Assembly (NCBI RefSeq): GCF_000331995.1
Contig: NC_020134.1
Span: forward strand, 186,001-250,000
Direction: 5' to 3'
DNA: 64,000 bases
From: Thermoclostridium stercorarium subsp. stercorarium DSM 8532
Lineage (GTDB): Bacteria > Bacillota > Clostridia > DSM-8532
Position 1 is the stretch's first letter. Every line of letters starts with the position of its first letter. The notes under the pieces are model-generated. The model worked only from the letters and a program-made list of their open reading frames with translations, ran no database searches and had not been told where the DNA came from. Both the position numbers and the translations under genes were made by a program. Below, piece after piece: positions 1 to 64,000 of the stretch.

Positions 1-2850
1 TTCGGCTACCAGATATTTTCTGTTCTCGGCCGTTCCGTCGTTGTACCTGGAAATAACCAGTGCGGAATCCCGTTTATAAACACCGTTCATAAGGATTATT
101 TTCTGTCCTTCCTTAACAAAGGCAATTGCCGTGTCAAGGTCAAGGGGATTGTCTTTTGTCCCGTCTCCGTAAGGTGTCCCGTTCGGGGATACGTAAATGT
201 TTCCGCCCTCGTTGTATGTTCTCATCGTTACGCTGAAATTTTTGATTATTTTTTCATAGCTCGACAAATTCTGTGTATCGTCGGGGATGAAGATTACGGT
301 GAACGGGTTTTCGCTGTTCTTTTCAAGGACAGCGTCAACCGAATATTTTTCACCGGCATTTACCGTTACATCTCTGACAAGGATTTCAGCACCCTGTTTT
401 ACGGTGATGCTGCCGTTTACATTCGGCTTGACCACAAGACTGTAATTCACATTCGACGTTTTGTCGAGGGACAGGATTTGCAGTGACGGAGTAACGGGAG
501 CTTCGGGCGGAATATACCGCGGCGCGTCGGTTTCGCTGCTGGATACATACAATTCTATGTTGCTTACTTCAATCGTTGCCAGGCGGGCTGCAAAGAATCC
601 CACATAAATTTTGGAATCCTGTACGTTCAGAATATCGGGTTCGTAAAAGATTACTTCCTCGCCGTCATTGAGTTTCCCGACAAAACCGCTGTTGGTCTTT
701 GCCAGTGTCAGTCTGTATTCTGCGGCGGGATAGGTATTGTCCGGACCGGGCTTTTCATCCTTGATCATAATCCGACGTATACCTTTGCTGCCTGCGCCGT
801 CAGGAGAGGAAACTCCCGTACGAATAAAAAGCTGAGTGCCGTTCGGGCTCTTTGTGCCGCCGCTGAAACCGCCTATTGCGGCAATATTTGATGCAAAGAT
901 GCTTGAATCACCCGGAGTGCCTATTGCGTCACGGGCCATTATACCGAAGGACTCCTGCCCGTCATGCGGGTTCTTGGCGTATTCCTTGACCTTAATGTCG
1001 GCGGAGAGGACGAAATTATCCTTTGCGTCAATTTCGGTATAGTAGAAGGTAATACCGTCGTGGTCGGTTGCAATTTTTCCGCCGCCTTCGAGGGCGACTA
1101 TTTCAACTGCGCCGTTGTCGAGGAAATTTACATAGTTTTTCGAATCAGACGTAGACTGGCCGAAACGGATAGCCTTCCATTCATATTCGGTCTTTTCCCT
1201 CACTGTTACCTTGAGGGTTATCGGATCAAAACCGTCGGCCGAAATGATTACGTCATATACCCCCGGCGTACTGCCGTCAAATGCCGAGGCATCGACGGAA
1301 AAATCGGTGAGAGGTTCTCTGTCGCCGTTGTCATAAACCTTTGAAACCTCAAGTCCTTCGGCATTAAAAGTTTCACCGATGTAGTATGTGGTTTTGGGAT
1401 ATTTTGTAACTTCAATCCCCATTACTTCCTTTTCCTTTACAACCACACTGAATGCCACCGTCTTACCTTTATGGTAAACGGTGATTTCCTTTTCGCCCGG
1501 CGCTGACGAATCAAAGCCATTTACTTCATATTCGCTTTTATCGAGGCGGACCTTTGAGCCGTCGCTGTAACGGGCGTAAACAACAAGACCGGTCAAATCA
1601 GGTTCATCACCGATGAAATAAGCGGTTTTTTCGGGTTTGCGGAAAATCTCAAGACTTTCAATCGACGCGTCCGAAATGTTTACTTCAAATCCGGTTTTAA
1701 CCGAAGGATTTTCCCGGGATATTACTTCAACTTTTTGTGTGCCTGCCTTGCTGAACACGTAATCTTCAGCGGCTTTACCGGCAATGTATAATGCGTATTT
1801 GTCCTCTGTCAATTCAGTCACCTTGTAGCCATCATTATATTCGGCTATAACTTTCAAACCTTCCGGGTTAAAAGAATCGCCTAAATAGTAATCGGTTTTG
1901 GCGGGTAAATATTTAACCGTTAATTTTGTGCAGGTCAGTGGGAGTATTTCCAGATCAATAGTTTTGCTAATTTCACCGACATTTATGCAGATTGTGTTTG
2001 TTCCCGGAGTGCTGCTGTCAAAACCTGTTACTATGTAATCCTCTTCGGTGAGTTCTTCGCTGGTTCCGTCGGAATAGTGAGCCGTAACCTTAAGACCTTT
2101 TAAGTTTAAAGGTTCATCAACAAGATAGGAAGTTTTCATTCCGGAGAGGTCAACTGATAAATCCACAATATCTTTTGTATCGAGTGTAAAATTCAAATCG
2201 CTGAATTTAATTTCTGCGTTTCTCGCGGCATAAATTCCCACGTATATTGTGTCCGAAAACAGTCCCGGCAGCGTAAAGGTTTCGGTTGTGCCGTTACATG
2301 TCAAAACATAATTATCCCCGGATTTTTTGATTGAAAGTTCGAAAATATCACCCTGGGACGGAGTTTGGGACAGCATGTCTGTCTTTGTAAGGCTCTCCTG
2401 CATGTAAAATGCTTTAATTATTGTATCAAGAGCGCCAACGGCTATGTAATTGGAGTTATGTTTTTCGGAATTACGGTGCTGGCCTATTTGGTCCATCAGC
2501 ATTAAACCGAAAGATACCTGTTTGTCGTCACCTTTAAAGTTCAGAACTTCGGCTTTTGCCTTTATTTCGAAATTGGCATCGGAAGGCACTTCCCTGTAAT
2601 AGAAGGATATTCCCTGCTCGTTGCTTGCTATTTTTCCTCCGTTCGCGACAATCTTGACCGAACCGTCGGAATTAATCATCGGGTCGGGATTTTTTTCAAC
2701 CGATGTGTTAGAGCCAAACGCTGAAAACGACCATTCAGAGGCTTCGCTCACAGGCATTGCCTCTGCTTCTTCAGCTACGGCAGGAAAAGGCATGGCAAAA
2801 AATACGAGCAAGAAGCATAACAAAATTGACAACCCTTTGCAGTTTCTCAT
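1..2850 (-). CDS. Large secreted multidomain protein, probable pectate-lyase-type beta-helix enzyme (3' end outside window)
   Basis: Open for 950 codons and still open at base 1. ATG at 2850 follows a perfect AAAGGAGGT. Residues 1-26 form a signal peptide ending AVA. Two related jelly-roll-like sandwich domains follow (about 35-215 and 550-775; both carry a GISFYY/GITFYY core and a YVG(I/F)(Y/F)AAR strand). Between them lie about four Ig-like repeats with the signature Y-x-x-G/D-E-x-x-x-x-x-G-L-x-V and Y-x-D-G. From about residue 880 the motif YVSPNGTPYGDGTKDNPLDL begins, typical of the start of PL9-type and related right-handed beta-helix pectate lyases. A cre-like site lies about 100 nt upstream. 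The enzyme class is an inference because the catalytic body is cut off; another beta-helix carbohydrate-active enzyme is possible. Confidence 0.7.
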   Translation of the reverse strand, partial: MRNCKGLSILLCFLLVFFAMPFPAVAEEAEAMPVSEASEWSFSAFGSNTSVEKNPDPMINSDGSVKIVANGGKIASNEQGISFYYREVPSDANFEIKAKAEVLNFKGDDKQVSFGLMLMDQIGQHRNSEKHNSNYIAVGALDTIIKAFYMQESLTKTDMLSQTPSQGDIFELSIKKSGDNYVLTCNGTTETFTLPGLFSDTIYVGIYAARNAEIKFSDLNFTLDTKDIVDLSVDLSGMKTSYLVDEPLNLKGLKVTAHYSDGTSEELTEEDYIVTGFDSSTPGTNTICINVGEISKTIDLEILPLTCTKLTVKYLPAKTDYYLGDSFNPEGLKVIAEYNDGYKVTELTEDKYALYIAGKAAEDYVFSKAGTQKVEVISRENPSVKTGFEVNISDASIESLEIFRKPEKTAYFIGDEPDLTGLVVYARYSDGSKVRLDKSEYEVNGFDSSAPGEKEITVYHKGKTVAFSVVVKEKEVMGIEVTKYPKTTYYIGETFNAEGLEVSKVYDNGDREPLTDFSVDASAFDGSTPGVYDVIISADGFDPITLKVTVREKTEYEWKAIRFGQSTSDSKNYVNFLDNGAVEIVALEGGGKIATDHDGITFYYTEIDAKDNFVLSADIKVKEYAKNPHDGQESFGIMARDAIGTPGDSSIFASNIAAIGGFSGGTKSPNGTQLFIRTGVSSPDGAGSKGIRRIMIKDEKPGPDNTYPAAEYRLTLAKTNSGFVGKLNDGEEVIFYEPDILNVQDSKIYVGFFAARLATIEVSNIELYVSSSETDAPRYIPPEAPVTPSLQILSLDKTSNVNYSLVVKPNVNGSITVKQGAEILVRDVTVNAGEKYSVDAVLEKNSENPFTVIFIPDDTQNLSSYEKIIKNFSVTMRTYNEGGNIYVSPNGTPYGDGTKDNPLDLDTAIAFVKEGQKIILMNGVYKRDSALVISRYNDGTAENRKYLVAE

Positions 2851-2948
2851 AAAAGAACCTCCTTTAATCGGACCTTGATTTTAAATTTGTAAGTTTACTT
2901 TCTGCGGAATATAAAATTTTAAGGCCTTATTAGGAAGAAGGTCGTTTT

Positions 2949-2965
2949 AAAGTAAGCGCTTTCAT
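2949..2965 (-). promoter_or_regulatory. cre-like catabolite control site
   Basis: On the minus strand the 17-mer reads ATGAAAGCGCTTACTTT. It matches the CcpA operator consensus (TGAAAGCGCTTACA) at 13 of 14 positions and lies about 100 nt upstream of the large secreted enzyme gene. An identical 17-mer occurs at 33445-33461 in the first ABC transporter gene. Confidence 0.6.
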
Positions 2966-3261
2966 TTTGCTTTACACCACCCCTCCCCGTTGATTTGTTT
3001 TTTCACTTGTGTTTAATTCTCAACGGTTTTCAGCCGTTTGGAGTGCCTGCAAATAAACTGGTAATGATCGATAAATTTTACTGATTACATTATATAATTA
3101 TTGTTAAAAATATTCAATTATATCTTGGTTTCTTTTCTTGAAAATTTCAGAACAGTATATCCTTGCTTAAAAAAAAGTATGGAAATATTGAAAGATTTAT
3201 GTTAGAATATATATAGTTAAAAATTTAACAATATGGCTGAACAAAAGGGGGCTGTGCAGCC
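2966..3261. other. AT-rich divergent intergenic region
   Basis: The gap between the divergent large secreted enzyme gene and the 104-residue gene spans 2851-3261. Beyond the cre-like site at 2949-2965 I see AT-rich DNA that must hold the two divergent promoters, but no -35/-10 pair good enough to call. Confidence 0.4.
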
Positions 3262-3576
3262 ATGAAAAAATTTTTGAGAGTCAAAATGTCCGACGGTACA
3301 GTGTATGACATTCCCGCAGAAGTTATAGCAGAACACAGGGCAAGGTATTTTGAAAACAATTCCGCACTGAAACTTACTTATCATGCAAGCTCAATGAAGC
3401 CCAGACTTTATGGCCCGGAAATGGAATTTGCGCTGAACAATGACGACATCTTGATTGGATGGGCTCAAACAAGGATGACATGGAAGGAACTTGAACCTCA
3501 CGCTGTTAAAGTCGACACCGACAAAGATTATGACAAAGAGTGGCCCACCGCAGAAAAGAAAATAATAACCTGCTAA
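3262..3576 (+). CDS. Conserved-looking small protein of unknown function
   Basis: 104 residues, ATG preceded by AAAAGGGGG at reasonable spacing. There is no signal peptide and no membrane segment. The N-terminus (FLRVKMSDGTVYDIPAEVIA) looks like a short beta-hairpin followed by a helix, and the rest is charged and soluble. I do not recognise a family with certainty. Its stop overlaps by four bases the stop of the convergent SleB-type hydrolase gene, so the two 3' ends are interlocked. It may be a clostridial lineage-specific cytosolic protein; no function is proposed. Confidence 0.7.
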   Translation: MKKFLRVKMSDGTVYDIPAEVIAEHRARYFENNSALKLTYHASSMKPRLYGPEMEFALNNDDILIGWAQTRMTWKELEPHAVKVDTDKDYDKEWPTAEKKIITC

Positions 3577-4433
3577 TAGTAGAAATATTCGCCGTCTATT
3601 TTAATGTAAAAATCCTTTGATTTGTTTTTAAAGGGCTGATTGTTAAAGTACAGGCATTTGTCCACATTGTTAATCCCTTCCAGGGCCATTTTGGCGGCAA
3701 TGACGCAGGATTCGTCGGGCTTCAGCTGCCGGAATGCGGCTGTGTGTGCCGGCGGAAACTGCTTTCCGTACTTGCTGTCAAATATGACATCGTATACGGT
3801 ATCCGGAAAATCCGGATGCTTTGTTCTGTTCAGCACAACATTTGCAATTGCCACTTTAGCGTCAATGCTTAAATACCTCGCTTCAACATGAATAATCCTT
3901 GCAAGCCATATGATATCATCATCGGTGTAAGATCTGTTTAAAACACTTGATGCGGGGACTTCCACACCTTCCTTGTTTAATTCAACGGAATAGGTGTAAT
4001 CGTCCCATTTGACTTCAAAACCTTTTATTTCAGCCAGATATCTGACCGGCACCATTATCCTCCCGTTAAAACCTTCCACGTTAACATCCATTAAAATTTC
4101 CTCGTCATTTACAATCAGCAGGTTGCTGTCCAGCCACATCTGTATTGTGTCTTCATCATCGCTCAGAGTAATCTTTTTTTCATCGGGTATCCATTCCACG
4201 TTCATATTCAAAGCCTCGGCAATAAAGCGAACGGGAACGAAGATTCTGTCCTCTTTTACATACGGGTTTGTGTCGGTGTAAATGGGAGTACCGTTGATTT
4301 TTACCGTAATAAATGCCTGTTCGGTGAGTTCACCGGCACAGGATATATTTGCCGGAAAAAGCATCATAAAGACCAAAAGTATGAAAAATGCCTTTTTAAT
4401 AAATTTTTTATAGCATATCCTCACCTTTTCCAT
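3573..4433 (-). CDS. Secreted cell wall hydrolase: copper-amine-oxidase-like N-terminal domain plus SleB/CwlJ hydrolase domain
   Basis: Start chosen at 4433 (MEKVRICYKK) because GGGGAG stands nine bases upstream; an in-frame ATG at 4484 adds 17 residues without a good ribosome site. A signal peptide ends near ISCAG. The next 120 residues have the copper amine oxidase N-terminal-like repeat (VKINGTPIYTD, IFVPVRFIAEAL, IMVPVRYLAEIKGFEVKWD), a wall- or substrate-binding module common in clostridia. The C-terminal 120 residues are a SleB/CwlJ hydrolase domain (IIHVEARYLSIDAKVAIANV...) with the conserved Glu. It likely cleaves peptidoglycan in vegetative cells or spores. It stands alone and converges on the small gene at 3262. 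Confidence 0.85.
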   Translation of the reverse strand: MEKVRICYKKFIKKAFFILLVFMMLFPANISCAGELTEQAFITVKINGTPIYTDTNPYVKEDRIFVPVRFIAEALNMNVEWIPDEKKITLSDDEDTIQMWLDSNLLIVNDEEILMDVNVEGFNGRIMVPVRYLAEIKGFEVKWDDYTYSVELNKEGVEVPASSVLNRSYTDDDIIWLARIIHVEARYLSIDAKVAIANVVLNRTKHPDFPDTVYDVIFDSKYGKQFPPAHTAAFRQLKPDESCVIAAKMALEGINNVDKCLYFNNQPFKNKSKDFYIKIDGEYFYY

Positions 4434-4708
4434 TCCTAACACTCCCCGTACCATACTACGCAAGGCTTGTTCGAGCTGTGACACAGGAATTCCGGCTTTT
4501 CACAGTCAGTCTGCGCGGGACAACCGTTCGAAAATATTGTAACATAAAAATTTCCGGCGATAAACCCGAAAGTAAAATATTAAAAAACAAAAAAATCAGG
4601 CGGAAATATACGTGTAAAATACTGTAAACAGTACAAATATTGCGAAATTAAGCTTATTGACAGATATTCGAACCTGTAGTAAAATAAATGTACCGAAAAT
4701 AAAGTTAT

Positions 4709-4785
4709 GCGCCCGTAGCTCAGCAGGATAGAGCACAAGTTTCCTAAACTTGGTGTCGCACGTTCGAATCGTGTCGGGCGTACCA
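4709..4785 (+). tRNA. tRNA-Arg (anticodon CCT)
   Basis: A full cloverleaf can be drawn: acceptor GCGCCCG pairs with CGGGCGT (first pair G-T), anticodon stem CAAGT/ACTTG encloses the loop TTCCTAA, the T loop is TTCGAAT, and CCA is encoded at 4783-4785. Anticodon CCT reads AGG. A rho-independent terminator follows immediately. Confidence 0.95.
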
Positions 4786-4817
4786 GACCGGCTCAGTAAA
4801 TCTGAGCCGGTCTTTTG
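4786..4817 (+). terminator. Terminator of tRNA-Arg
   Basis: Perfect 11-bp stem GACCGGCTCAG/CTGAGCCGGTC with a 5-nt loop, followed by TTTTG, starting at the base after the tRNA CCA end. Confidence 0.9.
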
Positions 4818-5194
4818 TATGTATTTAATTTATTGGAGGTCTTATTTCAATCTCGGTATCCTTCCCCGGTTCACTTTTGAATTTAAGACCGTATTGTGTT
4901 TGCGAGTCACCCTACCGTGCGTGGCTGTTATATGGCTCTGCTTTGTTGGAGGGTTTTTTATACAAGGTAAATAGAGGGAGTGTATCTTCAATAATTTTTC
5001 ATACGCGCTATTACGGTGGCCGGTTTTGATAACTCACTAAGAGGAACGCTGTTTTGGACTGTTCTTTGTCTTGTTATCCGGGTTTAAGACATTGGTTGAG
5101 TTAAAATAAAAGTTTAATGAAGGTTCGCAGATTGAATGTTATTTTGTTTTGACTGGTTATGCGTGCATGGAAATGGAAAGCTTTAAATAACACC
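4818..5194. other. Non-coding stretch with nothing recognised
   Basis: About 380 nt between the tRNA terminator and the terminator of the lipoprotein gene. Short open frames here have no convincing ribosome site or protein-like composition. No repeat or structured RNA was recognised. Confidence 0.4.
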
Positions 5195-5232
5195 AAAAGC
5201 GGAACAGGAAGGTTTTATCCTGTTCCGCTTTT
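5195..5232 (-). terminator. Bidirectional terminator after the lipoprotein gene
   Basis: 15-bp stem AAAAGCGGAACAGGA/TCCTGTTCCGCTTTT with an 8-nt loop. It has A-runs on one side and T-runs on the other, so it can work on both strands; it lies 43 nt beyond the lipoprotein stop codon. Confidence 0.85.
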
Positions 5233-5274
5233 AATTTATACAATAAGGAGGAAAAGCATGTAAGCCTCCGGTTA

Positions 5275-5922
5275 TTAATTCGATAACAAATTCTTTATAT
5301 TTTCATCGGTAAGATCATACCATGTAACATCTGTTTTTTTACCCTGCTCATCAATGGCTGACTGGAATTCTTCATATGAGGCCTTTTCCCCATTTACATA
5401 GTAGAAAACTGTCTCATTGTTGTCAGAAGTAATTTCTGATTCACAATAAGTAATTCCATCAACATTGTATCCCTCTTTGGTGAATGAAATAGTGCCGCAT
5501 CCCCAGTCCGACGCGCCGCCGGAAAAGGAAAAGGTTCCGTCTTCTTTTAGGTCCATAAAGGCCCTGTACCACAAAGTATATCCATAAACTTCGCCGTCCT
5601 GGTATTTCAAAACCTTGGAACCAAAATAGTCATCTCCGTTTACGGTCAGGCGAAGGATAACTTCAGGCATGTCATCCTTATCAAGGTCAATTACCGTAAA
5701 CTTTGTCACTTCCGCACGGACTGTGCTGTCCTCACTGACAGCCTGGTTTAACTGGGATATGTACAGCTGTTTCCGGGCATCAGTACTGAAAAACTGAGAC
5801 TGGTTCGAAAGCACCGAGTGGTACACATTCATCGGTGATTGTTCCGAACGTGCACTGCAACCTGCTGTAATACAGGCTGTTATTAAGACAATGGCAAACA
5901 AAGAAAAAATTTTGTTTTTCAT
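5275..5922 (-). CDS. Lipoprotein of unknown function
   Basis: 215 residues; ATG follows AAAGGAGAT. The signal peptide ends in a lipobox (ITAGC), so the mature protein should be anchored on the outer face of the membrane. The central part has an acidic loop DLDKDDMPEVIL resembling the integrin/VCBS-type D-x-D-x-D-G turn, where a calcium ion is often bound, and then beta-rich sequence. I do not recognise a specific family. It is monocistronic: its own promoter lies upstream and a strong terminator lies downstream. Confidence 0.8.
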   Translation of the reverse strand: MKNKIFSLFAIVLITACITAGCSARSEQSPMNVYHSVLSNQSQFFSTDARKQLYISQLNQAVSEDSTVRAEVTKFTVIDLDKDDMPEVILRLTVNGDDYFGSKVLKYQDGEVYGYTLWYRAFMDLKEDGTFSFSGGASDWGCGTISFTKEGYNVDGITYCESEITSDNNETVFYYVNGEKASYEEFQSAIDEQGKKTDVTWYDLTDENIKNLLSN

Positions 5923-5948
5923 AATTCATCTCCTTTTTAAGTTTAGTA

Positions 5949-6012
5949 AACCTAAGTTTACAAAATATGCCGCTTCCATTATTTATAGCACAGCAGCATG
6001 CAACCTTGTCAA
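5949..6012 (-). promoter_or_regulatory. Promoter and possible operator of the lipoprotein gene
   Basis: On the minus strand TTGACA (6012-6007) and TATAAA (5987-5982) are separated by 19 nt, and the -10 carries an extended TGC element. Between it and the ribosome site lies a near-palindrome (5949-5962, TAAACTTAGGTTTA; 12 of 14 bases symmetric), in the position of a repressor operator. Confidence 0.55.
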
Positions 6013-6139
6013 GAGATGTGAAATTTTTTTAATTCAAGCTGACAGTGTAATTTGTTGCATGGTTTGTAATAGGCGGGTAACCATGCCGGACCTTTTTTCA
6101 TAGTATGGTAATGAATTAGGTAATTGGGAGCCGGATAGT

Positions 6140-6400
6140 GTGGATTGCCTTGCAGTTTATGATTCCGGAAATTATACAATAAAAATGTGCAGGCATTTTG
6201 AAAAGAAGGGTTATGCTTTTGAAGTAATATCGCTGCCGTGTAAAATCGCCCATACGGGCTGCAGTTATTGCCTTAAATTCCCTGAGGAATACAAGGATAT
6301 GGTGGTTGCCGAAAGCAAAGCCATGAATTATCCCGTCCGCTATCTTTACAGGGTGGTTAAAGGGCATTTGAAGAATACTTACGAAAAAATACCCCTCTGA
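6140..6400 (+). CDS. DUF3343-like small protein (putative Se/S carrier-like)
   Basis: 86 residues starting with GTG at 6140, nine bases after GGGAG. The fold pattern (short strand CLAVYDSG, helix YTIKMCRHFEKKG, strand FEVISLP, then a GCSYCLKF motif) matches the DUF3343 family of small cysteine-containing proteins that occur beside sulfur and selenium genes. Five cysteines are present, including the C-x-x-C at positions 41-44. A terminator follows, so it is a one-gene unit, although the sulfur genes start 330 nt downstream. The function within the family is not established. Confidence 0.6.
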   Translation: MDCLAVYDSGNYTIKMCRHFEKKGYAFEVISLPCKIAHTGCSYCLKFPEEYKDMVVAESKAMNYPVRYLYRVVKGHLKNTYEKIPL

Positions 6401-6419
6401 TATATTTTAAACAGTCGCA

Positions 6420-6451
6420 AAATATCCCCGGCGGTATTGCCGGGGATATTT
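6420..6451 (+). terminator. Terminator after the DUF3343-like gene
   Basis: GC-rich inverted repeat AATATCCCCGGC/GCCGGGGATATT with a 6-nt loop and a T-rich 3' flank. Confidence 0.75.
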
Positions 6452-6726
6452 ACATGCCATTTTCATATGTGGCAAATTGGCTTTAGGCATTAAAACACCT
6501 TCTATCATCAACTATATCAGTAAAGGAAATGCTTTCAGGCGCGAAATATCAGAATATAAAATTGTTAAATGCGCAATAACCATAAAAATTTATATTGGCG
6601 TTCTGAATAAAGTTTAAATTTAATTTACAATAATGTATACTATAGTAATAGGCAAAATAAACTGAACAACTGTATGACGGAATTCACTGCCTTGAGATAA
6701 AAATATATGGGAAACTGAGGGGTATT
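6452..6726. other. Upstream region of the sulfur operon
   Basis: AT-rich leader in front of cysQ. A weak promoter can be drawn with TTTAAA and TATACT 17 nt apart ending near 6640. No S-box, T-box or other known riboswitch fold was recognised. Confidence 0.35.
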
Positions 6727-7509
6727 ATGAATTTAGAGGATTTGACCGGTGTGCTTGAATATGTCAAGAAAATAACAAAAGAGGCGGGCAGAATTATTCT
6801 TGATGTATACAAAAAGGATTTTCAGGTTGACTTTAAGGACGATTTAACGCCTGTAACCGAAGCCGACAGGAAATCGAACGATTTTATTGTCAGCAGCTTG
6901 AAAAACAGGTATCCCGAATGCGCCGTTCTTGCCGAGGAATCGGAAAATGATCCCGAAAGGCTTAAAAATGACTGGTGTTTTATTGTTGATCCGCTGGACG
7001 GAACAAAGGAATTTATTCAGAAAAACGGTGAATTTACCGTGAACATCGCCCTTAGCTACAAGGGAAAACCGGTGCTGGGGGTTATCGGAATTCCCGTTAC
7101 CGGTGAATTGTATTACGCCGTAAAAGGAAAAGGTGCCTTTTATGAAAAGGACGGACATGCCGAACAAATCCATGTGTCCACAAGAACCGACGATATACGC
7201 CTGGTGATGAGCCGTTCGCATAAATCGCAAAGGCTTCTTGAACTGGTAGAAAAAAACGGTATAAAAAACATAAGAAATGTCGGAAGCGCGATTAAAGGCT
7301 GCCTTGTAGCCAAAGGCGAGGCAGAGGTATATTACCGTTTCGGAGTTACGATGGAATGGGATACCGCCGCAATGCAGTGCATTGTTGAAGAAGCAGGCGG
7401 GATTTTCAGACAACTGGATGACACCGAAATGACGTATAACCGGGAAAACAGCCGGAATGAAAAAGGCTTTTATGCTATTAACCACCCCGCTAATAAACTT
7501 ATGTTTTAA
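6727..7509 (+). CDS. cysQ: 3'(2'),5'-bisphosphate nucleotidase
   Basis: 260 residues. CysQ hydrolyses 3'-phosphoadenosine 5'-phosphate (PAP), the by-product of PAPS use, to AMP. It belongs to the lithium-sensitive inositol monophosphatase superfamily: the metal-binding glutamates are at 70-71 (AEES), the motif DPLDGTKEF starts at residue 88, and the C-terminal WDTAAMQ motif carries the last metal-binding aspartate. Full length for the family. It is followed 24 nt later by cysD and then cysN, and its place first in a sulfate-activation operon supports the CysQ call over inositol monophosphatase. Confidence 0.9.
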   Translation: MNLEDLTGVLEYVKKITKEAGRIILDVYKKDFQVDFKDDLTPVTEADRKSNDFIVSSLKNRYPECAVLAEESENDPERLKNDWCFIVDPLDGTKEFIQKNGEFTVNIALSYKGKPVLGVIGIPVTGELYYAVKGKGAFYEKDGHAEQIHVSTRTDDIRLVMSRSHKSQRLLELVEKNGIKNIRNVGSAIKGCLVAKGEAEVYYRFGVTMEWDTAAMQCIVEEAGGIFRQLDDTEMTYNRENSRNEKGFYAINHPANKLMF

Positions 7510-7533
7510 CCAAAAGATGAAGAAGGTGATTGA

Positions 7534-8415
7534 ATGAACCACCTGGACAAGCTTGAAAATAAATCAATTCATATTCTCCGGGAGGCCTATGCCAATTTTA
7601 AAAATCTCTGCATGCTGTGGTCGGTGGGAAAGGACAGCACCGTCCTGCTGTGGCTGGCGAGGAAAGCCTTTTTTGGACATGTTCCGTTCCCGCTGGTGCA
7701 TATAGACACTCACTTTAAAATACCCGAAATGATAGAATACAGGGACAGGCTTGCGCTGGAATGGGGCCTGGATATGATTTACGGGGAAAACAGGGAAGCC
7801 CTCGAAAAGAAACTCACATACCCCGACGGGAATGTCAGCCGTCTTGAATGCTGCAGGCTGCTGAAAACCGAAGCGCTGAAAAACACACTGAACGGAAAAT
7901 GGCCGAGATACCGGCTCAACCACGAGAAAAAATGTTATGAGCCTGACACGAATACCGAGCCTTTCACCGGGGTTATTGTAGGTGTAAGGGCCGATGAAGA
8001 AGGAAGCCGTTCGAAAGAAAGATATTTTTCGCCAAGGGATAAAAACAGCGACTGGGATATAGGGGATCAGCCCCCTGAATTCTGGGGACAGTTTAAAACC
8101 GATTTTGCGCCGGGAACACATCTGCGCATACACCCGCTTTTGGACTGGACCGAACTTGACATATGGGAATATATAAAACGTGAGAACATTCCCACCGTAT
8201 CGTTGTATTACGACCGCGGGGACGGTAAAAGATACCGTTCTCTTGGATGCTGGCCGTGCACATTTCCTGTTGAATCCAACGCTAAAACGGTGGATGACAT
8301 AATATATGAGCTTAAAAGCGGAAAATTCGCCAATATAGCAGAGCGCTCAGGCCGAGCCCAGGACAAGGAAGACGGAGGCGGCCTTGAGGAACTGAGGAAA
8401 GGCGGGTATATGTAA
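7534..8415 (+). CDS. cysD: Sulfate adenylyltransferase subunit 2
   Basis: 293 residues. With CysN it forms ATP sulfurylase, which makes adenosine 5'-phosphosulfate (APS) from ATP and sulfate. It has the PAPS-reductase-like adenine nucleotide alpha-hydrolase fold with the PP-loop SVGKDST at residues 30-36, then HIDTHFK and the conserved C-terminal segment [13 protein letters not shown]. The ribosome site GAAGGTGATTGA is well placed. It lies 24 nt after cysQ and 58 nt before cysN. No sulfate permease, APS reductase or sulfite reductase gene is in the window. Confidence 0.93.
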
Positions 8416-8473
8416 GGGCCTTTTGATTATTTAAAAGCAGGATATTTAATAAAAACGAATAGGGGTTTTAAGA

Positions 8474-10288
8474 ATGGAAAACGGTGAGCCAATTTTTAAC
8501 AGGCGGGATTTGATAAATAAACAGGATATGAATATAGTAATCGTGGGACATGTGGATCACGGTAAAAGCACGGTGATTGGAAGGCTTTTGGCCGATACCA
8601 ATTCATTGCCCGAGGGAAAGCTGGAACAGGTGAAGGAAATATGCCGGCGCAACTCCAAACCGTTCGAATATGCATTTTTACTGGATGCGCTGAAGGACGA
8701 ACAGGCACAGGGCATAACCATTGATACAGCGCGCTGCTTTTTCCAGACAGAAAAGAGAAACTATATTATAATTGACGCCCCCGGGCATATTGAGTTTCTG
8801 AAGAATATGATTACCGGCGCAGCCCGTGCTGAAGCGGCGCTTTTGGTTATAGACGCCAGCGAGGGGATTCAGGAAAATTCCCGCCGTCACGGCTTTATGC
8901 TGTCAATGCTCGGCATTAAACAGGTGTGTGTTCTTGTTAACAAAATGGATTTGGTGGGATACGGCGAAAAGCCTTTCAGACGTATAGAAAGACAGTACAG
9001 GCGTTTCTTGAAGAAAGTGGACGTGGAGCCTGTATGTTTTATCCCGATTAGCGCAAGGGAAGGGGATAATGTCGCAAATCATTCGGATAAAATGTCCTGG
9101 TATAAAGGCATGAATGTGCTTGAAGTTCTGGACTCGTTCAAAAGCGAAGAGCTTCCTGAAGACAAGCCGTTCCGTATGCCGGTTCAGGATGTATATAAAT
9201 TCACAAGGGGCGGAGACAACAGAAGGATTATTGCCGGAACCATTGAAACGGGAAAAATTTCGGTCGGCGATGAAGTAATATTCTATCCGTCGGGCAAACG
9301 TACGAGGATAAAGTCAATAGAAGGCTTCAACAGACCGCCGGTCACCGAGATTGGGGCAGGATGGGCCACGGGCTTCACTGTAACCGAGCAAATTTATGTA
9401 AAACGCGGAGAACTGATGTGTAAGGCGGACGAACTTAAACCCAAAGTTACGGGCCGGATGCTTGTGAATTTGTTCTGGCTTGGCAAAAATCCGCTGGTAA
9501 AGGGAAAAGACTACTATTTAAAACTTGGAACGGCGAAAGTAAGCATGCGGGTGGAAGAAATCCGGAACGTCATTGATGCGTCAAGCCTTGTCAGCAAAAA
9601 GAAGGAGCAGGTGGACCGAAACGAAGTGGCAGAATGCATCCTGAGCCTGGACAGGCATATTGCCTTTGATTTGACGGCTGACATCGCAAACACAAGCCGT
9701 TTTGTAATTGTGGATGAGTATGAGATTTCGGGCGGCGGAATCGTTATAAGCGATTTGGAGGATCAGACAAGCTGGGTTCGGGACAAGGTTCTGATGCGTA
9801 ATTACAAATGGATTGGAAGCGAAATAAGTGCCGAAACGCGCGCTTTGAAGTACGGCCATGGCGCTGCGCTGATTCTTATTACCGGTGAAAAGCAAAGCCC
9901 GAGAAAAGAGCTGGGCAGAGCACTTGAAAAACAGTTGTTTGATGACGGGAAACTCGTGTATTACCTTGGAATGGGAAGTGTCATGTATGGTGTTGATGCC
10001 GATCTTATGGATCATGAGCTTATTGTACCAAGCAGGCAGGAACATATCCGCAGATTGACCGAGGTTGCACATATAATGCTTGATGCAGGCATGATATTTA
10101 TCATTTCGGCAAGAGAACTCACTGCCGAGGATTATAATGTGATATGCACGGGAATTCCCCACGAAAAAATCACCGTAATCTGGGTTGGGGAAGAAAAAAC
10201 CACCGATATTCCGGTGACCATTCATATTAGTAGTATTGAGAATATTGACGAATGTGTTCGCATGATTAGAAAACGGATTAACTTGTAA
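8474..10288 (+). CDS. cysN: Sulfate adenylyltransferase subunit 1 (GTPase) with degenerate APS-kinase-like C-terminal domain
   Basis: 604 residues. The N-terminal 430 residues are an EF-Tu-like GTPase: GHVDHGKST at 25-33, DAPGH at 101-105, NKMD at 156-159, then two beta-barrel domains. This couples GTP hydrolysis to APS formation by CysD. The last 160 residues align with adenylylsulfate kinase (CysC): ALEKQLF, EHIRRLTEVAHIMLDAG and the strand-helix order match. However, the Walker A loop is replaced by TGEKQSPRKE and the D-G-D-N motif by LGMGSVMYG, so kinase activity looks lost. The domain may have a structural or regulatory role, and a separate active CysC would be needed to make PAPS. Confidence 0.88.
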   Translation: MENGEPIFNRRDLINKQDMNIVIVGHVDHGKSTVIGRLLADTNSLPEGKLEQVKEICRRNSKPFEYAFLLDALKDEQAQGITIDTARCFFQTEKRNYIIIDAPGHIEFLKNMITGAARAEAALLVIDASEGIQENSRRHGFMLSMLGIKQVCVLVNKMDLVGYGEKPFRRIERQYRRFLKKVDVEPVCFIPISAREGDNVANHSDKMSWYKGMNVLEVLDSFKSEELPEDKPFRMPVQDVYKFTRGGDNRRIIAGTIETGKISVGDEVIFYPSGKRTRIKSIEGFNRPPVTEIGAGWATGFTVTEQIYVKRGELMCKADELKPKVTGRMLVNLFWLGKNPLVKGKDYYLKLGTAKVSMRVEEIRNVIDASSLVSKKKEQVDRNEVAECILSLDRHIAFDLTADIANTSRFVIVDEYEISGGGIVISDLEDQTSWVRDKVLMRNYKWIGSEISAETRALKYGHGAALILITGEKQSPRKELGRALEKQLFDDGKLVYYLGMGSVMYGVDADLMDHELIVPSRQEHIRRLTEVAHIMLDAGMIFIISARELTAEDYNVICTGIPHEKITVIWVGEEKTTDIPVTIHISSIENIDECVRMIRKRINL

Positions 10289-10319
10289 TGCCTATTAATT
10301 ATACAGCAGGAGGATTTTC

Positions 10320-10727
10320 ATGCGGTTGTCAAGGAAAAGTGAATATGCGCTTTTGGCTTTGATTGATCTTGCAAGGCATTACGGAAATGCTGATCCCCCG
10401 AAGATTGTTGAGGTGGCTGAAAGAAACGATATACCGAAAAAGTATCTGGAGCAGATATTCCTGCAATTGAAGGGCGCAGGATACGTAAGGAGCATACGGG
10501 GTTCAAAGGGCGGATATGAGCTTGCAAAAAGCCCCGATCAAATAACTCTTGCCGAAATTATAAGACTTATTGACGGACCTTTGGCGTCAGTGGGTTCTGC
10601 AAGCCTGTATTTTTTTGAACATACCCCTATAGAAAAAAATGAGAAACTGCTGCAGGTTTTCAAGGAAATCCGGGATTTTGTGGCCGATAAACTGGAGAAT
10701 CTGACCATTTCCCAGTTTGTTCAGTAA
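10320..10727 (+). CDS. Rrf2-family transcriptional regulator, CymR-like
   Basis: 135 residues, ATG after AGGAGG. The winged helix-turn-helix is at the N-terminus (LSRKSEYALLALIDLARHYG, then IPKKYLEQIFLQLKGAGYV and the wing RGSKGGYELAK). The three cysteines that bind Fe-S in IscR/NsrR are absent, so it is more like CymR, the regulator of cysteine and sulfur assimilation in Firmicutes. It lies 31 nt after cysN and probably belongs to the same transcript, so it likely controls sulfur genes here. The palindrome in front of the TauE/SafE gene at 11285-11307 is a candidate target; that link is inference. Confidence 0.85.
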   Translation: MRLSRKSEYALLALIDLARHYGNADPPKIVEVAERNDIPKKYLEQIFLQLKGAGYVRSIRGSKGGYELAKSPDQITLAEIIRLIDGPLASVGSASLYFFEHTPIEKNEKLLQVFKEIRDFVADKLENLTISQFVQ

Positions 10728-10729
10728 TG

Positions 10730-11114
10730 TCAAATTTTCAGGCTCAACAGTTTCAGCATATTTAGTACCAGCATGGCGGAATTTATTGCCGTCGTGCGTT
10801 CAAACTCGTCATAGTCCATGACGGCGTTGCTGTCGGCATTGTCAGATATGCTTCTTATGACAACAGAGGGCACTCCGTACATATCTGCCACATGCCCTAT
10901 TGCAGTTCCCTCCATTTCCACGCGGCAGGGATCGTATATGTCCTTGATTGATTTTTTTAAAACATCGTCGAATTTGTAAGAACTATATTCGTGCCCTTAC
11001 ATTTCCCCACAAAAATTTAAAACCCGCGTATTCCTGTTCATCCGTCACCGTTATGTTATGCAGTATCAGCTCAATTTCAGCGTCCATCGCACCGATTATT
11101 CCGATTATATCCAT
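10730..11114 (-). pseudogene. Decayed MTA/SAH nucleosidase
   Basis: The ATG at 11114 opens with MDIIGIIGAMDAEIELILHN, the typical start of 5'-methylthioadenosine/S-adenosylhomocysteine nucleosidase, and reaches a stop after about 43 residues. A shifted frame continues with TNIVLTNS and stops. The third frame then carries the C-terminal catalytic part (VEMEGTAIGHV, SVVIRSISDNAD) to the stop at 10730. About 100 residues of the middle of this normally 230-residue enzyme are missing. The gene is therefore inactivated by an internal deletion plus frame breaks. It converges on the Rrf2 gene. Another intact copy elsewhere in the genome is possible. Confidence 0.85.
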
Positions 11115-11255
11115 TCAACTCATCTTCCTCAGCTTTTTGGAAAATCTGTTCCTTTCATTTAAATAAACCTTGTAATAAAATTACAATATTCTTTACAGTC
11201 ATACTGTCGGACATGGCAAAACTTATTTAATTTATAAAAATAACGGTGTGAAATG

Positions 11256-11284
11256 TTGCATTGGCATAAAAAATATTGTATATT
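11256..11284 (+). promoter_or_regulatory. Promoter of the TauE/SafE gene
   Basis: TTGCAT (11256-11261) and TATATT (11279-11284) are exactly 17 nt apart. The inverted repeat at 11285-11307 starts at the next base. Confidence 0.65.
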
Positions 11285-11307
11285 AAGTCTATCGATATTA
11301 TAGACTT
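11285..11307 (+). promoter_or_regulatory. Operator-like palindrome in front of the TauE/SafE gene
   Basis: Perfect 8-bp inverted repeat AAGTCTAT/ATAGACTT with a 7-nt spacer, placed directly after the -10 box over the likely transcription start and ending just before the AAGGAG ribosome site. This is the classical position of a repressor site; the adjacent Rrf2 regulator is the obvious candidate. Confidence 0.55.
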
Positions 11308-11322
11308 TAAGGAGTATAAAGT

Positions 11323-12078
11323 ATGGATGCGACTTTTTTCCTGTTTCTGATTGCGGGGTTTATAGCCCAGGTAATTGACGGCTGTATAGGCATGGCTTAC
11401 GGCGTGAGCTCAACAAGTCTTTTGCTCAGCTTTGGAGTGCCGCCGGCCGCAGCAAGCGCGTCGGTACATACGGCTGAGGTTTTTACAACGTTTGTTTCGG
11501 GAATCTCCCATTACAAGCTTAAAAACGTGGATAAAAAGTTATTTGCCTCGCTGGTCGTTCCGGGAGTAATCGGCGGAATTGTGGGTGCTTACATCCTGTC
11601 AAATATTGATACGACGATAATTGAGCCGGTTATAAACGTATACCTCATTGTAATGGGGGTGCGGATAATTGTTAAAGCTTTTGTGAAGCCAGGCGATGAG
11701 GCGGCAAAAAAACTGGAAGGGGTCAGACTGTATATTCTTGGCGTTTTGGGCGGTTTTCTCGATGCAATAGGAGGCGGAGGATGGGGACCGGTGGTTACGA
11801 CCACCCTTGTTGCAGGCGGCAATACTCCAAGGTATGTAATCGGTTCGGTGAATGCGTCGGAATTCTTTGTAACCTTGGCCCAGACAATAACGTTTATTAC
11901 AGCAGTCGGTTTCGGGGAATACGGCAAAATAATACTGGGACTTGCGGCGGGAGGTATTTTGGCTGCGCCTTTTGCGGCATATCTTGTTAGGAAAATTTCG
12001 CCAAAGCTGATGATGATTTTGGTGGGTACCGTAGTTGCCGCATTAAACATAAGGAATATAATTCTTATGCTGGTTTAG
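11323..12078 (+). CDS. TauE/SafE family membrane exporter (sulfite/organosulfonate type)
   Basis: 251 residues, ATG after AAGGAG. About seven to eight hydrophobic segments and the two family repeats are visible: the first around DGCIGMAYGVSSTSLLL, the second around LDAIGGGGWGPVVTTTLVAG, each with the glycine-rich loop typical of TauE/SafE. These proteins export sulfite, sulfoacetate or related anions. The position beside the cys genes and an Rrf2 regulator fits sulfur anion transport. The direction and exact substrate cannot be told from the sequence. It has its own promoter, operator-like palindrome and terminator. Confidence 0.88.
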   Translation: MDATFFLFLIAGFIAQVIDGCIGMAYGVSSTSLLLSFGVPPAAASASVHTAEVFTTFVSGISHYKLKNVDKKLFASLVVPGVIGGIVGAYILSNIDTTIIEPVINVYLIVMGVRIIVKAFVKPGDEAAKKLEGVRLYILGVLGGFLDAIGGGGWGPVVTTTLVAGGNTPRYVIGSVNASEFFVTLAQTITFITAVGFGEYGKIILGLAAGGILAAPFAAYLVRKISPKLMMILVGTVVAALNIRNIILMLV

Positions 12079-12098
12079 AAAACAAGGAAATTTTAATT

Positions 12099-12135
12099 AA
12101 AAGCCTGCAATCCCTGTAATTGCAGGCTTTTTTGT
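12099..12135 (+). terminator. Terminator of the TauE/SafE gene
   Basis: 12-bp stem AAAAGCCTGCAA/TTGCAGGCTTTT followed by a run of T, 20 nt after the stop codon. Confidence 0.9.
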
Positions 12136-12241
12136 TTTTCACCCGTCTGAGTAACCGCTCTTTTGTCATAAACAGACAATTAAGCAGATACAAAGGCGGA
12201 AAAATTGTAGTTGTATTATGAAAGACATTGATCCTTTGGTG

Positions 12242-12250
12242 TGATATAAT
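12242..12250 (+). promoter_or_regulatory. Extended -10 promoter of the helicase gene
   Basis: TGATATAAT is a perfect extended -10 (TG-N-TATAAT). No good -35 is seen at 17 nt, as is usual for extended -10 promoters. It would give a leader of about 60 nt to the start at 12320. Confidence 0.5.
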
Positions 12251-12319
12251 AAAATGATTGACTACGAATAAATGTTGGCTGTGAGAGAGCAAACTTACAG
12301 GCGGGGTTTTGAAGTTATT

Positions 12320-15300
12320 ATGAATTATTTAAGGCTGACTGAAAGGGAAATCAGTAATTTCATAGGGGATCCGGTGATATATAACCGCGGGCGTATTTAC
12401 TTTCACAGCGGCTTAGTGGAAGACGTGCATTTTGATGAAGTCAGGGATTGTATTACCGCCCGGGTTAACGGAAATTATGATAACCGGGTGAAAATATTCC
12501 TGGATTCCAATAAGAATATTTACGCTCAGAACTGCACATGCCAGTACTATCAGAGACACGGGAAACCGTGCAAGCATATTGCTGCCGTTCTTTTAGAATT
12601 AAACAAAAGGGCGGAGAATGAACAGCTTAAGTACAAGAACAGCTATAAAGCGGTAAAGGCGGTTTTTAAGAGAATGGAAGCCGAAACAGGCAAATCCCTT
12701 TCAGAAAGCGCCCGGGAACAGATCCGTATATATCCGACGCTTTATTTATTCAACCATATGTCGGATTCAAGCGAAATCCGGGCATATCTCGAATTCAAGA
12801 CTGGAATCACGCGTCCTTATGTTGTGAAAAATGTTGAGGAATTCATTGAGGCGTGGATAAACCGGAAAAAGCTGCGCTTCGGCACTCAGCTTGTTCTTGA
12901 CAGCCAAAGACAGTATTATGCAGGACGCGACGATGAGATAATGGAATTTTTAAAAGATATATATTTTGCCGACCGTGAAATAAGTTATATCAACGGTTAC
13001 GGCCATTCGGGCTTTATAAAAGGAAGACAGGTGGTTCTTACCCCTTCACGGCTTGAGCGGTTTTTGGATATTATGGTTGGCGAAAGCATAGAAGCCTTTA
13101 TTTTCTCTGGAGACATGGATACCGTACAGATTGTTCGGGAGCCTGTCCCTGTAGTGTTTGAAATAAGGCAGATGGATGAATGGCTGTCTGTTAAAATGAA
13201 CCAGAATACCGTCCCGGTGGAGATAGTACCCGGCTCATCCTTTTATTATATGAACCGGAAAATATATAAGGTTCCTGACACACAGAAGAAGTATCTTTCA
13301 ATAATCAGCGAAGGATTTAGGGAAGCAGGCACAAATGAGTTTATCGTGCCGAAGGAATATCACAGCCGTTTTGTTTCAGAAATTGTACCGATAATGAAGA
13401 AAACCGGAGATGTTCTGGTAACTCCCGCGTTAAAGGAAAAAATAGTTCAGGAACCGCTGCGGGCCGAAGTGTATCTGGATCAGTACAGAAACGGCGTCAG
13501 TGCCGGGGTGGTGTTTCATTACGGGAAATACCGGGTTAATTCAGTATCGGACTCTAATTCGTTAGTACCGGGGGATATTTATATACTGAGGGACGTTGAA
13601 AAAGAGCGGCTGATAATAAATTTTCTGCACGAAGCGGGATTCTGTGAAGATAACGGTCAGTACGTCCTTACCGACAAGGAGAAAATTTATCTGTTTGTTT
13701 TTGAACTTCTTCCGCGGCTTCAGCAGATGGCGGAGGTTTATTATTCCGAGGATTTTAAGAAAGTAACTGTAAAACGGGAATTATGCATAACGGGAAGGGT
13801 GTCCCTTGCCGGAAACATGCTTGAAATATCCTTTGACACAGGCGACATTGATCCCGATGAACTGAAGGGCATTCTTCAGTCATTGCGGAGAAAGAAGAGG
13901 TTTTACCGGCTTAAGGACGGAGGAATACTTCCGCTTTCCCGGTACTCTGAGTTGGACGAGTTACTGCACATTGCCGATCAGATGGATATCAACCCGAAGG
14001 ATTTCGTGAATGGGAAAATTTATCTTCCCATTTACCGGGCTTTTTACCTTGAGAATTTATTTAATGACACCCGCATCGGGATCATGGAGAAAACGCGGGA
14101 TTTTGATGAATTTGTGAGGAAAGTCTGTGAAATTAGGAACAGGGTTTATGAAATTCCGAAATCTTTGGATGGTGTTTTGAGAGATTACCAGAAAGCCGGT
14201 TTTCAGTGGCTCAAGGCTTTGACCGAAACAGGCCTCGGCGGAATTCTTGCGGATGACATGGGGCTTGGTAAAACTCTTCAGGTTCTGGCGCTGATTTTAT
14301 CCGAAAAGGGAAAATCGAAAGGTCCGGCACTGGTAATTGCGCCTACGTCGCTGGTTTATAACTGGATGTTTGAGGCGGAGAAATTCACGCCGGAACTTAA
14401 AGTTGCCGCAATAATCGGAACCCAGCCCCAGAGGAAACAGTTTCTGGACAAAATGAACGAGTTTGATCTGGTGATTACGTCATACCCTCTTATCAGACGG
14501 GATATTGAAGCTTATCAGAAGTACAGTTTTTCCTTCTGCATAATTGACGAGGCGCAGCATGTGAAAAACCATTATACCCAGTCTGCAAAAGCAATAAGAA
14601 AGATTTCGGCACAGACCCGTTTTGCGCTGACAGGTACGCCAATGGAAAACTCGCTGATGGAGCTATGGTCAATATTTGATTTTATAATGCCCGGGTATCT
14701 TTATACCCAGCAGAAGTTCCATGAACGGTTTGTAAAGCCGATTGTATATGACGGTGATAAAAAAGCGGGCGAGGACTTAAGCCGGCATATAAGGCCGTTT
14801 ATACTGCGGAGAATGAAAAAGGACGTGCTGGAAGAACTTCCCGACAAGATTGAAACCATTGTAACCTGTGAGATGACCAGGGCACAGCAGGATATTTATC
14901 TTGCTGTTCTGGCCCAGGCAAGAAAGGAAATAGAGGCAACGGTTGACGAAATGGGATTTGAAAAAAGTCATATGCAAATTCTTGCCGCGCTTACGAGGCT
15001 CAGACAAATCTGCTGCCACCCGGCCTCATATATTGAGAACTACGAGGGAGGCAGCGGCAAGCTCGATCTTTTGACCGAGCTGCTTGAGGAAAACCTGTCG
15101 CTTGGACACAGGGTGCTGTTGTTTTCACAGTTTACATCGGTACTGGATATAATAGAGAAGGAACTGATAAACAGGGGAATAGGCTGTTTTTACCTGTCAG
15201 GGAAGACTTCCGCAGAAGAAAGAGCTTCAATGGTGTCGAAGTTTAACGGCGGAGAAGGCGATGTCTTTTTACTGTCGCTTAAAGCGGGAGGAACGGGGCT

Positions 15301-15565
15301 TACCCTTACCGGCGCGGATATGGTAATACACTTTGACCCATGGTGGAATCCCGCCGTGGAGGATCAGGCCACCGACCGGGCCTACCGTATCGGCCAGCAG
15401 AAGGCTGTACATGTTTTTAAGCTTATAACGAGGAATACAATAGAAGAAAAAATATTGCTTTTACAGAAAAAGAAAAAAGAGCTTATTGATATGGTTATAA
15501 AACCTGGTGAAACGCTGCTGAACAAGCTGACAATGGAAGAAGTAAGGCAGCTATTTGAAGAGTAA
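12320..15565 (+). CDS. SWIM zinc-finger SNF2-family helicase/ATPase
   Basis: 1081 residues from the start at 12320 (MNYLRLTEREI); an in-frame ATG at 12272 would add 16 residues but has no ribosome site. The N-terminal SWIM zinc finger is CTCQYYQRHGKPCKH (C-x-C-x(n)-C-x-H). A long middle region follows, then the SNF2 ATPase: Walker A DDMGLGKT, DEAQ box, the TGTPMENS motif, and the C-terminal helicase half with RAYRIGQ. These bacterial Swi2/Snf2 proteins are double-stranded DNA translocases; they resemble RapA-like or chromatin-remodelling ATPases and their cellular job is unclear. Monocistronic, followed by prfA on the same strand. Confidence 0.9.
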   Translation: MNYLRLTEREISNFIGDPVIYNRGRIYFHSGLVEDVHFDEVRDCITARVNGNYDNRVKIFLDSNKNIYAQNCTCQYYQRHGKPCKHIAAVLLELNKRAENEQLKYKNSYKAVKAVFKRMEAETGKSLSESAREQIRIYPTLYLFNHMSDSSEIRAYLEFKTGITRPYVVKNVEEFIEAWINRKKLRFGTQLVLDSQRQYYAGRDDEIMEFLKDIYFADREISYINGYGHSGFIKGRQVVLTPSRLERFLDIMVGESIEAFIFSGDMDTVQIVREPVPVVFEIRQMDEWLSVKMNQNTVPVEIVPGSSFYYMNRKIYKVPDTQKKYLSIISEGFREAGTNEFIVPKEYHSRFVSEIVPIMKKTGDVLVTPALKEKIVQEPLRAEVYLDQYRNGVSAGVVFHYGKYRVNSVSDSNSLVPGDIYILRDVEKERLIINFLHEAGFCEDNGQYVLTDKEKIYLFVFELLPRLQQMAEVYYSEDFKKVTVKRELCITGRVSLAGNMLEISFDTGDIDPDELKGILQSLRRKKRFYRLKDGGILPLSRYSELDELLHIADQMDINPKDFVNGKIYLPIYRAFYLENLFNDTRIGIMEKTRDFDEFVRKVCEIRNRVYEIPKSLDGVLRDYQKAGFQWLKALTETGLGGILADDMGLGKTLQVLALILSEKGKSKGPALVIAPTSLVYNWMFEAEKFTPELKVAAIIGTQPQRKQFLDKMNEFDLVITSYPLIRRDIEAYQKYSFSFCIIDEAQHVKNHYTQSAKAIRKISAQTRFALTGTPMENSLMELWSIFDFIMPGYLYTQQKFHERFVKPIVYDGDKKAGEDLSRHIRPFILRRMKKDVLEELPDKIETIVTCEMTRAQQDIYLAVLAQARKEIEATVDEMGFEKSHMQILAALTRLRQICCHPASYIENYEGGSGKLDLLTELLEENLSLGHRVLLFSQFTSVLDIIEKELINRGIGCFYLSGKTSAEERASMVSKFNGGEGDVFLLSLKAGGTGLTLTGADMVIHFDPWWNPAVEDQATDRAYRIGQQKAVHVFKLITRNTIEEKILLLQKKKKELIDMVIKPGETLLNKLTMEEVRQLFEE

Positions 15566-15664
15566 AAGGCGTTTATTGACGGGCTTTAGGGCTGCTTGAA
15601 GCAGATATTGCCTATATGCTATAATTCATTAGTTAAAAAACGTTTATCAAGAGGTAAGGTAGGT

Positions 15665-16735
15665 ATGTTTGATAAGCTTGAGGCGATTGAGAATAAATAC
15701 GAAGAGCTTAACATAAAAATAGCCGATCCTGCGGTTATTTCCGACCCGGAGCTTTATGCAAAGCTGATGAAGGAACATTCGGAGCTTTCTGAAATTGTGG
15801 AAAAGTACCGCGAATATAAAAAGTACAAGAAAAATTTGCAGGATGCCAAAAAAATGCTTGAAGAAAAACCCGACAAAGAGCTCCGCGACATGATTATGGC
15901 AGAAATAGAGGAAGCGGAAGCAGGAATCGAAAGAACCACAAGGGAACTTAAAATTTTGATGATGCCGAAAGATCCCAATGACGAGAAGAACGTTATCATT
16001 GAAATACGCGGCGGCGCAGGCGGAGAAGAAGCTGCGCTGTTTTCGGCGGATCTTTACCGCATGTTCACAAGGTATGCCGAAAGGAAAAACTGGACTTACG
16101 AAATTATTGATGCCAATGAAACAGAACTTGGCGGATTCAAGGAAATCATTTTCTCAATCGAAGGTAAGGGCGCTTACAGCAGGTTGAAATATGAAAGCGG
16201 GGTTCATCGGGTTCAGCGTGTTCCCACAACCGAGTCAAGCGGGCGAATTCACACTTCCACCGTCACCGTTGCGGTGTTGCCCGAAGTGGATGATGTTCCC
16301 GAAGTCCAGATTAACCCTTCGGATATCCGGGTGGATACGTTCAGGGCATCGGGGGCCGGCGGTCAGCATGTTAATAAAACATCCTCGGCAATACGCATAA
16401 CCCATATTCCTACGGGTATTGTTGTTACCTGCCAGGATGAGAGATCCCAGCACAGAAACAGGGAAAAGGCAATGCGGGTGCTGAAAGCGAAACTGTATGA
16501 ACTGGCCCAGTCAAAAATTAACAATGAAATTGCTGAAAACAGAAGGATGCAGGTAGGTACGGGTGACAGAAGCGAACGCATCCGCACATATAATTTCCCG
16601 CAGGGCAGAGTAACCGATCACCGCATAGGGCTGACCCTTTACAAGCTTGACCAGATTCTTGACGGTGATCTGGACGAATTAATCGACGCATTGATAACCG
16701 AGGATCAGGCCCGTAAAATTGCAAGCCAGGAATAA
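15665..16735 (+). CDS. prfA: Peptide chain release factor 1
   Basis: 356 codons from the ATG at 15665 ([15 protein letters not shown]), chosen over the upstream ATG at 15596 because the family starts here and AAGAGGTAAGG precedes it. It recognises UAA and UAG and triggers peptide release. The catalytic GGQ is at residues 232-234 ([15 protein letters not shown]) and the P-x-T codon-reading motif is PTT at 187-189. Full length for RF1. It lies about 100 nt after the SNF2 gene and ends at a terminator. The usual prmC neighbour is not present. Confidence 0.97.
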
Positions 16736-16736
16736 A

Positions 16737-16767
16737 GGGGGAAATCATCGTTTCTCCCATTTTTTTC
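16737..16767 (+). terminator. Terminator of prfA
   Basis: 8-bp stem GGGGGAAA/TTTCTCCC (one G-T pair) with a 6-nt loop and a following T-run ATTTTTTTC, two bases after the prfA stop. Confidence 0.8.
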
Positions 16768-16867
16768 TTTCAAATTGGCATGGATATAGATAACCTGATA
16801 CCGCAGAAAATAGAAACATAACCACCGACAGGGCTATGTAAAGTTCATAATCCGAATATTCGGGCAT
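16745..16867 (-). CDS. Possible 40-residue single-helix membrane protein
   Basis: Open frame MPEYSDYELYIALSVVMFLF... with one hydrophobic helix at about residues 10-28 and a basic C-terminus (FERKKWEKR), a pattern common in small membrane proteins. It would follow the BrkB-family gene on the same strand. Against it: there is no strong ribosome site before the ATG, and its 3' end lies inside the prfA terminator. Weak call. Confidence 0.25.
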   Translation of the reverse strand: MPEYSDYELYIALSVVMFLFSAVSGYLYPCQFERKKWEKR

Positions 16868-16899
16868 CCACTTAACAGATAAAATGACGGTTACCGTAA

Positions 16900-17751
16900 T
16901 TATCCGGAAGATTTATGAAAACTGCCCCTTCGTTTTTTATCAGAATTTGCGACATTTATAACCGCCCCTATAAGTATGACATGCATTGCCCAGTAAAGCC
17001 ATATTATAAGGAGGATTATCCCGGCTATTCCGCCGTATATTGTGGCAAACCTGAAAGAGCGGTTCATAAAGAACGAAAAGGCTGAGGACAAAACCAGCCA
17101 TAAAATTGTTGCTACGGCCGCACCGGGAAATATTTCTCCAAGTTTCACCTTTTTACGAGGAACGGTTTTGTAGAGAACCATAAAAATGGCCAGCAAAACC
17201 AACACCGAAAATTCATAGCGCAGGTAATCCCATATCCTTATAAAAGCCTCGGGAGAACCAAGGTATTCAAAAACTATTCTGCCCAGGTAATGCCCGAACA
17301 GAAGCAGTATTGTTGAAAGAATAATCAGTATTATAAAAGCAAAGGTAAGAATCAGCGAGAAACCAATCCTTTTTAAAAGATTTTCTTCATCCATGCCGTA
17401 TACTGTGTTAATACTCACAATCAGGGACTGAACGGCTTTTGTAAACGGCCATATTGAAGCTGCGGCACCACCTATGGATATAAAAAGGTTTTTATGTGCC
17501 TGTGCACTCTCCAAGACCTGCAGTGTAAGCACATATGTCGAAGACGGCAGAAAATTTGATAAAGCTTTAATAAACAGTGTATCATCAAGGTGGGTTTCCT
17601 GAATTAATGTCAGAATAAAAGCTACAAACGGGAAAAAGGCAAGTATAACGTAAAAGGATGTCTGGGCGGCTAAAAAAGGTACTTTCGCCTTGCTGTATAT
17701 ATTGTATGCATTCTTCCCGAAATCATATGTTTTTTTCAGAAGTTCTTTCAT
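16900..17751 (-). CDS. YihY/BrkB (UPF0761) family integral membrane protein
   Basis: 283 residues; ATG after AAGGAG. Five to six hydrophobic segments are seen, and the family signature QTSFYVILAFFPFVAFIL lies near the N-terminus, with the AASIWPFTKAVQSLI and YGGIAGIILLIIWLYW segments further on. This family was once called ribonuclease BN by mistake and is now considered a membrane protein of unknown, probably envelope or transport-related, function. No partner gene is evident; the hemerythrin gene lies upstream on the same strand, 130 nt away. Confidence 0.9.
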   Translation of the reverse strand: MKELLKKTYDFGKNAYNIYSKAKVPFLAAQTSFYVILAFFPFVAFILTLIQETHLDDTLFIKALSNFLPSSTYVLTLQVLESAQAHKNLFISIGGAAASIWPFTKAVQSLIVSINTVYGMDEENLLKRIGFSLILTFAFIILIILSTILLLFGHYLGRIVFEYLGSPEAFIRIWDYLRYEFSVLVLLAIFMVLYKTVPRKKVKLGEIFPGAAVATILWLVLSSAFSFFMNRSFRFATIYGGIAGIILLIIWLYWAMHVILIGAVINVANSDKKRRGSFHKSSG

Positions 17752-17880
17752 TTCCGTCTCCTTGGTCTGATATTTCGTAAATATATTTTATGGTATGCAG
17801 TGCTGAATAATGAGAAAAAAGAGATGAAAATACCACCACCCATTAAAAATACAGACAAAATGCGCCCCCCTGATTGTAAT

Positions 17881-18288
17881 TTATTCCTTCCGGGCAGCGA
17901 CGAATTCCCCGATTTTTTTGTCAAGATGAGAAATATGCTTTACAAGCCAGTCAACAATCATTTTATTGGTTTTGACCAGTAATACGAGATTTCCGCCCGA
18001 TTCGATGTATTCCTTGCGAATACGCGCAAGTTCTTCCTTAAAATGATTATGTGCCGTTTTTTGTTCTTCCAGTCCCGGATAATTGATGCTTTCCATATAC
18101 TGTTCTTCGTCCCTGAAGTGGGTTTTCGTGTAATCGTCAAGAAAGTCGAACATCTTAAGGATGTATTCTCTGCCTTCGCCTCTTTGCCCTGCGGAAAACA
18201 GCTGGTCAACCTTCTCAAACCAGATTTTGTGTTGTTCGTCAATAAAGTCCACACCTACCGAAAGGTCCGGTGTCCATTTAATTGCCAT
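17881..18288 (-). CDS. Bacteriohemerythrin
   Basis: 135 residues. Start at 18288 (MAIKWTPDLSVG) with GGAGGGGG close upstream. The di-iron ligands of the four-helix bundle are all in place: DEQH, the HFRDEE helix (His and Glu), HNHF, and HISHLD near the C-terminus. It reversibly binds oxygen, and in anaerobes may scavenge or sense it. It is a stand-alone single-domain form with no attached chemotaxis domain. Confidence 0.93.
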   Translation of the reverse strand: MAIKWTPDLSVGVDFIDEQHKIWFEKVDQLFSAGQRGEGREYILKMFDFLDDYTKTHFRDEEQYMESINYPGLEEQKTAHNHFKEELARIRKEYIESGGNLVLLVKTNKMIVDWLVKHISHLDKKIGEFVAARKE

Positions 18289-18615
18289 GTTTATACCCCC
18301 TCCAACAATAATATACACAAAAGTACACGGTACCGGACGGAAGCCCGCCTGCTGTATAATGGTAACTATGTACATCTGCATATATATTTTACCATAACTT
18401 CAGGCAAAACGGTCTTTCAAAATCAAATATTTTATTTTTTAGCTTTTTCGACTGCTTTATTGCTTTTTCCTGGACATACGGCTGCAGTTTTCATAATAAT
18501 GTTTATGCATTCCTGCTTCCGCTATTTACGCCAAAAAACGCAGAATATTGAAAAGTTTAATGTTTTTTATTTGAATTTTAAATAAAGGTATAGTATAATT
18601 TTCAAAAAGAACTGT
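18289..18615. other. Intergenic region before the relic CRISPR array
   Basis: AT-rich sequence upstream of the hemerythrin gene that should hold its promoter. Short open frames here are antisense or lack ribosome sites. Nothing else was recognised. Confidence 0.35.
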
Positions 18616-18846
18616 TATAAGCTTTACCTAAAAAGGAATTGAAACTCAGGTGGAATAAAGCATTTTTTGCACCTTGCTTCGTGTTTTCATACTACCTATG
18701 AGAGATTGAAATGCAGAACCTCTGCTTTCAGCCTTAAGTTCGTCGGGTGGTATATAGCCTACCTATAAGGGATTGAAATATATCGTATTCAAACGCCGGA
18801 TTCCTGATTATTATAGGTCTGAATTCTACCTATAAGGAAATGAATT
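18616..18846 (+). CRISPR. Relic CRISPR array of four degenerate repeats
   Basis: Four degenerate 30-nt units end at 18645, 18712, 18779 and 18846 and are separated by three 37-nt gaps, the same rhythm as the main array. They share the core TACCTAT-A-G-ATTGAAA in the same orientation as the main array, but the 5' halves have diverged (for example GTTTTCATAC and GTATATAGCC). No leader remains. This looks like the old, non-maintained end of an array. Confidence 0.75.
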
Positions 18847-18990
18847 TTAAGCAGAATAGTATGATCGTATCTGTTCTGGCTACATTTCTGTGTCCCGTTT
18901 AGGATCATTTTTATTTTTCTGTGTTTTACACCGAACAGATGTTTGTCATGATAAATCTATGGGTGAAGAAGATGAAATCTCTCATTATAA

Positions 18991-19089
18991 CCTGTGGATA
19001 TGATAAGCTGTACTTTCGTGAAAGACAGGGCACCACAGCCTGTTAAGTTCAGAGTGGAAGGTAAGATGTGGCATCTGAGGACTTTGTGA
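18991..19089 (+). pseudogene. Fragment of an unidentified small protein (PVDMISCTF type)
   Basis: The frame reads PVDMISCTFVKDRAPQPVKF then RVEGK and soon stops. The same protein segment recurs at 32225 as PVDVISCTFTNGGAPQPVRF-RVKGK (about 18 of 25 residues identical). Neither copy has a normal gene context, so both look like remnants of one small-protein gene. Family not recognised. Confidence 0.5.
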
Positions 19090-19230
19090 AATTTTACTTG
19101 GTGGAAGAAATATTAATATGATATAGAAAATTATAGAATCTAAAGAGACAGCAGAAAATGAGGCAATAGATGGGGTTGATATCAAACTGCACAAAACAGT
19201 TTTTTAACTAATAAAAAGGTAGTTTTTAAG

Positions 19231-19545
19231 TTAAAACGTTATTGATAGTTATCACCTCCCTTTTTAGATACAAACAATTTAGGAAAAATATTACAGAAAA
19301 TATTGTGAATAAACAAAATAAAATACAGCAATATATGTATTACTGCCTAAAAGGCAGCCGTTGCAATTTGATAGAATATATGGTAATATTTATCCTAAAT
19401 AAATCTGTCGATGTCCAGTAGCTTAAAAACCACCGGGGATCGACAGATCTAAAAATCGGGCAATATCAACTATTTGCGGATTTTAATACTCAAAAATTTA
19501 AAAATTGTGATTTTATAAAAACGGCTTTTTATGCGGGTTTTACGG
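19231..19545 (+). repeat. CRISPR leader, copy 1
   Basis: About 300 nt of AT-rich sequence ending at the first repeat of the main array. It is a clear duplicate, with scattered substitutions and small indels, of 24607-24907, which ends at the single intact repeat of the second array. Conserved blocks include ACAGCAATATATG, TAGAATATATGGTAATATTT, TAGCTTAAAAACCACCG, GATCGACAGATCTAAAAAT and the final TTTTACGG. Conservation directly upstream of repeats identifies it as a leader. Confidence 0.8.
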
Positions 19546-20894
19546 GTTTGAAGTTTACCTATAAGGAATTGAAAGCAGAAGAAGTCAGAAAACAGCTTCA
19601 CGGGAACAGGGTTTGAAGTTTACCTATAAGGAATTGAAAGTATAACTGTATAGAAAATCAGGAATACGATTGCCGTTAGTTTGAAGTTTACCTATAAGGA
19701 ATTGAAAGGGAAGCAGCCTTTATGCGGGTAACGCTGGAGGAAACGTTTGAAGTTTACCTATAAGGAATTGAAAGGTTTTCATTTATTTTCAAATGATTCC
19801 TCGGCAAACCGTTTGAAGTTTACCTATAAGGAATTGAAAGTTAATTGAACACTTACATAAACGGTTACCCAAACCAGGGTTTGAAGTTTACCTATAAGGA
19901 ATTGAAAGATAAATGTTGCCTGACGGAAGGGTTTTAGCGGGCGTTTGAAGTTTACCTATAAGGAATTGAAAGAGAAACTCCCCAAATATGAGAAAGTTGC
20001 ATTGATAAGTTTGAAGTTTACCTATAAGGAATTGAAAGTAAAAATTCCCTCATAGAACTGACGTATTTCGTTTGAGTTTGAAGTTTACCTATAAGGAATT
20101 GAAAGCCGACAGATTGCGGCAGCGTTTGGCGTGAAGATGCGTTTGAAGTTTACCTATAAGGAATTGAAAGTGGCACAAAATGTTAATTACAGCAGGGCAA
20201 TCTCAGTTTGAAGTTTACCTATAAGGAATTGAAAGGGCTTAAAAGGTGGTGAATAGGTTTGAATGGCAGGGTTTGAAGTTTACCTATAAGGAATTGAAAG
20301 GAATTTCGCAACTATCCTTGACGATATACCTGCATTGGGTTTGAAGTTTACCTATAAGGAATTGAAAGTTTGAATCGCGGTACAGAACAGTTTCTTTTCT
20401 GTCATGTTTGAAGTTTACCTATAAGGAATTGAAAGATGATAGCATCGTCATAGTACCTTTCTGCTGTTGCGGTTTGAAGTTTACCTATAAGGAATTGAAA
20501 GTCTCGAATTCCTTATCCCTCGCCAGAGTTCCGGGAGTTTGAAGTTTACCTATAAGGAATTGAAACTTGGTTAAATCCCTGATAATTTTACCAACTTTTG
20601 AGTTTGAAGTTTACCTATAAGGAATTGAAACGGCATTGCCCGGCAACCTCGGGACTTACTTTTGCGTTTGAAGTTTACCTATAAGGAATTGAAACACAGC
20701 CAAACCGGGAAACAACTTGCTCTCGGCAGGAAGTTTGAAGTTTACCTATAAGGAATTGAAACGGTATCACCCCAGAAAATGAGAACGCTTCCCGGTGTGT
20801 TTGAAGTTTACCTATAAGGAATTGAAACTCATTAGGCTCCATAGTCTCAAGTTCTTTCTGCATGGTTTGAAGTTTACCTATAAGGAATTGAAAC
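19546..20894 (+). CRISPR. Main CRISPR array: 21 intact 30-nt repeats, plus two degenerate trailing ones to about 21018
   Basis: 21 repeats begin GTTTGAAGTTTACC and end AAGGAATTGAAA plus G or C, starting at 19546, 19611, 19679, 19745, 19811, 19879, 19943, 20009, 20076, 20141, 20206, 20271, 20339, 20406, 20472, 20537, 20602, 20666, 20733, 20799 and 20865. Spacers are 34-38 nt and all differ. The first 15 repeats end in G, the last six in C. Degenerate repeats follow at 20931-20960 and about 20996-21018. The conserved leader side is upstream and decay is at the far end, so the array reads left to right. The GAAAC-type repeat suits clostridial type I or III systems. No cas gene exists anywhere in the window. 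Confidence 0.98.
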
Positions 20895-21074
20895 AGTCTT
20901 ATGTAATAATATGGCTTTTCATTCTTATTTGTTTCAAGTCTACATATAAGAGATTGAAGCATACTTTCTTCGTTGGCACAGTATTTTGCATGGCTGTTTT
21001 AAGTCTACATATGAAGTGGGCCCTCGCAAAGAGTTCTCTATGCACACAGCTTTGACATATCTTTAGCTACCTAA

Positions 21075-21275
21075 TTTGCTTCTACAAATCCCTTCAGGCC
21101 TATTCCGGATGAATATATTGTTCAGGGAATTTTCAACAGCGAAGTGTTGAGGTACCTGTTAAGGGAACGGGGTTATACCGGGAGCATCACACTTATTGAG
21201 GGCTGTGTGAAGTCACACCGGCCGGTGTTGACGGATCAAGCAACTTTGTGCTATTTTTTTGAAATGGAGGTAATT
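21075..21275 (+). pseudogene. Possible transposase remnant (IS21 IstA-like)
   Basis: The frame after the stop at 21072 reads RPIPDEYIVQGIFNSEVLRY and then LLRERGYTGSITLIEGCVKS-HRP. The pattern L-x-x-x-G-Y-x-G-S-x-T-L-I-x-x-x-V-x-S-x-R-P is that of the IstA N-terminal region. It loses similarity and runs into the peptidase gene in another frame. Weak, short match; call uncertain. Confidence 0.35.
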
Positions 21276-21279
21276 TTAT

Positions 21280-22380
21280 ATGAAAAAGATAGAAAAAATA
21301 CTCATTGCGTTAGCCGTCATTTTTCTATTTTCTGCCTGTGAGGGAAGAAATGCAGATAATTTTATTGGTCTGTCGGAAATTGATGACTTAAGACAGGAAA
21401 CGTCAACAAAAAAAGAAGCGGAAAGTAACAGTGAAGCATGCCCTTCCAATACTCCCATACCTTCTCATACACCTAATAAAAAAAGTCTGGAAGCCCTCCA
21501 AATGAAACCGGAAGAGGCAATTGAAAAGCATCTGCAGGCGCTTACAAAGAACGGGCCCCGGAAATGGGGAACTGAGAACGAACAGCTCGCGGCAAATTAC
21601 ATAAAAGAAAGAATGGAAGAATACGGATACTCCGTTCAAATCCAGGTATTCCCGGCCTATGAATACGATATAGCTGCTGTCAATAATGCTGATTATTTTA
21701 ATCTCAATCCATACAACAGTGAAGTAATCGGAGAAGGACGCAATGTTATAGCGGAACTTCATACACGGCAGAATACGGATAAATATTTGATCCTATGCGC
21801 GCATTATGATACTGTATCCAAGGAGCTTGGCATTATAGACAATACTTCCGGTGTTCTTACCCTGCTTGAACTGGCCCGCCAAATTTCAGAAAGCGACCTG
21901 CCGTATAATCTGAGATTTATTTTCTTTAGTTCGGAAGAAAGGTTTTTGATAGGGTCCAGGTATTACGTTTCGAATTTGAGCGAAGATGATTTGGACAAAA
22001 TCATAGCATGCATCAATATCGACATGGTAGGTTATGTTAACGGCCAGGAAGTGGTAATTGCCACACCCTATTTTGCAAATGATCCGCGTGATCCCTTAGC
22101 CGGCATAGGAAATGCCTTGACGGACGAATGGCAAAGAATATTCCCGCAGATGAATACCCTTGTTCAGTATAGCGCAAGCAGTGATCATTATCCTTTTGAG
22201 GTGAAAGGGATCCCAAATATGATGATCACCCAGAAATATTTCGATTATGAAACCGTCAGAAAGAAAGATTCTGATTTTGAAAATTTGTCAATAGATGAAT
22301 TGGTGAATACGGTGAATCTTTTAAAAGAGTACATAATTAACCTGAATATTGATAATATTTATTATTCTGATACCACTTAA
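21280..22380 (+). CDS. M28-family zinc aminopeptidase lipoprotein
   Basis: 366 residues, ATG after GGAGG. The signal peptide ends in the lipobox FSAC, so the enzyme is tethered outside the membrane. The peptidase domain shows all M28 co-catalytic zinc ligands in order: H (LCAHYDT), D (IIDNTSGVLTLLELA), E-E (FFSSEERFLIGSRYY), D (INIDMVGY) and H (SSDHYPF). It probably removes N-terminal residues from extracellular peptides. It sits between the CRISPR array and decayed small genes with no operon partner. A link to the peptide-maturation cluster 3 kb downstream is possible but unsupported. Confidence 0.9.
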   Translation: MKKIEKILIALAVIFLFSACEGRNADNFIGLSEIDDLRQETSTKKEAESNSEACPSNTPIPSHTPNKKSLEALQMKPEEAIEKHLQALTKNGPRKWGTENEQLAANYIKERMEEYGYSVQIQVFPAYEYDIAAVNNADYFNLNPYNSEVIGEGRNVIAELHTRQNTDKYLILCAHYDTVSKELGIIDNTSGVLTLLELARQISESDLPYNLRFIFFSSEERFLIGSRYYVSNLSEDDLDKIIACINIDMVGYVNGQEVVIATPYFANDPRDPLAGIGNALTDEWQRIFPQMNTLVQYSASSDHYPFEVKGIPNMMITQKYFDYETVRKKDSDFENLSIDELVNTVNLLKEYIINLNIDNIYYSDTT

Positions 22381-22402
22381 GTGAAAAATACCATTTTGTC
22401 TG

Positions 22403-22552
22403 TTAATCGAACAAATATATTTCAATATACTTTTTTAAACTCTTATCAGTTTTTGGATAAAGTTTTAAATACGCATGACGCAAGTTTTTCTTTTCTTTAT
22501 TTCTTTCTTGTATGTATCTTTTAAACTATGTTATAGCGTTATTATCATCCAA
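22403..22552 (-). pseudogene. Decayed small gene of unknown function (second of a pair)
   Basis: TTG at 22552 stands seven bases after GGGAGG. The frame reads DDNNAIT, then TAG, then FKRYIQERNKEKKNLRHAYL to TAA at 22403. The sequence after the stop is lysine-rich and protein-like, so this looks like a real small gene broken by a nonsense codon at codon 9. It starts 25 nt after the end of the upstream broken gene, like an operon. Family not recognised. Confidence 0.4.
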
Positions 22553-22577
22553 CCGGTTTCCTCCCTTGTGTAAATTT

Positions 22578-22987
22578 TTAGTCTTTTTTAACTCTATTTT
22601 CACAGAGTTTGATGAAAAGTTCATAAGGATTGGATTCTGATAATTCTTTTAGATGAATGAAGTTTTCACTTATATATTTCAGCATATTAGATGCTCAATA
22701 ATTCTGAATCTATCTTTAAATTCCAGTGTTTTATTACAATTATTTTTATACGCTATTTTGTTTATTGAGGCTTTATGTTTTATATTTCCTATCTATCATG
22801 CTAAAACAAATGGCAAATCGGTTGGTCTTAGTCCTTGTATAAGTATCTTCTCAATTTCCTGCTCGACGAAGTGACTCGTTTTATTTCTAATTAGCTTGTT
22901 ACGAGAGGTTATAAAATACATAGGCTAATATTCGCCAACAAATTCATCCAAAGTCAACGCTTTGTTACAAAGACTATATAACTGCAT
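22578..22987 (-). pseudogene. Decayed small gene of unknown function (first of a pair)
   Basis: ATG at 22987 follows a strong GGAGGTG. The frame gives MQLYSLCNKALTLDEFVGEY, then TAG, and goes on in the same frame with HFVEQEIEKILIQGLRPTDL-PFVLA, TGA TAG, and more protein-like sequence. After a frame change it ends MLKYISENFIHLKELSESNP...VKKD at 22578. The whole is about 135 codons with several stops and one shift. The strong ribosome site shows it was once translated. I do not recognise the family. Confidence 0.5.
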
Positions 22988-23216
22988 ATTACACCTCCTG
23001 CATTTATTCAAAGCTTATACATTTTATAAAATCAAATCCAATATATTTATATAATATCAATAAATGGATAAATATTCAAATAAGAGGATTATTGTTAGGT
23101 AGAAATAAAGTGGCTTTTATTGGTAAACATAATTTCCATCAATGCCCATTGCGCTAATTCCGAATTGGTTCATTTTATTTCTAAATAATTTTTGTAATTT
23201 TTAATGTATTTGTAAA
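22988..23216. other. AT-rich stretch between decayed genes and IS30
   Basis: Nothing coding is recognised. It ends with the 15-bp sequence at 23198-23212 that is repeated on the other side of the IS30 element at 24597-24611. Confidence 0.4.
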
Positions 23217-24589
<1,373 letters not shown>

Positions 24590-24606
24590 ACGAACCTTTT
24601 TAATGT

Positions 24607-24907
24607 ATTTGATGGTTATTACCTTCTTTTTATATACAAACAATTCAAAGAAATGTTAAACTGAATTTAGGAAGTTTTGTGAATAAACAAAATAAAATAC
24701 AGCAATATATGCATTACTGGCTAAAAGTAGCCATTGCAAATTGATAGAATATATGGTAATATTTATCCTATGAATCTATTGATGCCCAGTAGCTTAAAAA
24801 CCACCGAGATCGACAGATCTAAAAATTGAGCAATATCAGCTGTTTACGGATTTTAATGCTTAAAATTATGGATTTTATAAAAGCGGCTTTTTATGAGGGT
24901 TTTACGG
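24607..24907 (+). repeat. CRISPR leader, copy 2
   Basis: Second copy of the sequence at 19231-19545. It ends with the same TTTTACGG directly in front of an intact CRISPR repeat. Differences are scattered single bases and small gaps (for example, a run of about 12 nt near 19485-19500 is shortened here), so the duplication is not recent. Confidence 0.8.
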
Positions 24908-25003
24908 GTTTGAAGTTTACCTATAAGGAATTGAAACAGAGTACACATTTCACTTGCCGAGTTCTGCGCATATGTTTAAAGACTACCTATAAGGCATTTA
25001 ACC
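24908..25003 (+). CRISPR. Minimal second CRISPR: one intact and one degenerate repeat
   Basis: 24908-24937 is a perfect copy of the C-ending repeat of the main array. A 36-nt spacer follows, then a degenerate repeat at 24974-25003 (GTTTAAAGACTACCTATAAG then GCATTTAACC). With the leader copy in front it is a functional-looking leader plus a single spacer, or the stub of a collapsed array. Confidence 0.85.
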
Positions 25004-25075
25004 AAGGATGTCCTGTCTGAGGACCGCATTAATCTATAAAGAAAAAACGTAATTTTTCGTTTTCAATAAATTTTG

Positions 25076-25110
25076 TGTCAATAGCGGATTTAAATTATAC
25101 ACCGGCGGTG
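25076..25110 (+). repeat. 35-nt direct repeat, left copy
   Basis: Identical over 35 nt to 32136-32170 and in the same orientation. It begins TGTCAATAGCGG and ends CACCGGCGGTG. It truncates the 3' end of an MFS gene: the transporter frame stops making sense at this point. TGTCA ends suggest the terminus of a lost insertion sequence, but that is inference. Confidence 0.8.
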
Positions 25111-25640
25111 GCATCAACCCTATGATGAACATTCCATTCCACACAGCCATCATTCCACTGTAAATAGTGGCTCTAAATCTATTCTCCGAAATCATTGCCA
25201 TCATCACATCGTATCCAATTGAATGAAAAACTCCTAATCCTGAAGATATTATCATTGTCAGAACTGCAACAAATGGCAAATGGGTAAGCGCAAAAACTAA
25301 CAAGAAAGCTCCTGACAGAACATTTCCTAAAATAAGGCCATTTATAAATCCATAGTTGTATCTATCCACAACTATCCCCGCTACTGGTGTAAGAATCAGT
25401 TGAATTATTCCTAATATGCTAAATATTAGCCTTATTTTTGCACTATCAAGTCCAAAACTTTCTGTCAGATATGGAGAATAGTAATTCCCATATATTGTAA
25501 TTTCTTGATTTATTGTCCTGAAGCATTATAACTTACACCTAAAATTATTATTTTTTGTATAATTGTATAAATATCCTTTCCCAAAGTAATCGCTTTCAAG
25601 AAATCAATTAATTTCTTTTTGATATTCCTAGCAGATGAAA
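25111..25640 (-). pseudogene. Decayed MFS transporter gene
   Basis: Two frames together encode the first half of a major facilitator protein. The upstream frame gives KKKLIDFLKAITLGKDIYTI and then IIILGVSYNASGQ, stopping near 25515. The other frame continues INQEITIYGNYYSPYLTESF-GLDSAKIRLIFS-ILGIIQLILTPVAGIVVDRY and several more helices to FIIGLM, where the 35-nt repeat cuts it. The C-terminal half is absent. It lies directly downstream of the TldD-like gene and may have been part of that cluster. No clear start codon is seen. Confidence 0.7.
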
Positions 25641-25664
25641 TACTGTTAATAACGCATAAAGCTT

Positions 25665-26831
25665 TTACCTTGGCAGTAAACTCTTTCCTAATAACCCATC
25701 AAGTAGTACTGGTGGGGCACTTTGAGCAGAACGTACTGCAATACCATTTTTGACACAAATTCCACCAACTACGGTAAGGTGAATGTTCGAAGAATTCAGA
25801 AAGATCATACTACATACTAACTCTTGAACTGTTGTTTCAATTCCAACTTTCCAATTTACCCTATATATAGGCATCCCACGTTCTATATAAACACCTTCGC
25901 AATTCTTAATCCGAATCCGAGTAGAAACAGGATCCTTATTTAAAAGCTCCAGATCAAGTTCAGTGATCACTAATGCCCTCTCACTCTCATATACTATTGG
26001 CCTAGCTTGAATTACTAGGTTGGTTGTGCGTGGAATAGGGAAAGCACTATTATTGTACCCAAGATATCCACATCCAAGATAATGACATGGGTATGCAGAA
26101 CTATCTATAAACCCCACTATTCTGCCTTGTTCTACAATAGGGATCTGCCTTGTAATTCGGGCATCGTCATTGAAAGCATTGAATCCAATGGTCTCTGCCT
26201 TTGGATCCTCGAAGATTTGTAGATCGACACACTCACCAAAAATCGGAAGATTTTTGATACTCAACGCAGTTTCATAACCTAAAAAGTCAAGTTCTAATAA
26301 ATGAACCCATTCATGGAAGATGTGACCAACAACATTAGGACTTAGGAGGATAGGTAAATTGTTTGGAAAAACTACCCGGTGAGGCAACATGTGAAAAATA
26401 CACAGTTCTTTCAACTTTTCTGGAACATAGTCCGCATATATATAAAATCTAGAATTCTCCTGAAATTGTAATACATAAAATCCCATACGCTGGTGCTTGA
26501 CAAAACCATCTGTTTCTATTGTCCTTTCTTCATGATAAAAAGAAAGTACTGCATCGACAGAATAGTTTGCTACTGTTTCCACAGCAGCAAGCAAGCCTTG
26601 TGTATCAAGAAGCCCTCTCTCAACATATATATCTCCAGGATCTGGTTCCCATACAGCAGCCTTAGGAAGTGTGAACATCTTAGAACCGCCATCACTCTCC
26701 ACAATAACAGTCCTCCCACTGTACATCATACAATGAACCTTGGAATCTTCGTAAGTTTTGATTTCATAAATACGTCCCTTACATATTTTGAAGTGCCGTG
26801 ACCGCAGAAAATATGCTATTCGATAACACAT
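25665..26831 (-). CDS. TldD/PmbA-like metallopeptidase of the radical SAM cluster
   Basis: 388 residues, shorter than TldD (about 480). The C-terminal half is TldD-like: PRTTNLVI matches the family PRMTN segment and GGICVKNGIAV matches the metal-ligand Cys segment (Cys359). The active-site motif is HEWVH at 173-177 followed by LLELDF, where TldD normally has HExxxH; one residue is missing, giving an HExxH zincin motif. TldD-type peptidases trim leader peptides (microcin B17, PQQ-like pathways). The start overlaps the end of the radical SAM gene by 16 bases, so translation is coupled. Probable role: cutting the modified peptide. No TldE partner is present. Confidence 0.8.
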   Translation of the reverse strand: MCYRIAYFLRSRHFKICKGRIYEIKTYEDSKVHCMMYSGRTVIVESDGGSKMFTLPKAAVWEPDPGDIYVERGLLDTQGLLAAVETVANYSVDAVLSFYHEERTIETDGFVKHQRMGFYVLQFQENSRFYIYADYVPEKLKELCIFHMLPHRVVFPNNLPILLSPNVVGHIFHEWVHLLELDFLGYETALSIKNLPIFGECVDLQIFEDPKAETIGFNAFNDDARITRQIPIVEQGRIVGFIDSSAYPCHYLGCGYLGYNNSAFPIPRTTNLVIQARPIVYESERALVITELDLELLNKDPVSTRIRIKNCEGVYIERGMPIYRVNWKVGIETTVQELVCSMIFLNSSNIHLTVVGGICVKNGIAVRSAQSAPPVLLDGLLGKSLLPR

Positions 26832-28189
26832 CCTAAAACACCCGAACTAATTAATGCCCTAAGTTCCACTAGAGGGAGTTCTCTTCCTGTTTGTTTCTTG
26901 AAAGCTAACCTGAGGTCATTCAAGGCAATCCCACATTGGGATGGAATTAAACAATAGATAGTTGATGCATCACCTGTGAGCTCCACGAAAGTATTTCGTG
27001 CCTCATTACGGATAATCAAAGAATCTCCTTGCCACGTTGCAAGTGTAACGAGTTTTACAATTCTTGTGTCATTTCTAATGTTTATTTCTGACAAATAGGC
27101 ATCAGTCCTTTCAGTAGTTATTTTTTTGCTTGCTTGATTCAAGTTAATTGCTCTGATTAATTCTTCTGGTGAAAAAGGACAAAGTGGATCTTCCCCTAAA
27201 AAGTTTCCACTATATGCTACAGCATTACAACGACAACCCCCGCATTTGAAAACCAATGGACAATCTATACATCTTCCCTCAACCTCTCGTTCTCTCCATC
27301 GTCGTAACACAGGATGATTTCGCCATATTTCGGTTAATCTTGTGTTGCACACATTGCCGAGCACATACGAGTTAAGCTGGCAAGGAACAATATCACCATT
27401 ACTACGTACTCCAAAATAGTAAATCCCCGCGCTGCAACCAATAAAAAGACTATTCATAAGCAGTTCCCGATCAACAGCTGCTATCCAGTGCTCATGAGTC
27501 ACTATATATCGGCAGCCTAATTGGGTATTACGTGTCATAATCCAATCCAGAAGCCATTTATATTGTTCGGAGCTCAGATTTTGCTCATATGCCTTTGCAC
27601 CTTTGCCAATAGGAACAAATTGGGAAAGGTTTAGTAATCCAGCCCCCAAGTACAAAGCCAATATAAGTACTGTGTCAAGCTGATTAAAGTTTGTCGGTAC
27701 AATACCCAAGCTGAAGTTAATCCCATATCGCTTTAACAATTTGATGCCTTCAATTTGTTCCTTAAAGTGCCCTTTGTATCCGACAATTTTGTCATGAATT
27801 TCAGGGCTCCCGTGGATGCTTAGATAGAACTGTATCCTATTATCTCCAAGGTCCTTGTTGAGTCGCCAGACCTGTTGTACCACATCTTCACGTTGGTTTA
27901 CCATCATAGTATCAATTGTAATAATCGGCATTTCATCCCCCATTCGTTCCGCTAACTGCTGCAATATCCAGCTAATGTACGGACTTAAAAATGGATCGCC
28001 TCCTCCAATGCCTAGATGTAGTGGTTTCAATTCTACTACATTGTCAAGTATTGTTTCAATTAGATCTCGTGTTTCGGTTGGATGTGATTTTCTTTCAGTG
28101 TTGTAGCAAAAGTTACAATGGAGATGACATGCTGTAGTAAGATCCCAAGACAAGTGGTAAGGTCTATCGGGTACAACAATCTGTTTCAT
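26816..28189 (-). CDS. Radical SAM/SPASM peptide-modifying enzyme with C-terminal PqqD-like domain
   Basis: 457 residues. The radical SAM cluster motif CHLHCNFC has Cys21, 25 and 28; GGGDPF follows as the SAM-binding GGE-type motif. The SPASM region (about 250-335) has GDIVPCQLN, GNVCNTRLTEIW and the cysteine series CIDCP, FKCGGCRCN, CPF, enough for auxiliary Fe-S clusters. The last 80 residues (TFVELTGDASTIYCLIPSQC, then ALNDLRLAF, ELRALISSGVL) look like PqqD, the RiPP recognition element that binds leader peptides. The fusion implies a ribosomal peptide substrate. The start ATG overlaps the MFS stop by four bases. Confidence 0.88.
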   Translation of the reverse strand: MKQIVVPDRPYHLSWDLTTACHLHCNFCYNTERKSHPTETRDLIETILDNVVELKPLHLGIGGGDPFLSPYISWILQQLAERMGDEMPIITIDTMMVNQREDVVQQVWRLNKDLGDNRIQFYLSIHGSPEIHDKIVGYKGHFKEQIEGIKLLKRYGINFSLGIVPTNFNQLDTVLILALYLGAGLLNLSQFVPIGKGAKAYEQNLSSEQYKWLLDWIMTRNTQLGCRYIVTHEHWIAAVDRELLMNSLFIGCSAGIYYFGVRSNGDIVPCQLNSYVLGNVCNTRLTEIWRNHPVLRRWREREVEGRCIDCPLVFKCGGCRCNAVAYSGNFLGEDPLCPFSPEELIRAINLNQASKKITTERTDAYLSEINIRNDTRIVKLVTLATWQGDSLIIRNEARNTFVELTGDASTIYCLIPSQCGIALNDLRLAFKKQTGRELPLVELRALISSGVLGCVIE

Positions 28190-29388
28190 GAATCTTCACC
28201 TCTTAGCACTAACGCAAGTTTTAACAAAAACAAGGAAATCAGCGAAGCTACTCCTGCAAAAAAGAACGTGACTTTAAGCCCCAAAGCTGAGATAAGAGTC
28301 CCCCATAAGAGAGGAGCTACTGCCCAGAAAGCACTACGAAGAGTATTCAAAAAAGATAGTGCTGTTGCCCGTTCGACGCTGATCTGTTCATTTTCTAAAA
28401 GGGTAATACCACTCCCCCTCAAATAACTGGAAGCAATCGCAACAATAACTAAGGCCACAAAAGCCCAAGGCACATGAACTAACGGCATTAATAAAAAGGC
28501 AAGTGCTGATAATAGTGTTGGCCAAAGAATTAGTTTCCGGTAATCGGTGATTTTTATCTTGCAAATATAAAAACCTGTCACTGCTGCAGCCAATGAAGTA
28601 ACACCAAAAGCAAAAGCCGTCTCTTTCAGGTCAACCCCAAACTGTTCCACCATGTAAGTAATCCACCAGGCAGTTGTGATCCAAATGGGAAGTGTAAAGA
28701 AAAAACTCTGAACTGCTGTAATCCATAGAACACGACTTTCTAAAAACTGATAAAATCCCGTTTTGAGTATTTCCAACCACCCTCGGCGGCGGTAATTCCC
28801 ATAGTTCTCAGGAAAGGTCATGATAAACAAGCCATCGGCTATAATGATAACACCAGTCAAAGCAATTGGAATACGCAAGCTGCCAAGGCCTCCCAGAATA
28901 TATGCTACCACCATTCCTATTGCAGTAAATGGAATAGAGTAAAGGTAAAGCTTACCAAAAGCTTTCCTTGTCCCTTCTTGTCCAACACTATCATAGAGCC
29001 ATGCTTCCCGTGTACCGCTCGTAAAAGCATAGGAAATTCCCATTAATACAGCTGTAACAAGTGCAGGACCAAAGGCAGAAATCGAGCTGAGCCATAACAT
29101 TCCTGCACCATAGCAAAACATTGCCAATCCCCAAGAGAGCCTACGGCCCAGCCGGTCTGCAAAAGCTCCAGTCAGGTAATCGATAGCAGATGTCACTGCT
29201 GAGGCAAGTGATACAAAAAATCCAAATTGGGTAGGTGTTAACTCGAGTCCCTTTTCTGTAGTCATAAATTGAATATAGTAAGGATCAAGAATTTTAAAAG
29301 CAAAAAACTCTATAAGGCATACAGCAATAATATAACAGCGAATGTAGTAGGTATAGAGTATTTTTCCATTAGTTGAATGTTCAGTCAT
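28186..29388 (-). CDS. MFS exporter of the radical SAM cluster
   Basis: 400 residues with about 12 hydrophobic segments. The MFS signature between helices 2 and 3 is visible (GAFADRLGRRLSWGLAMFCY). It starts one base after the stop of the upstream radical SAM gene, whose last codons contain the ribosome site GGAGGA. It overlaps the next radical SAM gene by four bases. The tight packing argues for export of the cluster product or immunity to it. The substrate cannot be read from the sequence. Confidence 0.88.
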   Translation of the reverse strand: MTEHSTNGKILYTYYIRCYIIAVCLIEFFAFKILDPYYIQFMTTEKGLELTPTQFGFFVSLASAVTSAIDYLTGAFADRLGRRLSWGLAMFCYGAGMLWLSSISAFGPALVTAVLMGISYAFTSGTREAWLYDSVGQEGTRKAFGKLYLYSIPFTAIGMVVAYILGGLGSLRIPIALTGVIIIADGLFIMTFPENYGNYRRRGWLEILKTGFYQFLESRVLWITAVQSFFFTLPIWITTAWWITYMVEQFGVDLKETAFAFGVTSLAAAVTGFYICKIKITDYRKLILWPTLLSALAFLLMPLVHVPWAFVALVIVAIASSYLRGSGITLLENEQISVERATALSFLNTLRSAFWAVAPLLWGTLISALGLKVTFFFAGVASLISLFLLKLALVLRGEDS

Positions 29389-29389
29389 G

Positions 29390-30616
29390 TCAATATCCTC
29401 CTACCTTTTCCTTTGGTAAATTGGATGGAAAAACTCTAATTTGCTCCTCAGTCAAACCCCTGACAAGGGGACACCAGGGATCCGCAGCAAACCAGTCTTC
29501 AGTAAGATAGTACGTTCTAGCACGGCACCCCCCGCAGAATTCGCGGTACAAACAAGAACGGCACGGTTCAGCAAGTAACGATCCGTTACGAACTCCTTCC
29601 AGCACAGATGAGTGATAAAGAACGATTAGAGATTGCTCAAAAATATTTCCTAAACACAAATCTCGACTGTATAAACAGGGAAGGACTGAGCCATCGGCAG
29701 TAATAGTTAGGTTAGTACGCCCCCAAGGACAAGCTGTGCTCAGATCCAAATAGGGAGAGATGGGGTCAGTAAGAGGGTAATACGGGACATTATAATATAC
29801 TGCAAAAGCCTGTCTAAAATACCTGGTATCGAGTTCTCTAACAAGCTTCATAATTCGTAAATGCTCTTCGTAAGAGATATCAAGCTCTGATTGTACTATA
29901 CATCCACAATAAATCGGAGGGTTAATCCACACATAATTAAATCCCATTTGAAAAGCTAAATCAACATAATCCTCAGTATTGTCCATATTTAATGTAGTAA
30001 GAGTCATGGTACATCCAAGAAATATATTAGAACAGTATTTTATTAGTATCTCTACGCCTCTCATGGTCCTGGCGAACGAACCTTGTCCTCTGATAGCATC
30101 GTGGGTTTGTGCACTAGCTCCATCTAGGGATATCATGACCTCAGAGATACCTAAAGATTCCATAAGCTTTGCTGTTTCTTGGTTAATAAGTGTACCATTA
30201 GTGATAATTGCGATACCTTTAATATCCGGCCCTTGAGCCAACTGAAGCATGTCCCATATCCAGTTATTTGTCAATGGTTCTCCCCCAGAAATTGTCAGCC
30301 AAAGTCCATCCATCTCTAAACACTCCACAAGTTGCCGAGCATCTGCTAAAATACGACTAAATTGCTCCACTGTCATAATTTGTGGCTTAGTCGATACATT
30401 GTAGCACGTTCGACAAGCAAGATTACAAATAGTGGTAATCTCTATATCAAGATTGAAGAGGCGACCTCCAGCAAACTTTTGTTACCGAGCTATTCGCATA
30501 TCTGCTCTACGTCTGAAATGTGGGTCCGAGGTATAATGGGGAGAATTACGCAGAATATTGAGAGGATGATCAATATTTATGTGCTGCTTTCCCACGGAAG
30601 ACCCGCTTCTATCCAT
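29390..30616 (-). pseudogene. Radical SAM/SPASM enzyme gene interrupted by one in-frame TAA (codon 45)
   Basis: ATG at 30616 follows GAGGAGGT at eight bases and lies inside the rhodanese gene. The frame gives MDRSGSSVGKQHINIDHPLN through MRIAR, then TAA at 30484-30482, then in the same frame QKFAGGRLFNLDIEITT-ICNLACRTCYN with the radical SAM cysteines at 64, 68 and 71. The frame continues to 29390 with ISGGEP, SPASM cysteines (CPWGRTNL, CLYSRDLCLGN, CRSCLYREFCGGCRA, CP) and no other stop. CAA to TAA would need one base. The ATG at 30376 lies after the cluster motif, so starting there could not give an active enzyme. Either a nonsense mutation, a sequencing error, or read-through. Confidence 0.85.
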
Positions 30617-30900
30617 TCCTTAGTACCTCCTCTGTAAACTTTTACATTAAATCCATAGTTAGCCAACAATTCCGCTGCCTCGATACAAGATGTACATTCG
30701 TAGCTTGCACAATACGTAATAATAAGTTTATCTTTAGACAAACAGTTTAAATGGTTTGGCAACTCCTCCAAGGGGATTGATATCGAACCCTTAATGTGAG
30801 CCTGCTCATACCAATCGCGAGGAAGAACGTTTAATACAATAACGTCAAGGTTATTTAGCATAGTCAATAACTCTTCTTTTGTTACCATTTCAATTTGCAT
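30577..30900 (-). CDS. Rhodanese-domain sulfurtransferase
   Basis: 107 residues, single rhodanese domain; ATG eight bases after AAAGGAGAG. The family landmarks are present: VIVLNVLPRDWYEQAHIKGS, IPLEEL, the active-site strand TYCASYECTS with catalytic Cys64, and RGGTKEWIEAGLP at the end. It carries sulfur as a persulfide. In this cluster it may supply sulfur for a thio-modification or for Fe-S repair of the radical SAM enzymes; that is inference. Its 3' end overlaps the radical SAM gene by 40 bases. Two more cysteines (69, 72) close to the active site are unusual. Confidence 0.88.
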   Translation of the reverse strand: MQIEMVTKEELLTMLNNLDVIVLNVLPRDWYEQAHIKGSISIPLEELPNHLNCLSKDKLIITYCASYECTSCIEAAELLANYGFNVKVYRGGTKEWIEAGLPWESST

Positions 30901-30953
30901 ATACCATGCTCTCCTTTCTCACTCAGTTAGTTTAACTCTTCTCATTTTAGAAT

Positions 30954-31169
30954 TTACTTTTCCCAAGACAATGATTCTGATAATGCTAACTTGTCCGCAA
31001 ACAACTGTTTTAAGATCTGCTCTTCCCGTATACCAATTATTCCTTTCTCAACAATTTCTGAGGCAACTTCTTCTTGCGCTCGGTTAGTCAGTGAAAGTGG
31101 CATCGCTACAATCCCACCATGAATACACCAGTGAATCTGATAAATCCCTTCATGGATCACCACAGACAT
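30954..31169 (-). CDS. 71-residue protein, candidate precursor peptide or small accessory of the radical SAM cluster
   Basis: ATG follows the best ribosome site in the cluster (ATAGGAGGTGAGATA). The sequence has an N-terminal segment rich in H, W, C and G (IHEGIYQIHWCIHGGIVAMP) and a helical, charged C-terminal part (REEQILKQLFADKLALSESL). It has no homologue I recognise. It is the first gene of the tightly packed maturation genes, where RiPP precursors are usually found, and is strongly translated. If it is the precursor the layout is inverted, because the residues worth modifying (W14, C15, H-rich) are near the N-terminus. A recognition or chaperone role is an alternative. Confidence 0.5.
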   Translation of the reverse strand: MSVVIHEGIYQIHWCIHGGIVAMPLSLTNRAQEEVASEIVEKGIIGIREEQILKQLFADKLALSESLSWEK

Positions 31170-31209
31170 TATCTCACCTCCTATTTTTGTATTTTTTAAG
31201 GACTTATAT

Positions 31210-31271
31210 AATTTGAAAGTTTTAATTTAAGTCACTTAAGAGGTGTGTTTTTTAACTATTGCTTTCAAATT
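31210..31271 (-). promoter_or_regulatory. Inverted repeats upstream of the 71-residue gene
   Basis: A perfect 10-bp inverted repeat AATTTGAAAG (31210-31219)/CTTTCAAATT (31262-31271) encloses a second palindrome TTAAGTCACTTAA (31227-31239). Their position 40-100 nt before the start suggests operators around the promoter. No clean -35/-10 pair is visible. Confidence 0.4.
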
Positions 31272-31429
31272 TAAATTTTTATCTTTTTGTTTATAATCCC
31301 TTATGCTTGTTCAATTGTGATAAATACTCATAAGGAGGAAAGCCTACATCCACCAGCTTCAATTACTTTATAAAATATCTTCGAACTCTTTACTTCTCAG
31401 CTAAAAATTGGATTTCTATTCTTCTATGT
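31272..31429. other. Non-coding part of the cluster leader
   Basis: AT-rich DNA between the 71-residue gene and the 35-residue peptide gene. Apart from the inverted repeats and the hairpin described separately, no open frame with a ribosome site was found on either strand. Confidence 0.35.
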
Positions 31430-31463
31430 TTAAAAATCTAGACTTGCCTTCAAAGCCTAGATT
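31430..31463 (-). terminator. Hairpin terminator or attenuator ahead of the cluster
   Basis: On the minus strand AATCTAGGCTT pairs with AAGTCTAGATT (10 of 11) around a 7-nt loop and is followed by TTTTAAAC. It would end the transcript of the 35-residue peptide gene or attenuate read-through into the maturation genes. Confidence 0.55.
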
Positions 31464-31674
31464 CCCTTCCTCTGATCATTGCCGCAAGGGTTATTCTCTC
31501 ATCGTGCAATATTTAAAACTTTTGCTGTTATAAAAGTTGAAAGATAATGATGGACTAAAGATTAGTTTTTACAATGAGCAAATCAGCAAGGTCAGATTAA
31601 TAAAGTTAGAAACAATTTAATTTAAAATTATTAAAAGTAGCTCAATTTTAACCCGCTATTGATATTATTACCTC

Positions 31675-31782
31675 TTAACCTACCCAAATAGGAGGATTTT
31701 CAAGTGGAATTACAATAAAAACCCCATATACATAGGCAAGGAGTATCAGTGATGTGAGTAGCACCCAAAGTTTCCCCCTCAT
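31675..31782 (-). CDS. 35-residue single-helix membrane peptide
   Basis: ATG at 31782 follows AAGAGGGGG. The product is MRGKLWVLLTSLILLAYVYG and then VFIVIPLENPPIWVG: a basic N-terminus, one hydrophobic helix and a short proline- and tryptophan-containing tail. It is the most upstream gene of the minus-strand cluster and has a textbook promoter with a palindrome on the -35. It could be a secreted signal, a bacteriocin-like peptide, a small membrane anchor, or the true substrate of the cluster; none can be chosen from sequence alone. It is separated from the next gene by a hairpin. Confidence 0.55.
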   Translation of the reverse strand: MRGKLWVLLTSLILLAYVYGVFIVIPLENPPIWVG

Positions 31783-31819
31783 TTTGTTCCCCCTCTTAAC
31801 TGTCTACTCTCTTACCTTT

Positions 31820-31860
31820 ATTATAACATAAAAAATGGAAATATGCAATATATTTTCCAT
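31820..31860 (-). promoter_or_regulatory. Strong promoter with operator-like palindrome for the 35-residue peptide gene
   Basis: On the minus strand TTGCAT (31848-31843) and a perfect TATAAT (31825-31820) are 17 nt apart. A 26-nt palindrome (31835-31860, arms ATGGAAA/TTTCCAT) covers the -35 box, as expected for a repressor site. Confidence 0.7.
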
Positions 31861-31988
31861 TGTTTTTTATTCAACGTTAATTGCAAGTTAAAATGAAACA
31901 CTTTTTCTCTGTCAAAACTAATCGTCCGTTTATGTTTTTTGATCTATTTTTGAAGCTTTATATTCCCTTTCCTAGGGGAGGAGCTTTT

Positions 31989-32126
31989 TTAATTCATATA
32001 CCCTTGAACAACTTCTCTAGAGCTTTTTCCATTCAACACCTTCCGTGGATAATTATCTATCCATTCTTGTATCTCTAAAATAGCTTTTATACTGTATTTA
32101 GCTATAGCACTTCTCCTCGGAATGAA
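31989..32126 (-). pseudogene. C-terminal remnant of an IS30-family transposase
   Basis: The frame FIPRRSAIAKYSIKAILEIQ then EWIDNYPRKVLNGKSSREVV-QGYMN to TAA matches the last 45 residues of IS30 transposases (compare [11 protein letters not shown]...[20 protein letters not shown] at 23413). It is cut at its N-terminal side close to the right 35-nt repeat. It differs too much from the intact IS30 here to be a copy of it. Confidence 0.7.
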
Positions 32127-32135
32127 TCATCATAA

Positions 32136-32170
32136 TGTCAATAGCGGATTTAAATTATACACCGGCGGTG
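32136..32170 (+). repeat. 35-nt direct repeat, right copy
   Basis: Identical to 25076-25110. In this copy the sequence continues ACA, so the unit reads TGTCA...TGACA with inverted 5-bp ends. It truncates the IS30 transposase remnant on its left. The two copies lie 7,060 bp apart and bracket the radical SAM cluster. Confidence 0.8.
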
Positions 32171-32224
32171 ACATTTTGCTTATAAGAAGTGGAATAATGT
32201 ATAGGTGGTTCTATTAAAACTATC

Positions 32225-32389
32225 ATGCAACCCGTAGACGTGATAAGCTGTACTTTTACGAACGGAGGAGCTCCGCAGCCTGTCAGGTTCAGAGTAAAGG
32301 GTAAAGACGGTCAGAATGTGACGTTTCCATTAAGTGGTATTTGTTCGGGATATAAAAAAGGAAGCTGGTTGGGCTTCCTTAATTTTTAA
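32225..32389 (+). pseudogene. Fragment of an unidentified small protein (PVDVISCTF type)
   Basis: ATG at 32225 reads MQPVDVISCTFTNGGAPQPV then RFRVKGKDGQNVTFPLSG. The last 15 codons run into a terminator hairpin, and no ribosome site is well placed, so this is probably a broken gene. It is homologous to the fragment at 18991-19089. Confidence 0.45.
32357..32388 (+). terminator. Terminator-like hairpin
   Basis: AAGGAAGC/GCTTCCTT stem with a short loop, followed by AATTTTTAA; it overlaps the end of the small-protein fragment. Confidence 0.6.
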
Positions 32390-32454
32390 CTTTATTTTAA
32401 CGCTTAAATCTGTTGTGACATATTTGTAACATTGGGTACTTTGGGACATAAAAA

Positions 32455-32486
32455 CAGGCTTTCAGGTAAAACCCTGAAAGCCTTTA
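32455..32486 (-). terminator. Terminator after tRNA-Ser
   Basis: Stem GGCTTTCAGG/CCTGAAAGCC, on the minus strand followed by TGTTTTT. It lies directly 3' of tRNA-Ser; the plus-strand side is also T-rich, so it may be bidirectional. Confidence 0.8.
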
Positions 32487-32489
32487 TTT

Positions 32490-32583
32490 TGGCGGAGAGA
32501 GAGGGATTCGAACCCTCGGTACCCCTTTTGGGGGTACACACGATTTCCAGTCGTGCGCCTTAGACCAGCTCAGCCATCTCTCC
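32490..32583 (-). tRNA. tRNA-Ser (anticodon GGA)
   Basis: Long class II tRNA: acceptor GGAGAGA/TCTCTCC, anticodon stem CACGA/TCGTG with loop CTGGAAA, a long variable arm TACCCCC-AAAA-GGGGGTA-type, T loop TTCGAAT and an encoded CCA (32492-32490). Anticodon GGA reads UCC and UCU. Confidence 0.95.
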
Positions 32584-32995
32584 ACAAGCGTTTGTTTATT
32601 AAGTTGAAAGCAGTTATGCAAGTAACCTGCCTGTTAATTCTATCATAGCAAATAAAGCAGTGTCAAGTTTTTTAAAAATTGAAGGCGTAACAGGCTTTTA
32701 TTACCAAATCTTATGTATCTGGCTTAGCAGGAAAAGTTTATTACATTTGACTGACGGTTTACATTCGATTTCATGCGTATGCGGTAAAAATGTTTATTAA
32801 TAAGATGATAATCGGAGATAAATTTTAAATAAACAGAAAAATAGTTTTTGTTTTTCGTAAAGTTTTTCTTTATAATAAGGACATACTGAATTTTGAATGA
32901 AATTGATAAAACACCTGTGATTTTTCTTTTTCTCTTAAAGTTCAGTGTAATAGCAAAGGTAAAGTTTGCATTTATAAGTTTGTTTTTATAGTTAG
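32584..32995. other. AT-rich non-coding region
   Basis: Upstream of tRNA-Ser (divergent) and of the ABC transporter promoter. Open frames here are extremely AT-rich, without ribosome sites. Nothing else was recognised. Confidence 0.4.
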
Positions 32996-33025
32996 TTGAC
33001 AAGTTTATGTATATGGTGATATACT
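32996..33025 (+). promoter_or_regulatory. Promoter of ABC transporter 1
   Basis: TTGACA (32996-33001) and TATACT (33020-33025), 18 nt apart, upstream of the first solute-binding protein gene. The leader of about 390 nt is long. Confidence 0.55.
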
Positions 33026-33128
33026 TACAGATGTTTGCTGTGTAAAATATATAAAATATGAATTTGATAGCAAAATTTTAATTATTTAATTTTTTTTACA
33101 CTTATTAAGTCAATGCATGCAGAAAAAG

Positions 33129-33157
33129 GATTGTTATTTGGTTAACAATCTCGTTTT
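33129..33157 (+). terminator. Leader hairpin upstream of ABC transporter 1
   Basis: GATTGTTA/TAACAATC stem followed by TCGTTTTTC. It lies between the promoter at 32996 and the solute-binding protein gene at 33424, so it may attenuate transcription of the operon. No known riboswitch aptamer was recognised in front of it. Confidence 0.5.
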
Positions 33158-33423
33158 TCAGTAAAAAAGATAACAGGAATATAAAAGCTCGGTAGTACGG
33201 CATATGTTTATTTTTTGCGGCTGATAGGAAACCAGCGCTGGGCCGGTATTTTGCTTTTCAGAAGCGGCAGGATACTATATAAGTTTTTACAAAAGATTAT
33301 CATAAAAACAGAAGAAAAAGGGGGGACAAAATTTTTTAATGAAACTTATAAATTGTGTAAAGCTTACTTAATCGCACTAAAGATAGTACTGAATTAAGAA
33401 AGAAGAGGGAAGGAGTTGCAAAA

Positions 33424-34926
33424 ATGAAAAAAAATTATTTGAAAAAAGTAAGCGCTTTCATAATTATTATGACGCTTGTGCTGGCATTGACAGCATGTGG
33501 TAAAAATTCAACAGGTAATTCTAATACTTCAACAGATGTAACCGGTACACCAACTAATACTGACAATAATAATCCGGGAAATTCAAATGAAGTTGCAAAA
33601 CCAAAACAGATTACATTTATGGTTAACGGTACATTAATAACCAAGGAAAACGGACAGGATGAAGTTGTTAAGGCATATGAGGAAAAGACCGGAATTAAGC
33701 TGATTGTTAATCAGCCGGCTCATAATGAATACTATGAGAAAGTGGATTTGGCTTTTGCTACCGGTGAAATTCCGGATGTGCTGTTGCTTTCCACTGACAT
33801 GTATGTGACATATGCCGTAAACGGCGCACTGTATGATATTACCGATCTGTATGAAAAATCCGAAGTTAAGAACAACATGGTAGATCAGTCAATAGTTGAT
33901 GCTTTAAGACTGGACGGCAGACTTTACGGATTGCCGGTAGAAAGAGGTAACGGCCCTATCACATATGTAAGAGGAGACTGGCTGGAAAAACTGAACATAG
34001 ACGTTCCGACAAACTATGATGAATTTATCGAAATGCTGAGAAAATTCAGAGACGAAGATCCTGACGGAAATGGTGAGAAGGATACAATTCCGTTTACCGC
34101 TCCGGGACTTATGGGAATAAACTATGTGAGGGAATTTTATCAGGATGCAAATCCCGGTTTCTATAAGAAAGACGGCAAATGGGTAGACGGAATGACCGAA
34201 CCTGAAATGAAAGCCGCTCTGCAGAGAATGCAGGATGCTTATAAAGAAGGTTTGATTGATAAGGAAGTTGTTACCAACAAAACATCCACCTGCCGTGATA
34301 AGTTTTATGCAGGTAATGTAGGTGTATTCAATTATTGGGCAGGACTGTGGAATCAGACACTGCAGAACAACATTGAAGCAAATGTTCCTGAAGCTAAGGT
34401 ACTTCCGATTCCTGCTATTGCAGAAACCAAGTATATTGAGAGAGTTGCACCGCCTGTAAGCATTACAACAAAATGTGAAAACCCCGAAGGAGTTTTCAAA
34501 TATTTCCTGGAATTCATGCTTGACTGTGGTGAAGGACAGACCCTCTTTACCCATGGTATTGAAGGTTTAATGTATGAAATGAAAGACGGCAAGATGGTAA
34601 AACTGCCGAGCATGCAGGATCCCAATACCACATTTGATAAGGTATTTATGTCAGGTTCACTGTCAATTACCAAGTACGACGATCCTTATGAATATCCTGA
34701 CATCATTATGAACTCTCTGGCAATGTTCCAGAAAGATGCAGTTCAGGATGTACTGCTGCCTGCTTCGGAAGTTTTGACAAAGTATATGTCTGAATTAGAC
34801 TCAATTAAGAGTGAAATTATAGCTAAAGTTGTTTACGGCGAAGCAACCGTAGACGAAGGTCTCAATGAATATACCCAGAAAGCTAAAGGGTATGTGGATC
34901 AGATACTTGCTGATATAAACAAATAA
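33424..34926 (+). CDS. Extracellular solute-binding lipoprotein, ABC transporter 1 (LplA-like)
   Basis: 500 residues; ATG after GGAAGGAG. The lipobox is LALTAC, then a low-complexity Asn/Thr/Ser linker (about 26-58), then a family 1 extracellular solute-binding domain with the LplA-like features ITFMVNGT, VPTNYDEFIEMLRKFRDEDP-DGNGEKDTIPF. The EF-hand-like loop D-P-D-G-N-G-E-K-D is typical of this oligosaccharide-binding group. It captures oligosaccharides, plausibly rhamnogalacturonan- or pectin-derived, for the two permeases that follow. A cre-like 17-mer lies in its signal-peptide codons. No ATPase gene is nearby; a shared MsmK-type ATPase elsewhere is usual. Confidence 0.9.
   Translation: MKKNYLKKVSAFIIIMTLVLALTACGKNSTGNSNTSTDVTGTPTNTDNNNPGNSNEVAKPKQITFMVNGTLITKENGQDEVVKAYEEKTGIKLIVNQPAHNEYYEKVDLAFATGEIPDVLLLSTDMYVTYAVNGALYDITDLYEKSEVKNNMVDQSIVDALRLDGRLYGLPVERGNGPITYVRGDWLEKLNIDVPTNYDEFIEMLRKFRDEDPDGNGEKDTIPFTAPGLMGINYVREFYQDANPGFYKKDGKWVDGMTEPEMKAALQRMQDAYKEGLIDKEVVTNKTSTCRDKFYAGNVGVFNYWAGLWNQTLQNNIEANVPEAKVLPIPAIAETKYIERVAPPVSITTKCENPEGVFKYFLEFMLDCGEGQTLFTHGIEGLMYEMKDGKMVKLPSMQDPNTTFDKVFMSGSLSITKYDDPYEYPDIIMNSLAMFQKDAVQDVLLPASEVLTKYMSELDSIKSEIIAKVVYGEATVDEGLNEYTQKAKGYVDQILADINK
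33445..33461 (+). promoter_or_regulatory. cre-like site inside the signal-peptide codons
   Basis: 17-mer AAAGTAAGCGCTTTCAT, identical to the one upstream of the large secreted enzyme (2949-2965). A roadblock-type CcpA site just inside the coding region is a known arrangement. Confidence 0.55.
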
Positions 34927-34949
34927 GGAAAACGGGGTTAATATCATGT

Positions 34950-34980
34950 GTACCAGCAGAAACTCGTTTTCTGCTGGTAC
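34950..34980 (+). terminator. Intercistronic hairpin between binding protein and permeases
   Basis: Perfect 13-bp stem GTACCAGCAGAAA/TTTCTGCTGGTAC with a tight loop but only a weak T-tract. Such hairpins stabilise the binding-protein mRNA and reduce read-through, giving more binding protein than permease. Confidence 0.7.
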
Positions 34981-35019
34981 GCTTGTATTTAATTAATCGT
35001 GTAATAGGAGGGGACTTAC

Positions 35020-35955
35020 TTGCAAAAAGTCGAAACTCAAGTTAAGAAATATTCAAAAAGAAAAACAATTGAAAAGATAAAGAAGTACAGATATCACTAT
35101 TTTATGTTCCTTCCGGTATTTGTGATGCTCATTATTTTTCATTATCTCCCCATGGTTGGAATAAGATATGCTTTTTATGAGTTTACCCCGTTTAAAAAGA
35201 AATTTATTGGTCTGGAAAACTTTAAGGATTTATTTACGGGGGTAAGCAGCGGAAGGTTCTGGAAAGCTTTCAGAAACACAATATTTCTGAGTTTTTCAAA
35301 TATTATTCTTGGTATTGTTGTGTGCGTAATTTTTGCACTGTTGCTTAATGAGATCTATAATGTAAGAATAAAACGTTTTGTTCAGACGGTTATTTACCTG
35401 CCGCACTTTTTGTCCTGGGTTGTTGTGGCATCGATTTTCAACATTATTCTTTCCCCTCAGGGAGGATTTGTAAACAACTTACTCGCCAATTTTGGGGTTG
35501 AGCCGATATATTTCCTGGCTGATAAAAAATGGTGGGTTCCCATATTCCTGATGATTTACAGATGGAAAGAAACCGGTTGGGGAACTATTATATATTTAGC
35601 GGCATTAACATCAGTAGACCCGCAATTGTACGAAGCTGCTGAAATTGACGGAGCCGGCAGGTGGAAGCAGACCCTCCATATCACAATACCTGCATTACTT
35701 CCGACAATACTGGTTGTTTTCATACTCGACATAGGAAAGATATTGAATATATTTGAACCGATATTTGTACTCTACAATGATATGGTTTACGATGTTGCCG
35801 ATGTAATTGGAACGTATTCATACAGAATAGGTATGCGCCAAGCAAATTACGGCCTTGGTACGGCCATTGGTCTGTTTAAATCGGTTGTAGGCATGGTGCT
35901 TGTATTGATTTCAAATCACCTGAGCAAAAAAGTAAAAGGTTCAGGTATACTGTAA
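35020..35955 (+). CDS. ABC transporter 1 permease (LplB-like)
   Basis: 311 residues starting with TTG at 35020, just after AGGAGGGG. Six membrane helices of the MalF/LplB type; the cytoplasmic EAA loop is LYEAAEIDGAGRWKQTLHIT. It forms the translocation channel with the LplC-like subunit encoded 16 nt downstream. Full length and intact. Confidence 0.92.
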   Translation: MQKVETQVKKYSKRKTIEKIKKYRYHYFMFLPVFVMLIIFHYLPMVGIRYAFYEFTPFKKKFIGLENFKDLFTGVSSGRFWKAFRNTIFLSFSNIILGIVVCVIFALLLNEIYNVRIKRFVQTVIYLPHFLSWVVVASIFNIILSPQGGFVNNLLANFGVEPIYFLADKKWWVPIFLMIYRWKETGWGTIIYLAALTSVDPQLYEAAEIDGAGRWKQTLHITIPALLPTILVVFILDIGKILNIFEPIFVLYNDMVYDVADVIGTYSYRIGMRQANYGLGTAIGLFKSVVGMVLVLISNHLSKKVKGSGIL

Positions 35956-35971
35956 TAAGGAGAGGAGCAGC

Positions 35972-36838
35972 GTGAGAAACAAATTTTCCTTTAAGCATGG
36001 ATACGCAGGAAGAAGCATATTCAGAATTCTTAACGGCGTATTCTTTTTGATAGTGTTAATAGTTGTCTGCATACCTGTCTGGAAAGTATTGGTTGATTCT
36101 CTTGATAAATCTACAAGATATGGAATAAATATGTGGCCAAGGAATTTTGATGTTGGAGCATATAAGCTTATTTTCTCCACCAAGGGGTTATACAGGCCGT
36201 TTTATATTTCCATAATAACGACTGTAGCGGGAACTTTCTTTGGAATGGTATTTACAACCCTCGGGGCATATATTCTGGTACAGAAGGATATGCCGGGAAG
36301 AACATTTTTCTCGTATTTTATCCTTGTAACCATGATATTTAGCGGTGGCCTTGTACCGACATATTTGGTTATCAGAGCTTTGGGAATTACCAATACTTTA
36401 TGGTCTGTAATACTGCCGCCGTCCATTAGTGTGTATAATATTTTCCTGATGAAGAATTTCTTTGAACAGATTCCTGAAAGCCTGATGGAATCAGCAGATA
36501 TAGACGGTGCTACGCCAATGAAAATATTCTATAAGATTATTTTGCCGCTTTCTCTTCCGGCGCTGGCATCAATAAGCCTTTTCTTTGCGGTTAGCTACTG
36601 GAACAGCTTTTTCAACTTTGTAATTTATATTACCAACACCGATTTGTACAATTTCCAGGTTAAGCTGAGAGAGCTGATCTTAAGTGATCAGACTTTAACA
36701 GACCCGAATGCGGCTGGATATGGTAATGCCGTGAAAAATGCCGCTACAATAGTGGCCATGATTCCTCCGATGATTTTGTATCCGTTCTGCCAGAAGTATT
36801 TTGTTACCGGTATTACCTTAGGGGCAGTTAAGGAATAA
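35972..36838 (+). CDS. ABC transporter 1 permease (LplC/YtcP-like)
   Basis: 288 residues with a GTG start after GGAGAGGAG. Six membrane helices; the EAA loop is LMESADIDGATPMKIFYKII, and the typical C-terminus FVTGITLGAVKE is present. Second channel subunit of the oligosaccharide importer. Last gene of the operon, followed by a terminator. Confidence 0.92.
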   Translation: MRNKFSFKHGYAGRSIFRILNGVFFLIVLIVVCIPVWKVLVDSLDKSTRYGINMWPRNFDVGAYKLIFSTKGLYRPFYISIITTVAGTFFGMVFTTLGAYILVQKDMPGRTFFSYFILVTMIFSGGLVPTYLVIRALGITNTLWSVILPPSISVYNIFLMKNFFEQIPESLMESADIDGATPMKIFYKIILPLSLPALASISLFFAVSYWNSFFNFVIYITNTDLYNFQVKLRELILSDQTLTDPNAAGYGNAVKNAATIVAMIPPMILYPFCQKYFVTGITLGAVKE

Positions 36839-36840
36839 TG

Positions 36841-36913
36841 AAAAAAGGGAGGCAGGGGACGGTTAGCCTGCTCCCTCCGGTTTAGTGAGCTGATGATGCG
36901 CCTCCCTTTTTTT
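36841..36913. terminator. Bidirectional terminator between ABC transporter 1 and the M56 gene
   Basis: Outer stem AAAAAAGGGAGGC/GCCTCCCTTTTTTT encloses a second GC-rich hairpin (GGCAGGGG/CTCCCTCC region). It lies between two convergent genes and has T-tracts for both strands. Confidence 0.8.
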
Positions 36914-36918
36914 GTTTA

Positions 36919-38586
36919 CTAATTCTCTAAATATGCAGTTACTACCGTTTCATTAAATTCATTGTTGCTGATTTTTACATTAATTAGTTTGGTGATTGTA
37001 TTTCCGGTTCTGTCGGTGATTTTTACGGTGATCCTATCTTTTGTAAGTTCGTCGGGATATCCCGACAGCTGTATGTGTCCGAGCCCTGTTAACCCGGAAC
37101 CGTCATTTCCGGCTGCCAGCATAAGTTTTTGGTCTTCGGTCGGGTTATCGGGCATTTTTATTTTTTGCCCACTTCCGTAACCGAAAAAGCGGGAATAATT
37201 ATTTTCCAACGCCCATTCATAAAGGTTTAACGCATGCCATCTGTACCAGATATTTTGGTAATCTGTGAAGTCTTCGTTGAATGATAAAGATATTGTCTTA
37301 TCGAAATATTTGTCGGGATAAAATACACTGGCCTGAGTTTCCTCATCAAATGTCTGATAGTAGTTCACGTCCCAGTATTTTCTGTGCTGTGTTTTAGTCC
37401 AGTCAATGGCGGCGAGGTATTCGTTCTCGCAGGATATGTCTATTTTCGCTATGTTTTCGCCTTCGATGTAAAATTCAAGGGATGGCCTTGGATCAACATA
37501 ACGCACCGATGTGCCGGTATTTTCCCTCGTATTCTCCATACCTGCCATTTTAATGGACACAGCGGCATTAAATTTTCCGGACGACGGGGTAAGTGTATCC
37601 GCCGGATTTACCGCTTTGCAGTAAAACCCCGCTCCTATAACGACAGCCAGCAGGATACCGGCAATAAAAAGTCCGATTTTTCTTTTGCCTTCGTTCATGA
37701 TTGAAAGTATTCGCCTTTTCATACCGTTTTTACCTCCGTAAAAATTTGTTGTTAATGCAGTTGACATCAGGGTTTGCTTTTTAAAAATTCCGATAAGCGT
37801 TTCACAGTATCTGTAACGTGTAGCTGCATCCATACCCGAAACAACATACTCATCGCATGACAATTCGCACTGCATGCCGACTATTTTTGCCATTATATAA
37901 ACGGCGGGATTAAACCAGTGGATGGCTGTGGCAAGAAGTATCAGCGATTTGTACCATAAATCCCTTCTTTTGTAATGAACAAGTTCATGTCTGAGAATAA
38001 AATAAAGTTCGTCATCTGTGTAGTCTTGTTCCGGAATAATTATCCGCGGATTGAAAAGACCAATTAACACAGGACTTCCGGCATACGGGCATGACAGAAG
38101 TTTTATCTTGCCGGACAAGGCCAAATCACGCATTACCTTTTTTAAAATTGATGCAGTCTTTTCATTTTTTATTTCTTTACTCCACCTGTTGAAGGCTTTC
38201 ACAAGGCGAAGGTGCTTGAAACATTGGTACGAAAGGAAAAACATTATTCCGCACAGCCATACGGCAAAAATAAATGTCCACCATTTCCCCTGTAAAGGAA
38301 ACCTTGGGAAGACTTTATTATTTAAATGGGAAATGGAGACAGCACTGAACCCGGGAAAGATATTGTTTTCCGGTATTATTTTGTTATTGTTACTGCTGTT
38401 TATAATGCCTGCACATATCTGAGGGCGGTATGGAACAATCAGGCCGATCACGATAACCAGCCATGAATAATAAAGCCCCTTTGCAGAGTAACGTTTTGAC
38501 AACAGAGAAGTTAAAGCTGCATAGGAAAGTATAACCGGGGACAATGCTGCAGAATAAGTTATCAGCATTATCATAAAGTCTTTCAT
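36919..38586 (-). CDS. BlaR1/MecR1-type M56 membrane metallopeptidase with a non-penicillin-binding C-terminal domain
   Basis: 555 residues. Four N-terminal membrane helices surround the gluzincin domain with HELVH at 200-204 (and a following ELSCDEYV motif carrying the third ligand). One more helix (about 290-310) precedes an outside domain of about 240 residues. That domain is beta-rich, with SISLSFNEDF and LINVKISNNEF-like strands, and lacks the S-x-x-K motif of penicillin sensors. By analogy it senses an outside signal and inactivates the BlaI-type repressor encoded just upstream (gap of one base). The ligand is unknown. Confidence 0.85.
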   Translation of the reverse strand: MKDFMIMLITYSAALSPVILSYAALTSLLSKRYSAKGLYYSWLVIVIGLIVPYRPQICAGIINSSNNNKIIPENNIFPGFSAVSISHLNNKVFPRFPLQGKWWTFIFAVWLCGIMFFLSYQCFKHLRLVKAFNRWSKEIKNEKTASILKKVMRDLALSGKIKLLSCPYAGSPVLIGLFNPRIIIPEQDYTDDELYFILRHELVHYKRRDLWYKSLILLATAIHWFNPAVYIMAKIVGMQCELSCDEYVVSGMDAATRYRYCETLIGIFKKQTLMSTALTTNFYGGKNGMKRRILSIMNEGKRKIGLFIAGILLAVVIGAGFYCKAVNPADTLTPSSGKFNAAVSIKMAGMENTRENTGTSVRYVDPRPSLEFYIEGENIAKIDISCENEYLAAIDWTKTQHRKYWDVNYYQTFDEETQASVFYPDKYFDKTISLSFNEDFTDYQNIWYRWHALNLYEWALENNYSRFFGYGSGQKIKMPDNPTEDQKLMLAAGNDGSGLTGLGHIQLSGYPDELTKDRITVKITDRTGNTITKLINVKISNNEFNETVVTAYLEN

Positions 38587-38587
38587 T

Positions 38588-38965
38588 CTAACCCCTCCGT
38601 TTTTTAAGCCACTGAAGCAATTCGTCGATGTCTTCGTCGGTCAGTGTCTTGTCTCTGTACAAAGTGTTAACCAGGTTTATGACGGAATTGTTATGATATT
38701 GTTTCAAAAAAAGCTCTGTTTCAAACTTCAGATAGTCATCCCTGCTGACGACAGGAAAATATACCCGCTCTTTGCCGTTTTTCTCGGAACGGAGAAATCC
38801 GCGTTTTACAAGGCGAAGCAGCAGGGAATTTACCGTCTGGGCTTTCCATTTCCGCTGCGTCCCCAGTTGTTCCATGATAATGTTTGCGGTAATCGGGGGT
38901 TCATTCGCCCATATGATTTTCATTACGTCAAACTCCGCATCGGGCAGTCGTTTCATTTCACCCAA
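38588..38965 (-). CDS. BlaI/MecI-type repressor
   Basis: 125 residues with the winged helix of the penicillinase repressor family (LPDAEFDVMKIIWANEPPIT, then MEQLGTQRKWKAQTVNSLLL, wing RGFLRSEKNGKERVYFPV) and the C-terminal dimerisation helices. Its start follows AAAGGAGTTGGG. Two palindromic sites lie directly upstream. The M56 gene follows, giving an autoregulated repressor/antirepressor pair. No beta-lactamase gene is near. Confidence 0.92.
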   Translation of the reverse strand: MGEMKRLPDAEFDVMKIIWANEPPITANIIMEQLGTQRKWKAQTVNSLLLRLVKRGFLRSEKNGKERVYFPVVSRDDYLKFETELFLKQYHNNSVINLVNTLYRDKTLTDEDIDELLQWLKKRRG

Positions 38966-38971
38966 CTCCTT

Positions 38972-39021
38972 TAAGACAATTGTCTTATTTAAATTCTACA
39001 ATTGTCTTAAATCAAAGTCAA
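38972..39021 (-). promoter_or_regulatory. Promoter and twin operators of the BlaI/M56 pair
   Basis: On the minus strand TTGACT (39021-39016) and TAGAAT (38998-38993) are 17 nt apart. A perfect 16-bp palindrome TAAGACAATTGTCTTA (38972-38987) lies after the -10. A second, partial copy (38996-39010, TACAATTGTCTTAA on the plus strand) overlaps the -10. This is the usual two-site arrangement for BlaI-type repressors. Confidence 0.8.
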
Positions 39022-39245
39022 TATATTTTTTATCAGTAAGAGGGTATACGGCTTATTCATCCGGGAAGCAAATTCCCGAAAAAATTGCATCGGGGTTTGA
39101 TATAAATTATGGATATGCCGCGTTACGGAGGGGTTAAGGTTTCAGTCAGCGATGCTTGCGTGAACGAAGAACGGATGATATATGTAAAGCTTGTTCAGGC
39201 GGGAATATTTTGAAGGGGGCAAAGGAGAGTTTTACCTGCCCCGCT

Positions 39246-40310
39246 TCATTCAAGGCATAACTCATTAATTCTGTCGGCGATATGGTCCAGATGTACAATT
39301 TCATCCTGCAGGTTATTGCTTATAATTGCTTTCGGCATCCCGAAAATAACAGAAGAATTTTCGGACTGCGCGATGACGTAACTTCCGTTTTTCTTCGCTT
39401 CAAGAACCCCTTCAAGGCCGTCTGAACCCATTCCTGTCATTATTATGCACATGGCGTTGTTGGCGTATACCCTGGAAATTGACGCCATTAAAAGGCTTGC
39501 CGAAGGGCAGTAATGGTAATTAGGGAATTTCTCCCTGTCATATAAAGTAATAATGCCTTTTTTTTCAACCATTATATGTTTACCGCCCGGACATATATAT
39601 GCATACCCGGGTATTAATTGCTCGCCGTTTTCGGCTTCTTTGACATGCAATGCGGAAATCCTGTTCAGCCTTTCAGCCAGAGGGCCTGTAAAAGCGGAAG
39701 GCATATGCTGGGCTATTACAATGCTTGCCGGGATTTCGGCGGATATTCGGGGCAGTACTTTCGCCAATGCGCTTGGGCCTCCCGTCGAAATTCCAATTCC
39801 GATTATTGAAAATGTCCTTCGCCCTGAAAGTATTTCAGTAGTTTTCTGAAGTCTTAAGGTTTCGGCCAAAATTTTTTCCCTGGTTTCCTGAATAATGTTC
39901 TTGGAAATTTTTGGCGCGGAATGGCCATTTATGTTAAGTTTTGCATTCTTGGCAATAAGAATTTTCTCTATCAGGTTTTTTTCATTCAGATTATCCTTGT
40001 GTATGTAGTCTACCGCCCCTTTTTCCAAAGCTTCAAGCGTTTCATTGGCACCGTCAGAGGACAGTGAACTTACCATTATGATAGGAGTGGGGCACTGTTT
40101 CATTATGAGTTCAACGGCCTCGATTCCGGACATATCCGGCATGTTTATGTCCATAGTAATAACGTCGGGTCTGAGAACAACGGTTTTACGTACTGCGTCC
40201 ATACCGTTTCTGGCGATGCCGACAACTTTTATTTCACTGCAGGTTTCGAGGAGTGTCCTTATCCTGACGCGCATAAAAGAAGAATCATCTACTATCAAAA
40301 CTTTTATCAT
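39246..40310 (-). CDS. cheB: Chemotaxis protein-glutamate methylesterase
   Basis: 354 residues. The N-terminal receiver domain shows VDDSSF, the phosphorylated Asp in TMDINMPDMSG, and the Thr/Ser and Lys positions (MVSSLSS, YIHKDN). The C-terminal methylesterase domain has the catalytic triad Ser (GIGISTGGPSA), His (IAQHMPSAF) and Asp (MTGMGSDGLEG). It removes methyl groups from chemoreceptors and can also deamidate them. It stands alone, without cheR, cheA or receptor genes, so it may serve a dispersed chemotaxis system. Confidence 0.93.
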   Translation of the reverse strand: MIKVLIVDDSSFMRVRIRTLLETCSEIKVVGIARNGMDAVRKTVVLRPDVITMDINMPDMSGIEAVELIMKQCPTPIIMVSSLSSDGANETLEALEKGAVDYIHKDNLNEKNLIEKILIAKNAKLNINGHSAPKISKNIIQETREKILAETLRLQKTTEILSGRRTFSIIGIGISTGGPSALAKVLPRISAEIPASIVIAQHMPSAFTGPLAERLNRISALHVKEAENGEQLIPGYAYICPGGKHIMVEKKGIITLYDREKFPNYHYCPSASLLMASISRVYANNAMCIIMTGMGSDGLEGVLEAKKNGSYVIAQSENSSVIFGMPKAIISNNLQDEIVHLDHIADRINELCLE

Positions 40311-40640
40311 TTTCTATTCTCCCGAAGGCTGAGTACTGTGTATATTTCAGCATAATTATAATATACCCTTCCGCCAATAGTAAAGGAAGTTTTATGTAAA
40401 GTAATAATCTACAAAAATATAGACTATCATATTCGGGGTGTTGTTTATAATATACAAAATTTTAGCCGATATTCAAGTATATCCATTCGTGTTATTATGA
40501 AGTTGGAGCCGGAAATTCACTTCATACAAATCGATTGTTGTTAATTCCTGATTAATTTGAAGAAAAGCAAATGCTGCAATGGACAATATAAGGAAGCCTG
40601 AGACCGTTCCGTGCTACCATGACGAAGAGGGTGATGGGGA
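40311..40640. other. Divergent intergenic region before ABC transporter 2
   Basis: 330 nt. A TATAAT is seen at about 40448-40453 on the plus strand with no convincing -35. The ribosome site of the first permease (GGGTGATGGGGA) lies at its end. No repeat or riboswitch recognised. Confidence 0.35.
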
Positions 40641-41594
40641 ATGGAAATGAAAAAAGCTTCTTTTAAATATTATCAGAAACCGGGATTAACTAAAAGAATT
40701 GGAAAGGCGGTAAAGAGTGACTGGCAATTATATGTGCTTTTACTTCCTGCACTGGCCTTTATTTTCGTTTTCTGCTATCTGCCGTTATATGGCGTCCAGA
40801 TCGCGTTCAGGGATTACAAGGCGGTATTGGGAATAACGGGAAGCCCATGGGTCGGGCTGAAAAATTTTAAAGACTTTTTCAATGCATATTATTTCAGAAG
40901 ACTTCTTGAAAACACGTTTCTGTTAAACCTATATGGACTGCTGTGGGGTTTTCCCGTTCCGATAGTACTGGCTATTTTGCTGAATCAAATAGAATGGCCG
41001 CGTTTTAGGAAATTTACTCAAACCGTTATTTACATACCACATTTCATATCCACCGTGGTAATGGCAGGAATATTGTACCTTTTCCTGTCACCCGACAGTG
41101 GTATTATAAATACTTTCATAAAGGCCATGGGAGGAAATCCTATACATTTTATGATTGAACCGGGGTGGTTCAGAACCCTGTTCATAGTTTCCGATATATG
41201 GCAGCATGCCGGCTGGAATACTATCCTTTATATTGCAGCATTGACAGGAATAGATCCAGAATTGTATGAAGCTGCTACGATAGACGGAGCCACAAAGCAT
41301 CAAAAAATCCGGTATATTGATATACCCCACCTTGCCCCCATTGTTGTGATGATGTTAATTCTTAGCTGCGGGAATCTTTTGGTTTCAAATACCGACAAGG
41401 CTTTGCTGATGCAGACACCGGGCAACATGGTGAAGTCCGACATTATTGGTGTTTATGTATATCAAATGGGGCTGACAAAAGCGCAGTTCTCGTACACGGC
41501 CGCAATAGGTCTTTTTATAAATGTAATTAATTTTATAATGATTATAACCGTTAACTGGATATCGAAAAAACTTGGCGATACAAGCCTGTTTTAG
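40641..41594 (+). CDS. ABC transporter 2 permease (LplB-like)
   Basis: 317 residues, six membrane helices. The N-terminal family segment LLPALAFIFVFCYLPLYGVQ is followed by IAFRDYKAV, and the EAA loop is LYEAATIDGATKHQKIRYID. In this operon the two permease genes come first and the binding protein last, opposite to transporter 1. It ends 12 nt before the next permease gene. Confidence 0.92.
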   Translation: MEMKKASFKYYQKPGLTKRIGKAVKSDWQLYVLLLPALAFIFVFCYLPLYGVQIAFRDYKAVLGITGSPWVGLKNFKDFFNAYYFRRLLENTFLLNLYGLLWGFPVPIVLAILLNQIEWPRFRKFTQTVIYIPHFISTVVMAGILYLFLSPDSGIINTFIKAMGGNPIHFMIEPGWFRTLFIVSDIWQHAGWNTILYIAALTGIDPELYEAATIDGATKHQKIRYIDIPHLAPIVVMMLILSCGNLLVSNTDKALLMQTPGNMVKSDIIGVYVYQMGLTKAQFSYTAAIGLFINVINFIMIITVNWISKKLGDTSLF

Positions 41595-41606
41595 GAGGAA
41601 AACGGG

Positions 41607-42527
41607 ATGCTTCATACCGGGGTTAAAACAAAAAAAACTTTAGGGGACAATTTGTTTGATACCTTTAACATTATATTCTGGATTATTGTTCTGATTATTG
41701 TAATATATCCCCTCTGGTTCATTCTTATAGCGTCGGTGTCTGATCCCGATGCCGTAATGTCAGGAAAAGTGATACTGTGGCCAAAGGATTTTTCACTTAT
41801 CGGATATGAAGCTGTATTCGGGCATAAGGAATTGCTTCGGTCATATATGAATTCCATATATTACACCGTCGTGGGTACCGCGTTAAGCGTTGCCGTGACA
41901 ATGATGGCAGCATATGCGTTAAGCAGGAAATTTGCCGGAAGAAAATTTGTTAACTTCCTGTTTGTGTTTACGATGTTTTTCTCGGGTGGCCTGATACCAC
42001 AGTTTATAATGAACAGAAGGCTTGGACTGTACGATACAAGGCTTCTTATGATTGTCATAAACTGCGTTTCGGTATGGAATCTTATGGTGGCAAGGACTTA
42101 CATTACAATGAATATTCCCAACGAATTATACGAGGCAGCGATAATTGACGGTGCCAGCCATTTCAAATATTTTATCCATGCGGTTCTGCCGCTGTCGGGG
42201 ACTATAATCGCCGTACTGAGCGTATACTACGGCGTTGCGAGATGGAATGACTATTTCACCGCACTGGTTTATATAAGGGACAGATCAAAACTGCCGCTGC
42301 AGACAATTCTGAGGGAAGCCGTGGCAACGCTGACGGCGAGCACGGCAACCGATGCCTTTTTCTCGGCATATGAAGGTGACGTTAAGGGAATGACCGAAGC
42401 GATTAGAAAGGCTCTGGTTGCAAAATACTGTGCGATTGTTATATCAACAGTGCCTGCGGTTGTTCTTTATATACTCATGCAGAATTATTTTGTCAAAGGC
42501 GTTATGCTCGGTTCCTTAAAAGGCTGA
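41607..42527 (+). CDS. ABC transporter 2 permease (LplC/YtcP-like)
   Basis: 306 residues; ATG after GGAGG. Six membrane helices, EAA loop LYEAAIIDGASHFKYFIHAV, C-terminus YFVKGVMLGSLKG. Partner of the preceding subunit. The extra loop around residues 225-265 (STATDAFFSAYEGDVKGM) is typical for the YtcP branch. Confidence 0.92.
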   Translation: MLHTGVKTKKTLGDNLFDTFNIIFWIIVLIIVIYPLWFILIASVSDPDAVMSGKVILWPKDFSLIGYEAVFGHKELLRSYMNSIYYTVVGTALSVAVTMMAAYALSRKFAGRKFVNFLFVFTMFFSGGLIPQFIMNRRLGLYDTRLLMIVINCVSVWNLMVARTYITMNIPNELYEAAIIDGASHFKYFIHAVLPLSGTIIAVLSVYYGVARWNDYFTALVYIRDRSKLPLQTILREAVATLTASTATDAFFSAYEGDVKGMTEAIRKALVAKYCAIVISTVPAVVLYILMQNYFVKGVMLGSLKG

Positions 42528-42613
42528 TGCAAATTTTTTATACCCCATGTTTGAGCCGAACCGCTGAAACAACGGCGGAAATAATCAGAAAATAGAAGAG
42601 GGGGAGTCTGAGT

Positions 42614-44239
42614 ATGAAGAAAACATTATTAATGTTGCTGCTTGTGCTTGCGGTGCTGACGACTGCATGCGGAGCACCGGCCGCAAAGCCGGACGGCGGT
42701 GAAAGTCAGAAAGCCGATACTATTATAGCCGCACCGGTGCCGGGAAGCGACGGAAAGATAAGCGACGAAAAAATTACGTTGAGGGCTTTTCAGTACGTAC
42801 TGGAAAACCAGCAGGTAGACTTCGATAATATGTGGTTTTACCAGGAGTTGGAGAAGAAGACCAATATACATATTGAATGGGAGCTTGTGAAGGATGCGGA
42901 CTGGAATACCAAATTAAACCTGATGTTCGCCTCCGGAGACTGGCCCGATATGATTCTCCGTGGCGAGGTGGATATTGAGGAGTATGGCGTAAATCAGGGA
43001 ATCCTTGTGCCTCTGGACGACTATATCGAAAAATACATGCCCAATTATTACAGTCGCCTGTATTTGAATGATGCCTATGTATCAATTCCCGCCTCCGACG
43101 GCAAAATGTACTATATTGGCAACCTTATCGCTCAGAACGTCAATCACGAAAGCCATTGGTTCATTAATAAAACATGGCTTGACAACCTGGGGCTTGAAAT
43201 TCCGAAAACCGTCGATGAACTTACCAATGTCCTTCGCGCTTTCCGTGACAGTGATCCGAACAGGAACGGTGAAAAGGACGAAATCCCCATGAGTGCCGGA
43301 GGTCTTACCAACCACATTCAGGGCGTTTATACGTATTTTGCGCAGTTTGGCGTGCCACTGCAGTATTTTGTTTATGCGTGCATTGATGACAATCAGAAGG
43401 TGGTTTTCCCGGGATATCTGCCCGGATTCCGTGACGCATGCGAGTGGCTGCATCTGTGTTACAGGGAAGGTCTGCTTGACCCCGAAGCGATTACCCAGGA
43501 CTCCAACGTATGGGGAACAAAGATGAATGCGGGGCGTGTCGGATATACAACTTATCTGCGTCTTATAAATACCGCACTTACACCCGAAACTGCGGCGAAT
43601 TATGTTTCGATACTTCCTCCTGCAAGCAAGCATGGCGTAAAGGTTCCGAGAATTCTTGAGGTACCGACTTTAGGAGCTGCGTTGACAGTTGCCAACAAGC
43701 ATATTCCTGAAACCCTCATGTGGATAGATGCCCAGCTTGAAACCGAAACAATGATGGTGGCTTACAACGGACCGATTCACGAGGGCGGCCCGATTGAACC
43801 TACGATGAAAATAAATGACCAGGGAAAATACGAAATATTATATGTTCCTGAAAACAACGAACTTTATAATTACGTTCCGGTATATCACGCCCAGTTCTTC
43901 GCGCCCGGGGATTATTACTTCAAGATTTACGAAATGCCCCCGCATCGCGTGGAAAGATATGAGTACAGCAAAGAATACGAAGGGGCGGGGATACTTGAGA
44001 AATATTCGTATGTTTACCTGCAACGGCTTGTTAAGATGACCAATGAGGAGTCAATTGAAGTTTCACGGTTGTATAATGAAATAGACAAATTCATGAAGGA
44101 ATCAATTACAAATTTCATAACAAACGGAGTAACGGACGAAAGCTGGCAGCAGTTCCTGAACACGGCCAAGGCCGTGGGTGTGGATCGATATGTCGAGATT
44201 TACCAGAAAGCGTATGATAACTATCTTGCCAAGCAGTAA
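42614..44239 (+). CDS. Extracellular solute-binding lipoprotein, ABC transporter 2 (LplA-like)
   Basis: 541 residues; ATG after GAGGGGGAG. Lipobox LTTAC. The mature domain follows the large LplA type with FMFASGDWPDMIL-like, NLGLEIPKTVDELTNVLRAF and SDPNRNGEKDEIP segments, the last a calcium-loop-like motif shared with transporter 1. It binds an oligosaccharide and delivers it to the permeases encoded upstream. Full length. The frameshifted regulator gene downstream probably controls it. Confidence 0.9.
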   Translation: MKKTLLMLLLVLAVLTTACGAPAAKPDGGESQKADTIIAAPVPGSDGKISDEKITLRAFQYVLENQQVDFDNMWFYQELEKKTNIHIEWELVKDADWNTKLNLMFASGDWPDMILRGEVDIEEYGVNQGILVPLDDYIEKYMPNYYSRLYLNDAYVSIPASDGKMYYIGNLIAQNVNHESHWFINKTWLDNLGLEIPKTVDELTNVLRAFRDSDPNRNGEKDEIPMSAGGLTNHIQGVYTYFAQFGVPLQYFVYACIDDNQKVVFPGYLPGFRDACEWLHLCYREGLLDPEAITQDSNVWGTKMNAGRVGYTTYLRLINTALTPETAANYVSILPPASKHGVKVPRILEVPTLGAALTVANKHIPETLMWIDAQLETETMMVAYNGPIHEGGPIEPTMKINDQGKYEILYVPENNELYNYVPVYHAQFFAPGDYYFKIYEMPPHRVERYEYSKEYEGAGILEKYSYVYLQRLVKMTNEESIEVSRLYNEIDKFMKESITNFITNGVTDESWQQFLNTAKAVGVDRYVEIYQKAYDNYLAKQ

Positions 44240-44407
44240 AGCAATGTGATAGAATAAAAAAAGACAGGGATTAACTTCCTTTCATAACATCTGATTTGAG
44301 CTCTGAGTTTAATAACCGCAGTACGGCTTGTCTGTTCTGCGGTTTTGTTATATTACTTCCGAATAAACTGCAGCCTGATAATATTAAAAAGCATACGGGA
44401 GTGTAAA

Positions 44408-46643
44408 ATGAGAAAGATTTTCGGTCGTTCCATCCTGTTAAGCTATATTGTTTCATACGCTGCCGTCATGGCTGTGCTGTTTATCGGTGTGGGGATATAT
44501 GTGAACAACAGCTATGCATCGGCTATTCATGAAAGTATTGTGGAGGAAAACACAAACAGGCTCAGTTCTCTTAGAATACAGCATGAGGAAAAGCTGTCCG
44601 CATTGATTAATATAGCCAATCAGATAAGCCTTTCACCGTATATTACTCCGTTTAAGCTGAAAGAAAATGCGCTGAAGGCGTATTATTTAAAGGAACATCT
44701 TGTTTCTTACAATGCGGAAAACTTTTTTGATCAGCTCTATGTTGTTTTTCACGACGATGAATATCTGTACTCTTCCGGCACATCAATGTCGATGGACATT
44801 TTTACGGAAAAGCTGATGCATTACGAAGGGATTCCGGCGGATTATTTAAACAGCCTTCTGAGAAAAAAAGACGGGGAGATTTGCATACTGCCTGCCACAG
44901 GCGTCAGGAGTGTTCTTACCAGCGACACCAATAAAAACATGGTTACAATTATTATCCCTCTTCGCCTCGGCGGAAGATTCATTGTCGGTAATGCTGTTTT
45001 CATTATAAATGATGTTGCGTATCAGAAAATGTTTACCGATGAAATATCCCAGGAGCGGAACATGTATATTTTTTCCGGAAAGACTGTAATTTCTGCGAAA
45101 AGGGCAATAAACATACCCGATGAAGTTATTCTGAAAGAAATTTCGGAAACGGAGGATTCAATAATCCGCGATATTGTTTTACAGGACGGGTCGAAGTACA
45201 TTCTTTTTGCGCAGCGTGGAAAACTTCTGAATTTGTGTTATGTGTCGGTCATACCGCATGAAACCGTCCAGATGCAAACTGCCCGTTCCCGTCTTGCGTT
45301 TTCTCTGTTTCTTCTGATGTTAAGCGTGCCATGCGGTCTTCTGACGGTTTACTTTGCCAACAGGCATGTAAAGCCGATAAGGGAAATACAGAAAAGCATC
45401 GGGGGGGGATATAACGGCGGAAGACGGATTCAGCGCAATTAAAAAGGGAATAGAAACGTTAAAGGGCGAGAACAAAGCATTGCACACGCGCCTTGATGAA
45501 AGCATGGGCGTATGCAGGGCAGACTTTGTGAAAAGATTTGTAAAATGCCGTTTCCCCGCCCGCAGACAGGCTGTGGATACTGCGTCGGCCCTTGGAATGG
45601 ACATAGACATGGCCTTTTACTGCATTTCAATTACATCTGCGCTGCCTCCTGAAAAAAGAGCCCTTGAACATTTAAATTCGACGCTGAATTACAAAAGCGG
45701 CGTAACGGGTTATGGAACCGAAATTTTTGACCATGAGCAGTATTTGTTTATATTGTTTGCAAACGAACGAAATAAACTGGAAAGCTGGCTTGACAATGCA
45801 AAAGCCTTTCTGTCTTCCCTTGATAATGAGGCGGTTATGGCCGTAAGCAATATTCATGTTGATTTTTCGGAGGCCACAAATGCTTATCTTGAAGCAAGCA
45901 CGGCCTATGACAACCGTTTTGTCATGGGAGATGAAAATATTCTGCGGTTTTCGGATGTCAGTTCTGCCGCAAAGGATATTGAGCCGTTCACCGAAAATTA
46001 CCTGGAAGGTTTCCGGAGAGCCCTTTACGCCGGCGATGCAAAGGCGCTCCATGACAGAATTAACGAATTGTTCCGGATTCTTAAGACTAAAAAATTCTCG
46101 CTGTTCGCGTTCCGCATTATTTACAACGAAATTGTAAGTATGCTGCTGAACAAGTATCTGAGCTACGGAGATGTTTCGGAAAATTCAATCAGGTATTATG
46201 ACATTTTCGAACTGTCAAGATGCAGAAAGGTTTCAGACTTAACCGAAATACTGCAGCAGTTATGCAATGATATTCTGCGAAGGGAAGAACAGAACATGCC
46301 CAATGAGAACCCGGTGATTGGCAGGATAACTGACTATATTCGCGAAAATTATACCGATCCCGGGCTAAGTATTGGAACTATAGCCGAAATTTACGGTATG
46401 AGCGCCGCAGCCCTGTCGCAGAAATATAAAGAGCAGACGGGTATGTACCCGTCTGAATACCTTATGCTTCTGCGTATGGAAAAAGCCAAAGAACTTCTTT
46501 CAAAAACCGACATGTCCATTCAGGAAATAGGAACGTCGGTGGGGTATTATGACGCTTCCAGTTTTATTCGTCGCTTCAAACAGCATATGGGGATGACTCC
46601 AGCAAAATACAGAATGCTGGTGAAAAACGCGTCTACAAAGTGA
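44408..46643 (+). pseudogene. Membrane-bound AraC-family sensor-regulator, frameshifted at a run of eight G
   Basis: ATG at 44408 follows GGGAG. The first frame encodes two membrane helices (about 8-30 and 295-315) around an outside sensor region and stops at 45442. The second frame continues from the same place to 46643 and ends with an AraC helix-turn-helix pair (PGLSIGTIAEIYGMSAAALS, then SIQEIGTSVGYYDASSFIRR-FKQHMG). Both join without loss if the run of eight G at 45401-45408 has seven. The full product would be about 745 residues, like the intact regulator at 59581. Either a real switchable mutation, slippage, or a sequencing error. Confidence 0.88.
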
Positions 46644-47313
46644 TGGAGAAAGTGCGGGTTTCCCCGTTTTTAATCGCGGATATCATGTCGTTTATGTCTT
46701 TCAGGCGCCTGTTCAGTTGTATTCCGGCAAGTTTTTTCACTTTATCCGAATGGGTATCGGAACCCGCGACCTTAATCAGGTTATACATATCCGCATATTT
46801 ATCTGCGCACCGGTTTTCAAAATCGTTGTTTCCGCCGTTGATAATTTCAACCGCATCTACTTTCCGGGGCAGAAGCCTGATCATGGATATATAATCGGCT
46901 TCGCGGAACGGGTGGGCCTGAACAATAAACCCGCCTTCGCTGTGTACAAGATCACAGTAGTCATTTACATTAAGGCTCAGCAGGTCTGGATGATTCAGCA
47001 GCCATTCCTTGTCAAGCCCGAATGTCAGGAAATCGGTTCCCCTGTATGAATATTCCCAGCCGAAAAACACGTCAAAGTCCATTTTTTCGCCTTCTGCACG
47101 GGCTTTTTCAAACCCTCTGCAAAAGAGTTCAACCCTCACATTCCACGGAAGATCGCCGGGAACGGTGGTATTTCCGTTAAAAAAATGATCGGTTATACAA
47201 ATACCGGCAAATCCCATGTTTTTATAAAAACGGACCAGTTCTTCAGGCGAAATGGCGGCGCATTTGCTTACCTCTGACGTATGAGTGTGAATATCATATC
47301 TGTACAGGTGCAT
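46633..47313 (-). CDS. PHP-domain phosphoesterase
   Basis: 226 residues; ATG after AAGGAG. PHP metal-binding motifs are present in order: DIHTHTS at the N-terminus, ITDHFF, the Glu in FGWEYS, VQAHPFR, and SDTHS near the end. It resembles histidinol-phosphatase-like and stand-alone PHP phosphatases; the substrate is not known. Its 3' end overlaps the end of the convergent AraC gene by 11 bases. Confidence 0.88.
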   Translation of the reverse strand: MHLYRYDIHTHTSEVSKCAAISPEELVRFYKNMGFAGICITDHFFNGNTTVPGDLPWNVRVELFCRGFEKARAEGEKMDFDVFFGWEYSYRGTDFLTFGLDKEWLLNHPDLLSLNVNDYCDLVHSEGGFIVQAHPFREADYISMIRLLPRKVDAVEIINGGNNDFENRCADKYADMYNLIKVAGSDTHSDKVKKLAGIQLNRRLKDINDMISAIKNGETRTFSITL

Positions 47314-47539
47314 AAAAATCTCCTTTTCAGTTTACTGTAAGCCAGCCAACGTAATTTCACCACTAATTCTACCACCGGCGGCCGGTTTAAAACAAGAGTA
47401 ACCGGTATCACCGACCGGCAATATTGATTTTATATATACTGTGTGGTAAAATTAAACTGATTTAATTTACATAATTTAACCATTTTGTGTTATATTACAT
47501 AATCTAATATGAACTTAATGTAACCAGGGGGGAGTGCCT

Positions 47540-49282
47540 ATGCGGCAAAGGTTCAAAAAGGCGGTGCTTATGAGTCTTGTCTTTTGCTTATTTCCGGGTC
47601 TTATGTTAAATTCATTTGCCTTCTCCGACATGTCGGGGCACTGGGCTGAAGACGTAGTCAGCAAGTGGGCGGGAAAGGAAGTTGTAAAAGGTTTGCCCGA
47701 CGATACCTTCAGGCCTGATGCGAACATTACAAGAGCAGAATTTGTTACCATTGTAGGCAATGTGATGAAGTATGTTAACAAATCCAGTGAGGAGTTCGTT
47801 GATGTTCCCGAGACCGAATGGTATGCTGAGCATGTTGCGAAGGCTGTTGCTGCGGGAGTGACAACGGGAGTCGGAAACGGAAAATTCGCGCCGAAGAACA
47901 GCATAACAAGGCAGGAGGCCGCTGTAATGATATACCGGGCGTTCAGACTGCAGGTGAAAAATAAAAACGCGGCTGATAAATTTTCCGATGCCGGACTTAT
48001 TGCGACATGGGCAAAGGATGCGGTAAGTGCGCTGACCGAAAAGGGATATGTAACAGGACGGCCGGGAAACAGATTTGCTCCGCTGGATTACATTACACGT
48101 GCCGAAGCCCTGAAAATTATTGACAATATTCTGGATGATATTGTGAATAATTCCGGGGAGTATTCAGGTGACATTTCAGAAAATCTGCTTGTAAATACCG
48201 GTGATGTCACATTAAAGGGAATGACCGTAAAAGGAACTCTGTACCTTGCGGAAGGTATTGGCGACGGTAATGTTACACTGGACAATGTTACGGTACATGG
48301 GGATATTCTGGTTTACGGCGGCGGTGAAAACAGCATAAAGCTTAAGGATACCGTTGTTGACGGAAATCTGTATGTACTTAAATATGACGGCAAAGTGAGG
48401 ATTGTTGCCGCAGGCAATACCGTTGTGAATAATACACAGGTTTTAAGCGGTGTTAATCTTGAGGAAAAAGATTTAACATCCGAAGGCTTTGGAAAAGTGG
48501 AGGTTATTTCCGCAGATCCCGGTGAGGAAGTTGTTCTTGACGGGGATTTCGATGAAGTTTCAGTAACTGCTTCAGGCTCAAAATTGAAATTAAAAAACGG
48601 CACCATTGGCACATTGAATATGGAAAATGATGCCACCGGCTCGGTAATTGAACTTGACGAAGGCACCGTGGTGAATACCGTATTGTTTGACACCGCTGCT
48701 GGAATAAGCGGTAATGGTACTGTAAAGAATGCGGTGGTAAAAGCCGATCATGTAATTCTTGACATTGTACCTGAGAATTTTACGGTGTACAAAGGGTTTA
48801 CCGCACGAGTGGGAGGAAATGAAGTAGTAGGCGACTATGTTCCGGAGAGTGAGCCTGCACCTGCACCCGTTGCGATTGTACCTAAATCCGTTTCCGTTAC
48901 GATCAAAACCGGGGAAGGATTTAAGACATTAACCGCGGAAAATATAACAAAGAAAAACGGATTATATGTTGCAGAATTTTCTTTAAAGTCATACGACGAC
49001 AATACGCAATTGTTTTCCGCAAAGATAGAAGCAGAGCCACAGGATGTCGTTTTAACACTGACTGCGGTGAACGGCATCAGTCTCAGTACCAACGGAACCG
49101 GCGTTAACGCAGAAATTATTGAGAATGTTTCGGATATTACCGTTAAGTCATTGATAGGGGCCGAAAGTGTTTCCCTTGGAACAATAAGAAGTTTGGTCGG
49201 GGGCGGTGTGGTATATATTGACGGTTACCTGAAAAAAGACGGATATACCGATGTGCCGGTCAGGCTCATACTTGCTGTTTGA
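47540..49282 (+). CDS. S-layer homology (SLH) domain surface protein
   Basis: 580 residues from the ATG at 47540, six bases after GGGGGGAG; a GTG at 47534 lies inside the ribosome site. A signal peptide (ending NSFAFS) is followed by three SLH repeats (about 28-85, 90-150, 153-210: GHWAEDVVSKW...GLPDDTFRPDANITRAEF, WYAEHVAKAVAAGVTTG, WAKDAVSALTEKGYVTG). These bind secondary wall polymer. The remainder is a series of short beta-rich, Asn/Gly-rich units (TLKGMTVKGTLYL, NVTLDNVTVHGDILVYGGGE, IKLKDTVVDGNLYV), like a beta-helix or stacked solenoid, then a C-terminal beta domain. The surface function is unknown. Confidence 0.88.
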   Translation: MRQRFKKAVLMSLVFCLFPGLMLNSFAFSDMSGHWAEDVVSKWAGKEVVKGLPDDTFRPDANITRAEFVTIVGNVMKYVNKSSEEFVDVPETEWYAEHVAKAVAAGVTTGVGNGKFAPKNSITRQEAAVMIYRAFRLQVKNKNAADKFSDAGLIATWAKDAVSALTEKGYVTGRPGNRFAPLDYITRAEALKIIDNILDDIVNNSGEYSGDISENLLVNTGDVTLKGMTVKGTLYLAEGIGDGNVTLDNVTVHGDILVYGGGENSIKLKDTVVDGNLYVLKYDGKVRIVAAGNTVVNNTQVLSGVNLEEKDLTSEGFGKVEVISADPGEEVVLDGDFDEVSVTASGSKLKLKNGTIGTLNMENDATGSVIELDEGTVVNTVLFDTAAGISGNGTVKNAVVKADHVILDIVPENFTVYKGFTARVGGNEVVGDYVPESEPAPAPVAIVPKSVSVTIKTGEGFKTLTAENITKKNGLYVAEFSLKSYDDNTQLFSAKIEAEPQDVVLTLTAVNGISLSTNGTGVNAEIIENVSDITVKSLIGAESVSLGTIRSLVGGGVVYIDGYLKKDGYTDVPVRLILAV

Positions 49283-49315
49283 GGGCTTGCATGCCTTTTA
49301 TCCGGATTAACTGCT

Positions 49316-50959
49316 TTAATCGGTTGGCGGGGAGACGGATAAACCGTCTCCCGATTTTGTGTGTTTGGCTTTGTACGCGGTGGGGGAACAACCTTCGACT
49401 TTTTTGAACACCTTGCTGAAGTAAAAGGCATTGTCAAAACCGAGGAAATTGGCCACTTCATATATTTTCATGTCCTTTTCGGTCATTAGCCTTTTTGCTT
49501 CCTGAATTTTTACCTGGTTTACGTAATCAATAAAACCGCAGTCGGAATATTTCTTGAACAAAAGGCTGAGATAACCGGGACTTATGCCAAGTGCAGCCGC
49601 CACTTCGTTAAGGGTAAGCTTTTTCGTGTAATTATTTCTGATATACTGTTTTGCGTTTAACACAATTCGGTTTTTGTAATCTTTCTTTTTTGATGTGAAG
49701 TATGAATAAAGACCTTCAAAAAGGGTGTTAAGCCACTGCAGGATTTGTTCTGTCGTATTCAGTGTAAAAAGGCACCTGTAATTCTGCGGGTGATCCTTGA
49801 AAATCCCGGATACAAGTTCTTCGCCGTCGGGAAGCAGCGAAATGGACAGGTACAGGATATTGCTCGCCGCGTCCAGCGCCTGGAGAAAATAGGAAGGATG
49901 CTCCCGGAACAGTTCCTGAATGGAAGAAAAAACCTTTCTTAAACGGTCGGGATCAAATTCCTCATATGCCGAAACTATATCGTTTTTAAATATTGATATA
50001 TTGAAAATGTTTTTAACCGGATTCTTAAGATCCAGTTCGTCAAAAAAGCACAGCGGCCTATCCGGTGAAGACATGCTGAAAATCTGCCTGGCATCCATAA
50101 ATGAAGCGGAAATATCCAGCGGATTCTCCACAAATCTTCCAACTGAGCCGTGTATTGACGCGCCATAATAATTATTAAGCATTTCCATGGTGTTTTTTAC
50201 AGAATTGCTAATAAATGCCACATAATCGGAGATTTTGTTTTCAGGTATAAGGAATATGATCGCGAAATGTTTAATATCCAGCGCCGTGATATAGCAGTTG
50301 ATATATTTCGGCAAAAGGGTTTTCACCATTTGCAACGTGCTTGAATAAAAATTAAGTTGCTGCCGTGTATCCATTGAATGAGTTTTTTGACCGGATATTT
50401 CCATATACGATGCAATATAGCCTGCCGCATTAAAGTCCAGTGAAAGGATTTGGGCCTGCAGTCTGAACTGTTCTTCGCTTTCAAACAGGTTATTCAGAAG
50501 CATGATAAAAAAGCGCTCGTGAAAAAGCAGCGTTTCAACGGGAACCGGCTGGACCTGGTATTGCGAGCTGCGTATTACTTCATCCAGTAACTGTATAGCT
50601 GTATTAATGCTTGCCTTGAGGTTTTCCTCGGTAAGTTCAAATTTCACCAGATAATCCACGGCATGAAGGGATAAAGCCTCTCTTGCCAGATGAAATTCTT
50701 CGTAGCTGGTAAGGACTATAAACAGCGGCAGACGACCGTATTTTTTCTGGCATTCCTTCATTAGTTCAAGACCGTCCATAATAGGCATTTTAAGATCGGT
50801 TATGATAATATGCGGGGAAAGTTTTTCGATAAGATTCAGTGCGTCCCTTCCGTTGGATGCAGTTCCGCATATTTCAATCCCCAGCTCCGCCCAGTCCAGC
50901 ATTGACTTTATTCCTATTTGAACCAGAGGTTCATCATCCACAATCAGTAAACGAATCAT
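49316..50959 (-). CDS. YesN-type response regulator with AraC DNA-binding domain
   Basis: 547 residues. Receiver domain at the N-terminus (LLIVDDEPLVQIGIKSML, phosphorylated Asp in IIITDLKMPIMDG, Lys in YLVKFEL). A long middle region follows, then a C-terminal AraC pair of helix-turn-helix motifs (LTLNEVAAALGISPGYLSLL and MKIYEVANFLGFDNAFYFSK). It is encoded 66 nt after the sensor kinase gene on the same strand. By analogy with YesMN/LytS-like pairs it activates carbohydrate uptake; transporter 3, which diverges from the kinase gene, is the likely target. Confidence 0.92.
   Translation of the reverse strand: MIRLLIVDDEPLVQIGIKSMLDWAELGIEICGTASNGRDALNLIEKLSPHIIITDLKMPIMDGLELMKECQKKYGRLPLFIVLTSYEEFHLAREALSLHAVDYLVKFELTEENLKASINTAIQLLDEVIRSSQYQVQPVPVETLLFHERFFIMLLNNLFESEEQFRLQAQILSLDFNAAGYIASYMEISGQKTHSMDTRQQLNFYSSTLQMVKTLLPKYINCYITALDIKHFAIIFLIPENKISDYVAFISNSVKNTMEMLNNYYGASIHGSVGRFVENPLDISASFMDARQIFSMSSPDRPLCFFDELDLKNPVKNIFNISIFKNDIVSAYEEFDPDRLRKVFSSIQELFREHPSYFLQALDAASNILYLSISLLPDGEELVSGIFKDHPQNYRCLFTLNTTEQILQWLNTLFEGLYSYFTSKKKDYKNRIVLNAKQYIRNNYTKKLTLNEVAAALGISPGYLSLLFKKYSDCGFIDYVNQVKIQEAKRLMTEKDMKIYEVANFLGFDNAFYFSKVFKKVEGCSPTAYKAKHTKSGDGLSVSPPTD
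49329..49357 (+). terminator. Terminator of the SLH gene, embedded in the end of the response regulator gene
   Basis: Stem GGGAGACGG/CCGTCTCCC with a 5-nt loop, followed by GATTTTG. It lies within the last codons of the convergent gene at 49316. Confidence 0.75.
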
Positions 50960-51025
50960 TTTGATTTTAATCCTTTCCTGATAATTTTAAAATTTTCATG
51001 TTAATTTTGCAAACTCAAAATATTT

Positions 51026-52837
51026 TTATATATCAGGCTTTGTTTCTCCGGCGCAGGGGATACAGGGAAGGAGGATTGTCACCGTTGTGAAACTGCCTTT
51101 TCTGCTTTTAATTGATAACCCGTATTTTTCACCGAATTCAAGCCTTATCCTGTTATGCACGTTGGAAATACCGATCTTCCTGAAAAAACCCGATTTGATT
51201 TCCGATTTGTCGGTTAACACCGTTTTTATCATTTCGTCGTCCATGCCGATGCCGTCATCGGTAATGTCTATCTGAAGATCCCCCGAATCATTCCTGAATA
51301 TATGAATACTTATGTTTCCTGCAGCGCCTTTGGGCTCAATTCCATGAAATATGGCATTTTCCACGATTGGCTGCAGCGTAAACCTAAGAATTCCGCAGTT
51401 CAGGAGTTTTTCATCGTCGTTTTTTATATCAATGGTTATTGCTCCGCCATAGCGGTATTTCATTATTGTATAATAATCCATCAAAAGGTTCAGTTCTTCG
51501 GAAAGGGGAACAAACTGTTTGGTTCCTTTGGATATGTTCTTTAAAAGCCTTGATAGGGCAGTTACCATTTCGGCAATTCCGGGCGCGTTCTGTACGGTTG
51601 CCATCCATTTTATGGACATCAGGGTATTGTAGAGGAAATGGGGGTTAATCTGGCTTTGCAGCATCTGGTATTCATAGTCTCTTTTCTGTTTTTCCATTTC
51701 AAGTCTCGTATTCATTAAGTTATTGATGCTTTCGGCCAGTTTGTTAATTCCACGGCCTATTTCCCCGAATTCGTTTTCCCATTCAATTGTTTTGTCTTTT
51801 GAAAAATCGCCCCGCCCGATTTTTGCCATGGTCTTCTTTAATTTGCTGACAGGGGTGTTTACCATTTTATTGAGAATCAGCGACATAAAAAAGCCAGCAA
51901 GAACTATGAATAACGAAATTAGAATTATAATCCCGATAAAAAATTTAGTCTGTGAAAAAAGTTCCCTGACGTCAATCTCACGGGTTATATAGCAATCTGC
52001 ATAATTAAGCGGTCGTGTAACGTAGAAAACCTTTTGTTTGTGTCTGACATTCAACAGGGTATTATTAAATAATGTTGTAATGTTTCTGTTACTGTTACTT
52101 TCAAAAAATTCCGGTCTGAAGTCTGTCAGGATGAAGGAGCCATCTTTGTATAAGTATGTGTTTCCCGACAGGGTCAGGTATATTGATTCGGTATCACTGT
52201 GATGATACAATTCAATGGCATTGGAAAACAGCTCAGGAGATATGCAGACAAACACCCAGCCCGCAATACTGGAATCATAAAGGCTGTATATCGGACGAAT
52301 GAGCGGAAGTATGGTAAGTCTGTTTTTGATTTTAAACGGATCGTATACAAACCCTGTACTGAAACTGTAGGGATTGCTGTTAAGCGCCGCCTCAAAATAA
52401 TCCAGGTTTTCGACCACGTCAAATACGTCCACAACACTTGAATGTCTGATTGTTACAACCTGGACAAACTCTTTTTTATTGCTCGCCACCAACACCCTCT
52501 GAATGTATTCGGACGAATCGTTTGTATTGTACTGCTGGTTAAGGTATTCATAGACCGTTATTTTCTGCTTCGCGTTTTTTGAACCGTACATTGCGAATTC
52601 CCCTATGGTAGTGTTTGCCTGACACCAATCAGCCAGGGAAAAAATGTTTTTCAGATCGTTGTTTATTGTATCGGCAATTACCTGAAGACTGAGTTCTGCA
52701 GAATGTATCAGATTGTTACGCAGATAGTCGTCATAAACCTTGTAACTTATGCCTGCGATAAAGGATGAGAGAGCAAAGGAAAACAAAAGGGTTGAAATAA
52801 TAATTTTACCCTTGATGGTTTTGATAAGCGGTTTCAT
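51026..52837 (-). CDS. YesM-type sensor histidine kinase
   Basis: 603 residues. One membrane helix near the N-terminus (about 10-32), an outside sensor domain (about 33-300), a second helix (about 303-325), then a HAMP domain, the His-kinase motif with QSQINPHFLYNTL (phosphorylated His) and the C-terminal ATPase domain (GIGMDDEMIK, GFFRKIGISNVHNRI). Partner of the YesN-type regulator downstream. It diverges from the solute-binding protein gene of transporter 3, and the shared 300-nt region holds both promoters. Confidence 0.92.
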   Translation of the reverse strand: MKPLIKTIKGKIIISTLLFSFALSSFIAGISYKVYDDYLRNNLIHSAELSLQVIADTINNDLKNIFSLADWCQANTTIGEFAMYGSKNAKQKITVYEYLNQQYNTNDSSEYIQRVLVASNKKEFVQVVTIRHSSVVDVFDVVENLDYFEAALNSNPYSFSTGFVYDPFKIKNRLTILPLIRPIYSLYDSSIAGWVFVCISPELFSNAIELYHHSDTESIYLTLSGNTYLYKDGSFILTDFRPEFFESNSNRNITTLFNNTLLNVRHKQKVFYVTRPLNYADCYITREIDVRELFSQTKFFIGIIILISLFIVLAGFFMSLILNKMVNTPVSKLKKTMAKIGRGDFSKDKTIEWENEFGEIGRGINKLAESINNLMNTRLEMEKQKRDYEYQMLQSQINPHFLYNTLMSIKWMATVQNAPGIAEMVTALSRLLKNISKGTKQFVPLSEELNLLMDYYTIMKYRYGGAITIDIKNDDEKLLNCGILRFTLQPIVENAIFHGIEPKGAAGNISIHIFRNDSGDLQIDITDDGIGMDDEMIKTVLTDKSEIKSGFFRKIGISNVHNRIRLEFGEKYGLSIKSRKGSFTTVTILLPCIPCAGETKPDI

Positions 52838-53139
52838 TTTTCTTTCCCCGACAGTCTAAATTTACCGTATGATTCGTTTATGCCTTCGTTGTTCAGCCAA
52901 AATGCAGTTAAGATTATTATAGCATAAAATGGGCGTTAAATTAAAATTGTATATAAACGGTATAAAATTTTGCATGTTCAATGGTGTTTCGCAAAGAAGC
53001 AGGTATAAAAAAATTATGAAATAGGAAATGAAATTATAATATATGCCATTTTCCTGCGCACCCCGGTGGTTTATATTGAAATTGTCGGAAAAGCATGGTC
53101 TGTCAATTTAAAAATGTTTTTAAAAGGGAGGATCACGGT
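52838..53139. other. Divergent promoter region between the kinase and transporter 3 genes
   Basis: 302 nt, AT-rich. It must hold divergent promoters and probably the YesN-type binding sites, but I could not pick convincing direct repeats or -35/-10 pairs. Confidence 0.4.
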
Positions 53140-54501
53140 ATGAGAAGCAAAAGTATTATTGTTATTCTCTGTCTGACTCTCGCAGTTGCAATGCTTGCGG
53201 GCTGCAATTCATCCAACAGAACAGGCTCCGGAACCGTTAGCCCTACAACTGCACCGGCTTCGGAAACGGGTAGTTCGGAAAAACAAAATTCCGAAACTTC
53301 AGGCGAAAAGGTAACACTTAAATGGGCGCTTTGGGACTACGAATCAACGCCGTACTGGGCTGCGCTGATTGAAGAGTATAAAAAGGTAAAACCCAATGTA
53401 ACCATTGAGTATACAGACCTGGGTTCTACCGATTATATGACTGTTCTGGCGGCAGAACTTTCCGGCAGCGGCAGCCAGTTTGACGTCGTAACAATCAAGG
53501 ACGTTCCGGGATACGCAACCCTGGTTCAGAAGAATACCCTTGAAGTACTGGATCCTTACATTGAAGCTGCAGGTATTGACCTGTCGGAGTACGGGAATGT
53601 TATTGATCAGATAACCGTAGACGGCAAACTGTATGAAATGCCTTTCAGAAAGGATTTCTGGGTAATATATTACAACAAGGACATTTTTGACCGCGCAGGA
53701 GTGGAATACCCGACAAACGACATGACCTTTGAGGAATACGATGCTCTTGCAAGAAAAGTAACCGACACCACTTTCGGCAATGAGGTATACGGGGCACATT
53801 ATCATACATGGAGAAGTACCGTTCAGTTGTTTGGTATTCTTGACGGCAAACATTCGATTTTGGATTCCGATTATTCATTCTTTGAACCCTATTACAACAT
53901 GGTACTGAATCAGATGAAAGACGGAGTTGCGATGTCGTATACCGACGTCAGCACCGAAGGGTTGCATTATTCTGCGGCATTTACAAATGGTAACGTGGCA
54001 ATGATGAATATGGGTTCATGGTTTATTTCAACTCTGATTAGCGGGCTTAAAAAAGGCGATTACGATCCCGAACTGTGCGGCAACTGGGGAATTGTAAAAT
54101 ATCCTCATGCCGAAGGTGTTGAGCCCGGTTCAACGCTTGGCACAATCACAGGCCTTTCGGTGACAGCCGTTTCACAGCACAAACAGGAAGCCTTTGATTT
54201 CATCAAATGGGTAAGCGGTCCTGAAGGCGCTGCGATTCTGGCGGAAACAGGAAACTTCCCGGCCCTTATGACCGATGAGGCAAAATCAATAATTGCAAAC
54301 CTTGACGGATTCCCGCAGGATGAACAGAGTAAGGAAGCCCTGGAAGTAACAAACCTCTATCTTGAGGTTCCGTACGCACCGAATGTTTCTGAAATAAATG
54401 CAATTCTTGATACATACCATAAGATGATTATGAGCGGCGAAATTTCGGTTGAAGACGGTATTAAAGCAATGAACGAGGAAGTTGCGAAGCTGAAGAAGTA
54501 A
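53140..54501 (+). CDS. Extracellular solute-binding lipoprotein, ABC transporter 3
   Basis: 453 residues from the ATG at 53140 (MRSKSIIVILCL), which follows GGGAGGATC; an in-frame ATG at 53095 lies before the ribosome site. Lipobox MLAGC. Family 1 (MalE/UgpB-like) binding domain: VTLKWALWDYES, TVDGKLYEMPFRKDFWVIYY, NGNVAMMNMGSWFIS. It is smaller and more MalE-like than the LplA-type proteins of transporters 1 and 2. It is probably a sugar or oligosaccharide binder induced through the divergent YesM/YesN pair. Confidence 0.92.
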   Translation: MRSKSIIVILCLTLAVAMLAGCNSSNRTGSGTVSPTTAPASETGSSEKQNSETSGEKVTLKWALWDYESTPYWAALIEEYKKVKPNVTIEYTDLGSTDYMTVLAAELSGSGSQFDVVTIKDVPGYATLVQKNTLEVLDPYIEAAGIDLSEYGNVIDQITVDGKLYEMPFRKDFWVIYYNKDIFDRAGVEYPTNDMTFEEYDALARKVTDTTFGNEVYGAHYHTWRSTVQLFGILDGKHSILDSDYSFFEPYYNMVLNQMKDGVAMSYTDVSTEGLHYSAAFTNGNVAMMNMGSWFISTLISGLKKGDYDPELCGNWGIVKYPHAEGVEPGSTLGTITGLSVTAVSQHKQEAFDFIKWVSGPEGAAILAETGNFPALMTDEAKSIIANLDGFPQDEQSKEALEVTNLYLEVPYAPNVSEINAILDTYHKMIMSGEISVEDGIKAMNEEVAKLKK

Positions 54502-54551
54502 ATACGGCCGGACACCTGATATATAAAAATCCGTTGATGCTGATGAGGGGT

Positions 54552-54575
54552 AAAGCCGGTGTAAAAGCCGGCTTT
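54552..54575 (+). terminator. Intercistronic hairpin in transporter 3 operon
   Basis: AAAGCCGG/CCGGCTTT stem with an 8-nt loop, then TATTCC, between the binding protein and the first permease gene; the same arrangement as in transporter 1. Confidence 0.6.
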
Positions 54576-54611
54576 ATTCCGTAAAATTCGGGTACAGGAG
54601 GAGAATTCGGA

Positions 54612-55541
54612 ATGGATGCGAAAGCGGCGGAGATGCTCAGAAAGTCCCAGAAAAAAAGAAATATCAAAAAGAATCTGATAGCCTATTCCTTTATAGCTCC
54701 GAATTTTATAGGATTTGCGGTATTTACCCTTGTTCCCATGATGTTTGCGTTTTTGCTCGCTTTTCTGGAATGGGACGGAAACAACCCTATAAAATTTGTA
54801 GGTCTGGAGAATTTTAAAGCCCTGGTAAAGGACAAATTCTTTTTAGCGTCATTGAAAAACACGATTATCTACAGTATCGGGACTGTGCCGCTGACCCTTG
54901 TTACTTCGCTTCTGCTGGCGGTGGTGCTGAATCAGAATATTAAAGGACGTGCTTTTTTCAGGACATTGGGCTTTTTTCCGTATGTAGCTTCACTTGTTGC
55001 GGTTACTTCGGTATGGACGATGGTTTTCCATGCGTCAAAAGGACCGGTGAATGCAATACTTTACTATGTCTTTAAAATACCCAAAGAAAAACTGCCCAAC
55101 TGGTTTGCGGGCAATCTCGTACTGCTGATGCTGATTTTGTTCAGTGTGTGGAGGTTTATGGGGTATTACATGGTAATGTTCCTGGCAGGGCTGCAAACCA
55201 TCCCTAAAGAACTGTATGAGGCAGGTACAATAGACGGGGCAAATGCATGGCAGAGATTCCGGTATATTACCCTTCCCGCATTAAAGCCTACAACATTTTT
55301 GGTTACGGTAATGCTTACTATAAACTGCTTTAAAATTTACGACATAGCCATAATGCTTGCGGGTGGAAGCCAAAATACGCTGTCGGTATCGGCAATGGTA
55401 TTGGTGTATTATATTTACCAGAACGCGTTTAATTTCTGGAAACTCGGCTATTCCAGCGCCGTTGCAATGGTTCTGTTTGTTCTGGTTTTCTCGGTAACCC
55501 TTATTCAGTTTAAGATACAGGAAAATTATGCGAACGAATAA
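54612..55541 (+). CDS. ABC transporter 3 permease (MsmF/UgpA-like)
   Basis: 309 residues; ATG after AGGAGGAGAATTCGG. Six membrane helices; EAA loop LYEAGTIDGANAWQRFRYIT. The N-terminal segment LIAYSFIAPNFIGFAVFTLV is typical for the MalF/UgpA group. It pairs with the permease encoded 24 nt downstream. Confidence 0.93.
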   Translation: MDAKAAEMLRKSQKKRNIKKNLIAYSFIAPNFIGFAVFTLVPMMFAFLLAFLEWDGNNPIKFVGLENFKALVKDKFFLASLKNTIIYSIGTVPLTLVTSLLLAVVLNQNIKGRAFFRTLGFFPYVASLVAVTSVWTMVFHASKGPVNAILYYVFKIPKEKLPNWFAGNLVLLMLILFSVWRFMGYYMVMFLAGLQTIPKELYEAGTIDGANAWQRFRYITLPALKPTTFLVTVMLTINCFKIYDIAIMLAGGSQNTLSVSAMVLVYYIYQNAFNFWKLGYSSAVAMVLFVLVFSVTLIQFKIQENYANE

Positions 55542-55565
55542 TGAGATATCAAGGGGTAATGACGG

Positions 55566-56405
55566 ATGAGATCAAAAAGGAAACTGGAAATTCTGAAAAA
55601 AAGCGTACTTTATTTTATTCTGCTTATTATGTCTGCGATAATGATCCTGCCGTTTCTCTGGATGCTTTCCTCATCAGTGAAGCTGGACAGGGAAGTTTTT
55701 AACATGAACCCGTTCGTATGGATCCCCAAAAACCCGAGGTGGAAGAATTATGTTGACATATGGACTAAGGTACCTTTTTTCAAATATGTTCAGAATACCG
55801 TAATCCTGACTATTGTCGTAACGGCGTTACAGATTTTGACCAGCAGTTTTGCCGCTTATGCCTTTGCAAAACTTGATTTCAAATTGAGAAACAAACTCTT
55901 TTTCGCGTATGTTTCGACCATTGCAATGCCGTGGCAGGTGTATATGGTGCCGCAGTTTCTCATGATGAGAAGTTTCGGGCTTAACGACCGGCTGCTTGCG
56001 ATTGTGTGTCTGCAGGCTTTTTCGGCATTCGGCGTGTTTTTAATGAGGCAGTTTTATCTGACCATTCCCGATTCTTTATGCGAAGCTGCAAGAATAGACG
56101 GAATGAGCGAATACGGTATATACCTGAGAATTATGCTTCCACTGTCAAAACCGGCAATTGCGACATTGACCATATTTACTTTCGTGGCTACATGGAATGA
56201 CTACCTGGGTCCGCTGATTTACCTGAAGTCGCAGAATAAGAAAACCATTCAGCTTGGCCTTAAAATGTTCATAAACCAGTATTCATCCGAGTACGGGCTG
56301 ATAATGGCAGGTTCGGTAATGTCGCTTATTCCTGTAATAATCGTATTTCTTTGCCTTCAGAAATATTTTGTTGAGGGTATTGCCTCCACCGGTATAAAGG
56401 GATAA
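55566..56405 (+). CDS. ABC transporter 3 permease (MsmG/UgpE-like)
   Basis: 279 residues, ATG after AGGGGTAATGACGG. Six membrane helices; EAA loop LCEAARIDGMSEYGIYLRIM; C-terminus YFVEGIASTGIKG. Second channel subunit of transporter 3. A remnant of a binding-protein gene follows. Confidence 0.93.
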   Translation: MRSKRKLEILKKSVLYFILLIMSAIMILPFLWMLSSSVKLDREVFNMNPFVWIPKNPRWKNYVDIWTKVPFFKYVQNTVILTIVVTALQILTSSFAAYAFAKLDFKLRNKLFFAYVSTIAMPWQVYMVPQFLMMRSFGLNDRLLAIVCLQAFSAFGVFLMRQFYLTIPDSLCEAARIDGMSEYGIYLRIMLPLSKPAIATLTIFTFVATWNDYLGPLIYLKSQNKKTIQLGLKMFINQYSSEYGLIMAGSVMSLIPVIIVFLCLQKYFVEGIASTGIKG

Positions 56406-56451
56406 AAGGTTATTCTGTAGATATTGGCCAGACACCGGTTTTAAGGATTGA

Positions 56452-56559
56452 ATGGACGCAGTGAAGGCTGACGAAGAGAAGCCCCAGAAAGCCATAGAAG
56501 AATGGAGAAAAGCGGGCGGCGATAAAGTGATCGAAAAATTCACCGAAACATATAATTAA
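56452..56559 (+). pseudogene. C-terminal remnant of a solute-binding protein gene
   Basis: 36 codons encoding MDAVKADEEKPQKAIEEWRK then AGGDKVIEKFTETYN and TAA. The segment W-x-x-A-G-G-D-K-V-I is the usual end of LplA-type binding proteins, yet no body precedes it: the previous 46 bases follow directly on the permease stop. There is no ribosome site. It suggests that a second binding-protein gene was deleted here. Confidence 0.6.
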
Positions 56560-56592
56560 AATGAGAAAATAAGTATATAATGAATATATGTT

Positions 56593-56632
56593 AAGTTTGA
56601 GGGGATGGGTGATACTGTCTCCTCAAACTTTT
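56593..56632 (+). terminator. Terminator of the transporter 3 operon
   Basis: AAGTTTGAGG/CCTCAAACTT stem with an 18-nt loop and a TTATAT tail, before the YetA-like gene. Confidence 0.75.
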
Positions 56633-56679
56633 ATATACACGCCTAAAACATGCTTATTTTTTGACAGGAGTGATTACTA

Positions 56680-59283
56680 ATGGATGACAGAATAGAATTA
56701 CGGTGGCTTGAAGAGAACCGGGCTACTTCCCAGGGGGTTACCTGGGGAGTGCCGTGGGCAAAAGGCGTTTTAGAGAAAAATGAAGAGTTTGTCCTCGAAA
56801 CAGAGACAGGCGAGCAGATTCCCGTTCAAAGCTGGCCTGTGGCGTACTGGCCCGACGGAACGGTGAAGTGGACGGGACATGCAGTCTCTTTAAAACAGAA
56901 TGTTAAACGTCTGTATCTTAAAAAAGGGAATTATGAAAATATACATGACGGTATACGAATTCAGGAAACCGATACCGGTTTTGTAATTGATACAGGTTCA
57001 ATCACCTGCCGGGTTAACAAATTCGGATCCAGTATAATCCATTCAATTTCAATGGGCGGGCATGTTTATTGCGAAAACGGCGTTCTTGTCTGTATCCGTG
57101 AAGAAAGAGAAGGAAGCCCCGGGAATATGCATTTTCGTGAAGAAAAATTTGAAAGTTTTGTTGAAGAAGTAATTTTGGAACAAAAAGGGCCGATACGCTG
57201 CGTTGTTAAAATTTCAGGAAAGCACAGATCATTGACGGGAACACGGCGCTGGCTTCCTTTTACCGTTCGTTTATACTTCTACAAAAGCCAAAGTTCGGTA
57301 CGAATTGTTCACAGCTTTGTTTTTGACGGCGACAAGGATAAAGATTTTATTAAAGGCCTGGGGATGACTTTTGATGTCCCGCTGAAAGGCGAGTACTATA
57401 ACCGGCATGTAAGGCTGGCTGGGGATACAGGTTTCTTTTCTGAAGCCATACAGCTCTTATCCACGTGGAGACCGAGAATTCCGGAAGAAATTTACAGAAG
57501 GCAGATACGGGGGGAAATCATATCTCTGGAGGATAATCCGGAAATAAAGAACAGTACCGAAGCAATTGCAGCGTGGGATGGTTTCAAACTGGTTCAGATT
57601 ACAAGTGATACCTATATGATTGAAAAAAGGACACAGGAAGGCTGCTGCTGGATACATGCAGGCACCGGTCACAGATCAGCGGGCGTTGCATATGCGGGAG
57701 GGGAAAGCGGAGGCCTGGCCGCGGGAATACGCAATTTCTGGCAGAAGTATCCTGCGTCAATTGAGATACACGGCATGAAAAAAGATACTGCGGCCTTAAC
57801 GTTATGGTTCTGGTCATATGATGCGCAGCCAATGGACCTGCGGCACTATGACACGGTGACTCATGTGGAAAGCCATTATGAAGGTTCGGAAGAACTTAGG
57901 AGTACGCCGTACGGCATTGCGAATACCAGTGAAATTCTTATTCAGCCGTATGAAAAAACTCCGAATTACACCGAGCTGTCGGAACTGGCCTCCTTGCTTT
58001 CTTCGCCCGGGCTTTTTGTCTGTGCTCCCGAATATTACCACAAAGTAAAGGCGTTCGGCGTATGGAGCCTTGTGGATCATTCTTCGAAGGCAAAGTCTTT
58101 CATTGAAAACCAGCTGGACCGGGCAATTGAATTTTACAAAGAAGAGGTTGAACAGCGTAAATGGTATGGATTCTGGAATTATGGGGATTTCATGCATACG
58201 TATGATGCCGTCCGGCATACATGGAAATATGATATGGGAGGATATGCATGGCAGAATACCGAGCTTGTGCCGACTTACTGGCTGTGGTACAGTTTCCTCA
58301 GGACAGGAAGAAGCGATATTTTCCGCATGGCTGAAGCAATGAGCCGGCACACGATGGATGTGGATACATACCATATCGGTGAATATAAAGGTTTGGGATC
58401 AAGGCATAATGTCGTTCACTGGGGATGCGGATGCAAAGAGGCAAGAATCAGTATGGCGGGGCATCATCGGTTTTATTTTTATCTTACCTGTGACGAACGA
58501 ACGGGGGATGTCCTTGACGAGGTCAAAGATGCGGATTTTGCTTATATCAGTTTGGATCCTTTGAGGGCATATTACCCCAGGGAGAATTATCCCACTCATG
58601 TAAGGACAGGGCCGGACTGGGCGGCTTTTTGTTCAAACTGGTTGACCCAGTGGGAACGTTATGAGGATACGCACTACAGGGATAAAATTCTGACGGGTAT
58701 CAGCTGCCTGAAGAAAATGCCGTACCGTTTATACGGAGGAACGGTTTTCGGATATAATCCCGAAACGGGAGAATTAATATACCCGGGGGAGGAACGGGGT
58801 ACAGGATCCCATTTGGTACTGTGTATGGGAGGAGCGCAAATATGGCTGGAGTTGTCTGACTTAATTCAGGATCAGGAATGGGATGAAATGCTTGCCGAGT
58901 ATGGGGAATTTTACACCCTTTCCGCTGAGGAAAAAACTGAACGAACCAGTGGAGCGGTAAGTGGTAATGGCTTTGCCTTTCCGATATTTTCGGCCTCCCT
59001 GCTTGCATATGCCGCAAGAAAAAGGAAAGATCGTGAACTTGGGAAAAAAGTATGGGAAATTTTGTCAGGTAAGGGCAGTGGCCACCATACGCCTTACAGG
59101 ATAGAAAAGTATGAAGTTGGAAAAAATAAATATTTTAAAGAAATTCATGAGATCCCATGGATTTCAACCAATACAATAGCCCAGTGGGCGCTGAACCTTA
59201 TTGTATGTCTGGAACTTGCGGGAGACTGTTTGACGGACGATTTCGTATCAAAGGTTAAATCATATGAAAACAACGTTAATTAA
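56680..59283 (+). CDS. YetA/PcRGLX-type exo-rhamnogalacturonan lyase (PL26-like)
   Basis: 867 residues, about the length of B. subtilis YetA (857). There is no signal peptide, so it should act inside the cell on imported oligosaccharides. The N-terminal beta-sandwich region begins LRWLEENRATSQGVTWGVPW, a family hallmark, and WPDGTVKW follows. The large alpha/alpha domain in the second half has WYGFWNYGDFMHTYDAVRHTWKYD-type Trp- and His-rich segments and HWGCGCKEARISMAGHHRFY, where the catalytic histidines and tyrosines of this lyase family are expected. It lies between two ABC importers. It probably splits rhamnogalacturonan oligosaccharides from one end. ATG after GGAGTG. Confidence 0.85.
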   Translation: MDDRIELRWLEENRATSQGVTWGVPWAKGVLEKNEEFVLETETGEQIPVQSWPVAYWPDGTVKWTGHAVSLKQNVKRLYLKKGNYENIHDGIRIQETDTGFVIDTGSITCRVNKFGSSIIHSISMGGHVYCENGVLVCIREEREGSPGNMHFREEKFESFVEEVILEQKGPIRCVVKISGKHRSLTGTRRWLPFTVRLYFYKSQSSVRIVHSFVFDGDKDKDFIKGLGMTFDVPLKGEYYNRHVRLAGDTGFFSEAIQLLSTWRPRIPEEIYRRQIRGEIISLEDNPEIKNSTEAIAAWDGFKLVQITSDTYMIEKRTQEGCCWIHAGTGHRSAGVAYAGGESGGLAAGIRNFWQKYPASIEIHGMKKDTAALTLWFWSYDAQPMDLRHYDTVTHVESHYEGSEELRSTPYGIANTSEILIQPYEKTPNYTELSELASLLSSPGLFVCAPEYYHKVKAFGVWSLVDHSSKAKSFIENQLDRAIEFYKEEVEQRKWYGFWNYGDFMHTYDAVRHTWKYDMGGYAWQNTELVPTYWLWYSFLRTGRSDIFRMAEAMSRHTMDVDTYHIGEYKGLGSRHNVVHWGCGCKEARISMAGHHRFYFYLTCDERTGDVLDEVKDADFAYISLDPLRAYYPRENYPTHVRTGPDWAAFCSNWLTQWERYEDTHYRDKILTGISCLKKMPYRLYGGTVFGYNPETGELIYPGEERGTGSHLVLCMGGAQIWLELSDLIQDQEWDEMLAEYGEFYTLSAEEKTERTSGAVSGNGFAFPIFSASLLAYAARKRKDRELGKKVWEILSGKGSGHHTPYRIEKYEVGKNKYFKEIHEIPWISTNTIAQWALNLIVCLELAGDCLTDDFVSKVKSYENNVN

Positions 59284-59580
59284 TCCTCCGGCGTTTACCT
59301 GTAGATTTTCAGATCAGGACGGTCAAATGCATAAGAGCAAAAAACATAACGGAATGAAGAGATTATCGTTCTTTTAATACATATTTCATGATATAATACA
59401 TATGAATTAGGAAGGCGTCAGGGAAAAAGCGTTCACTGAAAATGAAACGGATGCCCTTTTTTTCAAAACAGGCGGGGAAGATGCTTCCCCGCCCTGAAAT
59501 AAGACCATATACCGTTTTATGCTTAATTCCGTCCGCTGTTAGAATTTTTAAATTATCCATAGAGGGCTGGAGGGTAATTA
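59284..59580. other. Intergenic region with hairpin
   Basis: Holds the extended -10 described separately and a perfect 10-bp hairpin GGCGGGGAAG/CTTCCCCGCC near 59472-59494. On the minus strand the hairpin is followed by TGTTTTG; on the plus strand there is no T-run. No gene seen. Confidence 0.45.
59389..59397 (+). promoter_or_regulatory. Extended -10 promoter candidate for the AraC regulator gene
   Basis: TGATATAAT (TG-N-TATAAT) without a clear -35, about 185 nt upstream of the regulator start. Confidence 0.45.
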
Positions 59581-61869
59581 ATGAAACTATCCGCTTCAAC
59601 CGTTAAAGCACGGCTTGTGATAATCTGCATACTTCTTGGCACAATACCCGCCATTATTGTCGGAGGCTTCTCTACATACAGGGGTTCGAAATCGGTTCAG
59701 GACAAGGTTAATGAGGGGAATATGAGAAATCTTGTTCAGGTTAGGATGTCGGTGGAGCAGCTCCTTTATACAGCCGACCATATTCTGGCTCAGTTTGTTG
59801 AAACTCCTGCCGTTAAATCCAGTTTGCACGTAGAGCTGCAGGGAGAGAATTTTTATATTTTCAATACCGTTGAAGACGCTATTAACAACCTTCCAACATA
59901 CAGTCTGGGAGCAAGCGAAATTTGCTTTGTAAATCTTGAAAAAAACTGGGTTATTGATAACAGCGGAATATACAGACTTGAAGATTATCAGGATAAAAGT
60001 TTTCTGGAGGAGCTGGTAAGAAAACCAGGCACATCTTTCTGGATTGGTGATCTCAGTATAGGCTTAGGCAATACCGGGGATGAAAGTTCAGGAGAATGTG
60101 TGTGGCTGGTGAAAAAATGGCCTTTTTTTACCGAAAAGCCGTCATGTATGGCCATTATGAAAATTCCCTACGGCCAGTTCTCAAACCTGATATCTGAAAA
60201 CATAGAGCTGGGAAAAGTGATGGTAATAAGCGCAGATGGCCTTGTAATCGCTCATAATGACAAGGAAGAGGTGGGGAAGGACTATAATGACGTGGTTTAT
60301 TACCGGAAGGCAAGGGAACAGGCAGGTGACCAGGGAAGGTTTACAATTGAGATGGACAATGTGAAATACAGCATTAACTATCTTAAATCCTCATACAATA
60401 ATTGGGTATATCTTTCAATTACATCCATTGCCGAGATATCCAAAGACTCGAGGGCGATAGTCTGGTTTACATTTATTGCCTGTCTTACGGTCATAGTAGT
60501 GGTCAATGTGGCGGCGTTTTTTATTTCAGACCGCTTTTATAAGCCTATTCAGAAACTTTACAACATGGTTGTGAAAGTACCTGACAGAAAGGACCCGGCC
60601 GGCAGAAATCGGGATGAATTCAGCCTTATTGAGGAACGCCTGAATTTCCTGATGAAGGATAATTACAGGCTGAATAAGCAGTTGTCTATACAGTCCGATC
60701 AGTTGAAGGAGTATTTTATTCTCCAGCTTATTCTTCGCGACCTGGACAGGGATTTTATAGAATCAAGGATCAAATTATACGGATTTCCGGTGCTGACCGA
60801 ACCCGTTTGTGTTCTTGTAGCGAGGATTGATACATTTGAAGGCACTATTTATCAGAAAGAAGACATGGATTTAATGCTGTTTGCCGTTAATAATATAGTG
60901 GGTGAAATTCTTGAGAGTATAATCGTACTGAAACCAATTGTGGTTGAGGAATATCAGGTTACAATAATAAAGGTAAGTAATGATACCGGAAACATGAAGG
61001 AAATTGCGTTCTCGGCTACCGAAAAAATTCGGGATACCGTAAAAAAGACGCTAAATCTTTCGGTAAGCATAGGCATAAGCGATCCTGTTACCGGTTACGG
61101 AGATATAAGCAAGGCTTACTACGAATGCATTGAAGCTTTGAAACACCAAATCAGTCTTGGTTACGGAGCCATCATATTTTATCATGACATTCGGAATTCA
61201 AGCAGTCTGAAACCCGTATTCCCCGAAAAACTTGAGGAGGAGCTGCTTAATGCAGTGAAAAGCTGCTCTTCTGACAAGGCAAAAGAATTATTGCACCAGT
61301 TTATTGACAGGATATTTATGGTCGAAGCGTCAAGACATGAATATCAGACGTCTCTTGTGCGTCTTTTGACCGATTTGCTGCAAATTCTTAAAGACAACGG
61401 ACAGTCATATGATGTTGTCGTTAAAGACGGTATATCGCCGTATGAACAGTTGTTTGCGTTAAAAACTGCAGGCGAGATTGAAAGGTGGTTTTTTGAGGAA
61501 ATAATTGTGCCTGTTATCGGGAATATTGAGCAGTCTGATAAAAATCAATACAAGAAGATAGTTGAACAGGTGCTGAATATAATTCACGAAGAGTTCCATA
61601 CCGAACTTACCCTTGAGGATTGCGCGGCGAGGCTTAATTACCATCCAAGCTATATAAGACGGATACTGAAAAACGAAGCGGGCATAGTGTTCAGTGAATA
61701 TTTGGCTCAGTACAGAATTGACATGGCTAAAAAATGGCTGATTGAAACTGACATGAAAATATCTGATATCGCTGAAAAACTTAAATACAAAAATGCGGAA
61801 AACTTTATAAGATTTTTCAAAAAATATACCGGTATGACCCCGGGAAAATACAGAGAATTAAATAAATAA
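59581..61869 (+). CDS. Membrane-bound AraC-family sensor-regulator
   Basis: 762 residues. A membrane helix (about 12-32) and a second one (about 300-322) flank an outside Cache-like sensor region (SLGASEICFVNLEKNWVIDN, then VMVISADGLVIAHNDKEEVG). A cytoplasmic linker follows, then two AraC helix-turn-helix motifs at the C-terminus (LTLEDCAARLNYHPSYIRRI; MKISDIAEKLKYKNAENFIR). It acts as a one-component membrane sensor that senses sugars outside and activates a nearby transporter, here transporter 4 encoded 195 nt downstream. Start after GGAGGGTAATT. Same type as the frameshifted gene at 44408. Confidence 0.92.
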   Translation: MKLSASTVKARLVIICILLGTIPAIIVGGFSTYRGSKSVQDKVNEGNMRNLVQVRMSVEQLLYTADHILAQFVETPAVKSSLHVELQGENFYIFNTVEDAINNLPTYSLGASEICFVNLEKNWVIDNSGIYRLEDYQDKSFLEELVRKPGTSFWIGDLSIGLGNTGDESSGECVWLVKKWPFFTEKPSCMAIMKIPYGQFSNLISENIELGKVMVISADGLVIAHNDKEEVGKDYNDVVYYRKAREQAGDQGRFTIEMDNVKYSINYLKSSYNNWVYLSITSIAEISKDSRAIVWFTFIACLTVIVVVNVAAFFISDRFYKPIQKLYNMVVKVPDRKDPAGRNRDEFSLIEERLNFLMKDNYRLNKQLSIQSDQLKEYFILQLILRDLDRDFIESRIKLYGFPVLTEPVCVLVARIDTFEGTIYQKEDMDLMLFAVNNIVGEILESIIVLKPIVVEEYQVTIIKVSNDTGNMKEIAFSATEKIRDTVKKTLNLSVSIGISDPVTGYGDISKAYYECIEALKHQISLGYGAIIFYHDIRNSSSLKPVFPEKLEEELLNAVKSCSSDKAKELLHQFIDRIFMVEASRHEYQTSLVRLLTDLLQILKDNGQSYDVVVKDGISPYEQLFALKTAGEIERWFFEEIIVPVIGNIEQSDKNQYKKIVEQVLNIIHEEFHTELTLEDCAARLNYHPSYIRRILKNEAGIVFSEYLAQYRIDMAKKWLIETDMKISDIAEKLKYKNAENFIRFFKKYTGMTPGKYRELNK

Positions 61870-62064
61870 CCCTTTGTCGCTAAAATGACTATTCAATGCA
61901 ATTGTTATTTTAAAATACATTGAAATGCAGGTGTTGAAGGCATTTCACCGTTTTATTTTATTAGTATCCCTTCTGACTATAGAATTTAATCTCCCCCGAC
62001 TTTAAAATGAAAATGTGGCTTGAGTTTTCAAAAAAACATTTTACATTATCGGGAGGAGATTTAT

Positions 62065-63015
62065 TTGAACGGAACGTCGTTACAGGTGGCCGGGAAAAAA
62101 GGAAGCAAACCGAAGAAAATACTTACCATGATAAAAAAGGATATCTGGCTTTACATTCTGTTAATTCCCGGCGTATTGCACTATATCATATTTAAGTATT
62201 TGCCGATGTGGGGTATATTGATTGCCTTTAAGGACTATAACGCGTACCTGGGTTTTTTCGACAGCCCATGGGTTGGTTTCAAGCATTTTAGTGAATTTTT
62301 TTCCAATCCTGATTTTAAACGGCTTTTGTCAAATACACTTATTATATCTTTTTATAACCTGATTTTCGGATTTCCTGCTCCGATCATTATGGCTCTGATG
62401 CTCAATGAGGTAAGGAAGGAATGGTATAAGAGAACCATTCAGACGCTGGTTTACATACCTCACTTCATTTCGTGGGTTATAATTGCGAGCCTGACATACA
62501 CAATATTCAACTCGCAGGGAGTAATTAACAAATATATGATCCAGATGGGGCGCGAAAGTACGATACCATTCCTTACCGACAGTAGATATTTCAGAGCTAT
62601 GATAGTAGGGCAGACGATATGGAAAGAGACCGGTTTCGGTACGATAATTTATTTGGCTGCTTTGTCAAATGTTGATCCACAATTGTATGAAGCTGCTATT
62701 ATAGACGGCGCAAACAGATTCAGACAGTTATGGCATATTACTTTACCGGCTATCAGAAGCACGGTTGTAACGCTTTTAATATTAAGGCTCGGGCATATCC
62801 TGGACAACGGGTTCGACCAGATATTCCTCATGAGCAATTCACTGAACAGAAAAGTATCCGAAGTGTTTGACACTTATGTATATATAATAGGTATTACTAA
62901 AGGTGCGTTCAGTTATTCCACCGCCGTGGGTTTGTTTAAAGGAGTTATAGGTATCATACTTATTTATTCGGCAAACTGGCTTGCAAAAAAGGTCGGCGAA
63001 TCGGGAATTCTGTAA
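62065..63015 (+). CDS. ABC transporter 4 permease (LplB-like)
   Basis: 316 residues from a TTG start at 62065 (LNGTSLQVAGKK), which follows GGGAGGAG at normal spacing; ATGs at 62007 and 62020 lie upstream of the ribosome site. Six membrane helices; EAA loop LYEAAIIDGANRFRQLWHIT. The segment LLIPGVLHYIIFKYLPMWGI is typical for LplB. First gene of the transporter 4 operon. Confidence 0.9.
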   Translation: MNGTSLQVAGKKGSKPKKILTMIKKDIWLYILLIPGVLHYIIFKYLPMWGILIAFKDYNAYLGFFDSPWVGFKHFSEFFSNPDFKRLLSNTLIISFYNLIFGFPAPIIMALMLNEVRKEWYKRTIQTLVYIPHFISWVIIASLTYTIFNSQGVINKYMIQMGRESTIPFLTDSRYFRAMIVGQTIWKETGFGTIIYLAALSNVDPQLYEAAIIDGANRFRQLWHITLPAIRSTVVTLLILRLGHILDNGFDQIFLMSNSLNRKVSEVFDTYVYIIGITKGAFSYSTAVGLFKGVIGIILIYSANWLAKKVGESGIL

Positions 63016-63081
63016 AGTATGCATCCAATGACACAGTAAAAAATACGTATAATATAATCTGACGCTGAAAGGTGATCTGAA

Positions 63082-63960
63082 ATGAAATATAAAAAGTCGC
63101 TGCTTTCAAGAATCTTTGACGTTTTTAACTATACATTCCTGGGGCTTTTTGCCTGTACGGCAATACTTCCTTTCCTGTACGTGCTGGCCTGCTCCTTTTC
63201 ATCTGAAAAGGAGATACTTGAAAGACCGTTTTACATCATACCCAGGAATGTTCAACTGGCCGCCTATAAATATATTTTTTCATCCCCTACGCTGCCAAGG
63301 GCTTTCATGATTTCGGTATTTGTCACGATAACGGGTGCCGCCACCGCAATGTTTCTTACTCTTACGCTGGCATATCCGCTGTCAAAAAAATATCTCTTAG
63401 GCAGGAAGGTGCTGCTTTCACTTATTTCGTTTACACTGGTTTTCGGCGGCGGGATGATTCCGACATTCCTGGTTATCAAGGATCTTGGAATGTTAAACAA
63501 ATTTTGGGCATTAATACTGCCGGGTGCGATAAGTACATGGAATTTGCTTGTTGTTAAAAATTTCTTCCAGGAACTTCCTCAGGAGCTGGAAGACTCAGCA
63601 AGAGTCGATGGCTGCAGTTCGCTGGGAACATTCATAAGGATTGTGCTTCCGCTCTCGATGCCGGTTATTGCCACATTCACATTGTTTTATGCGGTAGGAT
63701 ACTGGAATGATTACAGAAGTTCCCTTCTTTATATTACCGACAACAAAAAGTGGCCGCTGCAACTGGTGCTGAGGCAGATTGTTCTTATGGCTGCGGGTAA
63801 TATAGATGGTGCGACTTTTGACGCAGCATACACTCAGCCGCCTCTGGAGGCTTCGAAAAATGCGGTAATTGTTTTTGGTACAGTTCCCATTCTTGTCGTG
63901 TATCCGTTCCTGCAGAAACATTTCGTAAAAGGAATAATGATTGGAGCTATAAAGGGTTAA
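63082..63960 (+). CDS. ABC transporter 4 permease (LplC/YtcP-like)
   Basis: 292 residues; ATG after AAAGGTGATC. Six membrane helices; EAA loop LEDSARVDGCSSLGTFIRIV, C-terminus HFVKGIMIGAIKG. Second channel subunit. By analogy with transporter 2 the binding-protein gene should follow just beyond the window end. Confidence 0.92.
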   Translation: MKYKKSLLSRIFDVFNYTFLGLFACTAILPFLYVLACSFSSEKEILERPFYIIPRNVQLAAYKYIFSSPTLPRAFMISVFVTITGAATAMFLTLTLAYPLSKKYLLGRKVLLSLISFTLVFGGGMIPTFLVIKDLGMLNKFWALILPGAISTWNLLVVKNFFQELPQELEDSARVDGCSSLGTFIRIVLPLSMPVIATFTLFYAVGYWNDYRSSLLYITDNKKWPLQLVLRQIVLMAAGNIDGATFDAAYTQPPLEASKNAVIVFGTVPILVVYPFLQKHFVKGIMIGAIKG

Positions 63961-64000
63961 CAGCAGTGCCTAACGCACTGTGAAAAATAATAAATAAAAA

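Follow-up and report, generated by a model that had tools for sequence, protein, structure and literature searches.

A putative RiPP-type peptide maturation operon of unnamed composition, possibly moved horizontally and inactivated, in a Clostridia genome

The locus lies in the window, that is, the whole 64,000-nucleotide stretch of DNA analyzed, within a genome of 2.97 Mb in a single contig. It holds a minus-strand operon transcribed in the order 71-residue protein, rhodanese, radical SAM gene 1, MFS 1, radical SAM gene 2, TldD-like peptidase and MFS 2 remnant. The one relative that the protein searches described below brought up is referred to as G475; an exact 41-nt pattern search of genome contigs returned only its contig once more, from the MAG Clostridia bacterium AS04akNAM_103 (DULG01000085.1). 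The features of the locus are as follows.

31170-31328, minus strand: conserved leader region 5' of the 71-residue protein gene (blastn block 31328-30593)
30954-31169, minus strand: gene P0005 of the 71-residue protein, candidate precursor peptide (strong Shine-Dalgarno; copy in G475)
30577-30900, minus strand: P0004, single-domain rhodanese (Pfam PF00581, E 4.3e-17)
29390-30616, minus strand: radical SAM/SPASM gene 1, interrupted by a stop (PF04055, 6.9e-20; SPASM, 2.2e-10; both after the stop)
30482-30484, minus strand: in-frame TAA inside radical SAM gene 1 (from the translation and codon list)
28186-29388, minus strand: P0003, MFS transporter 1 (PF07690, E 3.7e-24; G475 copy intact)
26816-28189, minus strand: P0002, radical SAM/SPASM gene 2 (PF04055, 3.5e-15; SPASM, 4.8e-10)
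25665-26831, minus strand: P0001, TldD-like metallopeptidase (PF19289, E 2.5e-8)
25034-25546, minus strand: MFS 2 remnant, truncated at both ends (protein and DNA match to MFS 2 of G475)
25076-25114, plus strand: left copy of a 39-nt direct repeat (repeat D3), cutting MFS 2
32136-32174, plus strand: right copy of the 39-nt direct repeat, upstream of the cluster (97% identical)

The Pfam matches bear out the rhodanese, the TldD-like peptidase and the MFS gene that the initial annotation had placed in the operon. Successive genes from the 71-residue protein to the TldD-like peptidase are spaced by 53, -40, 1, -4 and -16 nt. The packing is tight: the overlaps measure 40, 4 and 16 nt, there is one 1-nt gap, and 53 nt follow the 71-residue gene. 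Homology with G475 begins only at 31328, so the gene of a 35-residue membrane peptide (31675-31782), formerly counted with the cluster, lies outside the conserved block and drops out of it.

The upstream radical SAM gene had been listed as a 328-residue ORF starting at 30376, which is devoid of the CX3CX2C motif (30404-30427) located upstream of that start. Reading upstream in the same frame gave 44 more codons, from an ATG at 30616 with a strong Shine-Dalgarno (AGAGGAGGTACTAAGGA); this is the true frame, which ends at 29390. Its start overlaps the rhodanese gene by 40 nt, the pattern of a translationally coupled operon, and this hidden 5' part fills the seeming gap of ~200 nt after the rhodanese. 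The frame is interrupted by the TAA at 30482-30484, which precedes the CX3CX2C motif, and no ATG, GTG or TTG occurs between the two. When read from behind the stop, the gene encodes Radical_SAM and SPASM domains above the Pfam cut-offs together with CX3CX2C, and no intact frame runs through the motif; as sequenced, standard starts give no enzyme bearing the radical SAM iron-sulfur motif. Hence, the Pfam domains uphold the presence of two radical SAM/SPASM genes, but two working enzymes cannot be claimed, because gene 1 is interrupted by the TAA.

This stop, found in the one strain sequence examined, could be a sequencing error. We consider it unlikely that the cluster is still functional here, either because the TAA is such an error or is bypassed, or because radical SAM 2 alone suffices. 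All cluster genes save radical SAM 1 and MFS 2 have open frames in this genome, and a single base triplet breaks radical SAM 1, the remainder of which keeps both an open frame and its cysteines. Set against this are the lack of a usable start between stop and motif, the truncation of MFS 2, the ruined state of the G475 copy, and a radical SAM 2 without significant constraint between the window and G475 (dN/dS 0.69, p 0.56, indistinguishable from 1).

Radical SAM 2 carries the CX3CX2C motif as CHLHCNFC at residue 21 and both Radical_SAM and SPASM domains above the Pfam cut-offs. Its residues 1-228 are 93% identical to the G475 copy, and beyond G475 other radical SAM proteins match it at about 24-32% identity. 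The initial annotation assigned a fused PqqD-like domain to its C-terminal extension of ~110 residues (26819-27145), and this assignment was not confirmed: radical SAM 2 has no PqqD Pfam match, the hhalign score of the extension against PqqD falls within the range of shuffles, and Foldseek gave no usable fold match for the low-confidence model of the extension (pLDDT 53). The model does place its elements in the order expected for a PqqD-type element (beta-beta-beta-alpha-alpha-alpha), which makes a recognition element in the extension possible. A PqqD hit elsewhere in the genome sits in a separate radical SAM ORF and was rejected as a part of the cluster.

Neither radical SAM enzyme reached any of the NCBIfam equivalog cut-offs (PqqE, MftC, ScmE/F, PapB, SkfB, AhbD, NirJ), in agreement with the earlier statement that the gene combination matches no named pathway; no curated equivalog model claims either protein. 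The highest NCBIfam scores were those of heme b synthase AhbD for gene 1 (138 bits) and NirJ2 for gene 2 (126 bits), both against cut-offs of 500 bits. These scores lend some color to the idea that the cluster acts on a non-peptide substrate, a tetrapyrrole or other cofactor, with the 71-residue protein as an accessory. We regard this as quite improbable, as the scores reach only about a quarter of the cut-offs, PqqE, mycofactocin and other peptide maturases match too, and a peptide substrate is what the operon's TldD-like peptidase points to. The operon also differs from AhbD/NirJ haem systems in that no haem genes were seen in it. A PDB sequence search with the radical SAM proteins returned other radical SAM chains, including the solved SkfB and PqqE. 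The cluster resembles the PQQ system (PqqA, PqqD, PqqE) in having a PqqE-type radical SAM/SPASM enzyme near a small protein gene, whereas the PqqE model scored only 105 bits for gene 1 and 78 bits for gene 2 against a cut-off of 381 bits, and the cluster has two radical SAM genes, a TldD-like peptidase, a rhodanese and MFS genes without a PqqD hit. Mycofactocin MftC, sactipeptide SkfB/AlbA and ranthipeptide PapB belong to the same enzyme superfamily as the radical SAM/SPASM proteins of the cluster, but their equivalog cut-offs are not attained and the 71-residue protein is in no described family.

The TldD-like protein scored 33.8 bits with PF19289 (cut-off 22), placing it among proteins with a PmbA/TldD domain. 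It has HEWVH at 26301-26315, one residue shorter than HExxxH, and a cysteine, Cys359, near the C-terminus; its His, Glu and His residues and Cys359 align with those of TldD-family proteins. A PDB sequence search with this protein found nothing meaningful. PF19289 and the His/Glu/His/Cys set are thus common to the cluster protein and the microcin-processing protease TldD/TldE (PmbA; MEROPS M103), from which the former differs in having HExxH instead of HExxxH, a shorter N-terminal part and an operon that lacks a TldE partner. Trimming of other RiPPs by TldD-family peptidases is known, and the processing proteases of microcin B17, klebsazolicin and microcin C are encoded elsewhere (PMC10885120); in contrast, the TldD-like gene here sits inside the cluster. 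In the rhodanese, Cys64 occupies the active-site loop position. The MFS 2 remnant is 79% identical to residues 238-381 of the intact 410-residue MFS 2 of G475, and 88% identical at the DNA level.

The 71-residue gene has the very strong ribosome site noted initially (AGGAGGTGAGATA-ATG). It is 94% identical to a copy in G475, and comparison of the two genes gave dS 0.30, dN 0.028 and dN/dS 0.09 (p 3.5e-6), indicating that it belonged to the cluster as a genuine gene under selection. A conserved small gene, under past purifying selection, therefore accompanies the maturase genes in both copies known, the second in a distant genome, as the proposal of a co-occurring 71-residue homologue had anticipated. 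The protein matches no Pfam or NCBIfam family, and shows no similarity to the PqqD profile. It also lacks an obvious leader-core layout, which we counted against a RiPP reading. A folded leader upstream of the gene was rejected (z -0.77). The single-sequence, low-confidence model of the protein (pLDDT 60) is a strand hairpin plus two helices, for which Foldseek gave no usable match. Because this shape is not that of a disordered leader, the 71-residue protein might be a recognition or scaffold protein of a RiPP-type cluster whose true precursor is another small ORF, missed or lost. We give this little credence, considering the nature of the model, the lack of PqqD similarity and the fact that reading through the blocks shared with G475, as opposed to a systematic test, turned up no other conspicuous small ORF.

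In G475 the cluster genes keep the order seen in the window, on two contig ends, and have decayed by different lesions. The 71-residue gene, MFS 1 and MFS 2 are intact; the rhodanese has a frameshifting deletion, radical SAM 1 is lost save its last codons, and radical SAM 2 is joined out of frame to the TldD-like tail. An element between the radical SAM 1 end and MFS 1 looks like an insertion element of IS607 type, through which the two contigs would join. The dN/dS values between the window and G475 were 0.24 and 0.28 for the rhodanese pieces, 0.17 for the TldD-like tail, 0.41 for MFS 1 and 0.11 for the MFS 2 fragment, some of these values resting on few changes. DNA mismatch was ~6.5% in the 71-residue gene and rhodanese, 2.5% from the radical SAM 1 end to radical SAM 2, and 10.6% from the TldD tail to MFS 2, the middle block differing from its neighbors with p 4e-6 and 9e-15. 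This mosaic of block identities (about 90/97/88%) shifts at the G475 deletion junctions, which hints that two cluster lineages recombined. The GC content of the cluster genes (0.38-0.42; window, 0.41) is above that of the G475 contig flanks (0.31 and 0.36), so that in G475, at any rate, the cluster appears to be foreign DNA.

The TldD-like and 71-residue proteins were each searched against a sample of 398 genomes of the phylum, and strong matches of both were found only in this genome and G475. There was no other strong match to the TldD-like protein in the 99 nearest relatives, in the 24 and 37 genomes sampled around G475 (from its order and class) or in 391 genomes of the class; these five samples amount to 949 genome searches and, as they overlap, to fewer distinct genomes. 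Weaker phylum matches (E 4e-4 and 6e-4 for the TldD-like protein, 0.003-0.008 for the 71-residue protein) were rejected as relatives, being either partial matches in the 18-31% identity class or parts of larger ORFs. Searching the genome contigs with the TldD-like protein gave nothing credible. The weak hits of this protein in G107, G511, G538 and G513 are TldD-family ORFs, and the gene lists around those in G107 and G511 contain no such cluster. In G511, a 393-residue TldD-like gene (L038:2887-4068) that has another TldD/PmbA-like ORF and genes for ABC transporters as neighbors possibly marks another peptide-processing locus. No relatives of the cluster occurred in plasmids, phages or viral contigs, and an empty-site comparison within the genus matched only the tRNA and little flank. 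Thus, the neighborhood comparison has one relative to offer, with the same gene order and the 71-residue gene retained. The gene combination is not described in the open-access literature searched, which is weak evidence of novelty. Absence from the other sampled genomes of the genus, family and class, taken together with the mosaic identities, fits horizontal transfer.

Taken together, we read the locus, with about evenly balanced confidence, as an operon for RiPP-type peptide maturation, rare and unnamed in its composition, that has moved by horizontal transfer and no longer works as a complete system here, given that the TAA precedes CX3CX2C and MFS 2 is doubly truncated. The initial proposal that the cluster makes, trims and exports a modified peptide fits the toolkit (the domains and the co-occurring 71-residue gene), although radical SAM 1 is interrupted in this copy; all the biochemical roles, like the peptide nature of the product, are our inferences. 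In the intact pathway, the 71-residue protein would be the substrate and the two radical SAM/SPASM enzymes would modify it, with the Tyr/His/Trp/Cys-rich stretch YQIHWCIHGG as a plausible target, while the C-terminal extension of radical SAM 2 may serve to hold it. Sulfur handling would fall to the rhodanese, the TldD-like peptidase would trim the modified peptide, and one or both MFS proteins would export it. A bolder and rather doubtful version is an unnamed RiPP class in which a 71-residue precursor is modified near its N-terminus (YQIHWCIHGG) and recognized through C-terminal helices, with two radical SAM/SPASM enzymes plus a rhodanese and HExxH TldD trimming, encoded by a mobile, decaying Clostridia cassette. 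As it stands, the locus offers no working pathway. An intact copy, if found, would add a RiPP-type pathway whose gene combination is unrecorded, together with a peptide outside all known families and a TldD variant whose metal motif is shortened. Both damaged copies illustrate how cassettes of this kind pass between distant Clostridia before decaying gene by gene, and the case of radical SAM 1 illustrates that ORF lists alone can conceal a broken key enzyme.

The 39-nt direct repeat looks like an insertion-element end, and the genome contains no more than two copies of its 35-nt core. By sequence reading, an IS30-type transposase gene (23413-24483) adjoins the cluster, and a fragment near 31990-32100 resembles the end of such a gene. 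An inverted 25-nt repeat (31644-31668 and 32132-32156, 88% complementary), with the 35-residue ORF between its arms, resembles two element ends. Just upstream of the cluster lies a tRNA gene (32493-32583, minus strand, Rfam); tRNA genes are a common integration neighborhood. Farther along, 33424-63960 reads as several sugar-type ABC transporter sets (binding protein plus two permeases) with AraC-type regulators. On the other side is a CRISPR array (20008-20970; repeat GTTTGAAGTTTACCTATAAGGAATTGAAA, Rfam CRISPR-DR2), and one more intact and one degenerate copy of its repeat occur at 24907-25013, about 4 kb from the array and beyond the IS30-type transposase gene as well as the 39-nt repeat, an arrangement that might arise if the array end had been split off.
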